Positions 1 to 64,000 of a DNA stretch of 64,000 nt are shown piece by piece. Made by a program: the position numbers and the translations under genes. Origin of the DNA: Arcicella aurantiaca. GTDB lineage: Bacteria > Bacteroidota > Bacteroidia > Cytophagales > Spirosomataceae. Every line of letters begins with the position of its first letter. The first letter of the stretch is position 1. The notes below the pieces were generated by a model. The model was given only the letters and a program-made list of their open reading frames with translations. It searched no databases and was not told the origin of the DNA. The stretch lies in the NCBI RefSeq assembly GCF_003148625.1, contig NZ_QGGO01000008.1:62001-126000 (forward strand). Direction: 5' to 3'.

Positions 1-2
1 TT

Positions 3-626
3 TTTGCAGAAACAATTGATAAACGAGTAGTGATTGAAATTCAAAAAGTAGAGTACGACCATAATTTCGATAGATTTTTACATTACTTTTTTATGGTCAT
101 TGCCGAACAACAAAGACGTAGTGCAGAATATGGAATTGAACAGATAGTGTATATGATAGTAGTTTTGACTGCACCATATTCAATTAATCAGAAAAACGGC
201 AAACCAGTAAAAGATGAATTTTTAATGGTGAATATCAATCCAAAAACATTTAAGGGAGAGGAAAGAGATATTTATGGTCATCAATTCGTATGTCTAAATC
301 CAAACCATCCTGATAAAGAAACTCCTAAAAGAATTCGAGATTGGTTAGATTTAATTTATCAATCAATTCACAGTCCAGAACGACCGAATGTAAATGAATC
401 AAATGAAGGAATAAAGCGAGTAGTTGACTTAATTAGCTTTGAAGATTTATCGCCTGTAGAATTGGCGGAAGCAAAGAAAAAAGAATCAACGAAGGTAGCA
501 TCTTTGAAAATGAAGCGTTCAGTTGCCTTAGAAATTGCTCAGAATTTGAAAAATATTGGAATGTCAGATGATGATATTTTGAAAGTTACAGGTCTAACTG
601 AAATTGAAATCAAATATCTGGAGTAA
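3..626 (+). CDS. Rpn-family PD-(D/E)XK nuclease/putative transposase, 5' end outside window
   Basis: This is the C-terminal part of a Rpn (PDDEXK_2-like) nuclease, a family annotated as recombination-promoting nuclease or putative transposase. The reading frame is open to the left edge. Residues before the first possible internal GTG (position 30) read FAETIDKRVVIEIQ, which contains the E-x-Q half of the PD-(D/E)XK active site, so the true start lies outside the window and the GTG is not the start. The middle part resembles the family's LHY/YFF-rich core, and the C-terminal 60 residues form a Lys/Glu-rich helix followed by an HTH-like stretch (MSDDDILKVTGLTEIEIKYL). The upstream catalytic Asp cannot be seen. 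It ends 46 nt before ispG in the same direction. The family assignment is fairly safe; whether it is an active gene is unknown. Confidence 0.75.
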   Translation, partial: FAETIDKRVVIEIQKVEYDHNFDRFLHYFFMVIAEQQRRSAEYGIEQIVYMIVVLTAPYSINQKNGKPVKDEFLMVNINPKTFKGEERDIYGHQFVCLNPNHPDKETPKRIRDWLDLIYQSIHSPERPNVNESNEGIKRVVDLISFEDLSPVELAEAKKKESTKVASLKMKRSVALEIAQNLKNIGMSDDDILKVTGLTEIEIKYLE

Positions 627-672
627 ATAATTATCCCTAAATCATTGAAAATAATCCGATTAAAGCAAAAAA

Positions 673-2712
673 ATGTCAAGCAATAACTCACAAGTAGTAA
701 ACCTTATTGAAAACGGAAACCGTTATGCCAACTCATTAACGGAGTATTCTCGCCGTAAAACCATTACTGTCAATATTGGCGATGTACCGATGGGTTCAGA
801 TTTTCCGATAAGAGTGCAGTCAATGACTACCATTGACACGATGGATACCATTGGGTCGGTAGAACAAACCATTAGAATGGTTGAGTCTGGTTGCGAATAT
901 GTACGTATTACTGCACCATCGGTAAAAGAAGCTCAAAATTTAGATAATATTCGTAAAGAGTTAAGAGTAAGAGGATATAACGTTCCATTAGTTGCCGATA
1001 TTCACTTTACGCCAAATGCAGCAGAATTAGCAGCTCGCTTGGTTGAAAAAGTTAGAATAAACCCCGGTAATTATGCTGACAAAAAGCGTTTTGAAACCAT
1101 AGATTATACCGAATCTTCGTATCAGGCTGAATTAGATAGAATCAGGGATAAATTTTTGCCTTTAGTAAATATCTGTAAAGAATATGGTACTGCCATGCGT
1201 ATTGGTACAAATCATGGTTCGTTAAGTGATAGAATTTTAAGTCGGTACGGAGATACGCCACTCGGAATGGTTGAATCTGCTTTGGAGTTTTTGAGAATTT
1301 GCGAAGACGAAAATTATGATAATATCGTTCTTTCAATGAAGGCTTCTAACACACAAGTGATGGTGGAGGCGTATCGTTTATTATGCAAAAAACTGAACGA
1401 AGAAGGTTTAAAACCTTATCCCTTGCATTTAGGTGTTACAGAAGCTGGAGAAGGCGAAGATGGAAGAATTAAATCTGCCGTTGGAATTGGTACATTATTG
1501 GAAGACGGTTTAGGAGATACTGTAAGAGTTAGCTTAACAGAAGACCCAGAACTGGAAGCTCCTGTGGCAAAAGCTTTAATTGATAGATATTCAAATAGAA
1601 AAGAAAATTCAAAATTGATTGCGAATTTTAACTCACAACTCACAACTATCAATTCACAACTGAAATTCGATTCACCAATAAATCCCTTTCAATATCACAG
1701 AAGAACAACGCATGAAGTAGCAAACTTTGGTGGTCATAATGTACCAAGGGTTATTGCTGATTATTCGCAAATTGAAGTTTCGGAACATGATGATTTAAAA
1801 ACGATTGGACATTTTTATTTGCCTTTGCCTGATAAATGGACAATGAATGATTTAGGAGCTGACTACATTTACACCGCTCAAAATCCTGCGAAATTCATGT
1901 TGCCAATGGGATTAAAAGAAATTTTGGATTATAGTATTTGGAAAGAACAAGCCGATAAAATCAACAAAATTCCATTATTTTCTTTAAATGAATTTGTAGA
2001 ATCGACGGCTCTGAAACATGAAAGTCTTAATTTTTTAAAGCTTTCTCTTGCTGAATTAGATGAGAAAACAATTTCATTATTAAAAGTTGAAACTAAAACG
2101 GTTTTGTGTGTACAAACAGATAATGCACACGCAATGCCAGAATTGAGGAGATTTTTCTTTGAATTGATTGAAAATAAGATTACGCTTCCTGTTGTAATTT
2201 TAAGAGAATATGAAAATTTACCAGAAAGTGATTTTCAGTTATTTTCTGCCACCGATTGCGGAGGTTTGTTAATTGATGGTTTGGGTGACGGTATTTTATT
2301 GAAAATGCCAGAATTATCTTCAAAATCAGAACTTTTAGCCTTGTCAAAAAGTTACAATTCAACAGCTTTTGGTATTTTGCAAGCTGCTCGTACCCGTATG
2401 AGCAAGACAGAATATATTTCGTGTCCATCTTGTGGTAGAACGTTATTTGACTTGCAGGAAACCACTGCTATGATTCGTAAAAGAACGGAACATTTGAAAG
2501 GCGTAAAAATTGGTATTATGGGTTGTATCGTGAATGGTCCGGGTGAAATGGCTGATGCCGATTATGGTTATGTGGGTGTTGGAAAGGACAAGATTTCATT
2601 GTATCGAGGTCAAGAAGTAGTGAAAAAATCAGTTCATTCTGATAATGCAGTTAATGAATTGATTGAAATTATGAAAGAAGATGGTATTTGGTTTGAACCA
2701 AATAATGTATAA
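673..2712 (+). CDS. ispG: 4-hydroxy-3-methylbut-2-en-1-yl diphosphate synthase (IspG/GcpE), long form
   Basis: IspG converts methylerythritol cyclodiphosphate to HMBPP in the cytosolic MEP isoprenoid pathway, using a [4Fe-4S] cluster. The N-terminal TIM barrel (about residues 28-310) starts with VNIGDVPMGSDFPIRVQSMT. The cluster ligands are seen as C584-PS-C587 and C618 in GIMGCIVNGPGE, with the conserved Glu at 625. At 679 residues it is the long form with an extra domain between barrel and cluster domain, as known from plants, Chlamydiae and Bacteroidota. The junction after the barrel (residues about 320-331, NSQLTTINSQLK) is encoded by a heptanucleotide repeat array, so this linker looks acquired. 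The ATG at 673 is the natural start. It stands alone, with hairpins downstream. Confidence 0.96.
   Translation: MSSNNSQVVNLIENGNRYANSLTEYSRRKTITVNIGDVPMGSDFPIRVQSMTTIDTMDTIGSVEQTIRMVESGCEYVRITAPSVKEAQNLDNIRKELRVRGYNVPLVADIHFTPNAAELAARLVEKVRINPGNYADKKRFETIDYTESSYQAELDRIRDKFLPLVNICKEYGTAMRIGTNHGSLSDRILSRYGDTPLGMVESALEFLRICEDENYDNIVLSMKASNTQVMVEAYRLLCKKLNEEGLKPYPLHLGVTEAGEGEDGRIKSAVGIGTLLEDGLGDTVRVSLTEDPELEAPVAKALIDRYSNRKENSKLIANFNSQLTTINSQLKFDSPINPFQYHRRTTHEVANFGGHNVPRVIADYSQIEVSEHDDLKTIGHFYLPLPDKWTMNDLGADYIYTAQNPAKFMLPMGLKEILDYSIWKEQADKINKIPLFSLNEFVESTALKHESLNFLKLSLAELDEKTISLLKVETKTVLCVQTDNAHAMPELRRFFFELIENKITLPVVILREYENLPESDFQLFSATDCGGLLIDGLGDGILLKMPELSSKSELLALSKSYNSTAFGILQAARTRMSKTEYISCPSCGRTLFDLQETTAMIRKRTEHLKGVKIGIMGCIVNGPGEMADADYGYVGVGKDKISLYRGQEVVKKSVHSDNAVNELIEIMKEDGIWFEPNNV
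1630..1664 (+). repeat. Heptanucleotide array inside ispG
   Basis: Five consecutive 7-mers, AACTCAC, AACTCAC, AACTATC, AATTCAC and AACTGAA, lie in frame within ispG and encode the linker after the TIM barrel. They resemble the heptamer arrays seen in spacers near 50-56 kb. Confidence 0.75.
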
Positions 2713-2764
2713 CGATTCTCCAGAATCGTAAAAACGTAAAACACTCGAATCTGGAGTTTCGAGT
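2713..2764. repeat. Paired small palindromes after ispG
   Basis: Two short hairpins follow the ispG stop: CGATTCT/AGAATCG at 2713-2728 and ACTCGAA/TTCGAGT at 2743-2764. Their inner parts (tctccagaatcg and cgaatctggag) are also roughly complementary to each other. There is no clear U-run, so this looks like a palindromic repeat rather than a textbook terminator. Confidence 0.55.
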
Positions 2765-2773
2765 TCCATATAT

Positions 2774-2962
2774 ATGTCTAAATTAAAAGAACAATTCAAA
2801 TTAGGAGAAGCTTTTAGCTATTTCTTTAGAATTTTTGGGAAACAAGACCCATCAAAGCCAACAAATTTTAACATCAAAACTATGCACACCATTAATAAAA
2901 TATCAATTTTGATGTTTTTAATGTGTTTGTGCGTCATGATTTATAGAGCAATTTTTAGATAA
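2774..2962 (+). CDS. Small single-span membrane protein (DUF6728-like)
   Basis: This is a 62-residue protein with a soluble N-terminal half (LGEAFSYFFRIFGKQDPSKP) and one C-terminal membrane helix (about residues 45-60, ISILMFLMCLCVMIY). The pattern of FSYFFR, then a K/D-P-x-x-P-T-N-x-N-I-K segment, then a helix matches my memory of a small conserved Bacteroidota family (DUF6728), but the number should be checked. The function is unknown. The ATG at 2774 sits 61 nt after ispG, separated by small hairpins. Co-transcription with ispG is possible but not shown. Confidence 0.7.
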   Translation: MSKLKEQFKLGEAFSYFFRIFGKQDPSKPTNFNIKTMHTINKISILMFLMCLCVMIYRAIFR

Positions 2963-2973
2963 TACATGTAGTT

Positions 2974-3067
2974 CGGACAGCCTTGTCCGTATTTTAAAAA
3001 ATTAACTTCGGACAAGGCTGTCCGTATTTTTAAAATTTAACTTCGGAACTTCGGACAAGGCTGTCCG
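2974..3067. repeat. Three copies of a 16-bp palindrome-like repeat
   Basis: CGGACAAGGCTGTCCG occurs at 3009-3024 and 3052-3067, and its reverse complement CGGACAGCCTTGTCCG at 2974-2989. Each copy is itself nearly palindromic (CGGACA...TGTCCG). The first and second copies face each other and could form a long hairpin. Partial copies (aacttcgg) lie between them. This is a REP-like intergenic element. Confidence 0.85.
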
Positions 3068-3074
3068 TTTTACA

Positions 3075-3425
3075 GTGAATATAGAAGAATTCAGAGAGTT
3101 TTGTTTAGCTAAAAAAGGAGTTACTGAAGAACTACCTTTTGGTCCAGATACTTTAGTTTATAAAGTGGCTGGGAAAATATTTGCCTTAACCAGCCTCGAT
3201 ACTGAAGTTTTTAGCGTTAGTTTAAAATGTGAACCCAATTTTGCTCTTGAACTCAGAGAAAAGTTTGATTATATTGGTGGAGGTTATCATTTGAATAAAA
3301 AACATTGGAATACTGTTAATGGAGACATTGCACCAACCAAACAATTGAGCGAACTAACAAATCATTCATACCAAATTGTTGTGGAGGGTTTAACGAAAAA
3401 AGTTAAAGCCGAATTTGGTTTTTAA
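3075..3425 (+). CDS. MmcQ/YjbR family protein
   Basis: This 116-residue protein matches the MmcQ/YjbR fold: an N-terminal FREFCLAKKGVTEELPFGPDTLVYKVAGKIFAL segment split over a helix and first strands, then VSLKCEP, and the C-terminal GGYHLNKKHWNTV and LTNHSYQIVVEGL. Family members are small, CyaY-like, putative DNA-binding proteins whose role is unclear. The start appears to be GTG at 3075, only 7 nt after the third copy of the CGGACA palindrome, so the native leader may have been replaced by the repeat. No ATG is available at the N-terminus without losing conserved sequence. Confidence 0.85.
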   Translation: MNIEEFREFCLAKKGVTEELPFGPDTLVYKVAGKIFALTSLDTEVFSVSLKCEPNFALELREKFDYIGGGYHLNKKHWNTVNGDIAPTKQLSELTNHSYQIVVEGLTKKVKAEFGF

Positions 3426-3468
3426 TTTCCAGAGTTTCTTGATTTCTTAATCTATAATTTTTAAAATC

Positions 3469-4017
3469 ATGGAATGGTTACTGTTACTTTTTTTCATGCC
3501 TTTTGTGCTAACCATGATGTTTTTTAATTGGTTAGAGAAAAAGTTTTTTTCTTTTCGTGACCGTGAAAAATTGGGAGAAGGGGAAATTTTATTAGAAGGA
3601 AAGAAATATTTTGAAGCTCAATTATTCTTTTCCGAGAAATTGAAATATTTTCCTAAATCTTCAAAAGCGTATTTTTTAAGAGGCAAATGTCAATTTCATC
3701 TTGAAAATTATTACTCTGCCTTGTTTGATTTTGAACAGTCAATTTCTTTCGATAATACGATTGGAGAGTTGTACGTCTGGAAGGGAAAAACTTTATATAA
3801 ATTAGAAGAGTTTGATAAGGCATTTTTAGAATTTGATAAAGCTGATTGGTATTATCGTTCCGAAAATGCAGTTGCTTTACGTTGGCGGGGAATGGCTCGA
3901 TATTGTGTAGGACAAGTTGAAAATGCCATTTATGATTTTACAAGAGCCGTAGAATTGGGAGATGAAGATGCCGCCCATATTTTGAGAACAAAATTTGAAT
4001 ATATCAAAAAGAAATAA
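3469..4017 (+). CDS. Membrane-anchored TPR protein
   Basis: This is a 182-residue protein with one N-terminal hydrophobic helix (residues 2-20, WLLLLFFMPFVLTMMFF) followed by about four tetratricopeptide repeats from residue 38 onward (for example SSKAYFLRGKCQFHLENYYSALFD and GELYVWKGKTLYKLEEFDKAFLEF). TPR units mediate protein-protein contacts; no partner can be named. The helix should tether it to the inner membrane with the repeats on one side. The gene starts 43 nt after the MmcQ-like gene in the same direction and shares a terminator with the convergent regulator gene. Confidence 0.8.
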   Translation: MEWLLLLFFMPFVLTMMFFNWLEKKFFSFRDREKLGEGEILLEGKKYFEAQLFFSEKLKYFPKSSKAYFLRGKCQFHLENYYSALFDFEQSISFDNTIGELYVWKGKTLYKLEEFDKAFLEFDKADWYYRSENAVALRWRGMARYCVGQVENAIYDFTRAVELGDEDAAHILRTKFEYIKKK

Positions 4018-4045
4018 AAGCCTATCAGATTTGACAGGCTTTTAT
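4016..4045. terminator. Bidirectional terminator
   Basis: The stem AAAAGCCTATC (4017-4027) pairs with GACAGGCTTTT (4033-4043), with one imperfect pair, flanked by A-rich and T-rich runs. It lies between the convergent TPR and regulator genes and can serve both. Confidence 0.8.
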
Positions 4046-4054
4046 TTTGAAGTT

Positions 4055-6910
4055 CTAAGTCATAATTCTAAATTTCATCATAAATTCTCCGAGGTTTACT
4101 TCTGTATCTAAATTTAATTTTTTCCGTAAACGATACCTTTTCAATTCAACACTTCGATTGGTGATGTTGAAAAGTTGAGCAATTTCTTTAGTTGACAAAT
4201 TCATGCGTAAATAAGCAGCTAATTTTAAATCACTTGGCGTTAAGTTTGGAAATTTTTCCAATAATTTTTCTAAAAATTCTTGATGAACTTCGTTGAAATT
4301 TGCCTCAAAAATTTGCCAATCTTGTTCTGTGGAAATATTACTTTCTACCAAATGTAGAATTTTCTTGTAGATACGATGTTCCCGTAAAGAACGATTCCCA
4401 ATTTCGTGGGGTAAACTATCGGTTTCCTTCTTTATTTCGACTAAAAGTTCATTTTTCTTAATTAATGACATAGTTGAATTGGCTAATTCTTCCGATTTTC
4501 TAATAATATCTTTTTCAAGTTGCTCATTTCTTATTTGAATAATCGTTTTTTCGCTTTGTTCAATTTGTCGCTTCAATTTCTTTTCGTGTCTTCTTTTTAG
4601 GTTTTCTTGCTCTATAAGTATTTTACGATTGTGCATCCATAAAGAAAAACTTGCGATACCAACTAACAGAAAAAAGTAGAACAATTTACTCCACCAATTC
4701 CAATACCATGGTTGTTTGATTTCAAATGAAAAGGTAGTTTCAGAATCATTCAGAGATGATTTTAAATGAAATATATATTTGCCAGCAGATAAATTATTGA
4801 ACTCCTTTTGAGAAATATTTTGCCAAGGCGACCAACCCTTTGTTGAGTTTTCTAACCAATAACTATATTGAATTTGCCGAGAATATTGAGGTGTAGCGAA
4901 ACTCAAGATTATACTATTTTGATAAGATTCAAGTTTAAAATCTTCCTTAAACTCGTTGGTATTAATAATTTTACTTTTTTCGGGGTAATCTAATACTGAA
5001 ATACCCCGAATAATCGTCTTTATAGGAATTTGTTTTCCAAGTATTGAATGATGATTTTGTGGCAATATAGCGAATCCATTTTCGGTACAGAGCAAAATAT
5101 TTTGTGGGTCAATCGCTCTCATGTTTTCATAATCATCTACCCATAAATCTCGCTTAAATGAAATATTATTCACCTCATTTTTTTCATTGATGAAATGCAA
5201 TGTTCCATTTTTTTCTATTGAAAATATAAGATTCTGGTTAATTGGAAATATTTTATTAATATTTTGATTTTGAATAGCTTGTAAAATATTAGAGGTTTTA
5301 AATTGTCCGCTTTTTGAATCATATTCTAATAAATTAGTTTCGCCTGTCAAGATGATTTTATCCTTAATTTTGATGAGGTTTTTATAATTCTCTATGATTG
5401 AAGTTTGATTAAATTCCACAAGTTTACTGACACGTTTGGAATCAGGTGATAGCGTCAATTTTGATACAGAATTTGACGTTTTATTTACCCAAATATTACC
5501 TTCTGAATCTTCTTCTAACTGCCTAATTGGGGCTGAGAAACCATTTACAATATGGTCAAATTGCCATTTACCGAGTTTGTTCTTTTTATAAATACACAAA
5601 TGCGTATATGTTCCTTCAATCAATAAATCAGGGTGTTTTATTAGTTTTTTTATAACCCAGCCGCCTGTAACTGTTGAAATTAAGGTGGCTGAATGATTTT
5701 CTATGCTAAAAGTTCCGCTATTATGCCCGCATAAAAGTTGATTATCAATCACTTCTAAAGTCCAGACCTGCCCTTGCGTTTTTGGAATAATTTGAAATTT
5801 TGAATTCGGTTTTAAATCATTCACAAATACCCCATGATTTGTACCGACGTACAATCGTTTCTGAAAAAGAGCAATGTCATAAACCGTTCCTAATTTGCCA
5901 TCGTAATCGGTGAAGTACTTTAAATTTGAGTTTAGTAGAATCAAGTCAATCCCTTTGTCCATCCCTACCCAAAGATTCCCTTCCACATCTTTCGCTAATG
6001 ATAAAACCGTATTGTTTTGCAGTCCGTTTTTTTGATTAAAATGTTGTAAAATTTCCCCTTCTGCATTTGTGATAATGATGCCATTTAATATTGTTCCAAA
6101 CACATAGGTATCTTCTGTGAGTTGTAATCCATTATTAAGTTGTTCTTGCAAGAATATTTGGTTTGTCGTTCTATTAAATTCCTTAAATTGATTGTTTTCA
6201 AAAATAAATAATCCCTTACTCGTGCCAATTAAAAGTCCATTTTGATGAATTGGCAGTATAGTATGTATAGACTCTTTTCCTAAAAAATCACTTCCTTCAA
6301 TTTTTTCAAAATTTTCTCCTTTTATCTCATAAAGCCCTTTTTCTAATACTTCAATAAATAGCCGATTTCTTACTTCATAAACAAATAAGATATTTCCGGG
6401 GGCTTTCAGTTTTTTGATTTTGTCATTTTGATAAAGAAAAATATAAGCAAAAGATTGAAATATGATTCCCTTCGAGGTTGGTACAATATTCCATATTTCT
6501 TCATTCACAAAATAAGGGTCATTAATTTTTTGCTTTAAAGATTGATAAGTAAGTTCTCCTAAATGATTCTTTTTCCAAACGCCAAACTCTCCCAACGAGC
6601 CTGTATAAATATCTCCAGATTTATCAACCGCCACAGAACGTATTTTTTGATTTTGAGCATACTGATACAGTTTCCAAGAGCTACCATCATATTCTAATAG
6701 TCCTTTTGAATTTGCGGCATATATAAATTTTGAAGATGGACTTTGTACCAAATCCCAATTTTGATAATAACCATTATAATCTTGTTTGGTATAATGGACA
6801 ATATCAGAATTACACAAATCTTGAATGTTTTGCCCAAATGATTTGACATAAATTATAGCGTATATATTACACAAAAGTATTGTTAAGGAGATTCGTACTT
6901 TTCTTTTCAT
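4055..6910 (-). CDS. Membrane-bound beta-propeller sensor with C-terminal LuxR-type HTH
   Basis: The protein has 951 residues from the ATG at 6910. An in-frame TTG further upstream (7006) would add a hydrophilic stretch before the signal sequence MKRKVRISLTILLCNIYAI, so 6910 is preferred. The order is signal peptide, a large periplasmic propeller of Reg_prop-like units (LWVGMDKGIDLIL type), a Y_Y_Y domain (YSYWLEN...GWSPW), one membrane helix (WSKLFYFFLLVGIASFSLW), a coiled coil, and a LuxR/GerE HTH (LTPSDLKLAAYLRMNLSTKE). No histidine kinase or receiver domain is present, so it is a one-component transmembrane regulator. It diverges from the GH144/SusCD operon and probably senses its oligosaccharide and controls it. 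Confidence 0.88.
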   Translation of the reverse strand: MKRKVRISLTILLCNIYAIIYVKSFGQNIQDLCNSDIVHYTKQDYNGYYQNWDLVQSPSSKFIYAANSKGLLEYDGSSWKLYQYAQNQKIRSVAVDKSGDIYTGSLGEFGVWKKNHLGELTYQSLKQKINDPYFVNEEIWNIVPTSKGIIFQSFAYIFLYQNDKIKKLKAPGNILFVYEVRNRLFIEVLEKGLYEIKGENFEKIEGSDFLGKESIHTILPIHQNGLLIGTSKGLFIFENNQFKEFNRTTNQIFLQEQLNNGLQLTEDTYVFGTILNGIIITNAEGEILQHFNQKNGLQNNTVLSLAKDVEGNLWVGMDKGIDLILLNSNLKYFTDYDGKLGTVYDIALFQKRLYVGTNHGVFVNDLKPNSKFQIIPKTQGQVWTLEVIDNQLLCGHNSGTFSIENHSATLISTVTGGWVIKKLIKHPDLLIEGTYTHLCIYKKNKLGKWQFDHIVNGFSAPIRQLEEDSEGNIWVNKTSNSVSKLTLSPDSKRVSKLVEFNQTSIIENYKNLIKIKDKIILTGETNLLEYDSKSGQFKTSNILQAIQNQNINKIFPINQNLIFSIEKNGTLHFINEKNEVNNISFKRDLWVDDYENMRAIDPQNILLCTENGFAILPQNHHSILGKQIPIKTIIRGISVLDYPEKSKIINTNEFKEDFKLESYQNSIILSFATPQYSRQIQYSYWLENSTKGWSPWQNISQKEFNNLSAGKYIFHLKSSLNDSETTFSFEIKQPWYWNWWSKLFYFFLLVGIASFSLWMHNRKILIEQENLKRRHEKKLKRQIEQSEKTIIQIRNEQLEKDIIRKSEELANSTMSLIKKNELLVEIKKETDSLPHEIGNRSLREHRIYKKILHLVESNISTEQDWQIFEANFNEVHQEFLEKLLEKFPNLTPSDLKLAAYLRMNLSTKEIAQLFNITNRSVELKRYRLRKKLNLDTEVNLGEFMMKFRIMT

Positions 6911-6942
6911 AAAAAACCATTTTTTATTAAAAATTATGGGTG

Positions 6943-7003
6943 ACGTAGGTAAAATCTTTGATTTTAGCGTAAAAACGTAGGTTTGATGTAGTATTGATGT
7001 AGT
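6943..7003. promoter_or_regulatory. Direct repeats in the divergent regulator/PUL spacer
   Basis: TTGATGTAGT occurs twice in tandem (6983-6992 and 6994-7003, an 11-bp period), and ACGTAGGT occurs at 6943-6950 and 6975-6982 (32 bp apart, about three helical turns). This placement between the regulator and the operon it probably controls suggests operator half-sites for the LuxR-type HTH; this is inference. Confidence 0.45.
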
Positions 7004-7034
7004 CAAAAATTAGGATTGCCTTTTCAAATTACGC

Positions 7035-7042
7035 TAAATTTG
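7035..7042 (+). promoter_or_regulatory. Candidate -7 promoter element of the PUL
   Basis: TAAATTTG matches the Bacteroidota -7 consensus TAnnTTTG, 104 nt before the GH144 start. The -33 box is weak (TTG at 7016-7018 with a short spacer). Confidence 0.4.
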
Positions 7043-7145
7043 TCCTATAAATTGTAATTTTTAATTAAAAAATATAATTCATAACTGAAGATGAATTTGT
7101 TTTTTGATTCATTTCAATACTAATCTGTTTATCCATAAACTTATC

Positions 7146-8729
7146 ATGAAAAAAATAATTGCATCAATGATGCTATGTGTAGTAAGTTCTTCAACCAGAA
7201 TTCAAGCACAAAATGAACGCCAAGTCCAGACGACTAACGAACCGAGAGAATATATTGAGACTGTGCAAAAAGCAACTTTTGGTTATTTCTGGGATTTTGC
7301 CCATCCAATTTCAGGAATGGCGGCTGAAAGAACTGCCACGCCAAATATTGTTACTACGGGCGGAACAGGCTTTGGCGTAATGAGTATTGTGGTGGCATCA
7401 AATAGACAATGGATTAAAAGAGAAGAAGCTGTAAATCATTTAATTAAAATTGCTTCTTTTTTAAAAAAAGCAGACCGTTTTCATGGAGCTTGGTCGCATT
7501 GGTTAGATGGTAGAACAGGAAAAGTAGTTCCTTTTGGTATGTATGATAACGGTGGTGATTTAGTAGAAACCGCTTATTTAATGAATGGCTTGTTGGTTGC
7601 CAGAAAATATTTTGATAAAGAAAATCAGCAAGAGAAATTACTAAGAAAGCAAATAACCGAATTGTGGGAAACCGTTGAGTGGGATTGGTATGCTTCTCGT
7701 GGGGATAATTATTTGTATTGGCATTGGTCGCCCAATTATGATTGGAAAATGAATATGCCAATTAGAGGTTATAATGAATGTTTGATAACCTATGTTTTAG
7801 CATTGTCGTCTCCAACGCATTCAATAAAACCAAATGTGTATCAAAACACTTGGAAGAAAAGTGATTTTTATAAAAATGGCAACGACTATCTCGGCTATAA
7901 CCTTCCATTAGGATTTGCTAAAGGAGGTCCTCTGTTTTTTGCCCATTATTCATATTTGAGTCTTGACTCACGATTAATGGAAGATGAAGATGCTAATTAT
8001 TGGAAACAGAATTTGGCTCATACTTTAATTAACTATGAACATTGCGTAAAGGACGGTAAAAAGGAGTTTGATTATTCTGCGGAAAACTGGGGACTTACCG
8101 CAAGTGACGATTATAACTTTTACGATGCCCATTCGCCAACGAATGATAATGGGACAATAAGCCCGACGGCAGCATTATCGTCATTTCCATACACACCTTT
8201 TGCAGCCTTTCAAGCAATGCGATATTTATATCTAAAGAAAGGTAATCAATTATTTAATAAATATGGGTTTTATGATGCTTACAATAATCAGAAGAATTGG
8301 TATTCAAATCAATATTTAGCCATTGACCAAGGACCTATTGTAGTGATGATGGAAAATTATCGTTCTGGCTTACTTTGGAAATTGGGTGAGTCAATGGAAG
8401 AATTACAGAAAGGACTTTCATTAATGGGCATCAAAAAACCGAATTACCCAACAGGTTTTTATATGTATTTACCCAAGCAAATTTATCAAGGAGTAGAATT
8501 AATGGTGCATCCAGATAAATCAACTTATATTCTTGACTTTGCAGTAAAGGGAAATGAACCTATTGAAATTTCAATTTTAAATGAATTATCAGAAAAAAAT
8601 ATAATTGTCGCTTCAAAATCCTTTTCAAACGGAATTCACCAAGTTGGATTTAAGGCAAAAAACGGTATTTATAAAGCTCTCATTAAACAAGGAAACTCCA
8701 CTGTGGAGGCTAAACTGATTCTAAAATAA
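7146..8729 (+). CDS. GH144-type glucoamylase-family protein (probable endo-beta-1,2-glucanase), secreted
   Basis: This 527-residue protein carries a signal peptide (MKKIIASMMLCVVSSS...IQAQ) and one glucoamylase-like (alpha/alpha)6 domain. Small Bacteroidota members of this family are GH144, whose characterised members cut beta-1,2-glucan internally to sophoro-oligosaccharides. Conserved stretches shared with the paralogue at 14.4 kb include TFGYFWDFAHPISG, DNGGDLVETAYLMNGLL, YWHWSPNYDWKMNMPI, NWGLTASDDYN, NDNGTISPTAALSSFP and AIDQGPIVVMMENYRS. The ATG at 7146 is chosen over the TTG-type start at 7104 because it begins the signal peptide. A C-terminal beta-rich tail (about residues 440-527) looks like a secretion or accessory domain. 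It is the first gene of the SusCD operon. The exact glycan is inferred from family. Confidence 0.85.
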   Translation: MKKIIASMMLCVVSSSTRIQAQNERQVQTTNEPREYIETVQKATFGYFWDFAHPISGMAAERTATPNIVTTGGTGFGVMSIVVASNRQWIKREEAVNHLIKIASFLKKADRFHGAWSHWLDGRTGKVVPFGMYDNGGDLVETAYLMNGLLVARKYFDKENQQEKLLRKQITELWETVEWDWYASRGDNYLYWHWSPNYDWKMNMPIRGYNECLITYVLALSSPTHSIKPNVYQNTWKKSDFYKNGNDYLGYNLPLGFAKGGPLFFAHYSYLSLDSRLMEDEDANYWKQNLAHTLINYEHCVKDGKKEFDYSAENWGLTASDDYNFYDAHSPTNDNGTISPTAALSSFPYTPFAAFQAMRYLYLKKGNQLFNKYGFYDAYNNQKNWYSNQYLAIDQGPIVVMMENYRSGLLWKLGESMEELQKGLSLMGIKKPNYPTGFYMYLPKQIYQGVELMVHPDKSTYILDFAVKGNEPIEISILNELSEKNIIVASKSFSNGIHQVGFKAKNGIYKALIKQGNSTVEAKLILK

Positions 8730-8768
8730 TTGCCTTTTGCTATTTTTTAAACAAAAACTAAATTGAAT

Positions 8769-11700
8769 ATGAAAAAACATTATAAATACCATTTACGACA
8801 TCAAACCTCTAAACCTTTCCTAATTACCTCTTTTCTTATTTTATTTTCGATGCCATTTTCTGAGATTATGGCATCGAAAAACTATTTCACTTTTCAGCAA
8901 AAGCAAGCTGAGGTTTCGGGTGTAGTAACAAATCTTAAAGGTGAACCACTTCCAAGTGTTTCTGTTCGGATAAAAGGGTCGTCTTCTGGAATTGCTACTG
9001 ATGCGAATGGAAAATTCTCAATACACGCTTCGCAAAACGCTACTTTGATATTTTCATTTATAGGATACGAAAATACCGAAATTGTACTCAATGGAAGAAG
9101 TAATATTAATGTTACGCTCATTGAGAAAATCCAAGAGCTTGACCAAGTAGTGGTTGTGGGTTATGGAACACAGCGTAAGGTTGATGTAACAGGAGCAACG
9201 GCAAGTGTTAAAGGAGAAGAACTAACTAAACAATCAGTATTAACTGCTACTCAGGCAATTCAAGGAAAAGTGGCGGGTGTTCAAATCATTAGTAGTGGAA
9301 AACCGGGTTCATCACCTGTGGTAAAAATTAGGGGAACTGGTACTGCCTTAGCGGGAACATCAGCATTATTTGTGGTTGATGGAGTTTTGACGGATGATAT
9401 TTCAAATATTAATACTGCCGATATTGTAAGTATGGATATTTTGAAAGATGCTTCAGCTACGGCTATTTATGGGGCAAGAGGAGCAAATGGCGTTATTATC
9501 CTAACGACCAAACGTGGAGAAAATGGGAAAATGAAAATTTCTTATAATGCCAATGTGGGTTTTAGAGAAGCGTCTAATTTAGTTAAAATGGCAAATGCCG
9601 CTGAATATGCCAACTATGCAAGTACAGCAAGTGGAGGTAGTATTCCTGCGGGGGCGGTTTCTACTGATTGGTACGGACAAATATTGAGAACGGCTTGGAT
9701 GCAAAACCATAATTTATCCTTATCGGGCGGAACTGATAAGTCTATTTATTTTTTAAGTGTTGGTTATTTAACCGATGAAGGAATTGTCATTAATAGTAAA
9801 TATGACCGTATTACGGTAAGGTCAAATAATGAATTTAATCTTTCAGAAAAATTTAAAGTTGGCACCAATGTTTCGTTTTCTAACGGTTATAATCAAGATG
9901 TAAATTTGGGTACTGCTTATAATAATGCTTATCGGGCTGCTCCAATTATACCTTCTAAAATTGACGGTAAATATGGAAATACTTCCGTTTATCAAAATGT
10001 TGGAAACCCTGTTTTAGATATTGAAAATAATGATAATCTATTGAAAGATAATCGCTTACAAGGAAATTTTTATGCTGAATATCAGCCGATTAAGTCCTTG
10101 AAGTTTCGTTCGAGTTTAGGCGGTGATTGGCTGAATGCTAATAACAGAGTTTATAATCAGCAATTCAATAATGATTTAACAACTTTTATTACTTCAGGAG
10201 GAAATCAACGTAATCCGAATAGTAATCTAACGATGAGAAATACAGAAACTTTTCGTTGGGTTTGGGATAATACCATTACGTTTAATCACCAAATTGATAA
10301 GCATACTTTTACGGCTTTAATTGGTACAACGGCAGAAAAATATAGCCAAACTTGGTTTTCAGCTTTCAGAAAAGATGTTCCTGCCAATCAAGATTTATGG
10401 TATATAAGTACAGGTAATGCCAATACCTCTACCAATGATGGAAGTGGAGATAAATGGACTCGTAATTCTTATATCGGAAGAGTGAATTATAATTATGACG
10501 ATAAGTATTTATTCACTGCAACGGTAAGAAGAGATGGTAGTTCAAGATTTCCAATTCAAAATCGTTGGGGATATTTCCCTTCACTCGGAGCAGGTTGGGT
10601 AGTGAGTAATGAGAACTTTATGCAAGAACAAAGTGTCTTCAAAAATTTGAAATTGCGTGCCAGTTGGGGAATTGTTGGAAATGATAGAATTCCTTCTGAT
10701 GCTTTTACGGTGACTATTACTCCAAACTTAGCATACCCGTATGGCGGAGGTATTGCTACGCCTGGTAGTGCTATTACTCAGATAAAAGACCCGAATCTAA
10801 AATGGGAAACTACTTCTGAGTTAGATTTTGGTTTAGAATTTGGTATGGTAGGCGGTCGTTTGCAAGGAGAAATTAATTATTATAATAAGAAAGCAAATGA
10901 TTTACTCATTAATGTAAAAGTTCCTTCTGTGGCAGGTGATGCCGACGGTGTGGTCTTAACCAATGCAGCATCAATCAGTAATATTGGTTGGGAGTTTAGT
11001 CTGAATTGGAGAGGCAACATTACATCTGACCTTACGTATAAAGTAGGAGGTAACGTAACTTTTAATAAAAATTCAGTGATTGGTTTAAATGGCGGTCAAC
11101 CAATTTTAGATGGTGGAATTGGTGCAAATCAGACTTACACAACAAAAACGGATAACGGTCAGCCAGTCGGTAGTTTTTATGTTTTGAAAGTTTTAGGGGT
11201 TTTCCAAAATGATTCTGAAGTAGAAAATTATAAAAATACTCAAGGCTCAACCATTCAACCTAATGCTGCCCCGGGAGATTTTAAATATCAAGACACCAAT
11301 AATGATGGCAAAATTGATGACCAAGACCGTGTTTTTGCAGGTTCATATCAGCCTGTTGCCTATTTTGGTCTAAATGCTTCTCTGTCATTTAAGGGTTTCG
11401 ACTTAAATCTCGATGCTTTCGGAAATGCGGGTAACCAAGTTTATAATGGTAAAAAGGCTTTTCGTCAGGGAGTTTTAGATAATGTTGAATCTCAAATGGC
11501 TTATACTCGCTGGACATCGGCAAATAAATCTCAAACTGAGCCAGCCGCTAATGGAGGAAACTTACCTGCTTCTACTTACTTTATTGAGTCGGGGAATTTC
11601 ATCCGACTCAATAATGTGACTTTAGGTTACAATTTGCCATCAAGTTTGGTTAAAAAAGCCAAGTTGAGCAATGTTAGAGTTTTTGTAACGGCTCAAAATA

Positions 11701-11828
11701 TTTTTACCTATAAAGATTTTAGCGGATTTACACCTGAATTAGCGGGCGACCCAACTAAATCAGGGATAGAATTAAATGCGTATCCAACTAATAAAACAAT
11801 TGCTGCTGGTCTGAGTGTTGGTTTTTAA
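8769..11828 (+). CDS. SusC/RagA-family TonB-linked outer membrane transporter
   Basis: This is a 1019-residue outer membrane beta-barrel that imports oligosaccharides with its SusD partner, powered by TonB-ExbBD. The order is a signal sequence (residues about 15-36), a carboxypeptidase-regulatory-like beta-sandwich (EVSGVVTNLKGEPLPSVSVRI), the SusC signature ELDQVVVVGYGTQRKVDVTG, a TonB plug domain (GKVAGVQIISSGKPGSSP, DILKDASATAIYGARGANG) and a 22-strand barrel ending in NKTIAAGLSVGF with the usual terminal Phe. The ATG at 8769 is preferred to a TTG two codons earlier. The preceding GH144 gene ends 39 nt before it and SusD follows 40 nt after it. Confidence 0.95.
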   Translation: MKKHYKYHLRHQTSKPFLITSFLILFSMPFSEIMASKNYFTFQQKQAEVSGVVTNLKGEPLPSVSVRIKGSSSGIATDANGKFSIHASQNATLIFSFIGYENTEIVLNGRSNINVTLIEKIQELDQVVVVGYGTQRKVDVTGATASVKGEELTKQSVLTATQAIQGKVAGVQIISSGKPGSSPVVKIRGTGTALAGTSALFVVDGVLTDDISNINTADIVSMDILKDASATAIYGARGANGVIILTTKRGENGKMKISYNANVGFREASNLVKMANAAEYANYASTASGGSIPAGAVSTDWYGQILRTAWMQNHNLSLSGGTDKSIYFLSVGYLTDEGIVINSKYDRITVRSNNEFNLSEKFKVGTNVSFSNGYNQDVNLGTAYNNAYRAAPIIPSKIDGKYGNTSVYQNVGNPVLDIENNDNLLKDNRLQGNFYAEYQPIKSLKFRSSLGGDWLNANNRVYNQQFNNDLTTFITSGGNQRNPNSNLTMRNTETFRWVWDNTITFNHQIDKHTFTALIGTTAEKYSQTWFSAFRKDVPANQDLWYISTGNANTSTNDGSGDKWTRNSYIGRVNYNYDDKYLFTATVRRDGSSRFPIQNRWGYFPSLGAGWVVSNENFMQEQSVFKNLKLRASWGIVGNDRIPSDAFTVTITPNLAYPYGGGIATPGSAITQIKDPNLKWETTSELDFGLEFGMVGGRLQGEINYYNKKANDLLINVKVPSVAGDADGVVLTNAASISNIGWEFSLNWRGNITSDLTYKVGGNVTFNKNSVIGLNGGQPILDGGIGANQTYTTKTDNGQPVGSFYVLKVLGVFQNDSEVENYKNTQGSTIQPNAAPGDFKYQDTNNDGKIDDQDRVFAGSYQPVAYFGLNASLSFKGFDLNLDAFGNAGNQVYNGKKAFRQGVLDNVESQMAYTRWTSANKSQTEPAANGGNLPASTYFIESGNFIRLNNVTLGYNLPSSLVKKAKLSNVRVFVTAQNIFTYKDFSGFTPELAGDPTKSGIELNAYPTNKTIAAGLSVGF

Positions 11829-11868
11829 TTTGTCAGAAATGTCAAATTCAGTTTTAAATTTTCGAACA

Positions 11869-13398
11869 ATGAATAGAAAAATATTAATTATAGGTTTTTC
11901 GGTACTCACTTTTTTAGGAAATATTTCTTGTAAAGAGAGTTTTCTTGATGTACCCGTACAAGGTCAAGGTACTACGGCTACCGACCCCAATGTTTCGCAA
12001 AACTTGGTGAATGGAGTTTACAATAGTCTTTTGGCAGGAGAAGCTTTTGGCAGTGAAGGAGATATTCACGGAATAAGTTTTATTTCAGCTACCAACATTA
12101 TTTCAGATGATGCCGAAAAAGGTAGCACCGCAAGCGACCAACCTGGAATTGGAGATATTGATAATTTTAACGTAACTCCAACAAACGGTTTTGTCGCTGC
12201 ACTTTGGAATGGATATTATAATGGAATCTCACGTTCAAATCAAGCCATTGCCGCTCTTGAATCTGCATCAATTACGCAAGACGTGAAAAAGCAATTAATC
12301 GGAGAAGTTAAATTTATCAGAGGATATTACTATTTCAATTTGGTAAGAATCTTTGGGAAAGTACCAAAAGTATTGCGTGTGCCAAAAGATTCAAAAGATG
12401 CCAATACCGACCCTGCTTTTCAAACACGTGCTTCTGTTGATACTATCTACAAAGTAATTACTGACGATTTGCAATATGCGGTTGACAATTTACCGATTCG
12501 CACAAAATCACTTGTCGGACACGTTTCAAAAGGTTCTGCTCAAACCTTATTGGCTAAGGTTTATTTATATCAAAAAAACTGGCAGAAAGTTTTGAGTTTG
12601 ACTCAAGAGGTTATCAATTCTGGGCAATACAATTTAGCCACAGATTATACAACACTTTGGCGACAAGTTGGCGATAATAATATCGAATCAATTTTTGAAG
12701 TACAAACTGGTCAATTCAATAATTCAGATTTGGGCATTCAAAACTATTGTACATGGCAAGGACCACGAGTAGGAGGGAAAGGTGGATGGACAGACTTAGG
12801 ATTTGGTTTTTGTACGCCTACCCAAAATTTGGTTGATGCTTATGAGAAAGGAGATATTAGAAAATCTTCAACAATTATCTCAATCGACAATAGTGGAAAA
12901 TATCGTGGCACAACCCTTTTTGATGGTTTCAGAATTCCAAGTTCAGATTCTGTACAAAATTTATATTACAACTATAAAGCCTACCATAGTGAAAACAAAA
13001 CGATTGAAACTTTTTTGGGCAACCGTGACCAAAAACAGAAAAACCTTCATTTGTTAAGATATGCGGAGGTGTTACTCATGAATGCAGAAGCCGCCAATGA
13101 ACTCGGACAAACGGGCGTTGCTCAAACTCAATTAAATAAAATTCGTACTCGGGCAGGACTAACCAATACAACCGCAAGTTCCATGACTGATTTAAGAAAT
13201 GCTATCTGGAAAGAAAGAAGAGTTGAGTTAGCATTGGAACATGACCGTTTTTGGGATTTAGTTCGTACAGGTAGAGCTGCCCAAGTTTTACAAGCAACAG
13301 GGAAAAAGTTCATCGCTGGCAAACACGAATTACTTCCTGTACCAAGTTTACAAATTGCATTAAGTGGCGGTTCGCTCGACCAAAACTCTGGTTATTAA
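11869..13398 (+). CDS. SusD/RagB-family glycan-binding outer membrane lipoprotein
   Basis: This is a 509-residue surface lipoprotein that caps the SusC barrel and binds the glycan. The lipobox GNISC-K lies after the signal peptide MNRKILIIGFSVLTFL. The N-terminal KESFLDVPVQGQ is the usual SusD opening, helical TPR-like segments follow (IRGYYYFNLVRIFGKVP), and the C-terminal WKERRVELALEHDRFWDLVRTG motif is diagnostic. The ATG at 11869 is selected because longer starts (11839 or a TTG at 11815) put hydrophilic residues before the signal peptide. It follows SusC by 40 nt and is clearly in its operon. Confidence 0.95.
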   Translation: MNRKILIIGFSVLTFLGNISCKESFLDVPVQGQGTTATDPNVSQNLVNGVYNSLLAGEAFGSEGDIHGISFISATNIISDDAEKGSTASDQPGIGDIDNFNVTPTNGFVAALWNGYYNGISRSNQAIAALESASITQDVKKQLIGEVKFIRGYYYFNLVRIFGKVPKVLRVPKDSKDANTDPAFQTRASVDTIYKVITDDLQYAVDNLPIRTKSLVGHVSKGSAQTLLAKVYLYQKNWQKVLSLTQEVINSGQYNLATDYTTLWRQVGDNNIESIFEVQTGQFNNSDLGIQNYCTWQGPRVGGKGGWTDLGFGFCTPTQNLVDAYEKGDIRKSSTIISIDNSGKYRGTTLFDGFRIPSSDSVQNLYYNYKAYHSENKTIETFLGNRDQKQKNLHLLRYAEVLLMNAEAANELGQTGVAQTQLNKIRTRAGLTNTTASSMTDLRNAIWKERRVELALEHDRFWDLVRTGRAAQVLQATGKKFIAGKHELLPVPSLQIALSGGSLDQNSGY

Positions 13399-13483
13399 TT
13401 ATCTTTTTTGAATTCATTTTTCAACAAATTAAACTATCCAAATTTTTATTAAAACATTTTAAACTATTAAAAATTACTAAAAC

Positions 13484-14344
13484 ATGAAAATCCAAAAAAT
13501 TAAAATCTATTTTGTTGCAACAGTTTTATTAGGTGCTACCGTGTTCACTTCTTGTAAAAAAGATGAAGTAGTTTCTCTTCCTCCAATTGGAGGTTATAAT
13601 AGTGCTGAGGAAGTTGGAGCGTCTAACTTATTAGCTCACTGGGGTTTTGAAGGAACTGATAAGGAAACTAAAACAGGAGCAGCGGCTGCAACTTCGAAAA
13701 ATGCAACTTTCACTTCTGGTAAAAAAGGTCAAGCTGTGAGTTTCGCTGCTGGTTTTTTACAGTATAATGAAATTGCTGCATTGAATACTTTAAAGAGCTT
13801 TACGGTGTCTGCTTGGGTGAATGTAAAAAATAATGGCTCTAATCCATCTTCATTTTTTACCTTAACAAGACCTAATGAATGGGCGGGGAGTATTAACTTA
13901 ATGGCAGAGACTGGTTGGTTCAAAGCTGATAAAGATACCATGTTGGTAAAAGGACTTTTTGTTTCTAAATTACCAACTGGTGACTCTTGGCAAGATTCTC
14001 GTAACGAACCATCGAAAGGTGGCGACTTAGCATTTAAAGGTGCAGGCAAATGGTCGCACGTTGTAATTACTTATGATGGAGCAAGTTCAATTTTTCAAGT
14101 TTATGCTAATGGAAAGAAAATCAGTAATCCAGAATGGGAACAACGTGGAACAACTGGAAACTTAATTGCAGCTACTCCTTCTAAAGTTGTACTTGGAGCA
14201 TGGGGAACAAATTTACCAGGTGCAACTGCTGATTCATGGCAAGTTCCAATGACTGGTTTGATGGATGAAGTACGTGTTTATAGCAAGGCTCTCTCTGCGG
14301 GAGATATAAATTCATTGTATCAGCTTGAAGATGCTGGTAGATAG
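13484..14344 (+). CDS. LamG-domain (concanavalin-like) lipoprotein
   Basis: This is a 286-residue exported lipoprotein (signal peptide ending FTSC-KKDE) with a single LamG/concanavalin A-like jelly-roll covering most of the chain: LLAHWGFEGTDKETKTG, SFTVSAWVNVKNNG, WSHVVITYDGASSIFQVYANG and GLMDEVRVYSKALSAGDI are hallmark strands. In PULs such proteins act as additional surface glycan-binding proteins (SusE/F-like). It starts 85 nt after SusD and is followed by a strong terminator, so it is likely the last gene of the main transcript. The ligand is not known; beta-1,2-glucan is inferred from the neighbouring enzymes. Confidence 0.85.
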   Translation: MKIQKIKIYFVATVLLGATVFTSCKKDEVVSLPPIGGYNSAEEVGASNLLAHWGFEGTDKETKTGAAAATSKNATFTSGKKGQAVSFAAGFLQYNEIAALNTLKSFTVSAWVNVKNNGSNPSSFFTLTRPNEWAGSINLMAETGWFKADKDTMLVKGLFVSKLPTGDSWQDSRNEPSKGGDLAFKGAGKWSHVVITYDGASSIFQVYANGKKISNPEWEQRGTTGNLIAATPSKVVLGAWGTNLPGATADSWQVPMTGLMDEVRVYSKALSAGDINSLYQLEDAGR

Positions 14345-14370
14345 ATTTGTTTTTTAATATTTTTAAGCTA

Positions 14371-14405
14371 AAAGGTTGTTAATTTTGATTGACAACCTTT
14401 TTTAA
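14371..14405 (+). terminator. Terminator inside the PUL
   Basis: The stem AAAGGTTGT (14371-14379) pairs with ACAACCTTT (14392-14400), followed by a short T run. It separates the LamG gene from the second GH144 gene, whose start is only 14 nt downstream. Confidence 0.75.
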
Positions 14406-14416
14406 TTGTTTTTAAT

Positions 14417-16066
14417 ATGAAATTTTTCAAATATTTTGCTTTCTGTTTTATCGTAATGTCTTGCAAATCAGGAGATAATAAGCAGGTTGTTCCGCCAAGT
14501 TTAGAGTTGATAAATAGTGCTGTGGATAACCATTCTTTGCAGCCATTTTATGAAATTAATTATCGACCGAATATTCAATTAATATTTAATAGCAAATTAA
14601 ATAGAGATTTTGTACCTAAAAATATCATTTTAGCCGATAGTCAAACCTCTGATATTATTTCTGTTGATGTTGAATATGCTCAGAATGATAGTGCCGTAAT
14701 TCTCAAACCTAAAACACCACTTAAAAGTCTTTCAAAATATACAGTTGAAATTTATAAGGAATTGAAATCTCAAAATGGTAGTTTTTTGAGTAAAGATGAA
14801 CGAGTAACTTTTATTACAGCGATGGATTCAACTGATAAATTTGTAAAGATTTCAGATGAGCAATTATTAGATTTAGTGCAGAAACAGACCTTTAAATATT
14901 TTTGGGATTTTGGGCATCCTGTTTCTGGATTGTCAAGAGAAAGGAATTCTTCGGGAGAAACAGTCACTTCTGGGGGTAGTGGTTTTGGCGTTATGGCAAT
15001 ATTGGTAGGGATAGAAAGAAAATTTATTTCGAGAGAAGAAGGGCTTGCACGAATTGATAAAATAGTAGATTTTCTAAAAGATAAAACGCAAAAATATCAT
15101 GGTGCTTTTCCACATTGGTTGAATGGAAGTACAGGAGCCACCATTGCATTTAGTCAAAAAGATAATGGTGCAGACCTTGTTGAAACGTCTTATTTATTGC
15201 AAGGATTACTGACCGCAAGACAATATTTTTCAAATAATACTCCAAAAGAGTTAGAACTGAAATCTAAGATAAATACAATTTGGAATAATGTAGAATGGTC
15301 GTGGTTTAGAAAAAATAATGAGAAAACTTTGTATTGGCATTGGTCTCCTAATTTTAATTGGGATATGAATATGCCAATTTCTGGGTACAATGAAGCACTA
15401 ATTACTTACATTTTAGCGGCATCTTCACCCACTTTCGCAATCCCAAAAGAGGTGTACGAAAATGGTTGGGCAAAGAATGGAGCGATTAAAAATGGAAATA
15501 CTTATTTTGGTGTAAAGTTGCCTGTTGGATTTGCTTATGGAGGACCTCTATTTTTTGCTCATTATTCTTTCTTGGGTTTAGACCCCAATGGACTTCAAGA
15601 TAGTTACGCCAATTATCTTGAACAAAATATTGCACATAGTAAAATCAATTTTCTTTATTGTAAAAATAATTCCAAAAGGCATAATGGATATTCTGAAAAT
15701 TGTTGGGGTTTAACCGCCAGCGACGAATACAATGGTTATTCGGCTCATGAACCAAATAACGATAATGGGACAATCTCTCCAACTGCTGCACTTTCATCTT
15801 TGCCTTTTACACCCATTGAATCTATGCAAGCATTAAGGTTTTTCTATTTTAAACTCGGAGATAAACTTTGGAAAAATTATGGTTTTGTAGATGCGTTTAA
15901 TTTGAATCGTCCTTGGTTTGCGGATTCATTTTTAGCAATTGACCAAGGGCCTGAAATAATTATGATTGAAAATTATCGCTCTCAAATGTTATGGAAATTA
16001 TTTATGAGTTGTCCAGAAGTAAAAAATGGTTTAAAACAATTAGAATTTTCAAGTCCATATTTATAA
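14417..16066 (+). CDS. Second GH144-type glucoamylase-family lipoprotein with N-terminal Ig-like domain
   Basis: This 549-residue lipoprotein (lipobox IVMSC-KSG) has an Ig-like Big_5-type domain at about residues 40-135 (YRPNIQLIFNSKLNRDFVP, KPKTPLKSLSKYTVEIYKE) and a C-terminal GH144-type catalytic domain. It shares with the first copy TFKYFWDFGHPVSG, DNGADLVETSYLLQGLL, YWHWSPNFNWDMNMPI, NCWGLTASDEYN and NDNGTISPTAALSSLPFTP. The two proteins differ in anchoring: this one should be fixed to the cell surface or outer membrane, the other released or periplasmic. A terminator lies just upstream, so expression depends on read-through or its own promoter. Substrate is inferred from family. Confidence 0.85.
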   Translation: MKFFKYFAFCFIVMSCKSGDNKQVVPPSLELINSAVDNHSLQPFYEINYRPNIQLIFNSKLNRDFVPKNIILADSQTSDIISVDVEYAQNDSAVILKPKTPLKSLSKYTVEIYKELKSQNGSFLSKDERVTFITAMDSTDKFVKISDEQLLDLVQKQTFKYFWDFGHPVSGLSRERNSSGETVTSGGSGFGVMAILVGIERKFISREEGLARIDKIVDFLKDKTQKYHGAFPHWLNGSTGATIAFSQKDNGADLVETSYLLQGLLTARQYFSNNTPKELELKSKINTIWNNVEWSWFRKNNEKTLYWHWSPNFNWDMNMPISGYNEALITYILAASSPTFAIPKEVYENGWAKNGAIKNGNTYFGVKLPVGFAYGGPLFFAHYSFLGLDPNGLQDSYANYLEQNIAHSKINFLYCKNNSKRHNGYSENCWGLTASDEYNGYSAHEPNNDNGTISPTAALSSLPFTPIESMQALRFFYFKLGDKLWKNYGFVDAFNLNRPWFADSFLAIDQGPEIIMIENYRSQMLWKLFMSCPEVKNGLKQLEFSSPYL

Positions 16067-16103
16067 AAAAATGCTCAATGAAAATTCATTGAGCATTTTT
16101 TTT
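16066..16103. terminator. Bidirectional terminator after the PUL
   Basis: The stem AAATGCTCAATGAA (16069-16082) pairs perfectly with TTCATTGAGCATTT (16085-16098), flanked by A and T runs. It serves the GH144 gene and the convergent thioredoxin-like gene. Confidence 0.9.
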
Positions 16104-17130
16104 ATTTGCTTTTAGCTAACCATAAATTCGCTTTTGCTATGGCTGCTTTATCTGAAGTTCTCGTTCTGACCCAATCGCTCAAAAACTTATAAGAAGCTTT
16201 TTCTGTTTTTGCATCTATTAAAGTACTTAAAATAGCGATTGCTTTTTCTGGTTTATTTTCTCTGAAATAAGCAGATGATTCTTCTCTCCAAACTCTGCCA
16301 TCAATAGATTTAGTATTAACTCCAAGTTTGGCTAAATTTTCTCTAACTTTAAGAACTTTATTACTCGAATATTTCATACCTCTTGCACTGTACAACGAGT
16401 ACATAATAATATTTTCTGCGGTCTGCTTAACCAATGTCTTATCATACTTACTATTAAACTCCTTTAAATTTGCCATCATGTTTTTGAAAATGTCATTTTC
16501 ATCATCCATAATAATTTTTTGAAGAACTAAAAAACTGGTATTATTTGTATATTGGCTTTTCGGAATTTTCTTTGCATAAGCATTCATTGCCGCAATATTA
16601 TTAACCGTGTCTTTCAACAATCTCGATATCATGGCAAAATCAATTAGAAAATTATTTTCTCTATTACCTGCTAAAAAACTTGCTTTGTAGGCACTTGTTC
16701 TCTGTTTTGGATTTAGTGCTTTTGTCCCTGCATCAATTAATGCTTGTGGAGTGTTATTATTCTCACCAAGTATTGAAATGTGCATCAACTTAACATCCTT
16801 GTCAAAAAAAAGCAAAGTTGGAGTTGATTGTATCCAAATACCTTGTTTATTCAAAAATGCCTGACCTTCTGGTGTCATAATATCTAATTTGTAGGAGATA
16901 AAATTTTGGTTATAAAAATTTCCTACCTGTGGTAAATCAAAAGTCGGTTTAAAAGCATTACAAACATGGCATGTCTGAGCATAAACTTCTAAAAAGACTG
17001 GCTTGTTTTGGACTTTCGCAACATCAAAAACAGTTCTAAGATTACCTCCCTGTAAAAAAGAAGTTCCTTTTTGTGCAAAGCTTGTGATGAATGTAAGAAA
17101 GAGTAGTGGCGTTAATATGATTTTTTTCAT
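16102..17130 (-). CDS. Exported thioredoxin-like protein
   Basis: This is a 342-residue protein with a signal peptide (MKKIILTPLLFLTFITSFAQ) and a thioredoxin-fold domain at about 21-150 carrying the redox motif C54-HV-C57 (YAQTCHVCNAF) and the cis-Pro region TPTLLFFD. The remaining C-terminal 190 residues are mostly helical, without a fold I recognise. It probably works in the periplasm in disulfide reduction or cytochrome or envelope maturation; the substrate is unknown. It is monocistronic, convergent with the GH144 gene, and upstream of it lies gldC in the same direction with a 76-nt gap. Confidence 0.8.
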   Translation of the reverse strand: MKKIILTPLLFLTFITSFAQKGTSFLQGGNLRTVFDVAKVQNKPVFLEVYAQTCHVCNAFKPTFDLPQVGNFYNQNFISYKLDIMTPEGQAFLNKQGIWIQSTPTLLFFDKDVKLMHISILGENNNTPQALIDAGTKALNPKQRTSAYKASFLAGNRENNFLIDFAMISRLLKDTVNNIAAMNAYAKKIPKSQYTNNTSFLVLQKIIMDDENDIFKNMMANLKEFNSKYDKTLVKQTAENIIMYSLYSARGMKYSSNKVLKVRENLAKLGVNTKSIDGRVWREESSAYFRENKPEKAIAILSTLIDAKTEKASYKFLSDWVRTRTSDKAAIAKANLWLAKSK

Positions 17131-17206
17131 GAGTTTTCTTTAATTAAAGACCAAAAATATGCCAATTCCTTGATAAGAAATTGGCATTAACAATCATTAA
17201 CACAAA

Positions 17207-17554
17207 TTACTGCTTTTCAGCAGCTTTCATTTCATCTTGTAAATCTTTTGTCAAGACACGGCAAAGTCCTTCAATATTCTTGGCCATTTTTTCATCTCCC
17301 GTAGCTTCGATTAAAGTATTGCCAACACTACCAATAATTTCAATATAAAATCGTTTCATTTCAAAAACATCCATATCTTTTGTCCAAAGTGGTAATGCTA
17401 AAAGTCCTTTGTGGTAATGGTCCCAAACGCCGATGAATATCGACTTCGTTTCTTCTATACCTTCATTTGGGTTTTCGGTAGCAGACCAAGAAATTTGTTC
17501 TGGAATACTTTGGTCATCTAATTGAATTCTAAAATTGATTTCTGATTCTTTCAT
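17207..17554 (-). CDS. gldC: Gliding motility protein GldC
   Basis: This 115-residue cytosolic protein resembles GldC, an accessory protein of Bacteroidota gliding and type 9 secretion that in Flavobacterium supports but is not essential for movement. Recognisable features are the opening EINFRIQLDDQSIPEQISW, the SIFIGVWDHYHKGLLALPLWTKDM stretch (around residues 38-60), VFEMKRFYIEIIGSVGNTL and a helical GDEKMAKNIEGLCRVL end. No other gld gene is in the window; in many relatives gldC sits next to gldB. It lies 76 nt upstream of the thioredoxin-like gene and diverges from folC. Confidence 0.85.
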   Translation of the reverse strand: MKESEINFRIQLDDQSIPEQISWSATENPNEGIEETKSIFIGVWDHYHKGLLALPLWTKDMDVFEMKRFYIEIIGSVGNTLIEATGDEKMAKNIEGLCRVLTKDLQDEMKAAEKQ

Positions 17555-17673
17555 TTTATGCTTTTATCTCAAAGATTATTTCTTTGAAAAATCGTGATTT
17601 AATTTGTTTTTCAAATACAAAATTAAAGGATTATTTTTCAAAAGACGGCTATCCATTAATAAAAGATAAGCAC

Positions 17674-17681
17674 TATCTTTG
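17674..17681 (+). promoter_or_regulatory. Candidate -7 promoter element of folC
   Basis: TATCTTTG, followed by CACCCC, matches TAnnTTTG with the TTTGCA extension common in Bacteroidota. It lies 42 nt before the folC start. No good -33 box is seen. Confidence 0.45.
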
Positions 17682-17723
17682 CACCCCGATTTATTACGAG
17701 TATTTAAGGAATAAATTTAAAAC

Positions 17724-19016
17724 ATGACTTATCCAGAGACTATTGATTATTTATATCAATTATTACCCGTATTTCATAGAATCGGGAAAAAGGCTTTCAA
17801 AGCTAATTTAGACAATACCCATGCACTTTGTGAACATCTTGACAATCCACAAAAAAAGTTCAAGTCGATTCATATCGCAGGAACGAATGGGAAGGGGAGT
17901 TCATCACATTTTCTTGCTTCTATTTTACAATCAGCAGGTTATAAAACAGGTTTGTACACCTCTCCACACCTAAAATCTTTTACAGAACGTATCAGAATTA
18001 ATGGAGAACCTATTGCAGAAGAATCTGTAATTCAATTTGTTAAAGATAATAAATCTTTTATTGAAGAAGTTAAACCTTCTTTTTTTGAATTAACCGTTGG
18101 AATGGCATTTGAATATTTTGCGGCGGAACAAGTTGATATTGCAATTATTGAGGTTGGGTTAGGAGGTAGGCTCGATTCGACAAATGTCATTACTCCCGAA
18201 TTATCGCTTATTACAAATATAAGTTTTGACCATACAGATATTTTAGGAGATGCTTTATCTAAAATAGCTGCCGAAAAAGCAGGAATAATTAAGCCAAATA
18301 TTCCTGTGGTTATCAGCGAAAAACATACTGAAACAGAATTAGTTTTTAGAAATAAGGCTTTAGAGGTTAATTCACCTATTTTTTTTGCAGAAGATTACTT
18401 CATGGTCAACGAAAGCAAAATCATAAAGGGGCTTTTAGAATTGAATATTCTTAATAAGGCATCTAACACCAATGATATACTTCAATCTCAACTCATTGGA
18501 AATTATCAACGAAAAAATATTTTGGGTGTGCTATCTGCTGTTCAGATTCTTAATAAGAATGGATATAATATTTCAGATGAAGATATTAAGAACGGAATTT
18601 CTAAAGTTATCATCCAAACAGGATTGAAGGGCAGATGGCAACAATTGTCTAATCAGCCAACAGTTATTTGTGATACTGCACACAATGTTAGCGGGATTAC
18701 TGAGGTTTTGGAAAACATAGCAACTATTAGTTTCGGAACGTTATGGTTTGTATTAGGATTTGTTTCAGATAAAGACATTGACGGCATTCTAAAACTGTTT
18801 CCTAAAAATGCCAATTATATTTTTTGCCAATCCAATACCCCACGTGCATTAGATGCAGAGGTCTTGAAAATGAGAGCTAATAATTTTTCATTATTAGGTA
18901 CTGTTATCAAAGATGTAAATGAGGCGATAAATTTTGTTAAGCAAAATGCAAAAATAAATGATTTTGTGTATGTTGGAGGAAGCACTTTTGTAGTGGCTGA
19001 AATAAAAAATCTTTAA
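17724..19016 (+). CDS. folC: Bifunctional folylpolyglutamate synthase/dihydrofolate synthase
   Basis: FolC joins L-glutamate to dihydropteroate and to folates using ATP, in the cytosol. The 430-residue protein has the Mur-ligase-type P-loop GTNGKGSSSH (residues 53-62), the substrate helix TGLYTSPHLKSFTERIRING, the VGLGGRLDSTN signature and TNISFDHTDILGDALSKIAAEKAGIIK. The C-terminal domain contains the VICDTAHNVSG loop. The length and motif order are those of a full FolC. A folB gene lies at 48.7 kb, so two folate steps are encoded here but far apart. Confidence 0.95.
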   Translation: MTYPETIDYLYQLLPVFHRIGKKAFKANLDNTHALCEHLDNPQKKFKSIHIAGTNGKGSSSHFLASILQSAGYKTGLYTSPHLKSFTERIRINGEPIAEESVIQFVKDNKSFIEEVKPSFFELTVGMAFEYFAAEQVDIAIIEVGLGGRLDSTNVITPELSLITNISFDHTDILGDALSKIAAEKAGIIKPNIPVVISEKHTETELVFRNKALEVNSPIFFAEDYFMVNESKIIKGLLELNILNKASNTNDILQSQLIGNYQRKNILGVLSAVQILNKNGYNISDEDIKNGISKVIIQTGLKGRWQQLSNQPTVICDTAHNVSGITEVLENIATISFGTLWFVLGFVSDKDIDGILKLFPKNANYIFCQSNTPRALDAEVLKMRANNFSLLGTVIKDVNEAINFVKQNAKINDFVYVGGSTFVVAEIKNL

Positions 19017-19462
19017 CTTTGAGACTCAGCTTTTTAAAGTAAATTATCCTTTGTTAATTCTGAATATGCAGGACAACATTTTATAGTTATAACTACCAAA
19101 TTTTATATTGTCGTTATCGTATGATAATTTTCATTAAAATTGTACAATTATGAAAGGGCTGAGAATTGAGTATTTGAATTTTAATTGAATCATTGTCTTG
19201 TTTGTTCGATTCTCATAGAATGTAATTCGCTTTATAACTTGCTGTAAATCAGATAGTTATGGTTTTTTGTGTAAGGATGTTGAATGTAGTTTTACTCGGG
19301 GTAAGCTATGTTTTTGTAAGTGCCTGATTTTCAGCTAATTACAAGTTGTACTAATGAAGACTAAAATAATTAAGAAATTTAAGAAAAGACTTTAGTGAAA
19401 GTATAATTCATTATAGGAAAAGTAATGGCTAAAATAATTAGTATAAATATAATCTAAGATAT
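19017..19462. other. Intergenic spacer folC-trmB
   Basis: This 446-nt AT-rich spacer contains no ORF with coding character, no strong hairpin and no tRNA that I can see. Confidence 0.5.
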
Positions 19463-20140
19463 ATGAGTCGTAAAAAGGAAATAAGATTTAAACAAATACA
19501 AGATAACGATAATGTTCTTCAAGAAGGAAAACCTTTATTTAGTTCCATAAAAGGAAATTGGAATGAACATTTTTTCAAAAACTCAAATCCTATTGTTTTA
19601 GAGTTAGGTTGTGGAAAAGGAGAATATACTGTAGGCTTAGCAAGGCTTTTTCCTGAGAAAAACTTTATTGGTATTGATATCAAAGGAGATAGAATAGCTG
19701 TGGGTAGTAATAAAGCACTTCAGGAAGGTTTGAGTAATGTGGGCTTTTTACGTGCAAAAGCTCATGATTTAGAAATTTTTTTTTTGGAGAATGAAGTCTC
19801 CGAAATATGGATAACCTTTCCTGACCCTCATCATTTGCAAAGTGGAGTTAAGCGTAGAATGACGAATGAACGTTTTTTAGAAATCTATAATAAGATTATA
19901 AAAGAAGAGGGGACTTTACATTTAAAAACTGATAATAGACCATTTTTTGATTATTCTCTGGATACTTTGACTGATTTTGGTGTTAAACACCTTACTCATA
20001 CTTTTGATTTGTATCAGTCAGATTTAAACGTAAGGCATTACGGCATCAAAACAAGATTTGAAGAGATATTTACAGACAAAGGATTTTCGATAAATTATTT
20101 ATCTTGTATTTTCAACAATAAAAAAGGGATTTCAAATTAA
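19463..20140 (+). CDS. trmB: tRNA (guanine-N7-)-methyltransferase TrmB
   Basis: TrmB makes 7-methylguanosine at position 46 of tRNA using S-adenosylmethionine. The 225-residue protein shows the SAM-binding motif VLELGCGKGEYTVGLA, then NFIGIDIKGDR, the family signature WITFPDPHHL and KRRMTNERFL, and LHLKTDNRPFFDYSL near the C-terminus. The FPDP loop continues with HHLQSG rather than the usual tryptophan-proline-lysine of proteobacterial TrmB, as seen in Bacteroidota versions. It is monocistronic with a strong terminator overlapping its last codons. Confidence 0.93.
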   Translation: MSRKKEIRFKQIQDNDNVLQEGKPLFSSIKGNWNEHFFKNSNPIVLELGCGKGEYTVGLARLFPEKNFIGIDIKGDRIAVGSNKALQEGLSNVGFLRAKAHDLEIFFLENEVSEIWITFPDPHHLQSGVKRRMTNERFLEIYNKIIKEEGTLHLKTDNRPFFDYSLDTLTDFGVKHLTHTFDLYQSDLNVRHYGIKTRFEEIFTDKGFSINYLSCIFNNKKGISN

Positions 20141-20162
20141 TGGAATCCCTTTTTTATTGTTG
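20113..20162 (+). terminator. Terminator of trmB
   Basis: A perfect 19-bp stem (20113-20131 with 20144-20162, core AAAGGGATT/AATCCCTTT) with a T run. Its left arm lies within the last trmB codons. It may also serve the convergent gap gene. Confidence 0.9.
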
Positions 20163-20264
20163 AAGCTGTTTAAACTTTCGGTATCTTTTTAAAAAGACAT
20201 CTTTAAATAATATACAATTTACATTGGTAGCGAAAGTGAAAACAACTTCAATATTCCTTATTAA

Positions 20265-21278
20265 CTATTTGTTAATCAATTGAGCGAAATAGTTAACAGT
20301 ACGTACTAATTGAGAAACGTAAGACATTTCATTGTCATACCAAGCCACAGTACGAACCAATTGTGTATCACCTACATTTTGTACTTTAGTTTGAGTTGCA
20401 TCAAACAATGAACCAAATGAAGTTCCGATAATATCACTACTTACGATTTCATCTTCAGTGTAACCAAAGCTTTCGTTAGAAGCAGCTTTCATTGCTGTAT
20501 TGATTTCTTCTGCTGTTACTTTTTTACCTAAGATTACAGTAAGTTCAGTTAATGAACCTGTAATTGTTGGAACTCTCTGTGCTGACCCGTCCAATTTACC
20601 TTTCAATGATGGTAATACTAAGCCAATAGCTTTTGCAGCACCAGTTGAGTTTGGAACAATGTTTTCAGCAGCAGCTCTTGCTCTACGTAAATCTCCTTTA
20701 GCGTGTGGAGCATCTAACGTATTTTGGTCATTTGTATAGGCGTGAACAGTTGTCATTAAACCATTAACGATTCCGAATTGTTCTTCTAAAACCTTAGCCA
20801 TTGGAGCCAAACAGTTAGTTGTACAAGAAGCACCACTAATTACTGTTTCACTACCATCTAAAATATTATGGTTAACATTAAATACAACTGTTTTTGCATC
20901 ACCAGTAGCAGGAGCAGAGATAACAACTTTTTTCGCCCCAGCAGTAATGTGAGCAGAAGCTTTGTCTTTATCAGCAAAGAATCCTGTACATTCTAATACT
21001 ACATCTACGTCATGATTTCCCCAAGGAATTAATGCTGGGTCTCTTTGAGCATAAATTGTAACTTCTTCTCCATTTACAGAGATTGTACTATCAGTTGAGC
21101 TTACTTCAGCATTGAAACGTCCTTGTGCTGAATCGTATTTCAACAAATGTGCTAACACTTTTGGACTTGTTAAATCATTGATTGCTACAACATCAATGCC
21201 TTCCATGTTATAGATTTGGCGATAGACTAAACGTCCTATTCTTCCAAAACCATTAATTGCAACTTTTACCTTTGCCAT
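20265..21278 (-). CDS. gap: Glyceraldehyde-3-phosphate dehydrogenase, type I
   Basis: This is the glycolytic enzyme that oxidises glyceraldehyde-3-phosphate to 1,3-bisphosphoglycerate with NAD. The 337-residue protein starts with the Rossmann motif [15 protein letters not shown], has the catalytic Cys152 in [17 protein letters not shown], the catalytic His in [13 protein letters not shown], and ends with [13 protein letters not shown] after the WYDNEMSY motif. The Asp after VVAIND (position 35) fits NAD preference. It has a well-formed promoter upstream and is monocistronic. Confidence 0.98.
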
Positions 21279-21324
21279 CTTCTAAATAATATGAAAAATA
21301 AAAATACTTGATTTAATTACTTTA

Positions 21325-21356
21325 CAAAAGTAGGAGATTTTACGCTATTATACAAA
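21325..21356 (-). promoter_or_regulatory. Promoter of gap
   Basis: On the minus strand, TTTG (21356-21353), a 20-nt spacer and TACTTTTG (21332-21325) match the Bacteroidota -33 TTTG / -7 TAnnTTTG promoter. The leader to the gap ATG is 46 nt. Confidence 0.65.
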
Positions 21357-21499
21357 CATGAATAATAAGAAACAGATAATTATGAGTACATAGATTGACT
21401 ATAATTAGTAGCATTATTAACCAATTAAATTAGTATTATACCAATTTAATAGCGAAAATTACTAAAAATAATAGTATTCTGGCGTCTGTTAAATTTACC

Positions 21500-21522
21500 C
21501 TATACTCTAAATTAGTGTATAG
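21500..21522. promoter_or_regulatory. 23-bp near-perfect palindrome
   Basis: CTATACTCTAA/TTAGTGTATAG are inverted around a central A with one mismatched pair. It is operator-like; no partner gene is obvious. Confidence 0.5.
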
Positions 21523-21879
21523 GTTCATATACAAAATGTTTCAAGCAAATAGTTTTTACCTTCCTTAATGAAAGAGTGGGGCAAATGAAAGAAAAAGCAA
21601 GTGAGAAGACTTTGAATTTGCTTCTGCGTCAGTATAGGAGAGGAGCTTTCTTTTGATTTCATAAAAAAGTGTTTGCAGAATTCATGAGAATGGAATAAAG
21701 CATAACAAAAAATAACTGTTCTCTTAAACCCCATTCTAAAGAACTAAACTTATAAACTTAGTTCCACCGTCTTCACTCTGTAAATATTTAATCACGTTAG
21801 TCTTTAATCATTCATATTAAATTTAAGGGGTAAAACTTTAAGGATGATACTATTATATTTTTCATTACAGAAAACTTGA

Positions 21880-21900
21880 TTGATTTAGGTCATAAATCAA
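21880..21900. promoter_or_regulatory. Palindromic operator-like site
   Basis: TTGATTTA and TAAATCAA form a perfect 8-bp inverted repeat around GGTCA. The TTGAT...ATCAA ends recall CRP/FNR half-sites, but the spacing is wider than the FNR consensus. Confidence 0.4.
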
Positions 21901-22270
21901 TTATTATTCAATATCTTTAAAAAATACTGGCATAGTTTTAGTATCTCCAAATAAAGAGTTTAATGATTAAACTGATGAAGATTAAAAGTAAAATCAGCAT
22001 AAAGAACTTATCATCAACAAAGGGAGAGTCTCCTTTGTTAAAGGAATGGATAACAGTGTTAGTTCTGAAATCTATTTTCAATGTTTATTATTAAAATAGC
22101 TTAAAAGCATATATGACATTCTGTCATGCAAACATTGATAACATCTAAAAAAATAGTTAAAATTAGACACCAAATTTTCTTTGGCAATGAGCATATTAAG
22201 ACAAAACAAATAATATAAATCACTGAAAATCAACAGTTTAATATATTTAAAGTAAAGTATAGGTATATCA

Positions 22271-22402
22271 TCATTGTAAATAGTTATATTTAATCTTCTT
22301 AATTTCCTCCTCCACGTTAATATTATTTTTGCTCTTATAATCTGTATAGATAGTATAGATTAAAACACTTTGCACCTCCTCTTTGTTGGTTGTCTTATTC
22401 AT
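22271..22402 (-). CDS. Possible small protein, 43 residues
   Basis: An ATG-initiated frame of 43 codons encodes a charged protein that begins MNKTTNKEEVQS and ends in a Glu/Lys-rich helix (NINVEEEIKKIKYN). It diverges from dapD, whose start is 78 nt away. I do not recognise it. Its composition is protein-like for this AT-rich genome, but AT-rich DNA gives Lys/Asn/Ile-rich frames by chance, so it may be an ORF remnant. Confidence 0.25.
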   Translation of the reverse strand: MNKTTNKEEVQSVLIYTIYTDYKSKNNINVEEEIKKIKYNYLQ

Positions 22403-22479
22403 TAAAAAATATAAAAGTCTCACGTAAATGGTTTTACTTTGTAACTCAATTTATAATGAACAAATAGATAAATATTTTA

Positions 22480-23298
22480 ATGGAGCAATTAAAAGCAATT
22501 ATTGAACAAGCGTGGGAAGACACAAGCCTCCGCTCGAAACCCGAAACAATCACTGCAATAGAAACAATTGTAGAAAAAGTAGATAAAGGTGAACTTCGTA
22601 CTGCCCAACCAAATGAAGACGGAACTTGGACTGTAAACGACTGGGTGAAGAAGGCAATTGTCATGTATTTCCCTATTCGTCAAATGCAAGTACAAGAAGT
22701 AGGTATTTTTGAGTATCATGATAAAATGAAACTTAAAACCAATTATGCTTCTTTGGGAGTTCGAGTAGTTCCACCAGCTGTTGCTCGTTATGGTGCGTTT
22801 TTAGCGAAAGGAGTAATCATGATGCCCTCTTATGTAAATATTGGTGCTTATGTTGATTCTGGAACAATGGTTGACACTTGGGCAACAGTTGGAAGTTGTG
22901 CTCAAATCGGAAAAGATGTACACTTGAGTGGTGGTGTTGGTATTGGTGGAGTTCTTGAGCCACCACAGGCTGCTCCAGTAATCATTGAAGATGGTGCTTT
23001 CATTGGTTCTCGTTGTATCGTGGTAGAGGGAGCAAGAATTGGTAAACGTGCTGTATTAGGTGCAGGCGTAACAATTACTGGTAGTTCTAAGATTATTGAT
23101 GTTACTGGTGAAACTCCAGTCGAATACATTGGTTTTGTTCCTGAGAATAGCGTTGTTATTCCTGGTAGCTTAACGAAAAAGTTTCCTGCGGGAGAATATA
23201 ATGTACCTTGTGCATTAATCATCGGAAAACGCAAAGAAAGCACTGATTTAAAGACGTCTTTAAATGCAGCACTAAGAGAAAATAATGTAGTAGTTTAA
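22480..23298 (+). CDS. dapD: 2,3,4,5-tetrahydropyridine-2,6-dicarboxylate N-succinyltransferase
   Basis: DapD transfers succinyl from succinyl-CoA to tetrahydrodipicolinate in lysine and diaminopimelate synthesis. The 272-residue protein has an N-terminal helical part (MEQLKAIIEQAWEDTS) and a left-handed beta-helix of hexapeptide repeats (MMPSYVNIGAYVDSGTMVDT, GKDVHLSGGVGIGGVLEP, IGSRCIVVEGARIGKRAVLG), typical of trimeric acyltransferases. The length matches the family. It is monocistronic, with a terminator 27 nt after the stop. Confidence 0.97.
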   Translation: MEQLKAIIEQAWEDTSLRSKPETITAIETIVEKVDKGELRTAQPNEDGTWTVNDWVKKAIVMYFPIRQMQVQEVGIFEYHDKMKLKTNYASLGVRVVPPAVARYGAFLAKGVIMMPSYVNIGAYVDSGTMVDTWATVGSCAQIGKDVHLSGGVGIGGVLEPPQAAPVIIEDGAFIGSRCIVVEGARIGKRAVLGAGVTITGSSKIIDVTGETPVEYIGFVPENSVVIPGSLTKKFPAGEYNVPCALIIGKRKESTDLKTSLNAALRENNVVV

Positions 23299-23324
23299 AA
23301 CTATTTTCTTAGTTATATCTAAAC

Positions 23325-23368
23325 AAAAAAACCGTCGTGAAAGGAGATGCTCCACGACGGTTTTTTTG
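23325..23368 (+). terminator. Terminator of dapD
   Basis: ACCGTCGTG (23331-23339) pairs with CACGACGGT (23353-23361), with an A run before and T7 after. Confidence 0.93.
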
Positions 23369-24088
23369 TTTGCCAGATTATGTAACAAAGAGAATCAAAA
23401 CAAATAACAAATTGTGCATTAAATAATACCTAAGCATTCTTTAAACCCTCACACACGTATTACATTATTATCAGCTTCATTAATGAATAACATTTATTAA
23501 GCCCTAAGCTATAATTAAGAAGTGTTCATCAATCTATTTAGAAGTTCTTATCCCTTATAGTCGCTTTTACAATTGTTATATTCCACCTTTCACTTATTAT
23601 TGACAAGATGTTTGACATAAAACTTATCTATGGCTTCAGAGCATAAGAGTTCATTAAATAGATATTCTGAAATATGAGGCTTCAGGGCATAAGAGTTCAT
23701 ATAAGTAGATATGCTGAAATAGGCATAAGAGTTCATAGTAAGTAGATATGCTGAAATATGTGGCTTCAGGGCATAAGAGTTCATAGTAAGTAGATATGCT
23801 GAAATATGTGGCTTCAGGGCATAAGAGTTCATAGTAAGTAGATATGCTGAAATATGTGGCTTCAGGGCATTGTAATTCATATAGCTTTCTGTCAAGACGA
23901 CCTAAAACACTTTCACAAGAAGTCTAATAACAAAAGTGGCGTTAGTGCGTCTTTCTATATGGGTATGAAAGACTTTGATTTCAGATAAATGATAAAAATA
24001 AGTGTAATTTATTCCACCTCTACAACTCAAAGACTTAACAAGTCATTATTTTTATTGCAATTTTACATAAAATTAAAATCTTACAAAT
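23369..24088. other. Intergenic spacer dapD-cvfB
   Basis: This 720-nt spacer is dominated by a 48-bp tandem repeat (23633-23885). The flanks are AT-rich with no gene that I can support. Confidence 0.6.
23633..23885. repeat. 48-bp tandem repeat (minisatellite)
   Basis: Units begin with GCTTCAGGGCATAAGAG. Two perfect 48-bp units lie at 23763-23810 and 23811-23858, diverged units of 46 and 43 bp at 23633 and 23679, a unit lacking GCTTCAG at 23722-23762, and a truncated last unit at 23859. There are no spacers, so this is not CRISPR. Because 48 is a multiple of three, the minus strand stays open and reads a 16-residue repeat, but it lacks credible flanking coding sequence. Confidence 0.9.
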
Positions 24089-24940
24089 ATGGTATATGAT
24101 GATGCTCCTTTACGATTGGGGCAATTTAACAAACTTGAAGTAATTAAAGAATTAGATTTTGGACTTTACTTAGATGGCTACGATGGAGAAGAAATCCTTA
24201 TTCCGAGAGTATATGTTCCAGAAGGTACACAGATTGGGCAATTTTTAGACGTATTCGTTTACAGGGATTCTGAAGACCGTCTTATTGCGACTACCCTTAA
24301 ACCTTATGCAGTTGTTGGAGAGTTTGCTTATCTAAAAGTAAAAGACGTCAGCAAATTAGGCGTATTCCTCGACTGGGGCTTAATGAAAGACTTATTTGTT
24401 CCTTTTGGAGAACAACATTCTAAAATGGCTTCAGGGCGTTCATACTTAGTTTACATTTATATTGATGAACAAACTGAACGAATAGTTGCTTCAGCCAAGT
24501 TAGATAAATTCTTAGAAACTGATGTTACAAACTTAAACGAAGGACAAGAAGTAGATTTACTTCCTTATGAATATACCGATTTAGGTATCAAAGCATTAAT
24601 TGACAAACGTTACATGGGCATTATTTACAAAAGTGAAGTATTTAAAAGCGTCCCATTAGGTGAATTTACAAAAGGATTTATTAAGAAAATCCGAACAGAT
24701 GGTAAAATAGATTTAAGTGTTGTTAAGCAGGGTTTTGATAGAATTGACAATCTTAAATCTCAGATTTATTCACTCCTAATTGCCTCAAATGGCTTTTTGC
24801 CATACACTGACAAGACGGATGCTGAAGTAATTTACAAAGATTTACAAATGTCAAAAAAGGATTTCAAAAAAGCAATTGGTGGATTATATCGAGATGGGAA
24901 GGTTAATTTACAAATGGATGGAATTTACAAATCTAAATAA
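24089..24940 (+). CDS. cvfB: CvfB-type S1 RNA-binding protein
   Basis: This 283-residue protein matches CvfB (YitL): three S1-like OB-fold segments (residues 8-65 with KELDFGLYLDGYDGEEILIP, about 75-140 with VKDVSKLGVFLDWGLMKDLF, and about 145-215) followed by a C-terminal winged-helix-like domain (NGFLPYTDKTDAEVIYKDL, SKKDFKKAIGGLYRDGKV). CvfB binds RNA and influences virulence-factor expression in Staphylococcus; its role in Bacteroidota is not established. It is a single gene, followed after about 175 nt by an Xre regulator. Confidence 0.88.
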   Translation: MVYDDAPLRLGQFNKLEVIKELDFGLYLDGYDGEEILIPRVYVPEGTQIGQFLDVFVYRDSEDRLIATTLKPYAVVGEFAYLKVKDVSKLGVFLDWGLMKDLFVPFGEQHSKMASGRSYLVYIYIDEQTERIVASAKLDKFLETDVTNLNEGQEVDLLPYEYTDLGIKALIDKRYMGIIYKSEVFKSVPLGEFTKGFIKKIRTDGKIDLSVVKQGFDRIDNLKSQIYSLLIASNGFLPYTDKTDAEVIYKDLQMSKKDFKKAIGGLYRDGKVNLQMDGIYKSK

Positions 24941-24967
24941 TCGCATACGCTTATACTTACTACACAT

Positions 24968-25113
24968 TTGTAAATAACCACCTATTTTACAAAAGTAAAT
25001 CATCCTTGTTCAATAAAATACATTTGTACATAAACTCTGCTATTGTTTTTTGTAAATTAATATCCTATATTCGCAATTGTAATCAACGTACACTTTACAA
25101 TAAACAATTGTAA
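24968..25113. promoter_or_regulatory. Cluster of TTGTAA/TTACAA half-sites before the Xre gene
   Basis: TTGTAA occurs at 24968, 25050, 25077 and 25108, and TTACAA at 24987 and 25095, with a variant TTGTAC at 25024. Pairs face each other with 12-13 nt between them (24968/24987 and 25077/25095), and the last copy touches the ATG at 25115. This strongly suggests autoregulation by the encoded Xre protein. Confidence 0.6.
25043..25073 (+). promoter_or_regulatory. Candidate promoter of the Xre gene
   Basis: TTG (25043-25045), a 20-nt spacer and TATATTCG (25066-25073, one mismatch to TAnnTTTG). It overlaps the TTGTAA half-site cluster. Confidence 0.4.
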
Positions 25114-25114
25114 C

Positions 25115-25588
25115 ATGGATTTAAATAAGAAAATAGAGCAAATCATAATTGACAAAGGTATATCGCCAAGTTATTTTGCAGACACTGTCGGAATACAAAG
25201 AAGTAGCATTTCTCATATACTTTCGGGTAGAAATAAGCCCAGTTTGGACATTATTCAACGAATTTTAAAAGTTTTCCCTGATATTGACCGAGATTGGCTA
25301 CTTTTTGATTCTGATGTGCCACAACAAAATGCACCACAAATCAACAGGCAAAACACTGCAAATCAACGAGTTATTAGTCAAAATTCTTTTGAGCAAACGT
25401 CACGAGAATCGAACAGAAATTATCAGCCTGAGCCAAATGTTGTACAAACGCCTGTTAATGTTACCCCAAGACGTAAAATTGAGCGTCCTGTTGTACCAAC
25501 TCAGCAACCATTGCCATCGGGAAAACAAATAGAACGTATTGTAATTTTTTATACCGATGGCACATTCATGGAGAGTAAGCCCAATTAA
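25115..25588 (+). CDS. Xre-family helix-turn-helix regulator with conserved C-terminal tag
   Basis: This is a 157-residue protein. Residues 1-65 are a Cro/CI-type HTH (KGISPSYFADTVGIQRSSIS, HILSGRNKPSLDIIQRILKV). Residues 70-135 form a Gln/Asn/Pro-rich, probably disordered linker, and the end KQIERIVIFYTDGTFMESKP is compact and looks conserved, perhaps an oligomerisation strand. It probably represses its own promoter, which contains repeated TTGTAA/TTACAA sites up to the start codon. Targets beyond itself are unknown. It is not in an operon with fdhD, which starts 46 nt later but from a TTG. Confidence 0.85.
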   Translation: MDLNKKIEQIIIDKGISPSYFADTVGIQRSSISHILSGRNKPSLDIIQRILKVFPDIDRDWLLFDSDVPQQNAPQINRQNTANQRVISQNSFEQTSRESNRNYQPEPNVVQTPVNVTPRRKIERPVVPTQQPLPSGKQIERIVIFYTDGTFMESKPN

Positions 25589-25633
25589 GTTTTAGGATTT
25601 TTCTAATATTACTCAATCATCTAAGTTTAGATT

Positions 25634-26485
25634 TTGTTTAGCATTTTCCCCATACAAATTCATCAAGTTTCTGGAAATACCGTTTCCAGAAAAGATGATT
25701 TATTGGCAGTTGAAGCTCCTTTAGAAATTAGATTGGGCTTCGGAAAAATTACAAATCGACAACAAAAAAGTATTGCCGTTACTATGCGAACACCTGGACA
25801 TGATTTTGAATTAGCTCTGGGTTTTCTTTATTCGGAAGGTATTATTCAAGAAGCATCTCAGGTTCATTCTATTAAATATTGTACGGATTTAGGGCGACAA
25901 GAATCAAGCGAAAACATTGTTCGAGTTGAATTAAAATCTGAAATTGAGGTCAATCTTTCAGGACTGGAACGAAATTTTTATGCTACATCAAGTTGTGGAA
26001 TTTGTGGAAAAGCCTCTATTGAATCCATTGAAAAATTAGGTTGCCCGAATATTCCTATTCAAAATAACCTGATAAATCATGCAGTTATTTTTAGATTATC
26101 GAAGGTTTTACAAGAACAACAACGAGTTTTTCAATACACAGGCGGACTTCATGCAGCAGGATTATTCGATAAAAATGGAGATATTTTATTGCTTCGTGAA
26201 GATGTTGGCAGACATAATGCCTTAGATAAATTGATTGGTGCATCTCGAAATTCTCATAATTTAGCCTTATCTGATAAAATTATTTTAGTCAGTGGTCGGC
26301 TAAGTTTTGAGTTAGTCCAAAAGACAATTATGGCAGGCGTTCCTGTATTAGTTGCTATTGGAGCTCCTTCAAGTTTAGCAGTAGAATTGGCTCAACAATT
26401 TGGATTAACACTCATTGGTTTTCTCAAAAATGAGTATTTTAATGTATATAGTGGTATAGAAAGAATACAAGTTTCACCCCTTTAA
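25634..26485 (+). CDS. fdhD: Formate dehydrogenase accessory sulfurtransferase FdhD
   Basis: FdhD passes sulfur from IscS to the molybdenum cofactor of formate dehydrogenases. The 283-residue protein carries the essential C121-GI-C124 loop (SSCGICGKASIE), the VTMRTPGHDFELALGFLYSEG motif and EDVGRHNALDKLIG, a cofactor-binding signature. A stop codon sits in frame at 25628, and no ATG exists before conserved sequence, so TTG at 25634 is the likely start. The oxidoreductase gene begins 2 nt after its stop, implying translational coupling and a shared function. Confidence 0.93.
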   Translation: MFSIFPIQIHQVSGNTVSRKDDLLAVEAPLEIRLGFGKITNRQQKSIAVTMRTPGHDFELALGFLYSEGIIQEASQVHSIKYCTDLGRQESSENIVRVELKSEIEVNLSGLERNFYATSSCGICGKASIESIEKLGCPNIPIQNNLINHAVIFRLSKVLQEQQRVFQYTGGLHAAGLFDKNGDILLLREDVGRHNALDKLIGASRNSHNLALSDKIILVSGRLSFELVQKTIMAGVPVLVAIGAPSSLAVELAQQFGLTLIGFLKNEYFNVYSGIERIQVSPL

Positions 26486-26487
26486 CG

Positions 26488-28839
26488 ATGAAAAAGCAAG
26501 AAGTAATTAACGCACAAACACCCATTGATTTCACTGGAATGACTATTGCTACTCCCGCCAAAACTGCGGCAGGAGTAAAAGCCGTTACCAATTCTTTCAA
26601 ACACGTGTTTGGAGCAATGAATGTGTTTAGAGGAGTGAAAACTCTCTTAGCTTTGAACCAAAAAGGTGGGATTGATTGTCCTTCTTGTGCATGGCCAGAC
26701 CCTGATGGAGAACGTTCTTCCATCGCAGAATACTGTGAAAACGGAGCAAAATCTATCGCCGAAGAAGCTACAACATTAAAATTAGGTCCTGTTTTTTTTC
26801 AGCGATATTCTGTTGCAGAATTGTCTCAAAAGTCTGATTATTGGCTCGGTCAGCAAGGAAGATTAACGCATCCAATGGTGATAAAAGAAGGTAAAACGCA
26901 CTATGAGAAAATCAGTTGGGAAGAAGCAACCACACTAATTGCAGACGAATTGAATGCTTTACCATCGCCAAATGATGGTATTTTCTATACTTCTGGACGA
27001 GCTTCAAACGAAGCAGCTTTCTTATATCAGTTATTTGTACGTCAGTTTGGTACTAATAATTTACCCGATTGTTCCAATATGTGCCACGAATCAAGCGGGT
27101 CAGCATTGAGTCAAACGTTGGGGTTAGGCAAAGGTTCTGTAACGCTTGATGACTTTAATAAAGCAGAAGTTATCATGATTTTAGGGCAAAATCCCGGAAC
27201 AAATCATCCACGAATGTTAACTGCTTTAGAAGAAGCAAAGAAAGCTGGAGCAAAAATAATCTCTGTAAATCCATTGATTGAAACGGGGTTATTGGCATTT
27301 CAGCATCCCCAAAATGTATCAGATATGATTTCTGGGGGGACTTCTTTAACGGATATTTACCTCCAAATTAAGATAAATTCGGACCTTGCTTTACTAAAAG
27401 CGATGGCAATTTTACTGTATGAGGCTGAAAAAAACAATCCTAATACGGTTTTCGACCACCAATTTATTCAAGAAAATACTGCCAATTACGAGCTTTTTAT
27501 CGGCGATTTAAAGAATTATCAACTTGATGATTTAGTGGCAGAATGTGGCATTTCTTTAACACAAATTAAGGAGGCGACCAATTTATTAATCCAACATAAT
27601 CGAATTATTGTTTGTTGGGCAATGGGGCTAACGCAGCACAAAAACTCAGTTATTACCATTCAAGAAGTAGTAAATATTCTCCTTTTGAAAGGAAGTATCG
27701 GAAAAGAAGGAGCAGGCACTTGTCCTGTGAGAGGTCATTCAAACGTTCAAGGCGACCGTACAATGGGTATTTTTGAAAGACCAAACGACGCATTTTTGGA
27801 TAAATTAGATGAAAATTTTGATTTCAAGTCGCCAAGAGAACATGGTTTTGATGTAGTGAATGCCATCAAAGCCATGCACAATGATTCTGGAAAAGTATTC
27901 GTTGCATTAGGTGGCAATTTCCTATCGGCTACTCCAGATACAGAATTTACGGCAAAGGCTCTTCAAAATTGTCAATTAACGGTTCATATTTCTACAAAAT
28001 TAAATCGTAGCCATCTTATTCATGGCAAAAAGGCTATTATTTTACCATGTTTGGGAAGAACTGACGAAGATATTCAAGCGTCTGGAAAACAGTTTGTTAG
28101 TACCGAAAATTCCATGGGAGTTGTCCAACAATCCAAAGGGATATTAACACCACCTGCTGATACTGTATGGAGTGAGCCAGCCATCGTAGCAAAAATTGCA
28201 AAAGCTACCCTACAAGATAAAAGTAAGGTTGATTGGGAAAAACTTATTAGTAACTATGATTTTATTCGTGAACTGATTGAAAAGACAATTGATGGTTTCG
28301 ACGATTATAATGCTCTTGTGCGTCAGGAAGGCGGTTTTTATCTACCAAATGCCCCAAGAAATGGTAAGTTCACCACTAAAAATCAAAAAGCTAATTTTAC
28401 GGTATGTCCTTTCATTCCTTTGAAAATGAAAAAAGATGAATTCTTGATGATGACGATTCGTACTCATGACCAATTCAATACCACAATTTATGGTTTAAAT
28501 GACCGCTACCGAGGCATTTTTAACGAGAGAAGGGTTATTCTCATGAACGAAAAAGACATTGAATCTGAAGGCTTTAAACCCTATCAAATTGTTGATTTGC
28601 ACAATACTTTTGGAGGAATTCATCGTAAAGCTGAGCATTTTATCATAGTACCTTATAATATTCCTTCAAAAAATGTGGCTACTTACTTCCCAGAAGCCAA
28701 CGTTTTAGTACCCATTGATAGCGTTGCAGACGTAAGTAATACGCCAACCTCAAAATCTGTTGTGATAAAAATCACTGCAATGTTATCAGCAGGAGATAAA
28801 CAGCCAATTTATGCACAAATAAACGAAAATAGGCGATAG
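26488..28839 (+). CDS. FdhF/YdeP-family molybdopterin oxidoreductase
   Basis: This is a 783-residue formate dehydrogenase alpha-like enzyme that binds bis-molybdopterin guanine dinucleotide. The N-terminus has C64-PS-C67 and C83 (DCPSCAWPDPDGE, EYCENG), then GIFYTSGRASNEAAFLYQLF, and Cys199-His200 in NMCHESSGSAL at the metal-ligand position, with cysteine rather than selenocysteine. Later motifs are LGQNPGTNHPRML and the C-terminal molydop-binding RTHDQFNTTIYGLNDRYRG. No electron-transfer subunits are adjacent. The physiological substrate of the YdeP branch is uncertain, so formate oxidation is only a possibility. It is coupled to fdhD. Confidence 0.9.
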   Translation: MKKQEVINAQTPIDFTGMTIATPAKTAAGVKAVTNSFKHVFGAMNVFRGVKTLLALNQKGGIDCPSCAWPDPDGERSSIAEYCENGAKSIAEEATTLKLGPVFFQRYSVAELSQKSDYWLGQQGRLTHPMVIKEGKTHYEKISWEEATTLIADELNALPSPNDGIFYTSGRASNEAAFLYQLFVRQFGTNNLPDCSNMCHESSGSALSQTLGLGKGSVTLDDFNKAEVIMILGQNPGTNHPRMLTALEEAKKAGAKIISVNPLIETGLLAFQHPQNVSDMISGGTSLTDIYLQIKINSDLALLKAMAILLYEAEKNNPNTVFDHQFIQENTANYELFIGDLKNYQLDDLVAECGISLTQIKEATNLLIQHNRIIVCWAMGLTQHKNSVITIQEVVNILLLKGSIGKEGAGTCPVRGHSNVQGDRTMGIFERPNDAFLDKLDENFDFKSPREHGFDVVNAIKAMHNDSGKVFVALGGNFLSATPDTEFTAKALQNCQLTVHISTKLNRSHLIHGKKAIILPCLGRTDEDIQASGKQFVSTENSMGVVQQSKGILTPPADTVWSEPAIVAKIAKATLQDKSKVDWEKLISNYDFIRELIEKTIDGFDDYNALVRQEGGFYLPNAPRNGKFTTKNQKANFTVCPFIPLKMKKDEFLMMTIRTHDQFNTTIYGLNDRYRGIFNERRVILMNEKDIESEGFKPYQIVDLHNTFGGIHRKAEHFIIVPYNIPSKNVATYFPEANVLVPIDSVADVSNTPTSKSVVIKITAMLSAGDKQPIYAQINENRR

Positions 28840-29422
28840 AGTAGGATAGAAGCCCTTTTTACAAATAAAACTGAACATTCATTCTATATAATTAACTATT
28901 TATTTAGCTCCTAATCAACAATCGGGACGTCTTTCCTATTAAGCATTCATCCTATTAAGGGTCGTGGTTTTTACCCTATTCAAATGCAAAATTCAATATT
29001 CGTCTCTGTACACCCTTATACTTATCAACATTATCATCTATATATTTACTGATACGTCCTACCTAAAAGTCTAAATGTATGATGTTTTCCACTCTCCTTT
29101 AGATTCGCTAAACTACTATGGTATTATTACTACTGATTATCAGCACTTTATCGATAAATGATTTTACCCAAGCAATCTGTTTAAGTAGAAAAATATGTAT
29201 GTCTTCAACTTTTTCTCTTCTACTTGTGAAACACGTAATCAACTCAAAATCAACAAGTTAACAACAAGTGTTCCACGTGAATATTATAACACGCTGAAAA
29301 ATAGCCACTTACATAGTTATCCACAAAAAGTGTTGAAAGACTCCTTATACTATTCTACATTATGTGTAAATTTGAGTTCAATTATCCACAAGTAAAGAAT
29401 ATTCTCTCAAAATAATCAAATC
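28840..29422. other. Candidate replication origin spacer
   Basis: This 583-nt spacer holds two exact DnaA boxes TTATCCACA (29317-29325 and 29382-29390, same strand), near-boxes TTATCAACA (29022-29030), TTTTCCACT (29085-29093) and TTATCAGCA (29137-29145), and a parS-like TGTTCCACGTGAATAT (29269-29284), with AT-rich stretches between. Gene orientation around it does not favour an origin, so it stays a candidate. Confidence 0.45.
29269..29284. promoter_or_regulatory. parS-like ParB-binding site
   Basis: TGTTCCACGTGAATAT matches the parS consensus TGTTnCACGTGAAACA except in the last three bases. A further GTGAAACA half-site lies at 29226-29233. Confidence 0.5.
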
Positions 29423-29893
29423 ATGCAAAAAATAGATTCTCTTAATCAAGTAGCTGAATTTCATCATACTTTCAAAGCACCCGTTTTAGATACCCCACAA
29501 ATTCCATCGCCAGAGCGTTGCAAACTACGTGTCAGCTTGATTGCAGAAGAGCTAAAAGAGCTTCAAGAGGCCATTGAAAATAACGACCTTATAGAAGTTG
29601 CTGATGCTCTTTGCGATATTCAATATGTACTTTCTGGAGCAGTTTTAGAATTTGGCTTAGGGGAGAAATTTGTTGACTTATTCAATGAAGTACAACGCTC
29701 AAATATGTCAAAGGCGTGTAGCACTTATGAAGAAGCAGAAGCTACCGTAAAATTTTATGCTGACAAAGATGGTACAGAAGCTGAAATTGTAGCAGATGGC
29801 GACAAGTTTTTAGTATATAGAATTGCTGACAATAAAGTATTAAAATCTGTAAAATATTCACCTGCTGATTTGAAAGGGATTTTGGAAGTATAA
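29423..29893 (+). CDS. MazG-like nucleoside triphosphate pyrophosphohydrolase
   Basis: This 156-residue protein contains the all-alpha NTP-PPase metal motif E42-E43-x2-E46...E58-x2-D61 (AEELKELQEAIENNDLIEVADALCD), as in MazG, phosphoribosyl-ATP pyrophosphatase and dUTPase-like proteins. It should hydrolyse a nucleotide triphosphate, perhaps a non-canonical one, to the monophosphate; the substrate is unknown. The C-terminal 50 residues (KDGTEAEIVADGDKFLVYRI) are an added beta-rich end found in Bacteroidota members. It is a single gene directly downstream of the candidate origin spacer. Confidence 0.85.
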   Translation: MQKIDSLNQVAEFHHTFKAPVLDTPQIPSPERCKLRVSLIAEELKELQEAIENNDLIEVADALCDIQYVLSGAVLEFGLGEKFVDLFNEVQRSNMSKACSTYEEAEATVKFYADKDGTEAEIVADGDKFLVYRIADNKVLKSVKYSPADLKGILEV

Positions 29894-30402
29894 GTCATGA
29901 ACTAAGATTCGTTTTGATTTAGTGATTATAGGAACTGAATTGGTTAGTTCAATTGAGAGAACTACAAAGAATTCTTAAAATTATTTAATCTAACGAATCT
30001 TAATTTTAAATTATAAAACATCATAGTTCAACCTAATTTTATAGTTAAAGAAGTATGTAGAATTCAGGGAGAGGAGATACTATAAATTTTATAATGAACA
30101 AGACAGTCAAATTTTCAATTATTTTTACAATCTTAATTGTTTTGAGAAATATCAAAAAAAAGTCAGAAGAAATACTGTAATATCATTCGTCAGAACAAAC
30201 CATATCTATATATAACGCTAAAATTTCCATTTCTGAGAATTAAATAACCCGAACAAGATTACGTTTCATAAAATATAAACGATTCTCAGGCGGTTCATTT
30301 TATGGCTATTTCAGTAACATAAAAGCCTTTAGAATGACATCTCATCATCTTTTATCTCCAAGTGTCCACTTCTCATATAATTCATTCGTAACAAGACAAT
30401 TC

Positions 30403-30437
30403 TTATACAACTTTTAAAATTTTTAAAAGTTGTATAA
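30403..30437. repeat. Perfect 35-bp palindrome
   Basis: Two perfectly complementary 17-base arms (30403-30419 and 30421-30437), beginning TTATACAACTTTT, meet at a single central T. It is AT-rich without a GC stem, so it is not a classical terminator. Confidence 0.85.
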
Positions 30438-30516
30438 TTTATATTATGTTAAATAAAACATTCTGAAATAAATTAACGCTCCTATAAAACGATTATTTCC
30501 AAAACTTTACAAAATA

Positions 30517-30552
30517 AAAAGGCGTTGAACAATTTTGTTCAACGCCTTTTAC
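30517..30552 (-). terminator. Terminator of the TPR gene
   Basis: AAAAGGCGTTGAAC (30517-30530) pairs with GTTCAACGCCTTTT (30537-30550); on the minus strand it ends in a T run. Confidence 0.92.
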
Positions 30553-30572
30553 AATCAATACTTTTTGGAATA

Positions 30573-32033
30573 TTATTCTCCTAAAGCTTTCAATTTTTCT
30601 TCCATCTTTAAGATTTGGTATAAGCTTCTCAAACTTGACTTTAAATCGTCTTCTTGTTTGATTGAATAAGCTTTCTCAAAAAATGGTAATGCTTGTTTGA
30701 ATTTCTCTGTTGCTAAGTCTTCTACTGCTTTACCTTTCGCTTTATAAGTATTCATATCCATCGAATCAACTTCTTTCTTAATTACTACGGCTTCGTTGAA
30801 GTTCATAACACCTAAGTTAAAATTGATGTCGTAATTATTAGGATCTAATTCTAAAGCTTGCTTATAATATTTAGAAGCCTGAGCTTTTGCTGCATCTTGT
30901 TTAGCTTTCGCTGCATCATATTTTTTAGTAACCTCTGCTAAATTTACAGCACTTGCTGCTTGTTGAGCCGCTTCAGCATTCAATTCATTTAAAGCTGTTG
31001 TTGCCTCAGCTTTCATTTGAGTAACCTCTCCTATTTGTTTTTTAGAAGCTGCTGCTATTTTAGGGTCTTTTTTAACTTTGTCTGACAAACGTTTAATTTC
31101 TTCGTCAAAAGCGGAGATTTTATCTTTTTGTGTTTGGATTTTTTTATTCAATCCATCTACATTTCCTTTTGATAATTGCTCTCTGTAACCACGTAATTCA
31201 CTCTCTAATTCATTCGCTTTGTTTTCATACAAGATACCTAAGTTCAATATTTCTTGTGAAACTTTAGAACCACCTGCCACAGAAGCCTCTAATTCTTGGA
31301 TAGCTGCATCAATTTTCTTGAAACCTAATAACATATTAATTTTCTCAGCTTTCAAGTCTTTATTAGCAGGATTCAAAGCAATACCTTTGTTGATTGTGGC
31401 CATTGCTTTTTCTTCATTGTTTTCTACTTTATAAATTTGAGCTAAAGCATAAACCATTCCTGCATCCTTCCCTCCTAACTCCATGAATTTTTCGTAACCA
31501 ACTTTTGCTGCTGCGTCATTTTTTGCTAATTGACCAATTACACCTGTGTACATGGCAGCAGTTGTATCTTTGGGTGCTACTTCCATACCCATTTGTAGGT
31601 CTTTCAATGCTCCTGTAAAATCTTTAGCTTGGTATTTTGTAATACCTGCATCCATAAATGCAGCATACATCTTCTGTCCTTCTACTTCTGGCTTACCTTC
31701 TTTGTCCATCACCATTGTCAAATATTTTTTTGCAGGCGATGCTGGGTCAATAGCAAGTGCTTTTTTGAAAGAGGCTAATGCTTTATAAGCTGCTGTTGGT
31801 TCTTCTGTTGTTAAGACTGCATCTCTTGAATTTGCAATATCTAAATATGCTTCCCCACGTGTAAGCCATGTTTTTGCTTTCAATGAATCTTTTTTCATGA
31901 TTGATTCATCTGCTTTTTTCTTAGCGTCAGCGTATGCTTTGCGATTTGCTTCAAGCATCAATTTGTCCACTTGAGCGAAGGTTGCTCCTGCTGTCATCAA
32001 AATAGCAAAAAGAGCAAGGGTTAATTTTCTCAT
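30573..32033 (-). CDS. Exported TPR and coiled-coil protein
   Basis: This is a 486-residue periplasmic protein with a signal peptide (MRKLTLALFAILMTAGATFA). TPR-like helices span about 30-270 (SLKAKTWLTRGEAYLDIA, NDAAAKVGYEKFMELGG), a long Lys/Glu/Ala-rich coiled coil covers about 270-390 (KKIQTQKDKISAFDEEIKR), and TPRs resume at the end (YYKQALELDPNNYDINFNLG). Such proteins are abundant in Cytophagales envelopes; the role here is unknown. It lies downstream of gyrA in the same direction, but a hairpin and 140 nt separate them, so it is probably an independent, well-terminated unit. Confidence 0.85.
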   Translation of the reverse strand: MRKLTLALFAILMTAGATFAQVDKLMLEANRKAYADAKKKADESIMKKDSLKAKTWLTRGEAYLDIANSRDAVLTTEEPTAAYKALASFKKALAIDPASPAKKYLTMVMDKEGKPEVEGQKMYAAFMDAGITKYQAKDFTGALKDLQMGMEVAPKDTTAAMYTGVIGQLAKNDAAAKVGYEKFMELGGKDAGMVYALAQIYKVENNEEKAMATINKGIALNPANKDLKAEKINMLLGFKKIDAAIQELEASVAGGSKVSQEILNLGILYENKANELESELRGYREQLSKGNVDGLNKKIQTQKDKISAFDEEIKRLSDKVKKDPKIAAASKKQIGEVTQMKAEATTALNELNAEAAQQAASAVNLAEVTKKYDAAKAKQDAAKAQASKYYKQALELDPNNYDINFNLGVMNFNEAVVIKKEVDSMDMNTYKAKGKAVEDLATEKFKQALPFFEKAYSIKQEDDLKSSLRSLYQILKMEEKLKALGE

Positions 32034-32140
32034 TGTTGGTTGGAATGGTTTGTTTATTATTGTTCTATTTAGATATGGGATAATTTGCTGTTTTAACGAA
32101 CTTATGTTTCAGAAGTTACATTCTTAACAAAAGTTTAACA

Positions 32141-32170
32141 AATTGTCTGGATTTTCATCCAGACAATTTT
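32141..32170 (-). terminator. Terminator of gyrA
   Basis: AATTGTCTGGA (32141-32151) pairs with TCCAGACAATT (32158-32168). The U-run on the minus strand is short, so efficiency is uncertain. Confidence 0.7.
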
Positions 32171-32174
32171 AATT

Positions 32175-34760
32175 TTATTCTTCTCCACTTTCATCAGCTA
32201 AAGGAACACTTCCCTCCTCTTCCACTGACGATTGTATATCAGAACTGACTTCGGCAGTTGCTTCAACAACTACTGCATCTGCGTCAACTACAACTTCTTC
32301 TTCAGGGTCTTTTACGATTTTGGTTACTGAAGAAATCTCGTCAGATTCATTTTTCAAACGAATTAGCTTCACTCCTTGCGTATTACGTCCCATTACACGA
32401 AGGTCTGCTACGGCGATACGAATTAAAATACCTGATTTTGTAATAATCATCAAGTCATTATTATCAGTTACTTCCTTGATTGCGACCAAGTTACCCGTTT
32501 TCTCTGTAATGTTAAGAGCTTTAACGCCTTTACCACCACGGTTTGTCAAGCGATAATCTTCTACATCTGAACGTTTACCGAAGCCTTTTTCTGAAACTAC
32601 TAATAATTGTTGAGTTTCTGGGTCTTCAATACAAACCATTCCGATTGCTTTTTCGGTCAAATTATCTTCATCAATCCAGATACCTTTTACACCCGCTGCT
32701 GAACGACCCATTGGACGAACTCTTGATTCTTCAAAACGTACTGAACGACCAGTATTCGTAGCAATGATGATGTGATTATTTCCGTTTGTTAAAGAAACAT
32801 CTAATAAACGGTCATTTTCACGAATCGTGATGGCAATGATACCATTTTGACGTGGACGTGAATATGCTTCTAAAGTTGTTTTCTTTATTGTTCCGTCTTC
32901 TGTACACATCACAATAAAGTTATTATTGATATAGTCAGGGTCGGTTAATGATTTCACATTGATAACCGCACGGATAGAATCGCCACTTTCAATGTTCATT
33001 AAGTTTTGAACAGGACGTCCTTTGGCAGTTTTTGAACCTTCAGGCACTGCATAAACTCTTAACCAGAAACATTTTCCACTTTCAGTAAAGAATAGCAACC
33101 AGTTGTGCATAGTTGCCGTGAAAAGGTGTTCAGTATAATCGCTATCTTTTGTAGCAACGGCTCTTGAACCTACGCCACCTCTACCTTGTGCTTTATATTC
33201 ACCAATTGGAGTACGTTTGATATAACCTTGATTAGAAACAGTAATTAACATTTCTTCATCGGCAATCATATCTTCTACCGAGAATTCATCGTCCGTCATG
33301 TTGATTTGGGTACGACGAGCATCTCCGTAACGTTCTCTGATTTCAATCAATTCTGTTTTGATGATTTCTAATTGACGTTCTGGTTTTGCCAAAATATCTT
33401 CTAAATCATCAATTAAGCGTTTGATTTCTGCATATTCAGCCATGATTTTATCACGTTCCATACCTGTCAAACGCTGTAAACGCATTTCAAGAATAGCTTT
33501 AGACTGAATTTCAGAAAGTCCAAAATTAGACATCAATCCTGCTTGAGCAGTATTTGGGTCTTTTGATTCACGAATAAGTTTAATTACTGCATCAAGATTA
33601 TCAAGTGCAATAATGAAACCTTCTAAGATATGAATTCTTTTTTGAGCTTCACGCAAATCGAAATTTGTACGTCTTACGATTACTTCGTTACGGTGTTCTA
33701 CGAAATAATGAATCAATTCTTTTAAGTTCAAGGTATAAGGACGACCTTTTACAAGGCATACGTTATTTACCGAGAATGAATTTTGAAGAGCTGATTGTTT
33801 GTAAAGGTTATTCAAAACGACATTTGGAACGGCATCACGTTTCAAATCAAACACGATACGCATACCTTGACGGTCTGACTCATCACGAATTTCTGAGATT
33901 CCTTCAATTTTCTTATCGTTCACCAAATCAGCACATTGTTTAATCAATGATGCTTTATTGACCATGTATGGAATTTCCGAAACGATAATTTGGTCTTTAC
34001 CTGTTTTTGAAGTTTCAAATGTTGCATTTCCACGAACAACAATACGTCCACGACCTGTTTCAAAGGCATTTTTGATACCTGAAACTCCGTAGATTGTACC
34101 ACCCGTTGGAAAATCTGGAGCTTTGATATATTGCATTAAACCTTCAATCGTAATATCACGGTCTTCGATATAAGCAATAATACCACTCACAACTTCCGTT
34201 AAATTGTGCGGAGCCATGTTGGTTGCCATACCTACGGCAATACCTGATGTTCCGTTTAATAGAAGATTGGGGATTTTTGATGGAAGAACTGTTGGCTCCA
34301 TCAAAGAATCATCAAAGTTTGGTTGAAAATCAACCGTTTCTTTATTCAAATCTCCTAATAATTCCTCTGCAATACGCTTTAAACGTGCTTCGGTATAACG
34401 CATAGCCGCTGGAGAGTCTCCATCGACAGAACCAAAGTTTCCTTGACCATCTACTAATGGATAACGTAATGACCATTCTTGAGCCATACGAACCATTGTA
34501 TCATAAACTGAGGTGTCTCCGTGTGGGTGGAATTTACCAAGAACTTCCCCTACGATACGGGCTGATTTTTTGTAGGACTTATTATAATTTACCCCCAATT
34601 CGTCCATCCCAAAAAGGACACGACGGTGAACAGGCTTGAGTCCGTCACGGACATCGGGTAAAGCACGGGAAACAATAACGGACATTGAATAGTCAATGTA
34701 CGCTCCCCTCATTTCGTCTTCAATGTTAATGGGGATAATGTTACTGGTTTGTTCTGACAT
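32175..34760 (-). CDS. gyrA: DNA gyrase subunit A
   Basis: This is the breakage-reunion subunit of DNA gyrase. The 861-residue protein has catalytic Tyr122 ([11 protein letters not shown]), a quinolone-determining region [11 protein letters not shown] with Thr83 and Asp87 (E. coli numbering coincides), the IPTGG-like PTGGTIYG turn, and the degenerate GyrA box QGRGGVG before a six-bladed C-terminal propeller, which supports GyrA rather than ParC. The last about 40 residues are an acidic tail ([12 protein letters not shown]...ADESGEE) that could modulate wrapping. The ATG at 34760 begins the standard [17 protein letters not shown]. It is a single gene. Confidence 0.97.
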
Positions 34761-34967
34761 AGTTTTTTTGAATGGATTGGATTAGCAAACTCAGCGAAAG
34801 GTTAGGAAATTCTCGCAATGCTATCCTTTTGAATTCAAGTAAAGATTTTTGACATCAATTAATAACAAAACATTACAGATTAATGTACTTATTATACAAA
34901 TTTCGTGAAATTTGGGGTGTTTTGCAAATATTGACCATAATAGATGCAAAGCACAATGAGTTTTCGG

Positions 34968-34975
34968 TAAATTTG
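34968..34975 (+). promoter_or_regulatory. Candidate -7 promoter of the barnase-like gene
   Basis: TAAATTTG matches TAnnTTTG, 20 nt before the ATG at 34995. No good -33 box is found. Confidence 0.35.
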
Positions 34976-34994
34976 TTAAAAAACAGATATTATA

Positions 34995-35528
34995 ATGAAA
35001 TTATTCTCGAAATTAAATCTCCTTTTTTGTTTCTTTTTTCTACTTATTGGCACATTAGCGAGCTGTCAACCTACTGACAAAACGAATGTCAATCAAGAAA
35101 ACAATCATTCTGAATATGAAAGTGATAGTAATTATTCACGAAAACATAAGAAGAAACACAAAAAACGTAATCGTAGAGAGAACTCCGACAATGAGAACTC
35201 AAAATATAGCTCTGAGAATCGCTCAAATGATAGGCAGTCAGACATTAGAACAGGCAACGCTCCTGAGAAAGCCTTAAAAGTTTTGAAATATGTCCGTGAG
35301 AATGGCGTAGCGATAGATGGATATGTAGGTGGACGCAAATTCGGGAATTATGAAGGCTTACTTCCCAAAAATGATGCGTCGGGCAAGCGAATTAACTACC
35401 AAGAATGGGACGTAAACCCAAAAGTAAACGGCAAAAACCGAGGAACAGAACGATTAATTACGGGTTCAGACGGAAAGTCATATTACACTAATGACCATTA
35501 TCGGAGTTTTGTTGAGGTTAGGGAGTAA
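34995..35528 (+). CDS. Barnase-like (N1/T1 family) ribonuclease lipoprotein
   Basis: This 177-residue protein has a lipoprotein signal (TLASC-QPT, Cys24), a basic low-complexity linker (residues 48-62, SRKHKKKHKKRNRRE) and a C-terminal barnase domain (about 85-177). Catalytic residues align with barnase: Glu137 in YQEWDV (barnase Glu73), Arg153 in GTERLI (Arg83 region) and His168 in NDHYRSF (His102). YVGGRKFGNYEGLLP matches the barnase opening of its core. It should cut RNA 3' of guanine. Being exported, it may be nutritional, competitive or toxic. A barstar-like gene lies about 1.5 kb downstream in the same direction. Confidence 0.9.
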   Translation: MKLFSKLNLLFCFFFLLIGTLASCQPTDKTNVNQENNHSEYESDSNYSRKHKKKHKKRNRRENSDNENSKYSSENRSNDRQSDIRTGNAPEKALKVLKYVRENGVAIDGYVGGRKFGNYEGLLPKNDASGKRINYQEWDVNPKVNGKNRGTERLITGSDGKSYYTNDHYRSFVEVRE

Positions 35529-35590
35529 AATGTTGTCGAGGAAAAAGGACGAAATGAAGTAATATGCAAAACATCTAAAAAATAACTTTT

Positions 35591-36190
35591 ATGGCAGATG
35601 AAAATTCAACAAAACCTTATGTGTTTATTATTGAAAGTTTAGAATTTAAAGATGAAGAAAAAGGATATTTTGAAGGAGAAGTCATTTCAAAAATTTTAAA
35701 TTTTTCAAACATTGAACATAAGTATTACTATATCAGAACTAAAAAAGAATTAGAACATTTACTTGGCGAATTTGTAAGGCTAAATTACCGTTATTTACAC
35801 ATTTCCTGCCACGGAAATAGTAAATTAATATCAACAACATTAGACAGAATAACATTTAAAGAACTTTCATCTATAATTGCTGACAAGCTATGTAAAAAAC
35901 GTCTTTTCCTGTCTTCATGTCTTTCAACTAATGATAATCTTGCAAAAAGCATATTTTCAGAATCTAAATGCCTATCAATTATTGGACCTGATGAAGAAAT
36001 TAATATGGATGACTCTGCGATATTTTGGGCTTCATTTTATCAAATAATGTTTAAAGATAACTCAACAGGAATGAAAGCAGAAGAATTAAAAACGACAATT
36101 ATTAAACTAAAAAAGCTATACGGAGTACCTTTAAAATACTACAAAAAAAACTCACAATCTAAAATAGGTTGGGAAGAAGTAGATATATAA
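35591..36190 (+). CDS. Stand-alone CHAT/caspase-like protein
   Basis: This 199-residue soluble protein has the caspase-like pattern: a strand then His-Gly (residues 68-75, YLHISCHG, His74) and a strand then Cys (residues 105-111, LFLSSCLS, Cys110), the CHAT/peptidase C14-type His-Cys dyad. The rest is alternating strands and helices (PYVFIIESLEFKDEE, CLSIIGPDEEINMDDSAIFW). CHAT domains are proteases found in bacterial defence and cell-death systems and usually carry other domains; here it stands alone. It lies between the barnase-like and barstar-like genes. Catalytic activity is inferred, and no signal peptide is seen. Confidence 0.7.
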   Translation: MADENSTKPYVFIIESLEFKDEEKGYFEGEVISKILNFSNIEHKYYYIRTKKELEHLLGEFVRLNYRYLHISCHGNSKLISTTLDRITFKELSSIIADKLCKKRLFLSSCLSTNDNLAKSIFSESKCLSIIGPDEEINMDDSAIFWASFYQIMFKDNSTGMKAEELKTTIIKLKKLYGVPLKYYKKNSQSKIGWEEVDI

Positions 36191-36209
36191 ATCCTTCCCG
36201 TTTTTTCCG

Positions 36210-36257
36210 CCATTGTTGGTGTTCTTTTCACCATTGTTGGTGTTCTTTTTCACCAAC
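36210..36257. repeat. Short direct repeat with inverted tail
   Basis: CCATTGTTGGTGTTCTTTTC occurs at 36210-36229 and again from 36231 with one extra T. CACCAACAA (36251-36259) is the inverse of TTGTTGGTG and could fold back on either copy. Confidence 0.6.
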
Positions 36258-36315
36258 AACTCGTGCGTAAGCAACCTTATAACTAACTATAACAGAAAAC
36301 ACTAATTGGATAAAA

Positions 36316-36346
36316 CCTTCCCGAAAGTTTTGAACTTTCGGGAAGG
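36316..36346. repeat. Perfect 14-bp hairpin upstream of exported protein gene
   Basis: CCTTCCCGAAAGTT (36316-36329) pairs with AACTTTCGGGAAGG (36333-36346) around a 3-nt loop, 19 nt before the next ATG. No T run follows, so this is more like a REP or mRNA-leader hairpin than a terminator. Confidence 0.75.
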
Positions 36347-36365
36347 GAAAACAAAACACATCACA

Positions 36366-37022
36366 ATGAAACAAAACAACAAGCCTTACTTTAAACTTTT
36401 TTTCGCAATAACAGTCTTATTTTCAACAAATTTATTAGGACAAACGCCCATAAAATCTACTAAATTGGATGTTAATAAATTGCCTTACTTTATTAAAGTT
36501 GATGGTAAAGCCCAAAATGCGGTTCGGTGGACGGATAATTTGGGAGATAATATCGTAGTCACTTCCGAAACAGGTAGATATACACCCAAAAAAGCAAAGG
36601 AGAACGAAATAGAAGAAGCAAACGCTGACCTGTTTGCTTATCATTATATTATTACTAATAACCAAGCTCAACAAACATGGAAAGTTTATGATTTTATCAA
36701 GGATTGCCCTTTAGACATAGAAGCTAACTATGTAAAAAATACTTTTCAAGTAACAGACCTCGATAAAAACGGTGTTGCAGAAGTTTGGCTTATGTACAGA
36801 ACCGTTTGTCATGGTGATGTGAGTCCTTCCGACATGAAAATTATCATGTATCAAGGTCAGCAAAAATATGCTATGCGAGGTAGAGCTAAAATTAAATATG
36901 GCGAAAAAGAATTTGAAGGCGGAGAGTATAAACTTGACCCAGCCTTCAATAAAGCTCCAAAAGTAATTATTGATTTTGCTAAAAAACTATGGAATAAAAA
37001 TATATTACAAACATTTGAATAA
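36366..37022 (+). CDS. Exported protein of unknown function (M949_RS01915-like)
   Basis: This is a 218-residue protein with a signal peptide (about MKQNNKPYFKLFFAITVLFSTNLLGQ). The mature part has VRWTDNLGDNIVVTSETG and an EF-hand-like VTDLDKNGVAEVWLMY followed by CHGDVSPSDMKIIMYQG and a C-terminal VIIDFAKKLWN. It resembles a small Bacteroidota family named after M949_RS01915 and linked to surface polysaccharide in Riemerella; that naming is from memory and uncertain. The ATG at 36366 begins the signal peptide; a TTG at 36306 would add a charged extension. It ends 17 nt before the barstar-like gene, so the two are co-transcribed. Confidence 0.65.
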   Translation: MKQNNKPYFKLFFAITVLFSTNLLGQTPIKSTKLDVNKLPYFIKVDGKAQNAVRWTDNLGDNIVVTSETGRYTPKKAKENEIEEANADLFAYHYIITNNQAQQTWKVYDFIKDCPLDIEANYVKNTFQVTDLDKNGVAEVWLMYRTVCHGDVSPSDMKIIMYQGQQKYAMRGRAKIKYGEKEFEGGEYKLDPAFNKAPKVIIDFAKKLWNKNILQTFE

Positions 37023-37039
37023 TTAAAACCTTATCAAAC

Positions 37040-37453
37040 ATGGCAAATTATACCATTTTACAATCGTTATCCGACAGACATTCTACCGAAAAAACGTTGG
37101 TAGCCAATATAGACGGCGAGCAAGTTGATACGCTTGATAAATTTTATGAAGAGTTAATCGCTCAATTGAAGTTTCCTGACAATTTTGGACGTAATTTTGA
37201 TGCTTTCGACGAAATGATTAATGATTTGGATTGGTTAGATGAAACCACTATCAAAATCGTTTTCAAAAATTATGATGAATTTCTTTCGGAAGAAAATGAT
37301 GAAAGTCGTGAGATTTTACTAACTATCCTCGACGATGCCGCTGCCGAATGGAAACGCAATGACGATACAAAAAAGCTAAAAATGTATATTGAACCTTCTG
37401 AATTAGCAGAAGATGATTTGGAAACTTTGGGTATTGAATATAAACAGGATTAA
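37040..37453 (+). CDS. Barstar-family ribonuclease inhibitor
   Basis: This 137-residue cytosolic protein resembles barstar, which blocks the barnase active site. The barstar core is seen in ANIDGEQVDTLDKFYEELIA, LKFPDNFGRNFDAFDEMIND (the LPEYYGENLDALWD counterpart that carries the inhibitory acidic residues) and TIKIVFKNYDEF. It carries an extra acidic C-terminal 25 residues (IEPSELAEDDLETLGIE). It follows the exported protein by 17 nt. With the barnase-like RNase at 35.0 kb this suggests an RNase/immunity pair, with two genes inserted between; the pairing is inference. Confidence 0.88.
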   Translation: MANYTILQSLSDRHSTEKTLVANIDGEQVDTLDKFYEELIAQLKFPDNFGRNFDAFDEMINDLDWLDETTIKIVFKNYDEFLSEENDESREILLTILDDAAAEWKRNDDTKKLKMYIEPSELAEDDLETLGIEYKQD

Positions 37454-37501
37454 GCGTTAGGTAATTGATGCCCGACCAATCCATTTTAGATTTGAAAATA
37501 A

Positions 37502-39364
37502 ATGATGAAGTATAAATTCCTAAGTATTAAATATTTAATCGTGTTGTTGCTATTGTTGAGTTTAACAAAGGTAATGTCACAGAAAATTGTACGTGGACCT
37601 TATCTCCAAATGGCAAGCCCTACGAGTATGACTATTCGTTGGAGAACAGATATGCCAACTACTTCAAAAATAATCTATGGCATAACAAAAAATAATTTAA
37701 ACCAGTCAAAATCAGACGATTCTCCCAAAAAAGAACATATTATAACCATTGATAATTTAATTCCTAATACAAAATATTTATATATAGTTGAAACGGGAAA
37801 TACAATTTTATCAAGTGCTGATATTTTTTTTATAACTCCACCACTCATTGGCACAGAACAAACCGTAAGAATTTGGGCATTAGGTGATATGGGTATGGGA
37901 ACAGATGTTCAGTCGAAAGTTTATCAACAATATTTAAAATTTGTAGGAAATAATTACACTAATCTTTGGCTACTCTTGGGTGATAATGCCTACGCACAAG
38001 GCTATGATTGGGAGTATCAACAACGTTTTTTTGAGTATTATCAAACAGACCGTTTGATGATGCAAACTGCTATTTTCCCTTCTCCCGGTAATCACGATTA
38101 TACCCCAACCACCAATCGTGTAATTGAAGACCCTATTTTGGACTATTTCAAAATCTTTTCGATGCCCACTAATGGCGAAATTGGCGGAGTGCCTTCTAAA
38201 TCAAAAGCTTACTACTCTTATAATTATGCCAATATTCATTTTGTCAGTTTAGATTCTTACGGAATTGAGGCGTTAGACAAATATCTTTATTCGCCCGATA
38301 GTAAGCAGATGAAATGGTTGGAAGAAGACTTGAAAGCCAATAAACAAAAATGGACGATTGTCTATTGGCATCATCCACCCTATACAATGGGTTCACATAA
38401 TTCAGATACAGAAATTGACTTAAAAACTATCCGAGAAAATGTAGTTCCAATTTTAGAAAGATACAAAGTTGATTTGGTTCTCAATGGACATAGCCACAAT
38501 TATGAAAGGTCTCAAAAAATAAAGGGACATTATGGCTTAGAGGCTACTTATAATCCCAAAGTTCATACATTTGGTTCGTCTAATGGGCGTTATGATAATT
38601 CGCCAAATTCTTGTCCTTATGTTACAGATAGCAAATCTCCTGAAAGTCAAGGCATTGTATATGTGGTAAACGGTTGTGGAGCTGCCAATGGCGGTGGACA
38701 AGTAACTTATCCTCACGATGCGATGGTATATTCTAATAATAAAGATGGAGGTTCTTTATTTATAGAAGTTTCGGGCAATCGTTTGGAAGCTAAATTCATA
38801 ACCGAAGATGGTAGTATAAAAGACCAATTTTCTATTTTTAAGGATGTCAACAAAAAAACTGAATTGAAATTAGAAGCCAATCAAAAATCACTTCTTTTAA
38901 ACGCATCATGGGCTGGTACTTACAATTGGCTACATGATAATTCAAAAATTGAAGCTGTTTCAGTCTCTCCGAATGTTACCACAAAATATATCGTTCAAGA
39001 TAACCAAAAGTGTTTGCAAGATGAATTTACCGTAAAAGTTGCCACTACTTATACGCTAAAAGACTTTAACTTGACAGTTACCAAAAGTGGCATGGCAATA
39101 GACTGGCTTACTACTCAAGAAAGAGGAATTGTTCAATTTACAATAGAACGACAATCGCAAAATGGAGAATTTAAGCCCATAGCAGTCATACCAACAAAAA
39201 CAAAAAATCAATTTTCAGATAAAAATCTCTTTTATAGATATTTAGATTACGTAAAATCAGAAGAACAAACGGTTAATTACAGAATAAAAACTACTGATAA
39301 TGAAGGCGTTAGTTATTATTCCAATATAAAATCAGTAAATACTGTTTTGAATATCACAGATTAG
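37502..39364 (+). CDS. Purple acid phosphatase-like metallophosphoesterase
   Basis: This is a 620-residue secreted enzyme (signal peptide ending KVMSQ). An N-terminal fibronectin-III-like domain (PYLQMASPTSMTIRWRTD) precedes the metallophosphoesterase domain with GDMGMG, GDNAYAQGYD, PGNHDYTP, WHHPPY and GHSHNYERS, the full set of dinuclear-metal ligands of purple acid phosphatases. It should hydrolyse phosphate esters in the periplasm or outside. The C-terminal about 150 residues are beta-rich, a probable sorting or binding module. Either of two adjacent ATGs (37502 and 37505) could start it. It follows barstar by 48 nt, so it may belong to the same transcript. Confidence 0.92.
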   Translation: MMKYKFLSIKYLIVLLLLLSLTKVMSQKIVRGPYLQMASPTSMTIRWRTDMPTTSKIIYGITKNNLNQSKSDDSPKKEHIITIDNLIPNTKYLYIVETGNTILSSADIFFITPPLIGTEQTVRIWALGDMGMGTDVQSKVYQQYLKFVGNNYTNLWLLLGDNAYAQGYDWEYQQRFFEYYQTDRLMMQTAIFPSPGNHDYTPTTNRVIEDPILDYFKIFSMPTNGEIGGVPSKSKAYYSYNYANIHFVSLDSYGIEALDKYLYSPDSKQMKWLEEDLKANKQKWTIVYWHHPPYTMGSHNSDTEIDLKTIRENVVPILERYKVDLVLNGHSHNYERSQKIKGHYGLEATYNPKVHTFGSSNGRYDNSPNSCPYVTDSKSPESQGIVYVVNGCGAANGGGQVTYPHDAMVYSNNKDGGSLFIEVSGNRLEAKFITEDGSIKDQFSIFKDVNKKTELKLEANQKSLLLNASWAGTYNWLHDNSKIEAVSVSPNVTTKYIVQDNQKCLQDEFTVKVATTYTLKDFNLTVTKSGMAIDWLTTQERGIVQFTIERQSQNGEFKPIAVIPTKTKNQFSDKNLFYRYLDYVKSEEQTVNYRIKTTDNEGVSYYSNIKSVNTVLNITD

Positions 39365-39374
39365 CAAAAACATT

Positions 39375-39415
39375 AACTCCTGACAACTTCACAATCGTTG
39401 TCAGGAGTTTTTTTT
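39375..39415. terminator. Bidirectional terminator
   Basis: AACTCCTGACAAC (39375-39387) pairs with GTTGTCAGGAGTT (39397-39409), followed by T8. It serves the phosphatase and the convergent lipoprotein gene, whose last codons overlap the T run. Confidence 0.92.
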
Positions 39416-39938
39416 ATTTTTTCATTAATTCTAAAGAGGTAAAAACTTCGTCACCATCACTATTGAGCTGACGGGCTTCTTCCAACAATAAGGTTTTGTC
39501 AGTTTGTTCCAAAAATTGATAAATGAGTTTTACATTATCTGGAGCGTCCATAACAATAAAACTTCCTGTTGTAAGAAAATTGCCATTTTTTCCTCCTACT
39601 TCAATTTTCCATTTACCAGCTTTATTGGTACTACAATTCCACTGACCCAAAGTACCTGTTTGTCCAGCATTATCCCAGTCTGACCCCGCTTGAATACAAC
39701 CATCATAAGTACCATTACTATAAAATATATACGCTAAACCTTCTCTGAATCGTCCGAGAGGAATTACGCCTCCTACTTTTCGGTTTTTCCAAACAGTGGC
39801 AGATTTCACTTCCCATCTTCCTAACAAAGCTGTTATATAAATTGGCTGAGAGGATGATGGCGTTGGGTCATCAATTTTAGTTGAACACGCTAATGAAGTA
39901 ATAAAAATAAATACAATAATAAGGTTTGATAGTTTCAT
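39414..39938 (-). CDS. Lipocalin-like lipoprotein
   Basis: This is a 174-residue lipoprotein (lipobox SLAC-STK). The mature chain has the Bacteroidota lipocalin-like pattern: ALLGRWEVKSATVWKNRK, then YIFYSNGTYDGC, GKWKIEVGGK and the late YQFLEQTDKTLLLEEARQL. The fold is a small beta-barrel, often of unknown ligand. It is convergent with the phosphatase and shares its terminator. The gene upstream, at 39958, is a second lipocalin-like protein in the same direction, 19 nt away, so they form a pair. Confidence 0.75.
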   Translation of the reverse strand: MKLSNLIIVFIFITSLACSTKIDDPTPSSSQPIYITALLGRWEVKSATVWKNRKVGGVIPLGRFREGLAYIFYSNGTYDGCIQAGSDWDNAGQTGTLGQWNCSTNKAGKWKIEVGGKNGNFLTTGSFIVMDAPDNVKLIYQFLEQTDKTLLLEEARQLNSDGDEVFTSLELMKK

Positions 39939-39957
39939 AGTTTTTCATATTTGAGAA

Positions 39958-40356
39958 TTATTCTTTTCGTTTTAGAAGGCTTTGCTGCTTCGGTATAATT
40001 GGCGTCATGGTCATAGTATTACCCGAAAAATCCAAGTCATAATTTATATTTAGGATTTCCTTTCCTGATTTCTGATTCATAATCAACTGATTCCCAAGAA
40101 CTTTCCAATTAGCTTCCGTATTTGGAATACTTTTACAGTCTTTTGGAATAACCATAAAGTGTTTTCCTGATTGTTCAAAAACATATTTAATTTCTGTAAT
40201 ACACGGAAATGTACTTTCCATCAGTTTTTGTAGGTCATCGGTTTTGCCATTTGTGTATTCTAATACAGACGAAACCCTTTTCCAAGTACCTACAATATTT
40301 TGAGAATATGTATTAGCACATACACATAACAAACTGATTATCAATATCTTTTTCAT
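39958..40356 (-). CDS. Lipocalin-like exported protein
   Basis: This is a 132-residue exported protein with a signal peptide (MKKILIISLLCVCANTYSQ) and the lipocalin-5-like core NIVGTWKRVSSVLEYTNG, YVFEQSGKHFMVIPKD, NWKVLGNQLIMNQKSG and NTMTMTPI. The ATG at 40356 begins the signal peptide; a start 20 codons earlier (40416) would read through an inverted repeat and is rejected. It sits 19 nt upstream of another lipocalin-like lipoprotein gene. A strong inverted repeat lies in its leader. Ligand is unknown. Confidence 0.75.
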   Translation of the reverse strand: MKKILIISLLCVCANTYSQNIVGTWKRVSSVLEYTNGKTDDLQKLMESTFPCITEIKYVFEQSGKHFMVIPKDCKSIPNTEANWKVLGNQLIMNQKSGKEILNINYDLDFSGNTMTMTPIIPKQQSLLKRKE

Positions 40357-40364
40357 TATTTTAT

Positions 40365-40422
40365 GGAAGTATATACTTAATGTCGCACGGGTGAGGTTTT
40401 GCGACATTAAGTACATACTTCC
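40365..40422. repeat. 23-bp inverted repeat in an mRNA leader
   Basis: Arms at 40365-40387 (ending CTTAATGTCGCA) and 40400-40422 pair at 22 of 23 positions around a 12-nt loop. It sits between the SGNH-like gene's stop and the lipocalin-like gene's start. Confidence 0.8.
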
Positions 40423-40431
40423 GTTATTTTA

Positions 40432-41280
40432 TTATTTTCCAGATTGATAAATACTATATAAAAAGGCTTTGCTAATACGAGTGGCGGCACTTTCACAAAG
40501 ATGTCCTTGTCCTTCGGGAGCATCAACGCCTTGACTTTTACTTGGACAAGTTGATGTTGAACGATATTTATTACAAATTGTCCAAACACCATTGAGATTA
40601 CAACTGCCATTATCAGATTCTATTTCTTGTAAATCACAAATATTGTCTTTATCCTTAAACGTATCTTTCATCCATTGAGCCATTTTCATTTTGGCGGCAT
40701 TTCCATCGTCTTTACTCACAATATAAATCAATGGTGGTGTAACATGGACAAAACGTAAATCAGGAATTTGACTTCGTAAATCATCTATCAGTGTTTTGTA
40801 AGCCGTTTTAACCTGTTCGAGATTAGCGTCGGTAATATCTGCGTAACCAAACTTAAAAATGGCAATTTTAATAATACTTTTATGGGCTAAAGCATTGTTT
40901 TTAAACTCAGTCATTTTCCCGATTGGATTACCATTTGACACACTAAACACATTGCCACTCAATCCTTTAGGTTTTTCATTTAGGTCAAAATATTCAAATT
41001 TAAAACCGTTATTATTGGCACCATCTTCCAAATCTCCACCGACAGATTGGTGCATAAAAATGGTATTCCAATCTTTAATTCTATTTTTTTCGTTAGTGGC
41101 TAATTTATCCCAAGCGTCAATACTCAGAATACCATTTACCCCTGCTTGCCCCTTTCCTATTCCTGTGGGCGTGGTTGGATTTGTAGTAGTTCCTGTATTG
41201 GGGTCAACCTCCGTATTTTTATTACAAAAAGTAAAAGTTAGTGCTACAAATAGTAGCAGAATTAATTTATTTGTTTTCAT
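40432..41280 (-). CDS. Lipoprotein with SGNH-hydrolase-like features
   Basis: This is a 282-residue lipoprotein (lipobox TFTFC-NKN) with a Thr/Pro-rich linker. The chain shows DWNTIFMHQSVGGDLEDGA, IKIAIFKFGYADITD, LRFVHVTPPLIY and a late GHLCESAATRISKA, which together recall an SGNH/GDSL-type hydrolase, although a clear GDS serine is missing (HQSVGG may stand in its place). The function is therefore unassigned. Its start overlaps by 14 nt the end of the peptidase S74 gene upstream, so the two are translationally linked. Confidence 0.6.
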   Translation of the reverse strand: MKTNKLILLLFVALTFTFCNKNTEVDPNTGTTTNPTTPTGIGKGQAGVNGILSIDAWDKLATNEKNRIKDWNTIFMHQSVGGDLEDGANNNGFKFEYFDLNEKPKGLSGNVFSVSNGNPIGKMTEFKNNALAHKSIIKIAIFKFGYADITDANLEQVKTAYKTLIDDLRSQIPDLRFVHVTPPLIYIVSKDDGNAAKMKMAQWMKDTFKDKDNICDLQEIESDNGSCNLNGVWTICNKYRSTSTCPSKSQGVDAPEGQGHLCESAATRISKAFLYSIYQSGK

Positions 41281-42805
41281 TGTTTAGAGTTTTTTCAATT
41301 ATAGCTTCAAATTTATTATCCGAAATATTCAATAATTCTTCGATTTTCAACAACCGTTTTTGGAGTATTTCATTTTCATTTTTTAAAGATTTTACACTTT
41401 CTACCAAATGAGGAATCAAACCCGTATAATCAACTGATAAATAGCCATCTGACCCTATATTGACCAATTCTGGAAATATTTTCTGAATCTCTTGGGCTAT
41501 AAATCCCGTTTGAAGATTTAGATTTTTCTCATTTCGGAGATAGTAGTTATAGCCCTGTAAACTCACTACTGATTGAAGAGAATTAGATAGAGCTTTGAAA
41601 TCTTTTTTCAAACGAATATCAGAACAAATAGTTGGGGCAGTAGCATGGCAAATTTGCCCCGTTGCAACATTCCAACGCTGTACCCAGTTATTATAGCCGT
41701 AACCCCAAAGTCCCATTTCATTACCCAACCCCATTCCAATAAAACCTTCTCGGGGCGTATTTCCATTGGTAAACTCTATACCTGCCGTACCATTCCCTCC
41801 TTCATAAATTCTAAGTCTCCCAAAGAATTCACCACCGTAAGATGAGGCAGATGTACCTTTGATTCCTATTCCACTTGTTGAAGAACCATAAATTCCGTAG
41901 CTACTTTGACTACTGGCATAAATTGACATACTTGTATTGGTAGATGACCAAACGCCCAAGCCATTATTGATGGATTTAGCATAAATGGCAGTCCCAGAGT
42001 TAGCTTCTGCCGATATTGCATAGCCAGAATCTGCAAATGATTTAATAGCAATGCCATTACTGCAAGTTGCCGATAGTCCTACGCCATTAGTCGTTCCTGC
42101 AATTACACCCGTACCAGACGCAGAAAAACCTTGTACACCCGAATACCCACCATCTGCAACCAAACCTGTATTTTGTGACGTAGCATAAATGGCTGGATAA
42201 GTCACTCCTGTGGCATAAATTGCTTGTTTTGTGGCAGAATAAGCTGAAATTCCAACTCCATTTGTTGATGATGCTGATATGCCTGTACCATTCGTGGAAA
42301 CTCCTGACAATCCAGTTCCAGATGTTGATTGTCCATAGATAGCATTTCCAGAAGTAGAAAATCCAGAAACAGCCGACGACGTATTAGATTGAGCGTAAAC
42401 TGCTGGATTATCAGTCGATGATACAAAAATACCTGTACTTCCATCACCTACGTTTACTCTTAACAGTCCGTCATAATCATTATTATTAAGTCCAATCAAA
42501 ATTCTATTTCCATCATTTTGCATCAATCCATCTGATACCCAGCTACTTCCATTATTTCTGAGTGTTTGATTTAATAATCCACTTGGTAAGCCAAAACTCA
42601 ACCAACTGCTCCCTTGACTATACTGCAAAACATTATCCGTTGAGTTGTACAGTACCGTACCTGCACCCAAACTATTTGGAGCGGGACGAGTGGCAGTTGT
42701 ATAATTGGGAAATCTGATTCCCAGAGGACTCAAAACGTAATTCTGAGAGTGTAATCCATTAATAAACAACACATTACAGAACAATACCAGAAATATCTTT
42801 TTCAT
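41267..42805 (-). CDS. Surface protein with repeated beta-units and C-terminal peptidase S74 (intramolecular chaperone)
   Basis: This 512-residue protein has a signal peptide (MKKIFLVLFCNVLFINGLHSQ), a repetitive region (about 105-345) of roughly 15-20-residue units such as GNAIYGQSTSGTGLSG and GTGISASSTNGVGISA, likely a beta-helix or fibre, and a C-terminal S74 chaperone domain (SDIRLKKDFKALSNSLQSV, YNYYLRNEKNLNLQTGFIAQ) ending in a coiled coil. S74 domains help fold trimeric tail fibres and then cut themselves off. Here it probably builds a surface fibre or adhesin. The ATG at 42805 begins the signal peptide; a TTG at 42832 is less likely. The downstream lipoprotein overlaps it. Confidence 0.88.
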   Translation of the reverse strand: MKKIFLVLFCNVLFINGLHSQNYVLSPLGIRFPNYTTATRPAPNSLGAGTVLYNSTDNVLQYSQGSSWLSFGLPSGLLNQTLRNNGSSWVSDGLMQNDGNRILIGLNNNDYDGLLRVNVGDGSTGIFVSSTDNPAVYAQSNTSSAVSGFSTSGNAIYGQSTSGTGLSGVSTNGTGISASSTNGVGISAYSATKQAIYATGVTYPAIYATSQNTGLVADGGYSGVQGFSASGTGVIAGTTNGVGLSATCSNGIAIKSFADSGYAISAEANSGTAIYAKSINNGLGVWSSTNTSMSIYASSQSSYGIYGSSTSGIGIKGTSASSYGGEFFGRLRIYEGGNGTAGIEFTNGNTPREGFIGMGLGNEMGLWGYGYNNWVQRWNVATGQICHATAPTICSDIRLKKDFKALSNSLQSVVSLQGYNYYLRNEKNLNLQTGFIAQEIQKIFPELVNIGSDGYLSVDYTGLIPHLVESVKSLKNENEILQKRLLKIEELLNISDNKFEAIIEKTLNNENK

Positions 42806-42901
42806 CTGATTATAAATTTTAGTTATTTTCAATGGTATCAGATGGAACGCTTAATCATTACTTTGGGTGTCAAAATTTTGAGGTGGGCGTTTCATAAAAA
42901 C

Positions 42902-43441
42902 TTACTGTTTTTTAGCAGGATTCACCCGTTGGGCATATTCATCGACAACCGTATTTTGTCCTGCGGTTAATAACCATTTATTATTTTTCTTCACAAAAAC
43001 CATCGTCAATAAATCATCCGTTTCTGGTCTTTTGTTATTTCCTCTATCTACACCATCAGGAGGAAAAAAAGCACCAACATGACATAAAAGCGTCGTCACA
43101 GCGACATCAGGCGTAATAAACCTTACCGAAACTTCTTTTTTTGTAAAAGGTACATTTTTAAAAATGGCATCAAAAATTGCCTGATGCGACATTTTTACTT
43201 GTGGTAAACCACGCCAATACATTCCTACAATATTTATCCATTCTACATCTGAAGTTGTATAACTTTCCATATTTTTAAAATCGTGGGTGTTCCAATCTGC
43301 CACCATCAAATCAATTCTGCTTTTTATATCTTGCTCATCCTGATATGTTTGGGCATAAGTAGTCACTGCACCTAAGAGCGTTATGATAGTAAAAACAATA
43401 AAAAAATACGTGTTTTTAAGTTTTGAAATAAAGTTTTTCAT
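42902..43441 (-). CDS. SgcJ/EcaC-family (SnoaL-like, NTF2 fold) exported protein
   Basis: This 179-residue protein has a signal peptide or anchor (residues 1-30, ending TTYAQ) and an NTF2-like domain: DIKSRIDLMVADWNTHDF, ESYTTSDVEWINIVGMYWRG, HQAIFDAIFKNVPFTKKEVS and DVAVTTLLCHVGAFF, with the ending DDLLTMVFVKKNNKWLLTAG. The family is often annotated as SgcJ/EcaC oxidoreductase, but the fold gives no firm reaction. It lies 73 nt downstream of an AraC regulator in the same direction, so it is a likely target or operon partner. Confidence 0.8.
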   Translation of the reverse strand: MKNFISKLKNTYFFIVFTIITLLGAVTTYAQTYQDEQDIKSRIDLMVADWNTHDFKNMESYTTSDVEWINIVGMYWRGLPQVKMSHQAIFDAIFKNVPFTKKEVSVRFITPDVAVTTLLCHVGAFFPPDGVDRGNNKRPETDDLLTMVFVKKNNKWLLTAGQNTVVDEYAQRVNPAKKQ

Positions 43442-43514
43442 TTGTCCCGAGTGTTAAAGTCAAGACAAAATTAGTGGGCGTTGGAAACGTTTTTAATGTA
43501 AAAAAACGACATTA

Positions 43515-44351
43515 TTAAATGTAAATAGCTCTTTTACCGTCTGGAGATGAAAGTTCTTGAGCAACTAACATCGAAGGTGTTACTTCGGCAAATGCTTTAA
43601 AATCACGCATTAAATGAGCAAAATCGTAATAATCACAAGTATATGCAATAGCGAGCCAATCTAAATTTGGTTGCTTCATTTTCATCTGATAAGCTCGATT
43701 AAACCGAACAATTCGACTGTAATATTTGGGATTCATTCCTAATCTATCACGAAATTTACGTTCAAATTGTCTTGGACTTAAACAGGCTTGGTCTGCCAAC
43801 CAATCTAATGAAAATGATTTATCGCCATCTTTCATAAAAGCTATCGCACGGTCAATTGGCTGATTATCAATCGTTAAGCGATTCACTTTTTTCAATAAAT
43901 AATTATCAATCAAAGAAATCATTACTTGATAATTATTAGTTTCTCGCAGTTCTTCATTCAAAAATTTCATTTCATTGTCAGAGAAGTCTTCTGCGTCAAC
44001 TTCTTTTTCCTGAAATTCCGTAATCGGAATTTTTCCTAATAATTGGTGCATCATTCCTGCTCTAAAACAAACCTGAATCACCAAATGGTCTTCACCAAAC
44101 TGCAAATTTATCCTTGAAGTTTGCTGACCTACATAAATACTTGATGCGGAATCTCTTATTTCAGACGAACTATGTACAATATTTTTAACAACGTCTCTCG
44201 GATAAAAATACAGCGATTGTTCAGCATCAGGCGGAAATGGTTTTATTCTTTGCTCGGCAGAAACACCCTTCACTTGTACGTGCAATAACATATAATGACT
44301 TACGAAATTTCGTAAGACTTTGGTAGGCAATATGTTAGGCATGAAAATCAT
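43515..44351 (-). CDS. AraC-family transcriptional regulator
   Basis: This is a 278-residue DNA-binding regulator. The C-terminal double HTH spans about 165-265 (FSLDWLADQACLSPRQFERK, FRDRLGMNPKYYSRIVRFNR, WLAIAYTCDYYDFAHLMRDF), the last helix carrying the AraC DxxHLxRDFK pattern. The N-terminal 150 residues are a DUF6597-like sensing half (FVSHYMLLHVQVKGV, GEDHLVIQVCFRAGMMHQLL). The start may be 44351 or the ATG three codons later (44342). The SgcJ-like gene follows after 73 nt; the effector is unknown. Confidence 0.88.
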   Translation of the reverse strand: MIFMPNILPTKVLRNFVSHYMLLHVQVKGVSAEQRIKPFPPDAEQSLYFYPRDVVKNIVHSSSEIRDSASSIYVGQQTSRINLQFGEDHLVIQVCFRAGMMHQLLGKIPITEFQEKEVDAEDFSDNEMKFLNEELRETNNYQVMISLIDNYLLKKVNRLTIDNQPIDRAIAFMKDGDKSFSLDWLADQACLSPRQFERKFRDRLGMNPKYYSRIVRFNRAYQMKMKQPNLDWLAIAYTCDYYDFAHLMRDFKAFAEVTPSMLVAQELSSPDGKRAIYI

Positions 44352-44513
44352 AAAATGAAAACAATTTTATTAAAAAGTAAAAATAACTTTAATCTGCATA
44401 CGTCAAGTGTAAAAAAACGACATTTAAACTTCTATACCCCAAAAGTTTGCTCTGGAGCTTTTAGTTATTTATCATAAAACTGTAATAAATGAATTAGTCC
44501 TTTTTTATTTTGC

Positions 44514-44603
44514 TTACCCCTCTGGTACAGTTTTCATTGCTAAGGCTAATGATGAAACTGCCAAAAAATTTCTTCGTTGCATAAAAGTAGTTATTAATTT
44601 CAT
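44514..44603 (-). pseudogene. Remnant of a twin-arginine-signal protein
   Basis: The minus strand reads MQRRNFLAVSSLALAMK (ATG at 44582), with a further in-frame ATG seven codons earlier, followed at once by a short stretch and a TAA at 44516. This is a typical Tat signal (R-R-x-F-L, then A-rich core) with no protein behind it. It looks like the stub of a gene, perhaps an oxidoreductase or phosphatase, removed by deletion. Confidence 0.45.
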
Positions 44604-44669
44604 ACACAAAGTTGTTAATTCTTGATATTTAGTTAGTGGTAAAAATCGGGCATATTTTCAGAAATACAA

Positions 44670-44705
44670 AAAGGGTCGTCATCCTTTTAAAGGACAACGA
44701 CCCTA
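44670..44705 (-). terminator. Terminator of the S9 peptidase gene
   Basis: AGGGTCGT (44672-44679) pairs with ACGACCCT (44697-44704), extended inward by TCCTT/AAGGA. The minus strand then reads a T run. Confidence 0.85.
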
Positions 44706-44725
44706 TAATTACCAATTTTATTTTT

Positions 44726-47575
44726 TTATTTTCCAACCTCCAACTTTTGATTAATTCCCTTTTCTAAAAGTGGTAAACCCTCCGTCATCCATGCAGGTGC
44801 AGGAGCATCTTTTAAATAATGGTCAAAATATTGATAAAGCCTTTTGGCAAAATCCTTTCTGTTTTTTCTTAAAGTCAAACCATGTTTTTCTCCATTATAA
44901 TTCAAAAGCCAAACGGGTTTATTCAAACGTTTGAGTGCCATATAAAATTCAATTCCTTGATACCAAGGTACAGCACCATCGTCATCATTGTGCATCATCA
45001 AAAGTGGTGTTTGTACTTTTGGCGTTTGAAAAAGCGGCGAGTTATCTATGTATTTATCAAACTTATCCCAAAGTGTTCCCCCAATTCTGGTTTGTGATTT
45101 TTCATATTGAGCCTGACGAGAAAGTCCTGATTCCCAACGGATTCCACCATAAGCAGATGTCATATTAGAAACTGGAGCTCCCGCTTCAGCAGCTCTAAAC
45201 ATATTAGTCTGTGTAACTAAATAAGCAGTTTGATAACCACCCCAACTATGTCCTGAAATTCCGATTCGGTCTTTATTAACAAAACCTTTTGCAATTATAC
45301 TCTCCGTTCCAGAAATAATACAGTTGTATGCACTTTTTCCTGGGTCACCAGCTTTGTAAACAATATCAGGTACAAAAATCACATATCCATTTGATGTGAA
45401 ATATGGGTAATTGATATACGAACGAATTGGCGATGGACTAAAATGTGTATGCAGATTATCCGTATTCTTTTCGTAGAAATAAACCATCATTGGATATTTC
45501 TTGGTTGAGTCAAAATTTTCTGGTTTATACAAAAGTCCTTGCAATGGCGTACCATCATAAGCTTTCCAATCAACGATTTCAACTTTTCCCCACAAATATT
45601 CTTTTTGCTGAGGATTTGCATCAGAAATTTTCTTCACATTTTGAAAGCTCAAATCCGACGAATACAAATCTGGGAAATTTTGAAAGTTTTGTTTCGTAAA
45701 TATCAGATAATCAGCACTTTTAGCTTTAATTGGGTTTGATAAACTGAATGATTCTTTGTAAATATCTTTTGGTTTTGTCAACGGACTGGTCGGAATTGCG
45801 AATCCTTCGCTCTTATCTTTCTCATAAAACAGTTTCCAGAGAGCATTTTTACCCAATATAAATCGCTCATCCGCATCTAAATTCACGTAGCGATATTTTA
45901 CACGATTCTCACGCCCTCCAGTTATAAGCATTGGCGTGTTATTTTTCAAGTCAATCGCCCAAGCATCATAATTATCATAAACTACAAACATTGGGTCTTT
46001 CAAATCATCGACCCAACCAGCAGCACCATAAGCGGGTGGAAAATCAGGATGGTCGTCATCTTCTTCATAAAACTTAACTTTCTTATTATCAGTTAGTTTT
46101 AGCGTTTTTTCATCTTTGATAGAGTAAGCAAACCAAGCAGTATCAGACAATGACCACCAAGTTACATATTGAGCATTTGGCGATAAAGTCGGATTCCCTT
46201 GTAAAGCCATCGCAATTTGTTTACGAGAGCCATCTTGAAGATTAACTAAATACACATCCTTTTTGTTGCTCCAATCCCAATGTTGATTTGAATACGGAAT
46301 ATCAGAAATAGCTAAAACTAAGTTATGATTGGCATCTTTATCTAAATTAACAGTCGGAATCTCTAAAAAACCTAATTGTACTATTTTAAGATTATTCAAA
46401 TTTAAAACTGCTAAATATGAGCGTTTTTTATCTTCTTCTAAACTTACCTTTTGCTGAGTTTGCAGTTTTTTATCCTGCCAATGCCAAACTTCTACGTTTA
46501 CAATTTCTTCGGGTAAAAGGGTCGTATCTGCAACTATTGGCTTAGGATTGGTTCCGAAAAATAACTTGGTGCCATCTTTAGAAAAACGTGGTTGATAATG
46601 TTCGCTAACTAACCAATTTTGCGGAGCAAAAGTCTGATTTTCATCTGCTACCACTTTAGCTTGTTCATCGCCAACTTTCCAGATGTATAGTTTTGGCAAA
46701 CGAATTTGTGTTTTAGTATTAGTATCTAAATCAGCGATAAAAGCAATTTGTTGACCATCTTCCGACTGTGTAATTTTCTTGAATTTACCTTTTGCTTTTA
46801 GGATATTTGTTAAATTACCTGATTGTAGATTATAGGCATAAACGCCCGATAAAAAAGTAGAATCATTCCCTGTTGTACTAAAAACCAACTTTTTAGCTGT
46901 TTTAGTAAAGTCATAATCTATTACATAACTAAATACTTGATTCTCATTAGTTTTTAAATTCTTCAATACTAAACGATACCCGTTTTCCTCAGACTCTTTT
47001 TTAGATACTTTCTTTTTAGTTTCGCTTTTTACTAAAGTATCTTTCTTTTTGCTAATGTCAATTTTCTTAGCATCCTCTATTTGGTATGCAAGCCACCCTC
47101 CTATTTTCTCAGGAATTTTATAGTTCAAAACATGAGGAATTTTTGTTACGCTGTATGTTTTAAGGTTATAAATACCTAAAGAATCTTTGGGCATTTCATC
47201 TTTTTTCTTCTTCAAACGTTTTAAAGATTTAACCAAATTCATTTGTGGTTTTATCTTAAAAATGGCATATTCAGAATCATCAGTTAAACGAATATCAGCC
47301 GCTCTTTGAACAGAATCTATTTTTGCACTTTTTAAAGAATGAACCACAACACGCCCATCTCCTTCTTGTGGATTAAGTGTATAAATAACATTCGTCCCAT
47401 CATTGCTAATCATTCGGTCTGGAATTTCTTTCCACGAATCATAGACATCATGAGTCAATACCTTTTTAGGAATTTGTAGAGGAGTTTCAAAATTCTTTTT
47501 TGATTTTTTCTTTGTCTGTGCTGATATTGATAAGGATGTTATCAAGCACAAGATTAGTAGTATGTTTTTTTGCAT
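44726..47575 (-). CDS. S9-family prolyl oligopeptidase-like secreted serine peptidase
   Basis: This is a 949-residue exported peptidase (signal peptide MQKNILLILCLITSLSISAQ). The first about 650 residues form a WD-like beta-propeller (QQIAFIADLDTNTKTQIRLP, NPTLSPNAQYVTWWSLSDTA). The C-terminal alpha/beta-hydrolase domain contains the nucleophile Ser777 in GISGHSWGGYQ, an Asp near 865 in HNDDDGAVPW, and His898 in GEKHGL, an intact triad. It probably degrades peptides in the periplasm. A Lys-rich stretch (about 170-200) sits in the propeller. A LacI-family gene lies just upstream in the same direction. Confidence 0.93.
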   Translation of the reverse strand: MQKNILLILCLITSLSISAQTKKKSKKNFETPLQIPKKVLTHDVYDSWKEIPDRMISNDGTNVIYTLNPQEGDGRVVVHSLKSAKIDSVQRAADIRLTDDSEYAIFKIKPQMNLVKSLKRLKKKKDEMPKDSLGIYNLKTYSVTKIPHVLNYKIPEKIGGWLAYQIEDAKKIDISKKKDTLVKSETKKKVSKKESEENGYRLVLKNLKTNENQVFSYVIDYDFTKTAKKLVFSTTGNDSTFLSGVYAYNLQSGNLTNILKAKGKFKKITQSEDGQQIAFIADLDTNTKTQIRLPKLYIWKVGDEQAKVVADENQTFAPQNWLVSEHYQPRFSKDGTKLFFGTNPKPIVADTTLLPEEIVNVEVWHWQDKKLQTQQKVSLEEDKKRSYLAVLNLNNLKIVQLGFLEIPTVNLDKDANHNLVLAISDIPYSNQHWDWSNKKDVYLVNLQDGSRKQIAMALQGNPTLSPNAQYVTWWSLSDTAWFAYSIKDEKTLKLTDNKKVKFYEEDDDHPDFPPAYGAAGWVDDLKDPMFVVYDNYDAWAIDLKNNTPMLITGGRENRVKYRYVNLDADERFILGKNALWKLFYEKDKSEGFAIPTSPLTKPKDIYKESFSLSNPIKAKSADYLIFTKQNFQNFPDLYSSDLSFQNVKKISDANPQQKEYLWGKVEIVDWKAYDGTPLQGLLYKPENFDSTKKYPMMVYFYEKNTDNLHTHFSPSPIRSYINYPYFTSNGYVIFVPDIVYKAGDPGKSAYNCIISGTESIIAKGFVNKDRIGISGHSWGGYQTAYLVTQTNMFRAAEAGAPVSNMTSAYGGIRWESGLSRQAQYEKSQTRIGGTLWDKFDKYIDNSPLFQTPKVQTPLLMMHNDDDGAVPWYQGIEFYMALKRLNKPVWLLNYNGEKHGLTLRKNRKDFAKRLYQYFDHYLKDAPAPAWMTEGLPLLEKGINQKLEVGK

Positions 47576-47610
47576 AATATATGTGGATGAAGCTATTGGA
47601 CGAAAATAAA

Positions 47611-47650
47611 CCTATAAGTTAATCTATTAAAATTAGACAAAACTTATAGG
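47611..47650. promoter_or_regulatory. Inverted repeat between LacI and S9 peptidase genes
   Basis: CCTATAAGTT (47611-47620) and AACTTATAGG (47641-47650) are a perfect 10-bp inverted repeat with a 20-nt spacer. It could be an operator for the peptidase promoter or the LacI gene's terminator. Confidence 0.5.
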
Positions 47651-47665
47651 CTCACGAATATTGGT

Positions 47666-47687
47666 ATTAAATAAAATTTTATTTAAT
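47666..47687. repeat. Perfect 22-bp AT palindrome at lacI 3' end
   Basis: An AT-only perfect palindrome centred on AAAATTTT that includes the regulator's stop codon (47679-47681). Confidence 0.7.
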
Positions 47688-48701
47688 CTTCATAGAAGAC
47701 TCTCTAACTTTTAGTTCTGTTTTTAAAATAATAACTTCTGGATTGTATTGAATTGTTGAATTTTCAATCTGACTAATTAATAAGGAGGTCGCCATTTTTC
47801 CAATTTCTGTTGTAGGTTGAGCAACGCTTGTCAATGAAGGCGAAACAATGGTACAAACAGGTTCATCATTAAAACTTACAATAGCAACATCTTCTGGAAT
47901 TCTGATATTTTTAGCTTTTAATGCTTTAATTGCACCAACTGCTAAACGGTCACTTACAACGACTAATCCATCAGGAGGATTTTGCAATTCAAAAAGATAA
48001 TTTGTTAACTCAATGATTTTCTGCAAGTTATAGTTTCCATGAACGATTAAACTTTTATCAACTTCTAACCCAGCATGATTGAGAGCTTGCAAATATCCTG
48101 TTTGTCGTTGGTTACTCACTGTTACACTTGCAGGGCCAGCTAAAAAAGCTATTCTTTTACAACCGTTATCAATTAAGTGGTTCGTAGCTTCAAAAGCAGC
48201 ATTTACATTATCAACCATTACTTTGGTAACATCAATTTCACCTGCATCACGGTCAAAAAACACAACAGGAATCCCTTTTCGTTGAAGTCGTTTAAGATGC
48301 TCAAAATCGGTTGTTTCCTGCGAAAGTGAAATGATAAACCCTTCTACCTGCCCTCTCGAAAGATTTTGAACATTTGTCAATTCTCGTTCATAAAGTTCAC
48401 GGGTCTGTGTTAAAAGTAAACTGTATCCTCTTGCAATTGCCTCTTCTTCAATACCTTTGATGACAGATGCAAAAAAATGATATGCCAAATCTGGCACAAT
48501 TACACCAATAGTTTTTGTACGGCTTTTTACTAAACTTGTTGCTAAAATATTGGGCTGATAGTCCCATTCTTTTGCTAATTTTAGTACCGCTTCACGTGTC
48601 TCAGGTTTAATTTCTGGCATATCTCGCATAGCACGAGAAACCGTTGCCACTGAAATATTCAGATGCCGAGCAATATCTTTTATAGTTACTTGATGACCCA
48701 T
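47679..48701 (-). CDS. LacI-family transcriptional regulator
   Basis: This is a 340-residue repressor-type protein. Residues 1-50 form the LacI HTH (VTIKDIARHLNISVATVSRA, MRDMPEIKPETREAVLKLAK) with the hinge after it (YQPNILATSLVKSR), followed by a periplasmic-binding-like ligand domain (TIGVIVPDLAYHFFASVIKG, IPVVFFDRDAGEIDVTKVMV, KRIAFLAGPASVTVSNQRQT). The ligand is probably a sugar but not determinable. Its ATG lies 3 nt after the folB stop on the same strand, so both share a transcript. Its own target may be the S9 peptidase or a distant locus. Confidence 0.92.
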   Translation of the reverse strand: MGHQVTIKDIARHLNISVATVSRAMRDMPEIKPETREAVLKLAKEWDYQPNILATSLVKSRTKTIGVIVPDLAYHFFASVIKGIEEEAIARGYSLLLTQTRELYERELTNVQNLSRGQVEGFIISLSQETTDFEHLKRLQRKGIPVVFFDRDAGEIDVTKVMVDNVNAAFEATNHLIDNGCKRIAFLAGPASVTVSNQRQTGYLQALNHAGLEVDKSLIVHGNYNLQKIIELTNYLFELQNPPDGLVVVSDRLAVGAIKALKAKNIRIPEDVAIVSFNDEPVCTIVSPSLTSVAQPTTEIGKMATSLLISQIENSTIQYNPEVIILKTELKVRESSMKIK

Positions 48702-48704
48702 AAA

Positions 48705-49055
48705 TTATCCTACTAAGGTTATTTTAGCTCGTGAACATACTCCTCCAATTGGAGGATTAAACTTAGAAACTGCCACTTCAACTTTATCAATTTTAGGGTA
48801 TCGCTCTCTAACGCTTGAAATAATCAATTGAGCAATATGCTCTAATAATTTAGCTTTAATTTGCATTACACCCGAAATTATTTCATATAAATCTCCATAA
48901 TTAACGGTATCCTTAAGATTATCAGTATCTGCTGCTTCTGAAAAATCAGTAGTTATCTGAATATCAATCTGATAGCGATTACCTATTTTTTGCTCTTCAG
49001 CATAAACACCGTGATATGCAAAAAACTCTAAGCCTTCTAAGGCAATTGTTCCCAT
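48705..49055 (-). CDS. folB: Dihydroneopterin aldolase
   Basis: FolB cleaves 7,8-dihydroneopterin to 6-hydroxymethyl-dihydropterin in folate synthesis. The 116-residue protein has the active-site glutamate region FFAYHGVYAEEQ, then NRYQIDIQITTDF, DTVNYGDLYEII, LLEHIAQLIISSV and VEVAVSKFNPPIGG with the catalytic-region Lys. Length is normal. It is located directly upstream of a LacI-family gene (3 nt between stop and next ATG), an unusual pairing. Sequence upstream to the DivIVA-like gene is 129 nt. Confidence 0.93.
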   Translation of the reverse strand: MGTIALEGLEFFAYHGVYAEEQKIGNRYQIDIQITTDFSEAADTDNLKDTVNYGDLYEIISGVMQIKAKLLEHIAQLIISSVRERYPKIDKVEVAVSKFNPPIGGVCSRAKITLVG

Positions 49056-49184
49056 ATTTTTGAACGAAGCACAATTATTCTTCGATTAATTATCACTACA
49101 AACGAAGTTATTTGTAGTACATTTAAACAAAAAATTTCAAGCTGGTTTTTCAACTTGAAATTTTCTAATAGCACTTAAATAATA

Positions 49185-50456
49185 TTAAATATTATCGAAA
49201 AAAGACCCTCCGCCATTACTAATTGATGCAGGAGATTCTTTGGCAAATTCTTCCATTACTGATGAAACGGTTGGTAATCCATCATCTTTTGTCAGTTTTC
49301 GAGGTCTGCCACGTGCTGCTTTCATTTCTTTTGTCAAATTATCCGCAATTTCATTAAATGGTAGTGAAGACAAATCTACCTGATGTTCTTCACTTAATAT
49401 TGTATTAACTGTCGGCAATTCTATGTCTTCTTCTTTCTCAGCTAAAATCTTATGAACAGTTGGCAACTCAACTTCTTCTTCGATTTCACCTAAAATAGCA
49501 TGAGTTGTTGGTAGTTCTGCTTCTTTTTCTACCAAAATATTGTGAACAGTTGGCAACTCTGCTACTACTTCTTTTTCACTCAATATAGCATGAACTGTCG
49601 GCAATTCTTCATTCTCATCATCAAAATCACTGGCAGGTTCAAAATCAATTTCAGCTTCATTGCTAACTTCTGGCTCAACGAAATTTGAAGATGGTTCTGA
49701 AATTACATTTGATAATTCTGTTCTAATTGGTTCTTCAACTGACTCTAAATCATTAATTATTAAACTACTTGTCGTCTCTTCAACAATAGGTTCAACAATT
49801 TTGTTCTCTTCCACTTCTTGAGTAGTCTCAAAAGATAATTCTGGAGTAACAATTGTAGGGATTGGAGCTGTTATGGCTGCCTCTTTTTCTGCAATTTTTA
49901 TATCAAGGTCATTGAGTCTTGCTTCATTTGTTCTGCTATTGATACGTTCTTCAAACTTAGTTACTTTGTCGAGAGCATCATTAGCAAAACTTTTTAATTC
50001 AACCACCAAATAATCTTTATATCGTTCCATTGCCTTGAAATCACGCTCATAATTTTTGAGGTCATTCACGGCATCCTCCACTAAGAATTTGGCTTTACTT
50101 TCAGCTTCAGAAATTATCATATCAGCACCTTTCTGAGCTTCGGCAGTTATTCCCTCCGCATCTTTGGTAGCTTTATCTGTAATTAAATCAGCTTCTGCTT
50201 GAGCTTTTGAATTTATTTCTTGTTGAGCATCTTCGGCAGCTTTAAGAGTTTTGAAAAGACTATTTTCAATTTCTTTCATTCTTACAATCTCACGCTCAGC
50301 AACTTCCAATTGCTGTTTCGATTGTCTAAGTTCCTCCGATACACGTTCCCACTCCTGCGAAAGAGAAAGCAAGAAAGCATCAACCGACTCAGTATCGTAA
50401 CCTCTAAAACTTTTATCGAAAGTATGTTGTCTGATTTCAAGGGGAGTAATTCTCAT
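49185..50456 (-). CDS. DivIVA-domain protein with LPTVH repeats and an AT-hook
   Basis: This is a 423-residue protein. Residues 1-60 are a DivIVA N-terminal domain (ITPLEIRQHTFDKSFRGYDT, ESVDAFLLSLSQEWERVSEE), followed by a long coiled coil to about 190 with repeating Ala/Glu heptads. An acidic region (200-283) precedes five tandem motifs LPT(V/T)(H/N)xILxE at about 285, 301, 315, 331 and 347, plus a degenerate copy GLPTVSSVMEEF at 393-404. Between them lies ARGRPRKLTK (381-390), a canonical AT-hook core. DivIVA proteins sit at curved membranes and organise poles and division; the AT-hook suggests contact with AT-rich DNA. The five motifs look like a docking array. All function is inference. 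The ATG at 50456 starts the domain. Confidence 0.85.
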   Translation of the reverse strand: MRITPLEIRQHTFDKSFRGYDTESVDAFLLSLSQEWERVSEELRQSKQQLEVAEREIVRMKEIENSLFKTLKAAEDAQQEINSKAQAEADLITDKATKDAEGITAEAQKGADMIISEAESKAKFLVEDAVNDLKNYERDFKAMERYKDYLVVELKSFANDALDKVTKFEERINSRTNEARLNDLDIKIAEKEAAITAPIPTIVTPELSFETTQEVEENKIVEPIVEETTSSLIINDLESVEEPIRTELSNVISEPSSNFVEPEVSNEAEIDFEPASDFDDENEELPTVHAILSEKEVVAELPTVHNILVEKEAELPTTHAILGEIEEEVELPTVHKILAEKEEDIELPTVNTILSEEHQVDLSSLPFNEIADNLTKEMKAARGRPRKLTKDDGLPTVSSVMEEFAKESPASISNGGGSFFDNI

Positions 50457-50513
50457 GATTTTTTAATTTATTTCCTCAGGTTAAGGATATATAAAACAAA
50501 GTTGGATTTTTAT

Positions 50514-50603
50514 AGTTATTAGTTATTAGTTATTAGTTATTAGTTATTAGTTATTAGTTATTAGTTATTAGTTATTAGTTATTAGTTATTAGTTATTAGT
50601 TAA
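50514..50603. repeat. Heptanucleotide array (AGTTATT)n upstream of the DivIVA-domain gene
   Basis: About twelve perfect copies of AGTTATT plus a partial one, 57 nt before the ATG at 50456 (minus strand). The length is not a multiple of three, and it lies in the promoter region, so copy-number change would shift spacing by 7 bp. Confidence 0.95.
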
Positions 50604-50660
50604 AAAGAATTGACTTTCAATCATATAAGTTCCCAAAACATTCGTAACTTACTACTTATT

Positions 50661-50681
50661 TTCTCTATTCTCTATTCGCTA
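50661..50681. repeat. Short heptamer array at WD40 gene end
   Basis: TTCTCTA, TTCTCTA and TTCGCTA lie end to end and reach into the stop codon of the WD40 gene (50679-50681). Confidence 0.7.
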
Positions 50682-51578
50682 TATCAAGCTCCAAACAGAA
50701 ATATGTCTATCGTCTGATGCTGTAACTAATAGGTTTTCGTATTGACTCCACCACAATTTATTGATTGAAGTCCCATGTCCTGCGTGACGAGCTTTATCAA
50801 TAACTTTTAATAATTTGAATTGTTCTGCATCCCAAATTTTCACCGATTTATCCATACTACATGTAGCAAATAACTTTCCGTCTGGACTATACTTTATATC
50901 ATTTATGGCAAATAAATGTGCTGCAATATCTTCTTGCAACTGATAGCCTTCTTCCGCATTCCAAATTTTTAAGTGAGCATCTCGGCCTGTTGAGAGTAAA
51001 TACTGATAATCAGGCGAATAGCAAACACTAAAAACTGAGTTTGTGTGGTGATTTAACACTAATTTCAATGAAAAATCCTGCAAATCAAAGATTTTTACAG
51101 AAAAATCGCTGTATGCAACTGCAAATTCCCTTAAAATTGGGTTTATTGATATATTTCTAACGCTTTTATCTGATGCTTTAATATGCTTTTTTATACCAAA
51201 ACTCTCTACGTCCATTACTACAATCGTTCCATCTGATAGTCCAATTAAAGCAATATTTTTATAAATTTTTATGTCAAAAATTGACCCTGAAGTAATTTTT
51301 ATAGAAGCAATTTCTTCCTGCGAATCAACATCAATCAAATGAATACCTTCAAAATTTTGACCAATCCATAAATGATTTCTTGTTTCATCCAAACACAAAG
51401 CATAAATAGAAGCAGGTATTTGAGCAAATAGTTCTCCTGCATCAGGTTTGAGTAAATCCCAACGGACAACTAAGCCATCTCCACCTGCTGAAAAAAACTG
51501 ACTACTTTCGGTAGCCCTTTCGAGCGTATAAACACAGTCACGATGTCCAGAAAATGTATCTATTTTTTCTACTTGCAT
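50679..51578 (-). CDS. WD40-repeat protein
   Basis: This 299-residue cytosolic protein is one seven-bladed WD40 propeller covering the whole chain: VEKIDTFSGHRDCVYTLERA, GDGLVVRWDL, SVFSVCYSPDYQYLLSTGRD, AHLKIWNAEEGY, AINDIKYSPDGKLFATCSMD, KSVKIWDAEQ and DDRHISVWSL. It should act as a binding platform; the partner is unknown. The ATG at 51578 is preferred over a TTG at 51596. It is flanked by heptamer arrays on both sides and diverges from the phosphopantetheinyl transferase gene. Confidence 0.9.
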   Translation of the reverse strand: MQVEKIDTFSGHRDCVYTLERATESSQFFSAGGDGLVVRWDLLKPDAGELFAQIPASIYALCLDETRNHLWIGQNFEGIHLIDVDSQEEIASIKITSGSIFDIKIYKNIALIGLSDGTIVVMDVESFGIKKHIKASDKSVRNISINPILREFAVAYSDFSVKIFDLQDFSLKLVLNHHTNSVFSVCYSPDYQYLLSTGRDAHLKIWNAEEGYQLQEDIAAHLFAINDIKYSPDGKLFATCSMDKSVKIWDAEQFKLLKVIDKARHAGHGTSINKLWWSQYENLLVTASDDRHISVWSLI

Positions 51579-51585
51579 TTTGTTG

Positions 51586-51613
51586 GTTATTGGCAACTGG
51601 TTATTAGTTATTG
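51586..51613. repeat. Heptamer array between WD40 and PPTase genes (left)
   Basis: GTTATTG, GCAACTG, GTTATTA and GTTATTG, four 7-mers, 7 nt before the WD40 ATG. They run inverted relative to the array at 51725. Confidence 0.75.
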
Positions 51614-51724
51614 GTAGAAATTACATAAAATATCAGCGAAATTACCTTATTTTGCAGGGAATGACAACATTTTTAAATATGACTAATTATCCATAAAATT
51701 ATTACCTTTTTCTAACCTCCTGAT

Positions 51725-51748
51725 AACTAATAACAAATAACAAATAAC
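51725..51748. repeat. Heptamer array between WD40 and PPTase genes (right)
   Basis: AACTAAT, AACAAAT and AACAAAT, then AAC, immediately before the phosphopantetheinyl transferase start. It is the inverse-type partner of the array at 51586-51613. Confidence 0.75.
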
Positions 51749-51758
51749 CACCATCAAA

Positions 51759-52394
51759 ATGGCCGTAATTTTTTCAAAAAATATTTCCGAACAATGTATC
51801 ATCACACTTTGGAAAATTGAGGAAAACATCCATTTCTTTCTTAAATACTTAAATATTAAAGAAGAAGATTTACCAAGCCTTTCTAATGCAACACATCCTT
51901 TAAAACAATTAGAATGGTTGGCAAGCCGAACTTGCGTAAAATATACGGTTGAGTTGTTAGAATATAATTATCAAGGGATAGAAAAAGACGAATTCAACAA
52001 TCCTTTTCTTTGTGAAATTAAAGGTTATGTTTCATTATCACATACTAACGAATATGCAGTGGCTATTGTTAGCTTGACTGATGAAGTTGGTATCGACATT
52101 GAGAGAGTTTCTAATAAATTAAGTAGAGTTGCACATAAATTTTTATCTAACCCTGAGCGTATTCATGCAGGTGAAGATTTATTTAAAATGTGTATTTATT
52201 GGTGTGCTAAGGAAAGTCTCTATAAATGGTATGGAAAAAAGAACCTTTCCTTCAAAGACAATATTTACATTGAGCCTTTTGATGAAAAACCTAAGACAAT
52301 CCAAGGGGAAATTTTCATTGATGGTCAATTGAAAACGCAACATGAATTGGGGGTTTTCTATGTTGAAGATTTTGTCATCACAGCAACGATTTAG
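51759..52394 (+). CDS. 4'-phosphopantetheinyl transferase superfamily protein
   Basis: This enzyme attaches 4'-phosphopantetheine from CoA to a serine of acyl- or peptidyl-carrier proteins. The 211-residue protein has the Sfp-type motifs VGIDIERVSNKLSRVAHKF and YWCAKESLYKWYGKKN (the W-x-K-E-S-x-x-K core), with SLSHTNEYAVAIVS (SHxxxY-type) before. The length and motif spacing fit the Sfp/AcpT type. The carrier protein is unknown and none is encoded nearby. It is a single gene with heptamer arrays on both sides. Confidence 0.9.
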   Translation: MAVIFSKNISEQCIITLWKIEENIHFFLKYLNIKEEDLPSLSNATHPLKQLEWLASRTCVKYTVELLEYNYQGIEKDEFNNPFLCEIKGYVSLSHTNEYAVAIVSLTDEVGIDIERVSNKLSRVAHKFLSNPERIHAGEDLFKMCIYWCAKESLYKWYGKKNLSFKDNIYIEPFDEKPKTIQGEIFIDGQLKTQHELGVFYVEDFVITATI

Positions 52395-52395
52395 G

Positions 52396-52423
52396 GTTAA
52401 AAGTTAAAAGTTAAAAGTTAAAA
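52396..52423. repeat. Heptamer array (GTTAAAA)4
   Basis: Four exact copies of GTTAAAA start right after the phosphopantetheinyl transferase stop codon. Confidence 0.9.
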
Positions 52424-52513
52424 CAAAATGGAAATTGAAAAGATAAGTTCCCCAAAGTGTTGGGGATACTAAGATTTCAACACTTCTTATTTAGACATAA
52501 CTTCATTATTGAA

Positions 52514-53353
52514 TCACGACTTCATCATTTCCTCTAAGGCTCTTTCTATTTCTTTTACTTTGTCATCGTCACCTACTTTCTCAAAAGCCAACGTTAAATT
52601 TCTTAACACTCTGCGGATAATATCAAGGTGATTACATGGTTGATAGAAAATCTCATTTTGAGATAAATTAAGTTGAGAAATATAACTATCTATATCTACT
52701 TTACTAAAAACCAATCCACGATTAAACACATTGATATAAAATTGCATTCCACCCGATTTATAAGTCAGGATAAATAAATTGGGAAGATTCACACCCCAAA
52801 TTGGAAGATTTAATTTCTGAGCTACCAATAAATAAATCACACACAGAGAAATCGGATTTCCTTTTTTAGAATCAATTACCACATTAAGCATCGAATTAGA
52901 CGCTGAATGAAAATGTTTGGTATTTGCTCCAAATTTCAACTTTCCAAAAATAACCGAATTTAGGGTTTTAATTTGGTCCATTGGGTGCATATTATCTCGG
53001 ATTTCGAGCCAAACTTCATAATAAATTTGTTCTAAATCTTGACGCAATTTTTCCAACGAAAGTTCTGGATATTGATACGTAGCAATTGCCCACATTCCTT
53101 CCAAGAGGTCTTGGGATTCACTATTTTTCCATTGTATTAGACGTTGATAAAAAGCATTGTATTGCAAGTCATGGATTAAATCTTCCAGTTTCTTTTGCAT
53201 TATAGGACTTAAAGAGGATTCTTCCCAACGGTCTTCAAGGTACGGGATAACGGTATCTCCCATTGAACGAATTTTATTTTCTACATGATTTAGAACTTCA
53301 TAATCATCGTCATCTAATAAAGAGATTAAGGCTTTAATTTCAGATTGTTTCAT
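52514..53353 (-). CDS. SirB1/transglutaminase-like protein
   Basis: This is a 279-residue protein of the SirB1 type (Transglut_core2): an N-terminal helical half (ISLLDDDDYEVLNHVENKIR, DTVIPYLEDRWEES) and a transglutaminase-like core with HFHSASNSMLNVVIDSKKG, NPISLCVIYLLVAQKL (the Cys in SLCVIY at the active-site position), PIWGVNLPNLFIL and a C-terminal TPR-like helical end (RRVLRNLTLAFEKVGDDDKV). Enzymatic activity is not established in this family. It is monocistronic and diverges from galE. Confidence 0.85.
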   Translation of the reverse strand: MKQSEIKALISLLDDDDYEVLNHVENKIRSMGDTVIPYLEDRWEESSLSPIMQKKLEDLIHDLQYNAFYQRLIQWKNSESQDLLEGMWAIATYQYPELSLEKLRQDLEQIYYEVWLEIRDNMHPMDQIKTLNSVIFGKLKFGANTKHFHSASNSMLNVVIDSKKGNPISLCVIYLLVAQKLNLPIWGVNLPNLFILTYKSGGMQFYINVFNRGLVFSKVDIDSYISQLNLSQNEIFYQPCNHLDIIRRVLRNLTLAFEKVGDDDKVKEIERALEEMMKS

Positions 53354-53554
53354 GTTTTTGAGCGAAATTAGCGAACTGCGATTTAGCGGACAATTTACTG
53401 ATTTATCCTGAAAGAGACAGGTTCAAATGGTTTCACTATTTATTTAACTAAAATACAATATCTTTTTGATAAGCACAAATACAAAAAAATGATATTTTTA
53501 CTTACCGTTTACACAAAATACATCAGGATAGTTTTTTCTAACAAGGCATTATTG

Positions 53555-53562
53555 TATTTTTG
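53555..53562 (+). promoter_or_regulatory. Candidate -7 promoter of galE
   Basis: TATTTTTG matches TAnnTTTG, 55 nt before the galE ATG. The -33 box is weak. Confidence 0.4.
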
Positions 53563-53617
53563 TAAAAACGAGTAAATATACTTCTATTCATATATACCTT
53601 CTAAAGAAGATTCCTTC

Positions 53618-54628
53618 ATGAAAATTTTAGTCACAGGCGGAGCAGGCTTCATTGGCTCACACACAGTAGTAGAACTTCACAACGCAGGTTATGAATCCAT
53701 TATTTTAGATAATTTCTCCAATTCAGAGAAGAAAGCTCTTGCAGGAATAGAGAAAATCATTGGTAAATCTGTAAAATATTACGAAGCAGATATTAATGAA
53801 CCTTCTACTTGGGATAAAGTTTTCTCGGAACAGGATATTGATGGCATTATTCACTTTGCCGCAGCCAAAGCAGTAGGAGAATCTGTTGAAAAGCCTTTAA
53901 AATATTATCGAAATAATATTGCAGCAACAGTTTTGATGCTTGAGAAAATGATGGAACACAATGTAAATAACTTAGTCTTTTCATCTTCATGTACCGTTTA
54001 TGGTGAACCCGATTCTTTACCAGTTACAGAAAATTCGGCTGTAAAACCTGCTACATCTCCTTACGGAAATACAAAACAAGTTTGTGAAGTTATTATTAAA
54101 GATACCGTTTCAAGTACCAAACATTTCCATGCTATCTCATTAAGGTATTTTAATCCAATTGGAGCTCATGAAAGTTGTTTAATAGGCGAATTACCATTGG
54201 GAGTTCCTGCCAATCTTGTGCCTTTCCTTACACAGTCTGTCGCAGGTATTCGTGGTCAATTAGCGGTTTATGGAAATGATTATCCTACGCCAGATGGTAC
54301 GGCAGTTCGTGATTATATCCACGTAGTTGATTTAGCAAAAGCTCATGTGTCAGCATTAGATTTACTTCTCAAACAACCCGAAGGAAATTATTATGATTTC
54401 TTTAATATCGGAACAGGTACAGGAAGTTCGGTTTTAGAAGTTATTACAGCATTTGAAGAAGCAACTGGCTTAAAAGTTGATTATGCAATTAAGCCAAGAC
54501 GTGATGGAGATATTACAGCCGTTTATGCAGACTGTACAAAATCAAAAGAAATATTAGGTTGGCAAACCCAAAAATCACTCAAAGATGCTTTGGGTGATGC
54601 TTGGAATTGGCAGAAAAAAATAAGTTAG
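53618..54628 (+). CDS. galE: UDP-glucose 4-epimerase
   Basis: GalE interconverts UDP-glucose and UDP-galactose in sugar metabolism and polysaccharide synthesis. The 336-residue protein begins with the NAD motif VTGGAGFIGSHTVVEL, has SSSCTVYGEP with the catalytic Ser/Thr, and YGNTKQVCEVI as the YxxxK motif. The Leloir-type sequence SLRYFNPIGAHES and DYIHVVDLAKAHV are diagnostic. It precedes rfbBDA in the same direction; the 142-nt gap holds a hairpin repeat, so co-transcription is possible. Confidence 0.95.
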   Translation: MKILVTGGAGFIGSHTVVELHNAGYESIILDNFSNSEKKALAGIEKIIGKSVKYYEADINEPSTWDKVFSEQDIDGIIHFAAAKAVGESVEKPLKYYRNNIAATVLMLEKMMEHNVNNLVFSSSCTVYGEPDSLPVTENSAVKPATSPYGNTKQVCEVIIKDTVSSTKHFHAISLRYFNPIGAHESCLIGELPLGVPANLVPFLTQSVAGIRGQLAVYGNDYPTPDGTAVRDYIHVVDLAKAHVSALDLLLKQPEGNYYDFFNIGTGTGSSVLEVITAFEEATGLKVDYAIKPRRDGDITAVYADCTKSKEILGWQTQKSLKDALGDAWNWQKKIS

Positions 54629-54678
54629 TTTTGTATAAGCAACCAACCCTATCTGAACTGAGATTTGCAAAATTCATG

Positions 54679-54710
54679 GATTTTAGGATTAAAAACTCAA
54701 TCCTAAAATC
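54679..54710. repeat. 12-bp inverted repeat, galE-rfbB spacer
   Basis: GATTTTAGGATT (54679-54690) and AATCCTAAAATC (54699-54710) are a perfect inverted repeat with an 8-nt loop. AGATTT/AAATCT further out extends the fold. Confidence 0.7.
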
Positions 54711-54770
54711 TGTAAATCTTGAAAATCATAGTGCAAACAGAAATAAGATTATATAATTGAATAAAAACAA

Positions 54771-55829
54771 ATGAAAAAAATATTAATCACTGGCGGAGCA
54801 GGTTTTATTGGCTCACACGTTGTAAGACTTTTTGTTACTAAATATCCAAATTATCAAATCGTTAATCTCGACAAATTGACTTATGCAGGGAATTTAGAAA
54901 ATATTTCTGATATTGAAAATTCCCCTAATTATACTTTCGTAAAAGGTGATATTGTTGATGCTCCGTTTATCGACCAACTTTTTGCAGAACATCAATTTGA
55001 TGGCGTTATTCACTTAGCAGCGGAATCTCACGTTGACCGTTCTATTACCGACCCTATGGCATTTGTGATGACAAACGTTATTGGTACTTGCAATTTATTG
55101 AATGCTGCCAAAAATACGTGGAAAGAATCTGGTTACGAAGGCAAACGTTTTTATCATGTTTCAACAGATGAAGTTTACGGAGAATTACACAATCCAGAAG
55201 ATTTCTTTACTGAAACTACGCCTTACGACCCACGTTCGCCATATTCAGCATCAAAGGCTTCATCTGACCACTTTGTTCGTGCGTATGGAAATACTTATAA
55301 GTTGCCAGTTGTCATTACAAACTGTTCTAACAATTATGGGCCAAATCACTTTCCAGAGAAATTATTGCCTCTAATGATTCATAATATCTTGAATAATAAA
55401 CCGCTTCCTGTTTATGGAAAAGGCGAAAATGTAAGAGATTGGTTATTTGTGGTTGACCATGCAAGAGCGATTGATACCGTTTTCCACGACGGTGTTCTTG
55501 GTGAAACTTATAATATTGGTGGTTTTAACGAGTGGAAAAATATTGACATTGTGATGTTGGTTTGCAAGACAATGGATGAAAAATTAGGTCGTCCAGCAGG
55601 TACTTCAGAACAACTAATCACGTATGTAACCGACCGTGCTGGACATGACCTCCGCTATGCTATCGACGCTACTAAAATCATGAACGAATTAGGTTGGAAA
55701 CCATCTTTACAATTTGAAGAAGGTTTAGAAAAAACTGTTGATTGGTTCTTGAATAATCAGGAATGGTTGGATAATGTAACTTCGGGGAATTATCAGAAAT
55801 ATTATGAAGGAATGTACGCAAATAGATAA
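54771..55829 (+). CDS. rfbB: dTDP-glucose 4,6-dehydratase
   Basis: RfbB makes dTDP-4-keto-6-deoxyglucose for deoxysugar synthesis. The 352-residue protein starts with ILITGGAGFIGSHVVRLF and has HLAAESHVDRSI, VSTDEVYGEL (with the catalytic Thr-Asp-Glu) and YSASKASSDHFVRAYG (YxxxK), then NCSNNYGPNHFPEKLLPLM and GENVRDWLFVVDHARAI. All are RfbB signatures. It begins the rfbBDA series; rfbD follows after a spacer made of heptamer arrays. Confidence 0.97.
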   Translation: MKKILITGGAGFIGSHVVRLFVTKYPNYQIVNLDKLTYAGNLENISDIENSPNYTFVKGDIVDAPFIDQLFAEHQFDGVIHLAAESHVDRSITDPMAFVMTNVIGTCNLLNAAKNTWKESGYEGKRFYHVSTDEVYGELHNPEDFFTETTPYDPRSPYSASKASSDHFVRAYGNTYKLPVVITNCSNNYGPNHFPEKLLPLMIHNILNNKPLPVYGKGENVRDWLFVVDHARAIDTVFHDGVLGETYNIGGFNEWKNIDIVMLVCKTMDEKLGRPAGTSEQLITYVTDRAGHDLRYAIDATKIMNELGWKPSLQFEEGLEKTVDWFLNNQEWLDNVTSGNYQKYYEGMYANR

Positions 55830-55832
55830 ATA

Positions 55833-55917
55833 GGGATTAGGGATTAGGGGTTAGGAATTAGTTGAGCAAACATTCTGCACACTAATTTCTAACCCCTAAT
55901 CCCTACCCCCAAATCCC
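55833..55917. repeat. Facing heptamer arrays in the rfbB-rfbD spacer
   Basis: Four 7-mers (GGGATTA, GGGATTA, GGGGTTA and GGAATTA, 55833-55860) face five inverted ones (TAATTTC, TAACCCC, TAATCCC, TACCCCC and AAATCCC, 55883-55917). The resulting 24-bp inverted repeat (55838-55861 with 55882-55905, one mismatch) spans most of the spacer. Confidence 0.9.
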
Positions 55918-55924
55918 TTAAATA

Positions 55925-56773
55925 ATGAACATATTAGTATTAGGCGGAACAGGACAATTAGGGCAATGCCTTGGCAAAGTAGCTTCGCAAAGAAATATAA
56001 CATCCATCACTTTTGCGGATGAAATTGTAGGAAACATTTTAGACATTGACGTTTTAGAAAAACTCTTCATTGCTGAAAAACCTGCTTTTGTCATCAACTG
56101 TGCAGCTTATACAGCGGTTGATAAAGCCGAAGACGAAGTAGAACTTTCTCGTAAAATCAATCGTGATGGAGCTGAAAATATTGCTAAACTTTGCGTTAAA
56201 TATAAGGCAACATTACTCCATATTTCTACCGATTTTATTTTTGAAGGAAATGTTCCTACGCTTCTAAACGAAGAAAGTCCTGCTGAACCGATTAGTGTTT
56301 ATGGACTTACGAAATTGGAAGGAGAAAAAGCAATTACTGATGTTTTAGACCAATATTACATCGTGAGAACGGCATGGTTATATTCTGAATTTGCCAATAA
56401 TTTCATGAAAACCATGATTAAATTAGGGACAGACCGTGACTCATTGGGTATTATTGCCGACCAAGTCGGAACGCCAACTTATGGTGTTGACTTAGCAGGT
56501 GCTTTATTAGACATTATTGCATCCGACAAAAAAGCGTATGGTATCTATCATTACAGTAACGAAGGAGCTGTTTCTTGGTACGATTTTGCCAAAGCTATTT
56601 TTGAAATTGGTAATATTACAGTGGCGGTCAAACCCTTAAAAACGAGCGAATACCCAACAAAAGCTACTCGCCCTGCTTTTTCAGTAATGGATAAAACGAA
56701 AATCAAAACGACTTTTGGTATTGATGTTCCCTATTGGAGAGATAGTTTAAAAGTAGCTATATCTGCTCTTTAA
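55925..56773 (+). CDS. rfbD: dTDP-4-dehydrorhamnose reductase
   Basis: RfbD reduces dTDP-4-keto-rhamnose with NADPH to dTDP-L-rhamnose. The 282-residue protein has the motif ILVLGGTGQLGQCLGKV, then NCAAYTAVDKAEDEVELSRK, STDFIFEGN, YGLTKLEGEKAI (YxxxK) and NNFMKTMIKLG, plus DQVGTPTYGVDLA. It is shorter than rfbB, as usual. It starts after the facing heptamer arrays and ends 77 nt before rfbA, in the same direction. Confidence 0.95.
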   Translation: MNILVLGGTGQLGQCLGKVASQRNITSITFADEIVGNILDIDVLEKLFIAEKPAFVINCAAYTAVDKAEDEVELSRKINRDGAENIAKLCVKYKATLLHISTDFIFEGNVPTLLNEESPAEPISVYGLTKLEGEKAITDVLDQYYIVRTAWLYSEFANNFMKTMIKLGTDRDSLGIIADQVGTPTYGVDLAGALLDIIASDKKAYGIYHYSNEGAVSWYDFAKAIFEIGNITVAVKPLKTSEYPTKATRPAFSVMDKTKIKTTFGIDVPYWRDSLKVAISAL

Positions 56774-56812
56774 TTTAATTAAAACATAGTTTTTATGAGA
56801 ACGAATGATAAT

Positions 56813-56843
56813 CACTCATTCACTCATTCACAATTCACTCATT
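56813..56843. repeat. Octamer-like repeat before rfbA
   Basis: CACTCATT occurs three times (56813, 56821 and 56836), with CACAATT between the last two, close to the rfbA start at 56851. Confidence 0.75.
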
Positions 56844-56850
56844 AAGAAAC

Positions 56851-57711
56851 ATGAAAGGAATCATACTTGCAGGAGGCTCAGGCACACGCCTTCACCCATT
56901 GACTTTGGCAGTTAGCAAGCAATTAATGCCCGTTTACGACAAACCGATGATTTATTATCCTTTGTCGATTTTGATGCTTGCGGGAATTAAAGAAATTTTA
57001 ATTATCTCCACACCACATGATTTACCACATTTCAAAAAACTTTTGGGTGATGGTTCACAAATAGGTTGTGAATTTTCTTATGCTGAACAACCACTTCCAA
57101 ACGGACTTGCTCAAGCTTTCGTGATTGGTGAAGAATTTATCGGAAATGATAAAGTTGCGTTGGTTTTAGGTGATAATATTTTTTACGGAAGCGGTTTGAG
57201 TAAATTACTTCAAGCCAATAACGACCCTGACGGTGGCGTTGTATATGCTTATCAAGTACATGACCCTGAGCGTTATGGCGTAGTAGAATTCGACAAAGAA
57301 TTTAATGTTCTTTCTATTGAAGAAAAACCTAATGAGCCAAAATCAAATTATGCGGTTCCGGGATTATATTTTTATGATAATTCAGTGGTAGAAATTGCAA
57401 AAAATATTGCTCCTTCCCCACGTGGTGAATATGAAATTACGGACGTAAACAAAGAATATTTGAAGCAAGGTAAACTAAAAGTAGGCGTTTTGAACCGTGG
57501 AACGGCTTGGTTAGATACAGGTACATTTGCTTCATTGATGCAAGCGGGACAATTTGTACAAGTAATCGAAGAGCGTCAAGGATTGAAAGTAGGTTGTATT
57601 GAAGAAGTTGCCTACCGAATGGGCTTCATTGATACTGAGCAACTGCGTAAAGTTGCCGAACCATTAGTAAAAAGTGGTTATGGGCAGTATTTGTTGAATT
57701 TGTTGAAGTAG
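56851..57711 (+). CDS. rfbA: Glucose-1-phosphate thymidylyltransferase
   Basis: RfbA activates glucose-1-phosphate to dTDP-glucose, the first step of the rhamnose route. The 286-residue protein begins [20 protein letters not shown] and [20 protein letters not shown], has [31 protein letters not shown] and [15 protein letters not shown], and [14 protein letters not shown]. All are RfbA signatures. No rfbC (3,5-epimerase) is in the cluster; it must be elsewhere or replaced. The zeta-like gene starts only 11 nt later. Confidence 0.97.
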
Positions 57712-57722
57712 TTTTTTTTCCA

Positions 57723-58319
57723 ATGGAAGACAAGTATTTATACATAATTTCAGGTTGCAATGGAGCTGGGAAAACTACTGCTTCATTTACTATTTTACCC
57801 GAAATTTTGGACTGTAAAGAATTTGTAAATGCCGATGAAATAGCCAAAGGAATTTCACCATTTCAACCCGAATATGTATCATTAGAAGCGGGAAGAATTA
57901 TGTTGAATCGAATTAAAGAATTACTATCTGATAATCATAGTTTTGCATTTGAAACTACTTTGGCAACTAAAAGTTATAAGAACACAATTGTTGAAGCCAA
58001 ATCAAAAGGTTATACCGTTATTCTACTGTATTTCTGGTTAGAGACAATTAGTTTAGCCAAAGAAAGGGTAAAAATAAGATTTTCAGAAGGAGGACATAAT
58101 ATTGAGCATAATGTTATTGAAAGAAGATACAAAGCTGGAATACAAAATCTATTCGATATCTATCTTGATATTGTTGATTATGCACTTATTTTTGATAACT
58201 CACAAGGAAATCATCAATTGATTGCTGATAAATCTATCAATGAGCTACTTCATATTATTGATTATGTAAAATTCAACGAATTAAAATCATACTACTATGA
58301 CTCCACAAAAAACCCTTGA
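57723..58319 (+). CDS. Zeta-toxin-like P-loop ATPase/kinase
   Basis: This 198-residue protein has the Walker A SGCNGAGKTTASFTIL (residues 10-25), FVNADEIAKGISPF, SFAFETTLATKSYK and RVKIRFSEGGHNIEHNVIER, the pattern of the zeta toxin/COG4185 family (predicted small ATPases, some of which phosphorylate UDP-N-acetylglucosamine). A 49-codon ORF overlaps its end by 23 nt, a gene arrangement typical of toxin-antitoxin pairs. The target and activity are not shown. It begins only 11 nt after rfbA, so it may be transcribed with the nucleotide-sugar genes. Confidence 0.85.
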   Translation: MEDKYLYIISGCNGAGKTTASFTILPEILDCKEFVNADEIAKGISPFQPEYVSLEAGRIMLNRIKELLSDNHSFAFETTLATKSYKNTIVEAKSKGYTVILLYFWLETISLAKERVKIRFSEGGHNIEHNVIERRYKAGIQNLFDIYLDIVDYALIFDNSQGNHQLIADKSINELLHIIDYVKFNELKSYYYDSTKNP

Positions 58320-58446
58320 AATAAAAGAGAAAATTCTATTCGGACTTGAAAAGACTTACGAAAACTTGATTGAATATAAGAAATATAAAAAATCAGATTT
58401 AGTAGTGATGCGAGATAAAAAAATTGTTAGAATTAAGCCTGAATAA
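58297..58446 (+). CDS. 49-residue ORF overlapping the zeta-like gene (possible antitoxin)
   Basis: ATG at 58297, stop at 58444-58446, 49 codons, rich in Lys and Glu, beginning MTPQKTLEIKEKILFGLEKT and ending DLVVMRDKKIVRIKPE. The 23-nt overlap with the preceding gene and the charged helical character suit a small antitoxin, but I do not recognise the family. A chance ORF is unlikely because it stays open exactly to the next spacer and has a consistent amphipathic pattern. Confidence 0.6.
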   Translation: MTPQKTLEIKEKILFGLEKTYENLIEYKKYKKSDLVVMRDKKIVRIKPE

Positions 58447-58596
58447 TTGCTTGACCACTTGTGAAGAGTGGGTATGACAGTATAAAAATAAATTTTGCCC
58501 CCAGAAATGAAAATCCTCTCTAAAATTAATTTAGCGGGGATTTTCATTTATAATTCAAATAGACCATTTATCTTTATCTCCATAAACTTCAAAATA

Positions 58597-59154
58597 ATGG
58601 GAAAATTTAGTAATTCTATTAGTCCTGCTCATCAGGAATTTATCAAACAACAGCATATCTTTTTTGTTGCAACCGCACCGCTTAGTACTGAAGGACATAT
58701 CAATCTTTCGCCAAAAGGAATGGATGCGTTCCGAGTTTTGGGAGAAAACAAAGTGGGTTACATGGACGTAATTAGTAGCGGAAATGAGACTTCTGCCCAT
58801 ACTTTAGAAAATGGAAGAATAACATTTATGCTCTGTTCTTTCGACAAAACGCCTAATATTCTCAGATTGTACGGAAAAGGCTTTGCGGTATTACCAAATA
58901 CCCCTGAGTGGGATTTATACGCTCCACATTTTACCATTTATCCAAGCACTCGTCAACTTATCGTTGCGGATATTCATTTGGTACAAACTTCATGTGGCTT
59001 TGGGATTCCGATGTATGATTACATTGAAGAAAGAGACATACATTTTAAATGGGCAGAACAAAAAGGCGAAGAAGGCTTACAAGAATATATCAAAGAGAAT
59101 AATCTTAAAAGTTTGGATGGACTTCCTACTGACATTGGGCTGAAAGATTCGTAA
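58597..59154 (+). CDS. Pyridoxamine 5'-phosphate oxidase-like FMN protein
   Basis: This is a 185-residue protein of the split-barrel flavin family: HQEFIKQQHIFFVATAPLST, GHINLSPKGMDAFRVLGENK, ISSGNETSAHTLENGRITFM and LRLYGKGFAVLPNTPEW. It probably binds FMN or F420-like cofactor and acts as a stress-related reductase; the substrate is unknown. The ATG at 58597 begins the domain; a frame from 58495 would add an unrelated hydrophobic stretch. It converges with the RES toxin gene with only 6 nt between stops. Confidence 0.85.
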   Translation: MGKFSNSISPAHQEFIKQQHIFFVATAPLSTEGHINLSPKGMDAFRVLGENKVGYMDVISSGNETSAHTLENGRITFMLCSFDKTPNILRLYGKGFAVLPNTPEWDLYAPHFTIYPSTRQLIVADIHLVQTSCGFGIPMYDYIEERDIHFKWAEQKGEEGLQEYIKENNLKSLDGLPTDIGLKDS

Positions 59155-59160
59155 TCAGTC

Positions 59161-59706
59161 TTACATTTTCCCCAAAATATCCTCAATCAAATCATTCATC
59201 ACATTTCCTTGAATTTGTGGTTTTTGGTAACGACTATCGAAGTAAAATGGAGAGATTTTCGTGAGAATACTATCGTTCATTCGCTCATGAAGCGGATTCA
59301 AAAGCACATTGTACGATAATTCCGTTTGGGCAGAATGTACCGCCGTCGGGATTTGTAAAGCTAAAAACTTTTCACTTTTAAACCACTGGTTTGTAACGGT
59401 TTGTAAAGATTTTGGAGCGGGAGAATTCCGCCAATTTTTCGGCAACATTTCTGCTTCAATCGTCAAAATATCTTCTTGAGCAATTTCAATCGTTCCAACT
59501 AACAAATCAGGAAGTTTACTATTTGGAAAACCTTCAAAATAATGTACTAAATATTCTAAAGATGCTAATTCAACCGTTCGAGAAGTGTAAACAACGGGCA
59601 TTCCAACAGGATTCCAACGTCCTCCCGTAAGTTCTGCTCCTTTCCCCGATAAAAAGTCTTTAGTTAAACCATAACGTGCCGATTGAAGGCGATATAATTT
59701 TATCAT
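59161..59706 (-). CDS. RES-domain toxin
   Basis: This is a 181-residue protein of the RES family, whose toxins degrade NAD. The name-giving residues are visible: Arg30 in GGRWNPVG, Glu51 in ASLEYLVH and Ser125 in AVHSAQTELSYNVLLNP. Its ATG overlaps the antitoxin stop by 4 nt (ATGA-type coupling), so the two are co-translated. Length and motif positions match functional RES toxins. Activity is inferred from the family. Confidence 0.92.
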   Translation of the reverse strand: MIKLYRLQSARYGLTKDFLSGKGAELTGGRWNPVGMPVVYTSRTVELASLEYLVHYFEGFPNSKLPDLLVGTIEIAQEDILTIEAEMLPKNWRNSPAPKSLQTVTNQWFKSEKFLALQIPTAVHSAQTELSYNVLLNPLHERMNDSILTKISPFYFDSRYQKPQIQGNVMNDLIEDILGKM

Positions 59707-60104
59707 GAATACGTTCCAAATTCAATTCTGCTCAATACATTATCAACCCATTCAAAACCAGTTACGGTGTCTAAGAGGTCAAGGGCTGACTTATCCCCAA
59801 AAATTCGCATTGATTGACGCATCCAAGGTTTAAAATCTTCCAAATTAGCAAAAACCTCCTCACCGTGTTGGTATAAAAGCATTAACTTCAAAAGACGTTC
59901 TGTACTTGAAGTATCTAACTGTGTATCAGGCGTATATCTATGAAAAGTTCTTTCAGAAATATTTAAAATGCGTGCCATTTCACGGTCAGAGAGACTTAGT
60001 TTTTTTGCTACTAAATCTACCGCTGCACGACTTAACCCTTTGCGAGAAAGCTCAATTAAATCCAAAGGATTTTGAAGACGAGTTAATACAATTGGTTGTT
60101 TCAT
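59703..60104 (-). CDS. Xre/MbcA/ParS-type antitoxin of the RES toxin
   Basis: This is a 133-residue antitoxin with an N-terminal HTH (LSRKGLSRAAVDLVAKKLSL, REMARILNISERTFHRYTPD) and the C-terminal DUF2384/toxin-binding domain (TERLLKLMLLYQHGEEVFAN, FKPWMRQSMRIFGDKSALDL). It represses its own operon and neutralises the RES toxin by direct binding, as known for RES/Xre pairs. The toxin gene overlaps by 4 nt. Upstream, 60141-60155 shows CAAAT...ATTTG, a weak operator candidate. Confidence 0.92.
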   Translation of the reverse strand: MKQPIVLTRLQNPLDLIELSRKGLSRAAVDLVAKKLSLSDREMARILNISERTFHRYTPDTQLDTSSTERLLKLMLLYQHGEEVFANLEDFKPWMRQSMRIFGDKSALDLLDTVTGFEWVDNVLSRIEFGTYS

Positions 60105-60140
60105 ATCTACAAATTTACATTATGGCATAAATATATATGA

Positions 60141-60155
60141 CAAATGGCGTATTTG
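60141..60155. promoter_or_regulatory. Weak operator candidate upstream of the RES/Xre operon
   Basis: CAAAT/ATTTG inverted around GGCGT, 37 nt upstream of the antitoxin start. Confidence 0.25.
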
Positions 60156-60177
60156 CAAATTAATTTTTGGAAAGATG

Positions 60178-60627
60178 TTATGTCACAATTAAAGTAATTC
60201 CTAAATGTGGCACGTATCTACTTTTCAATTTACCTCTTTTCACCCATGTTCGAACCTTAGAAGCCGTCAATCCATTACGATTTGCATAATCACTTTGAGT
60301 AAATTCTCTACGGGAGTCTATTTCAATAATTGGAGGAGTTTCTGCTAAAACACTTTCGGTAAAAAGTGTATCAGGGTCAAATGAAATGGAGGTTAAATTG
60401 CCTTTTGTATTTACGTATTGAATATTCTCCCAAGAAAACGTATCGCCATCATTAATAGATACTTGAGAAAATTTTTCAAAATCTAATAATGGCTTTAATC
60501 TTTCTGTATTTCTAAAAATATCTAATTTACTGGAAAAGTCATTTAAACGTACATCTCCATTTGTCCAAAGAGAAGTAATTTTAAATGGTTCTACTTTTAA
60601 TATTTTGATAATTCTTGGAGGTCTCAT
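60178..60627 (-). CDS. DUF2442 protein with C-terminal HTH
   Basis: This 149-residue protein has an N-terminal DUF2442-like domain (IKILKVEPFKITSLWTNGDV, TERLKPLLDFEKFSQVSIND) and a C-terminal HTH/MerR-like segment (TQSDYANRNGLTASKVRTWV, KRGKLKSRYVPHLGITLIVT). DUF2442/DUF4160 pairs are found in toxin-antitoxin-like loci. Its ATG overlaps the DUF4160 stop by 4 nt. The added HTH suggests that it also acts as the operon's repressor. The biochemical function is not known. Confidence 0.75.
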   Translation of the reverse strand: MRPPRIIKILKVEPFKITSLWTNGDVRLNDFSSKLDIFRNTERLKPLLDFEKFSQVSINDGDTFSWENIQYVNTKGNLTSISFDPDTLFTESVLAETPPIIEIDSRREFTQSDYANRNGLTASKVRTWVKRGKLKSRYVPHLGITLIVT

Positions 60628-60857
60628 TTGCGAAGATGGGGATTTAAAAATTCAAATTCTTCCAATAATGCTTGTTGATTTATTTTAGCCCATTTCAAAA
60701 TTCTCTTTAGCTGAGGTTTAGGCATTTCTCCTTTCAACACCTCCAAAGTGATAATAGAAATTAATACTTCGTACTCAGCACTAATAGCGTGAAAATGAGG
60801 TGGATTATGGTCAAAATCATAGACATAAATTTTTATGCCTTGTAAAAATTCAAACAT
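60624..60857 (-). CDS. DUF4160-domain protein
   Basis: This is a 77-residue small protein with the DUF4160 pattern: KIYVYDFDHNPPHFHAISAE, where the H-x-P-P-H-F-H-A segment is the hallmark, followed by EVLISIITLEVLKGEMPKP and LKRILKWAKINQQALLEEF. It is usually coupled to a DUF2442 partner, here overlapping by 4 nt. Such pairs are suspected toxin-antitoxin units but unproven. It is the first gene of the pair. Confidence 0.85.
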   Translation of the reverse strand: MFEFLQGIKIYVYDFDHNPPHFHAISAEYEVLISIITLEVLKGEMPKPQLKRILKWAKINQQALLEEFEFLNPHLRK

Positions 60858-60948
60858 TAGTTGTAGATTTTTAAATCAAATATACCAAGTGTAGCGTAAC
60901 GTGTCAAACATTTCTATAAATATTTCCTGTTAAATAAAATCACACATT

Positions 60949-62433
60949 TTACCTCCCCCAATCAACTGCCAATTTGCCAATTTTCTCACCGCACATTTTA
61001 CCTCCTTCATTATCACAGAAATAATGGATGCCCCCGTAAATTCTGGAAAGCCCAGCTTCGTTTGCCATTTTCTTTAAACGTACAGAATCTTTCGGGAAAT
61101 AATGCCCCAAAACCAATGCGGCCGCAGCAGAAAATGTTGAATGCCCCGAAGTATATGAGGGGAAATTAGGTACACTCAATGAGTTCTTAATCGTTTTATC
61201 TACTTGCGTAGGTCTTGGGAAGAAATATTTATACTTCGTTGCCCAACAGGCAATAGCGGCATCTTCCTCCGCACGGTTGAGTTGTTGTAAAATTTTAGCA
61301 ATTTTTAATTCCGTAAATTTTTCTTTTCTGATAAGTTCTTCTGCTATTTTATTCCAATGACCTGGAGGTGTAAAAGTACCAACACCGTCAGCCCAAAACT
61401 CTGCAATTCGCTTTTGTTCTTGGGTTCGGGTATCCCCTATTTTCTTGACAGAATCAATATCTTGCTTAAATTCCTTGCTTGTTAAAGCAGGCGGTGGAGA
61501 TGGTTGCGGATTACCCAATACTTCATTTTTATCAAACCAAGTTTGTACCAAGCCCATTAATGGCAACAAAGGAGCGTGTTTGGGGTCATCTTGACTTATC
61601 CAACCATTTTTAATTTTATCAGTTTTTTCTTTCCATTTTTGGTCTTTGTCTTTGGCATTATCAAAATTATCATTTCGAGCATAATCAATGACTTTCTGAG
61701 CAATTTGTTCTCCTAAAAGTCCTCCTGCTACAATATCACTTTTCACGTTTGCTCCCGCCCATAAACGAGTATTTCCATGTTCAAGAGCCTTATTGTACAA
61801 ATAATTATTTTCAGCAGGGAATAAATTGCTCAAAATCTTATAAGAAACCGCTGCAATAACGGCATCTTCAGAAGGATATGAAGGCAATTCTGTTTCGGGC
61901 AAAAAACTTTTTAAGCCACTATGAGAAGGACTTAGTCGGCGATATTTGTACTTATAAAACCATGTAGCAACCAAAGCATCGTATTGAGCAACACTTAATA
62001 AAGCATAAGCACGAGCCGCAAATGGAGGCGAAGCCATTGGTTTAATCGGGTCTGGTTTTTCACCTTCTTTAGGAGGATGATTATACTTTGCTACCAATTC
62101 TCTCGCAATCTGATTCCAACGCAAAACACCACCAGAAGCCCAATAATTGATGGCTACTTCTTGTGCATAAGTACGCTGAGAAACGGCATTTTTAGACTGA
62201 ATAAGTTCATTTTGGTAAGTATCAGCATCCGTACTTTGAGGCGTTTCTACCAAATAATCTTGTGGAGCATTAATAATTACTGTTTTCCAAGCTCCTCCAT
62301 TGGCATCTGGATTGTCAAAAGTTAAAGCAGAAAACTCAGGTTTGGACATGGGGGTATTCTCTTTACAACTTGACGTAAGTAAAGAAAGAATGACGGAAAA
62401 ATGTGCGAAAATAGATAGCGGTTTTACTTTCAT
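60949..62433 (-). CDS. PAP2-family lipoprotein (vanadium haloperoxidase-like)
   Basis: This 494-residue lipoprotein (lipobox LLTSSC-KEN) carries a C-terminal PAP2/vanadium-dependent haloperoxidase core: KYKYFFPRPTQ (KxxxxxxRP), SYTSGHSTFSAAAALVLG (PSGH) and SRIYGGIHYFCDNEGG (SRxxxGxHxxxD), the full set of active-site motifs. The N-terminal about 350 residues are helical, as in Bacteroidota proteins of this group. It may dephosphorylate lipids or oxidise halides; the substrate is not known. The ATG at 62433 is preferred to 62466 because it begins the signal peptide. Confidence 0.9.
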   Translation of the reverse strand: MKVKPLSIFAHFSVILSLLTSSCKENTPMSKPEFSALTFDNPDANGGAWKTVIINAPQDYLVETPQSTDADTYQNELIQSKNAVSQRTYAQEVAINYWASGGVLRWNQIARELVAKYNHPPKEGEKPDPIKPMASPPFAARAYALLSVAQYDALVATWFYKYKYRRLSPSHSGLKSFLPETELPSYPSEDAVIAAVSYKILSNLFPAENNYLYNKALEHGNTRLWAGANVKSDIVAGGLLGEQIAQKVIDYARNDNFDNAKDKDQKWKEKTDKIKNGWISQDDPKHAPLLPLMGLVQTWFDKNEVLGNPQPSPPPALTSKEFKQDIDSVKKIGDTRTQEQKRIAEFWADGVGTFTPPGHWNKIAEELIRKEKFTELKIAKILQQLNRAEEDAAIACWATKYKYFFPRPTQVDKTIKNSLSVPNFPSYTSGHSTFSAAAALVLGHYFPKDSVRLKKMANEAGLSRIYGGIHYFCDNEGGKMCGEKIGKLAVDWGR

Positions 62434-62552
62434 AGCAGTGTGTAAGTACAAACCTTTGGGTGGCAAAAACCGTGCAAAAAAATATTAGATTTATCACTTT
62501 TCTAAAAAGAAATAAATCTAATTATGAGTGTTAAACCTATATAAGATTAAAT

Positions 62553-63998
62553 TTACTTTCTCTTACTCAACAAAGCTAAACCAATAAAAGTAAAAGCTCC
62601 GTTTACCAATAGTTTTTCAAATCCAAATTGATACCCACTTAGCCATTCTTTAGAATTAACATCAAGCACATAGGTTAAAATTGGGGAAATTACACACACA
62701 ATAGGCACTAAAGAGTCTTTTACAGGTGTTTTTGTAAACAATCCGAAAGCAAATAAACCTAAAAGAGGGCCGTAGGTATATCCAGCAATATTGAAAACCG
62801 TTGAAATAATCGACTGGCTACTTACGGCATGGAAAATCAAGATAATCACAAAAAACAAGGCTGAAAAACCAAGATGTACATAATGTTTTATTTTCCCACG
62901 TTGAGCCTCTTCGTATTTTTCGATGTGCATAAAATCAATACAAAAAGCCGTTGTTAGGGCTGTAAGAGCAGAATCTGAGCTGGCATAAGTGGCAGCTGTA
63001 ATACCTAATAAGAACGTGATGGCAGCTAAAAGCCCAAACTCTCCGCTTAATGCTAATTTTGGATATAATAAATCTGTACGAGCAGGAATTTCAAAACCAA
63101 TTTTATCGGCATAAATATAAAGTAATGCTCCTAAACCTACAAACATCAAAGTTGTAAGGGCAAAAGTGCAGCAAAACCAAAACATATTTTTTTGAGCCTC
63201 ACCAATATTTTTACACGTTAAATTTTTCTGCATTAAATCTTGGTCGAGTCCAGTCATTACAATGGCAATAAAAATGCCCGAAACAAAATCCTTACCAAAA
63301 TGATGTTTGTAAGAAAAATCTTCAAAGAAAAACATTTGAGAATATTTACTTTCCTGAATCGTAGAAATTAATCCGCCCAAACCTAATTCTAATTTATTAC
63401 CAATCAAGATAATTGTAAGTACCAAAGCCGTTAAAAGGAAAAACGTTTGAAGCGTATCTGTAACAATGATTGTTTTTACACCTCCACGATAAGTATAAAC
63501 CCAAATCAAAGCAATCGTCACTAAAGCCGAAATCCAGAAAGGAATTTCCCAAGCATCAAAAATGGCTAATTGCAACACTTGAACGGCTAAAAACAAACGA
63601 GCTGCCGAACCTAAAGTACGAGCTAATAAGAAAAAAGATGACCCCGTTTTGTAAGACCATTTCCCAAAACGTTGCTCTAAGTATGTATAAATAGAAATTA
63701 GATTTAAGCGATAATAAAGTGGTAACAACACCGTTGCTATCACAAAGTAACCCACTAAATTTCCCAGAATAATTTGGTAGTATGAAAGTTTGTCAACACC
63801 CACTGCCCCAGGTACAGAAATAAAGGTTACTCCCGAAATAGATGTACCAATCATACCAATTGCCACAAGCCACCACGGAGACTGTTTATTGGCAGTAAAG
63901 AAAGTATTAGTGTCGGCACCTTTAGAAGTATAATGGGCAACAACGATAAGCATTAAAAAATAAACAGCTAAAATTCCGAATGCTAAACCTGTGGTCAT
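62553..63998 (-). CDS. Sodium:solute symporter (SSS family)
   Basis: This is a 481-residue integral membrane transporter with about 13 membrane helices (LAFGILAVYFLMLIVVAHYT, SWWLVAIGM-type second helix, ISGVTFISVPGAVGVDKLSY, VTIALIWVYTYRGGVKTIIV). The G-x-x-x-x-Q/sodium-binding style and the long GITAATYASSDSALTALTTA helix are SSS hallmarks. It uses the sodium gradient to import a sugar, amino acid or similar solute that cannot be named. The ATG is at 63998, two bases from the window edge, so an upstream start cannot be ruled out, but the sequence begins like a full N-terminus. Confidence 0.9.
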   Translation of the reverse strand: MTTGLAFGILAVYFLMLIVVAHYTSKGADTNTFFTANKQSPWWLVAIGMIGTSISGVTFISVPGAVGVDKLSYYQIILGNLVGYFVIATVLLPLYYRLNLISIYTYLEQRFGKWSYKTGSSFFLLARTLGSAARLFLAVQVLQLAIFDAWEIPFWISALVTIALIWVYTYRGGVKTIIVTDTLQTFFLLTALVLTIILIGNKLELGLGGLISTIQESKYSQMFFFEDFSYKHHFGKDFVSGIFIAIVMTGLDQDLMQKNLTCKNIGEAQKNMFWFCCTFALTTLMFVGLGALLYIYADKIGFEIPARTDLLYPKLALSGEFGLLAAITFLLGITAATYASSDSALTALTTAFCIDFMHIEKYEEAQRGKIKHYVHLGFSALFFVIILIFHAVSSQSIISTVFNIAGYTYGPLLGLFAFGLFTKTPVKDSLVPIVCVISPILTYVLDVNSKEWLSGYQFGFEKLLVNGAFTFIGLALLSKRK

Positions 63999-64000
63999 GG

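Follow-up and report, generated by a model that had tools for sequence, protein, structure and literature searches.

The window, by which we mean the whole 64,000-nucleotide stretch of DNA analysed here (G+C 0.34, from a genome of 5.93 Mb), carries on its minus strand a divIVA gene whose product has its nearest named relatives in Arcicella (Spirosomataceae). The gene lies between a WD40 beta-propeller gene and folB, and its product joins a DivIVA domain to a tail with several short motifs. The features of the locus are as follows.

48705–49055, minus strand: folB, dihydroneopterin aldolase, directly downstream of divIVA (PF02152, E 3.3e-34)
49185–50456, minus strand: divIVA gene, 423 amino acids, ATG start, one open reading frame
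49188–49214, minus strand: GGGSFFDNI, residues 415–423, the very C-terminus
49254–49280, minus strand: GLPTVSSVM motif, residues 393–401, conserved copy of LPTV
49296–49313, minus strand: RGRPRK at residues 382–387, the AT-hook-like core of a +5 basic patch
49386–49607, minus strand: five ELPT(V/T)(H/N)xIL units, residues 284–357, predicted disordered
49935–50393, minus strand: long helix or coiled coil predicted by AlphaFold2, residues 22–174
50130–50450, minus strand: DivIVA domain PF05103, residues 3–109, E 1.3e-28
50679–51596, minus strand: WD40 beta-propeller gene, directly upstream of divIVA (PF00400, E 1.3e-32)

The N-terminal DivIVA domain recognized in the initial annotation is confirmed by Pfam, with PF05103 scoring 100 bits against a cut-off of 28, and TIGR03544 scores 45.1 against a cut-off of 22. 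The N-terminus aligns to Bacillus subtilis DivIVA (2wuj) with E 8.7e-6 as a single sequence and 5.6e-9 as a profile, and the SFRGYD loop within the domain (residues 16–21) has the same letters in both. F17 and R18 of this loop have a role in membrane insertion; across 21 aligned DivIVA proteins R18 is invariant and F17 is kept at 90% or above. An AlphaFold2 run on an alignment of 21 sequences as a single chain predicts one long helix at residues 22–174, compatible with the coiled coil named in the initial annotation. Helix blocks in residues 21–170 reach pLDDT values of 87–98, and residues 1–20 lie at 57–58. The tail, with pLDDT mostly below 50, is predicted to be disordered, with weak helices at 367–381 and 397–406, the second of which falls within the last LPTV motif. 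Mean pLDDT for the whole protein is 63.6 and pTM 0.28.

The most conserved tail element is a C-terminal SFFDx(I/L/F/V), which had escaped the initial annotation. Among 29 aligned orthologues, G417, S418, F419, F420 and D421 are the sole invariant tail residues, and the pattern is unique to this protein in its own genome. Defined as [SNG]FFD plus up to six residues at the C-terminus, an SFFD-type end closes 149 of the 169 non-redundant proteins read from Cytophagales (identical last-150-residue tails merged), a count to be read against biased sampling, with regions hand-picked to span genera and g13, g20 and g23 deliberately enriched. The residue two past the aspartate is I in 104 of these ends, L in 27, F in nine and V in nine. 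The 20 proteins without the end comprise 15 from the genus coded g13, one from g132, and L171, L177, L187 and L057. The DivIVA frame of L057 (Sporocytophaga) is broken or stops early, and GSFFDSL can be read downstream in another frame. None of 49 DivIVAs from outside Cytophagales has an SFFD end. Many DivIVAs outside the order (L105–L134 and L149–L168, which belong to different classes within the phylum) have acidic-hydrophobic ends of another kind, for example IDDILDSLE or RRILDDLD, perhaps other partner-docking ends. Because the SFFD end persists throughout the order while the rest of the tail cannot be aligned, it predicts a conserved partner that could be fished with a nine-residue peptide.

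A second conserved element is the last LPTV copy. It had been described as a degenerate sixth repeat, a description that does not hold: GLPTVSSVMEE (residues 393–403) is a copy conserved in 10/10 nearest orthologues, in all of which G393, L394, P395, T396, V397, S399 and M401 are invariant. Directly touching this motif is a +5 basic patch that presents a GRP core with basic flanks in an unfolded region (KAARGRPRKLTK, surrounding pLDDT about 46–71). The claimed AT-hook core, ARGRPRKLTK, is present as a motif; scanned with Pfam at E 1, the window protein gave no AT-hook or linker-histone match, a motif this short often being below reach. By chance, [KR]GRP[KR] appeared once in 50,000 shuffles of the 223-residue tail. 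RGRPRK is present in six proteins (L001–L006), five from the window genus and one from genus g29, with synonymous codon changes, and L007 of the window genus has KVKPRKPGK in its place.

The patch itself is more widespread than its AT-hook form. In the Arcicella/Flectobacillus clade, 18 proteins chosen by hand from the tree and genus codes, a +5 patch lies 44–49 residues from the C-terminus in 14, and it exceeds shuffles at p ≤ 0.05 in 14. The two sets overlap in 13 proteins; L023 has the patch at the fixed place without exceeding shuffles, L246 exceeds shuffles with the patch elsewhere, and L009, L029 and L254 have none. Six proteins of the clade carry the AT-hook form, and two have a lysine-rich patch without GRP (KIKLKKFGK in L010, KFIKKIKKSG in L041). 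Tails bearing the patch have net charges from −2 to −43. The record of L044 is titled Cellulophaga sp. BC115SP; its DivIVA tail is nearly identical to those of Flectobacillus (L041, L042), and the record name may be wrong.

Other DNA-binding-like modules occur in relatives. Among the 15 tails of g13, a genus that we take to be possibly Aquirufa and whose genomes are small, ten contain 2–4 HMGA-like motifs such as RGRKPK, RGPKPK and VGRPK; these tails are rich in lysine, proline and alanine, positive in net charge and HMGA/histone-H1-like. The remaining five are lysine-rich without such motifs. All 15 have lost SFFD and kept LPTLNKVL. The DivIVAs with an HMGA/histone-H1-like tail and no SFFD end are found at L202–L216 and L186. 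At E 1, Pfam returned no AT-hook or linker-histone match in any of the five HMGA-like proteins scanned. A further 28 proteins (L024, L030, L178, L180, L182, L183, L189, L190, L192–L201 and L226–L235), forming one clade with SH-aLRT 98, carry, after the coiled coil and ahead of the C-terminus, a helix–hairpin–helix-like (HhH-like) domain marked by IEGIGPKI and by conservation over roughly 80 residues. G8, I9, G10, P11 and K12 of the segment are invariant in 17 aligned sequences. The HHH_5 cut-off (27) was passed by one of six HhH-bearing sequences (L226, at 27.2), the other five scoring below it, and PDB matches of the alignment were weak, none being a DNA-binding protein. DNA binding by this domain is thus no more than possible. 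Searched in the window's own genome, the segment matched nothing, so no donor gene was found.

Regular expressions detected no DNA-binding-like module in 46 of 95 proteins of the family and in 73 of 74 other Cytophagales proteins, the exception being the frame-broken L057; these counts leave aside frames leaving the contig (e.g. L008/L039 and L101) and proteins shorter than 180 residues. An AT-hook ancestral to all was not adopted, given the 46 family proteins without any module. The tree was built by a quick method from the 97 rows, out of 109, for which a WD40 sequence was present; its backbone is partly unresolved and g13 sits on a very long branch. On it, the AT-hook and HMGA-like characters require two changes each. 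A strict clade of AT-hook and HMGA-like rows was rejected (p-AU 1.07e-6). A clade that joins g13 to all of the Arcicella group was not rejected (p-AU 0.772), so the two forms may share one origin with later losses. The modules, as judged from sequence, had at least two origins and likely at most three.

Together, these features lead us to propose, with a probability of about 0.5, that this DivIVA-type scaffold links membrane to nucleoid within one polypeptide and also serves as a hub for partners. As in its family, the N-terminal domain and coiled coil would bring an oligomer to the curved inner membrane of poles or septum, from which the long acidic, disordered tail would extend into the cytoplasm. 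The basic patch, RGRPRK in this clade, would contact the AT-rich nucleoid weakly and with no sequence specificity, and oligomerization could strengthen the contact by avidity. The LPTV motifs and SFFD end would be short docking motifs for one or more partner proteins, with the rise of LPTV sites from the usual 1–3 to six in this species giving higher valency. In relatives, HMGA-like tails or the HhH-like domain would take the same DNA-facing role. That one orthologous linker holds DNA-binding-like modules of several kinds favours a direct DNA link, and DivIVA itself may connect membrane and chromosome. The tie between membrane or division machinery and chromosome suggested in the initial annotation is thereby partly upheld: the basic patch, HMGA-like tails and HhH-like domain in the same linker speak for it, and the lack of Pfam AT-hook or linker-histone matches and the single HHH_5 pass in six speak against it. 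If DivIVA does bind DNA itself, it would be a minimal membrane–chromosome anchor, and the three natural tail types would offer ready-made variants of it.

A basic patch can also bind things besides DNA. The protein could instead be a hub that gathers only proteins at the pole or septum. LPTV and SFFD would then recruit partners, and the patch would act as an electrostatic spacer, folding on the acidic tail, binding membrane or aiding docking of the LPTV helix, with no DNA role. The SFFD end is far commoner (149/169) than any DNA-like module, the patch adjoins the conserved LPTV motif in a strongly acidic tail, and the patches of L010 and L041 are lysine-rich without GRP, all of which suits such a hub. 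However, two genera share RGRPRK, g13 has RGRKP/RGPKPK repeats and a third clade has HhH, all of which point to nucleic acid, beyond charge. We regard the proteins-only hub as a real but doubtful possibility.

The linker-and-hub reading leaves room for a partner, and the neighbouring genes supply a candidate. On the same strand, folB lies 3' of divIVA in 58 of 61 long loci and the WD40 gene 5' of it in 56 of 61, with a median gap of 33.5 nt in those 56. Under a stricter rule, and counting Cytophagales loci that extend 1000 nt or more upstream, 113 of 136 have the WD40 gene next to divIVA on the same strand, versus 0 of 47 loci outside the order. Propellers commonly bind short linear peptides, which, with this adjacency, is consistent with a WD40 propeller that acts as receptor for the SFFD end or LPTV motif, and with an operon that yields a DivIVA–propeller complex. 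Yet the gene is kept in 16/16 g13/g132 loci despite SFFD loss, and likewise at L177, and seven 'same class' genomes in which DivIVA had no match contain weaker WD40 homologues (L219–L225), beside which none of the window's neighbour genes stands. Both observations weaken the propeller as exclusive SFFD partner, and we consider its receptor role unlikely. At five of the seven L219–L225 loci, the neighbours resemble histidine biosynthesis genes by eye. Between the WD40 gene and divIVA, Tandem Repeats Finder (TRF) found an error-free TAGTTAT array of 12.9 copies (50513–50602), and elsewhere in the window an error-free 48-bp unit of 3.1 copies (23722–23870). If it lies in a promoter, such a 7-bp array might change in length and thereby tune expression.

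The five LPT(V/T)(H/N)xILxE repeats of the initial annotation were recovered as five units with their L at residues 285, 301, 315, 331 and 347, spaced by 16, 14, 16 and 16 residues. Under a loose pattern, at least one LPTV motif is found in 48 of the 169 Cytophagales proteins; the window protein has six copies and the other 168 have 0–3. In the ten nearest orthologues the first ELPTVHAI unit is preceded by a conserved DDE segment. Units 2–5 are, on sequence comparison, a local expansion in this genome among readable tails, which exclude the G002 and G005 species (tails missing). A degenerate DNA pattern of the unit had five matches genome-wide, all in this gene, and its reversed control none. 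Assembly stutter is ruled out as the source because the unit codons have diverged (nucleotide identity 0.61–0.86 over 10 pairs of 12 codons each). An origin of the array by slippage within disordered spacer, functionless by itself, would fit its restriction to this genome among readable tails and relatives that manage with 0–3 copies, but we hold this to be improbable, as the ELPT core was kept through codon drift that amounts to 41 synonymous and 33 non-synonymous differences, and 20,000 shuffles of the 223-residue tail never yielded LPT[VT] more than twice. The proposed docking array is plausible, the more widely kept docking elements being the single C-terminal LPTV and SFFD; of the LPTVH repeat and AT-hook sought in Cytophagales, RGRPRK recurs in six proteins and the array is private among readable tails.

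The scaffold is widely kept. DivIVA orthologues were found in 55 of 59 relatives and in 197 of 200 genomes of the family, the tails coming from part of the 197, among the matches listed. In a 148-genome phylum sample PF05103 was present in 75 genomes (own, same order and other classes), none of these positives being a 'same class' genome of another order. Against plasmids, the window protein gave five matches, all distant DivIVA. MinC (PF03775) was found in 0 of 39 genomes including the window's own and in six of 14 control genomes; a MinCD adaptor role of DivIVA here is therefore unlikely. We tentatively extend the linker-and-hub reading to the family, at somewhat short of even odds: Spirosomataceae DivIVA may have become a chromosome anchor whose linker gained unrelated DNA-binding modules at least twice (AT-hook/HMGA-like, and HhH), giving a direct one-protein tether from curved membrane to nucleoid in bacteria that yielded no MinC; SFFD and LPTV would dock a cell-cycle partner.

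Within the open-licence literature (subscription journals may differ), no paper was found on a DivIVA with such a DNA-binding-like tail, nor one covering division placement or chromosome segregation in these bacteria; the accessible passages hold incidental co-mentions only. Several known systems share parts of the design, as far as the available passages describe them. In Staphylococcus aureus, DivIVA is tied to chromosome segregation and contacts SMC in two-hybrid assays (PMC5572376); it differs in that the link is indirect, via a partner, and 'DNA-binding' occurs 0 times in the available text (PMC5572376). DivIVA of Bdellovibrio bacteriovorus, a Gram-negative bacterium, is linked to ParA (PMC7186360), but via the operon neighbour Bd0465 and with no DNA-binding tail reported in the passages (PMC7186360). 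RocS of Streptococcus pneumoniae combines a membrane-binding part, a coiled coil and a DNA-binding part in one polypeptide (PMC11500499); it differs in its N-terminal HTH, C-terminal amphipathic helix, lack of a DivIVA domain and opposite polarity. According to the excerpts of a WhiB paper, Wbl proteins generally have C-terminal basic residues rather than AT-hooks, with probably weak, non-specific DNA binding, a description that fits the non-GRP forms of the DivIVA patch equally well. In Myxococcus xanthus CarD, the DNA-binding domain is an intrinsically unfolded tail in which RGRP AT-hooks come after an acidic segment (PMC4374960). The window tail similarly has an acidic segment and then an RGRP-type hook and is predicted unfolded; CarD differs in its fusion to an RNA-polymerase-binding domain and in having four hooks rather than one. 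B. subtilis DivIVA has the identical SFRGYD loop, and its C-terminus holds the chromosome at the pole via the DNA-binding protein RacA (PMC6593407). Unlike B. subtilis, which has MinC, the 39 relatives yielded none, and unlike there, where the passages describe DNA as gripped by the second protein, the DNA-like motif here lies within DivIVA. From these partial accounts, the best analogy would be B. subtilis DivIVA and RacA merged into one polypeptide with a CarD-like tail layout.
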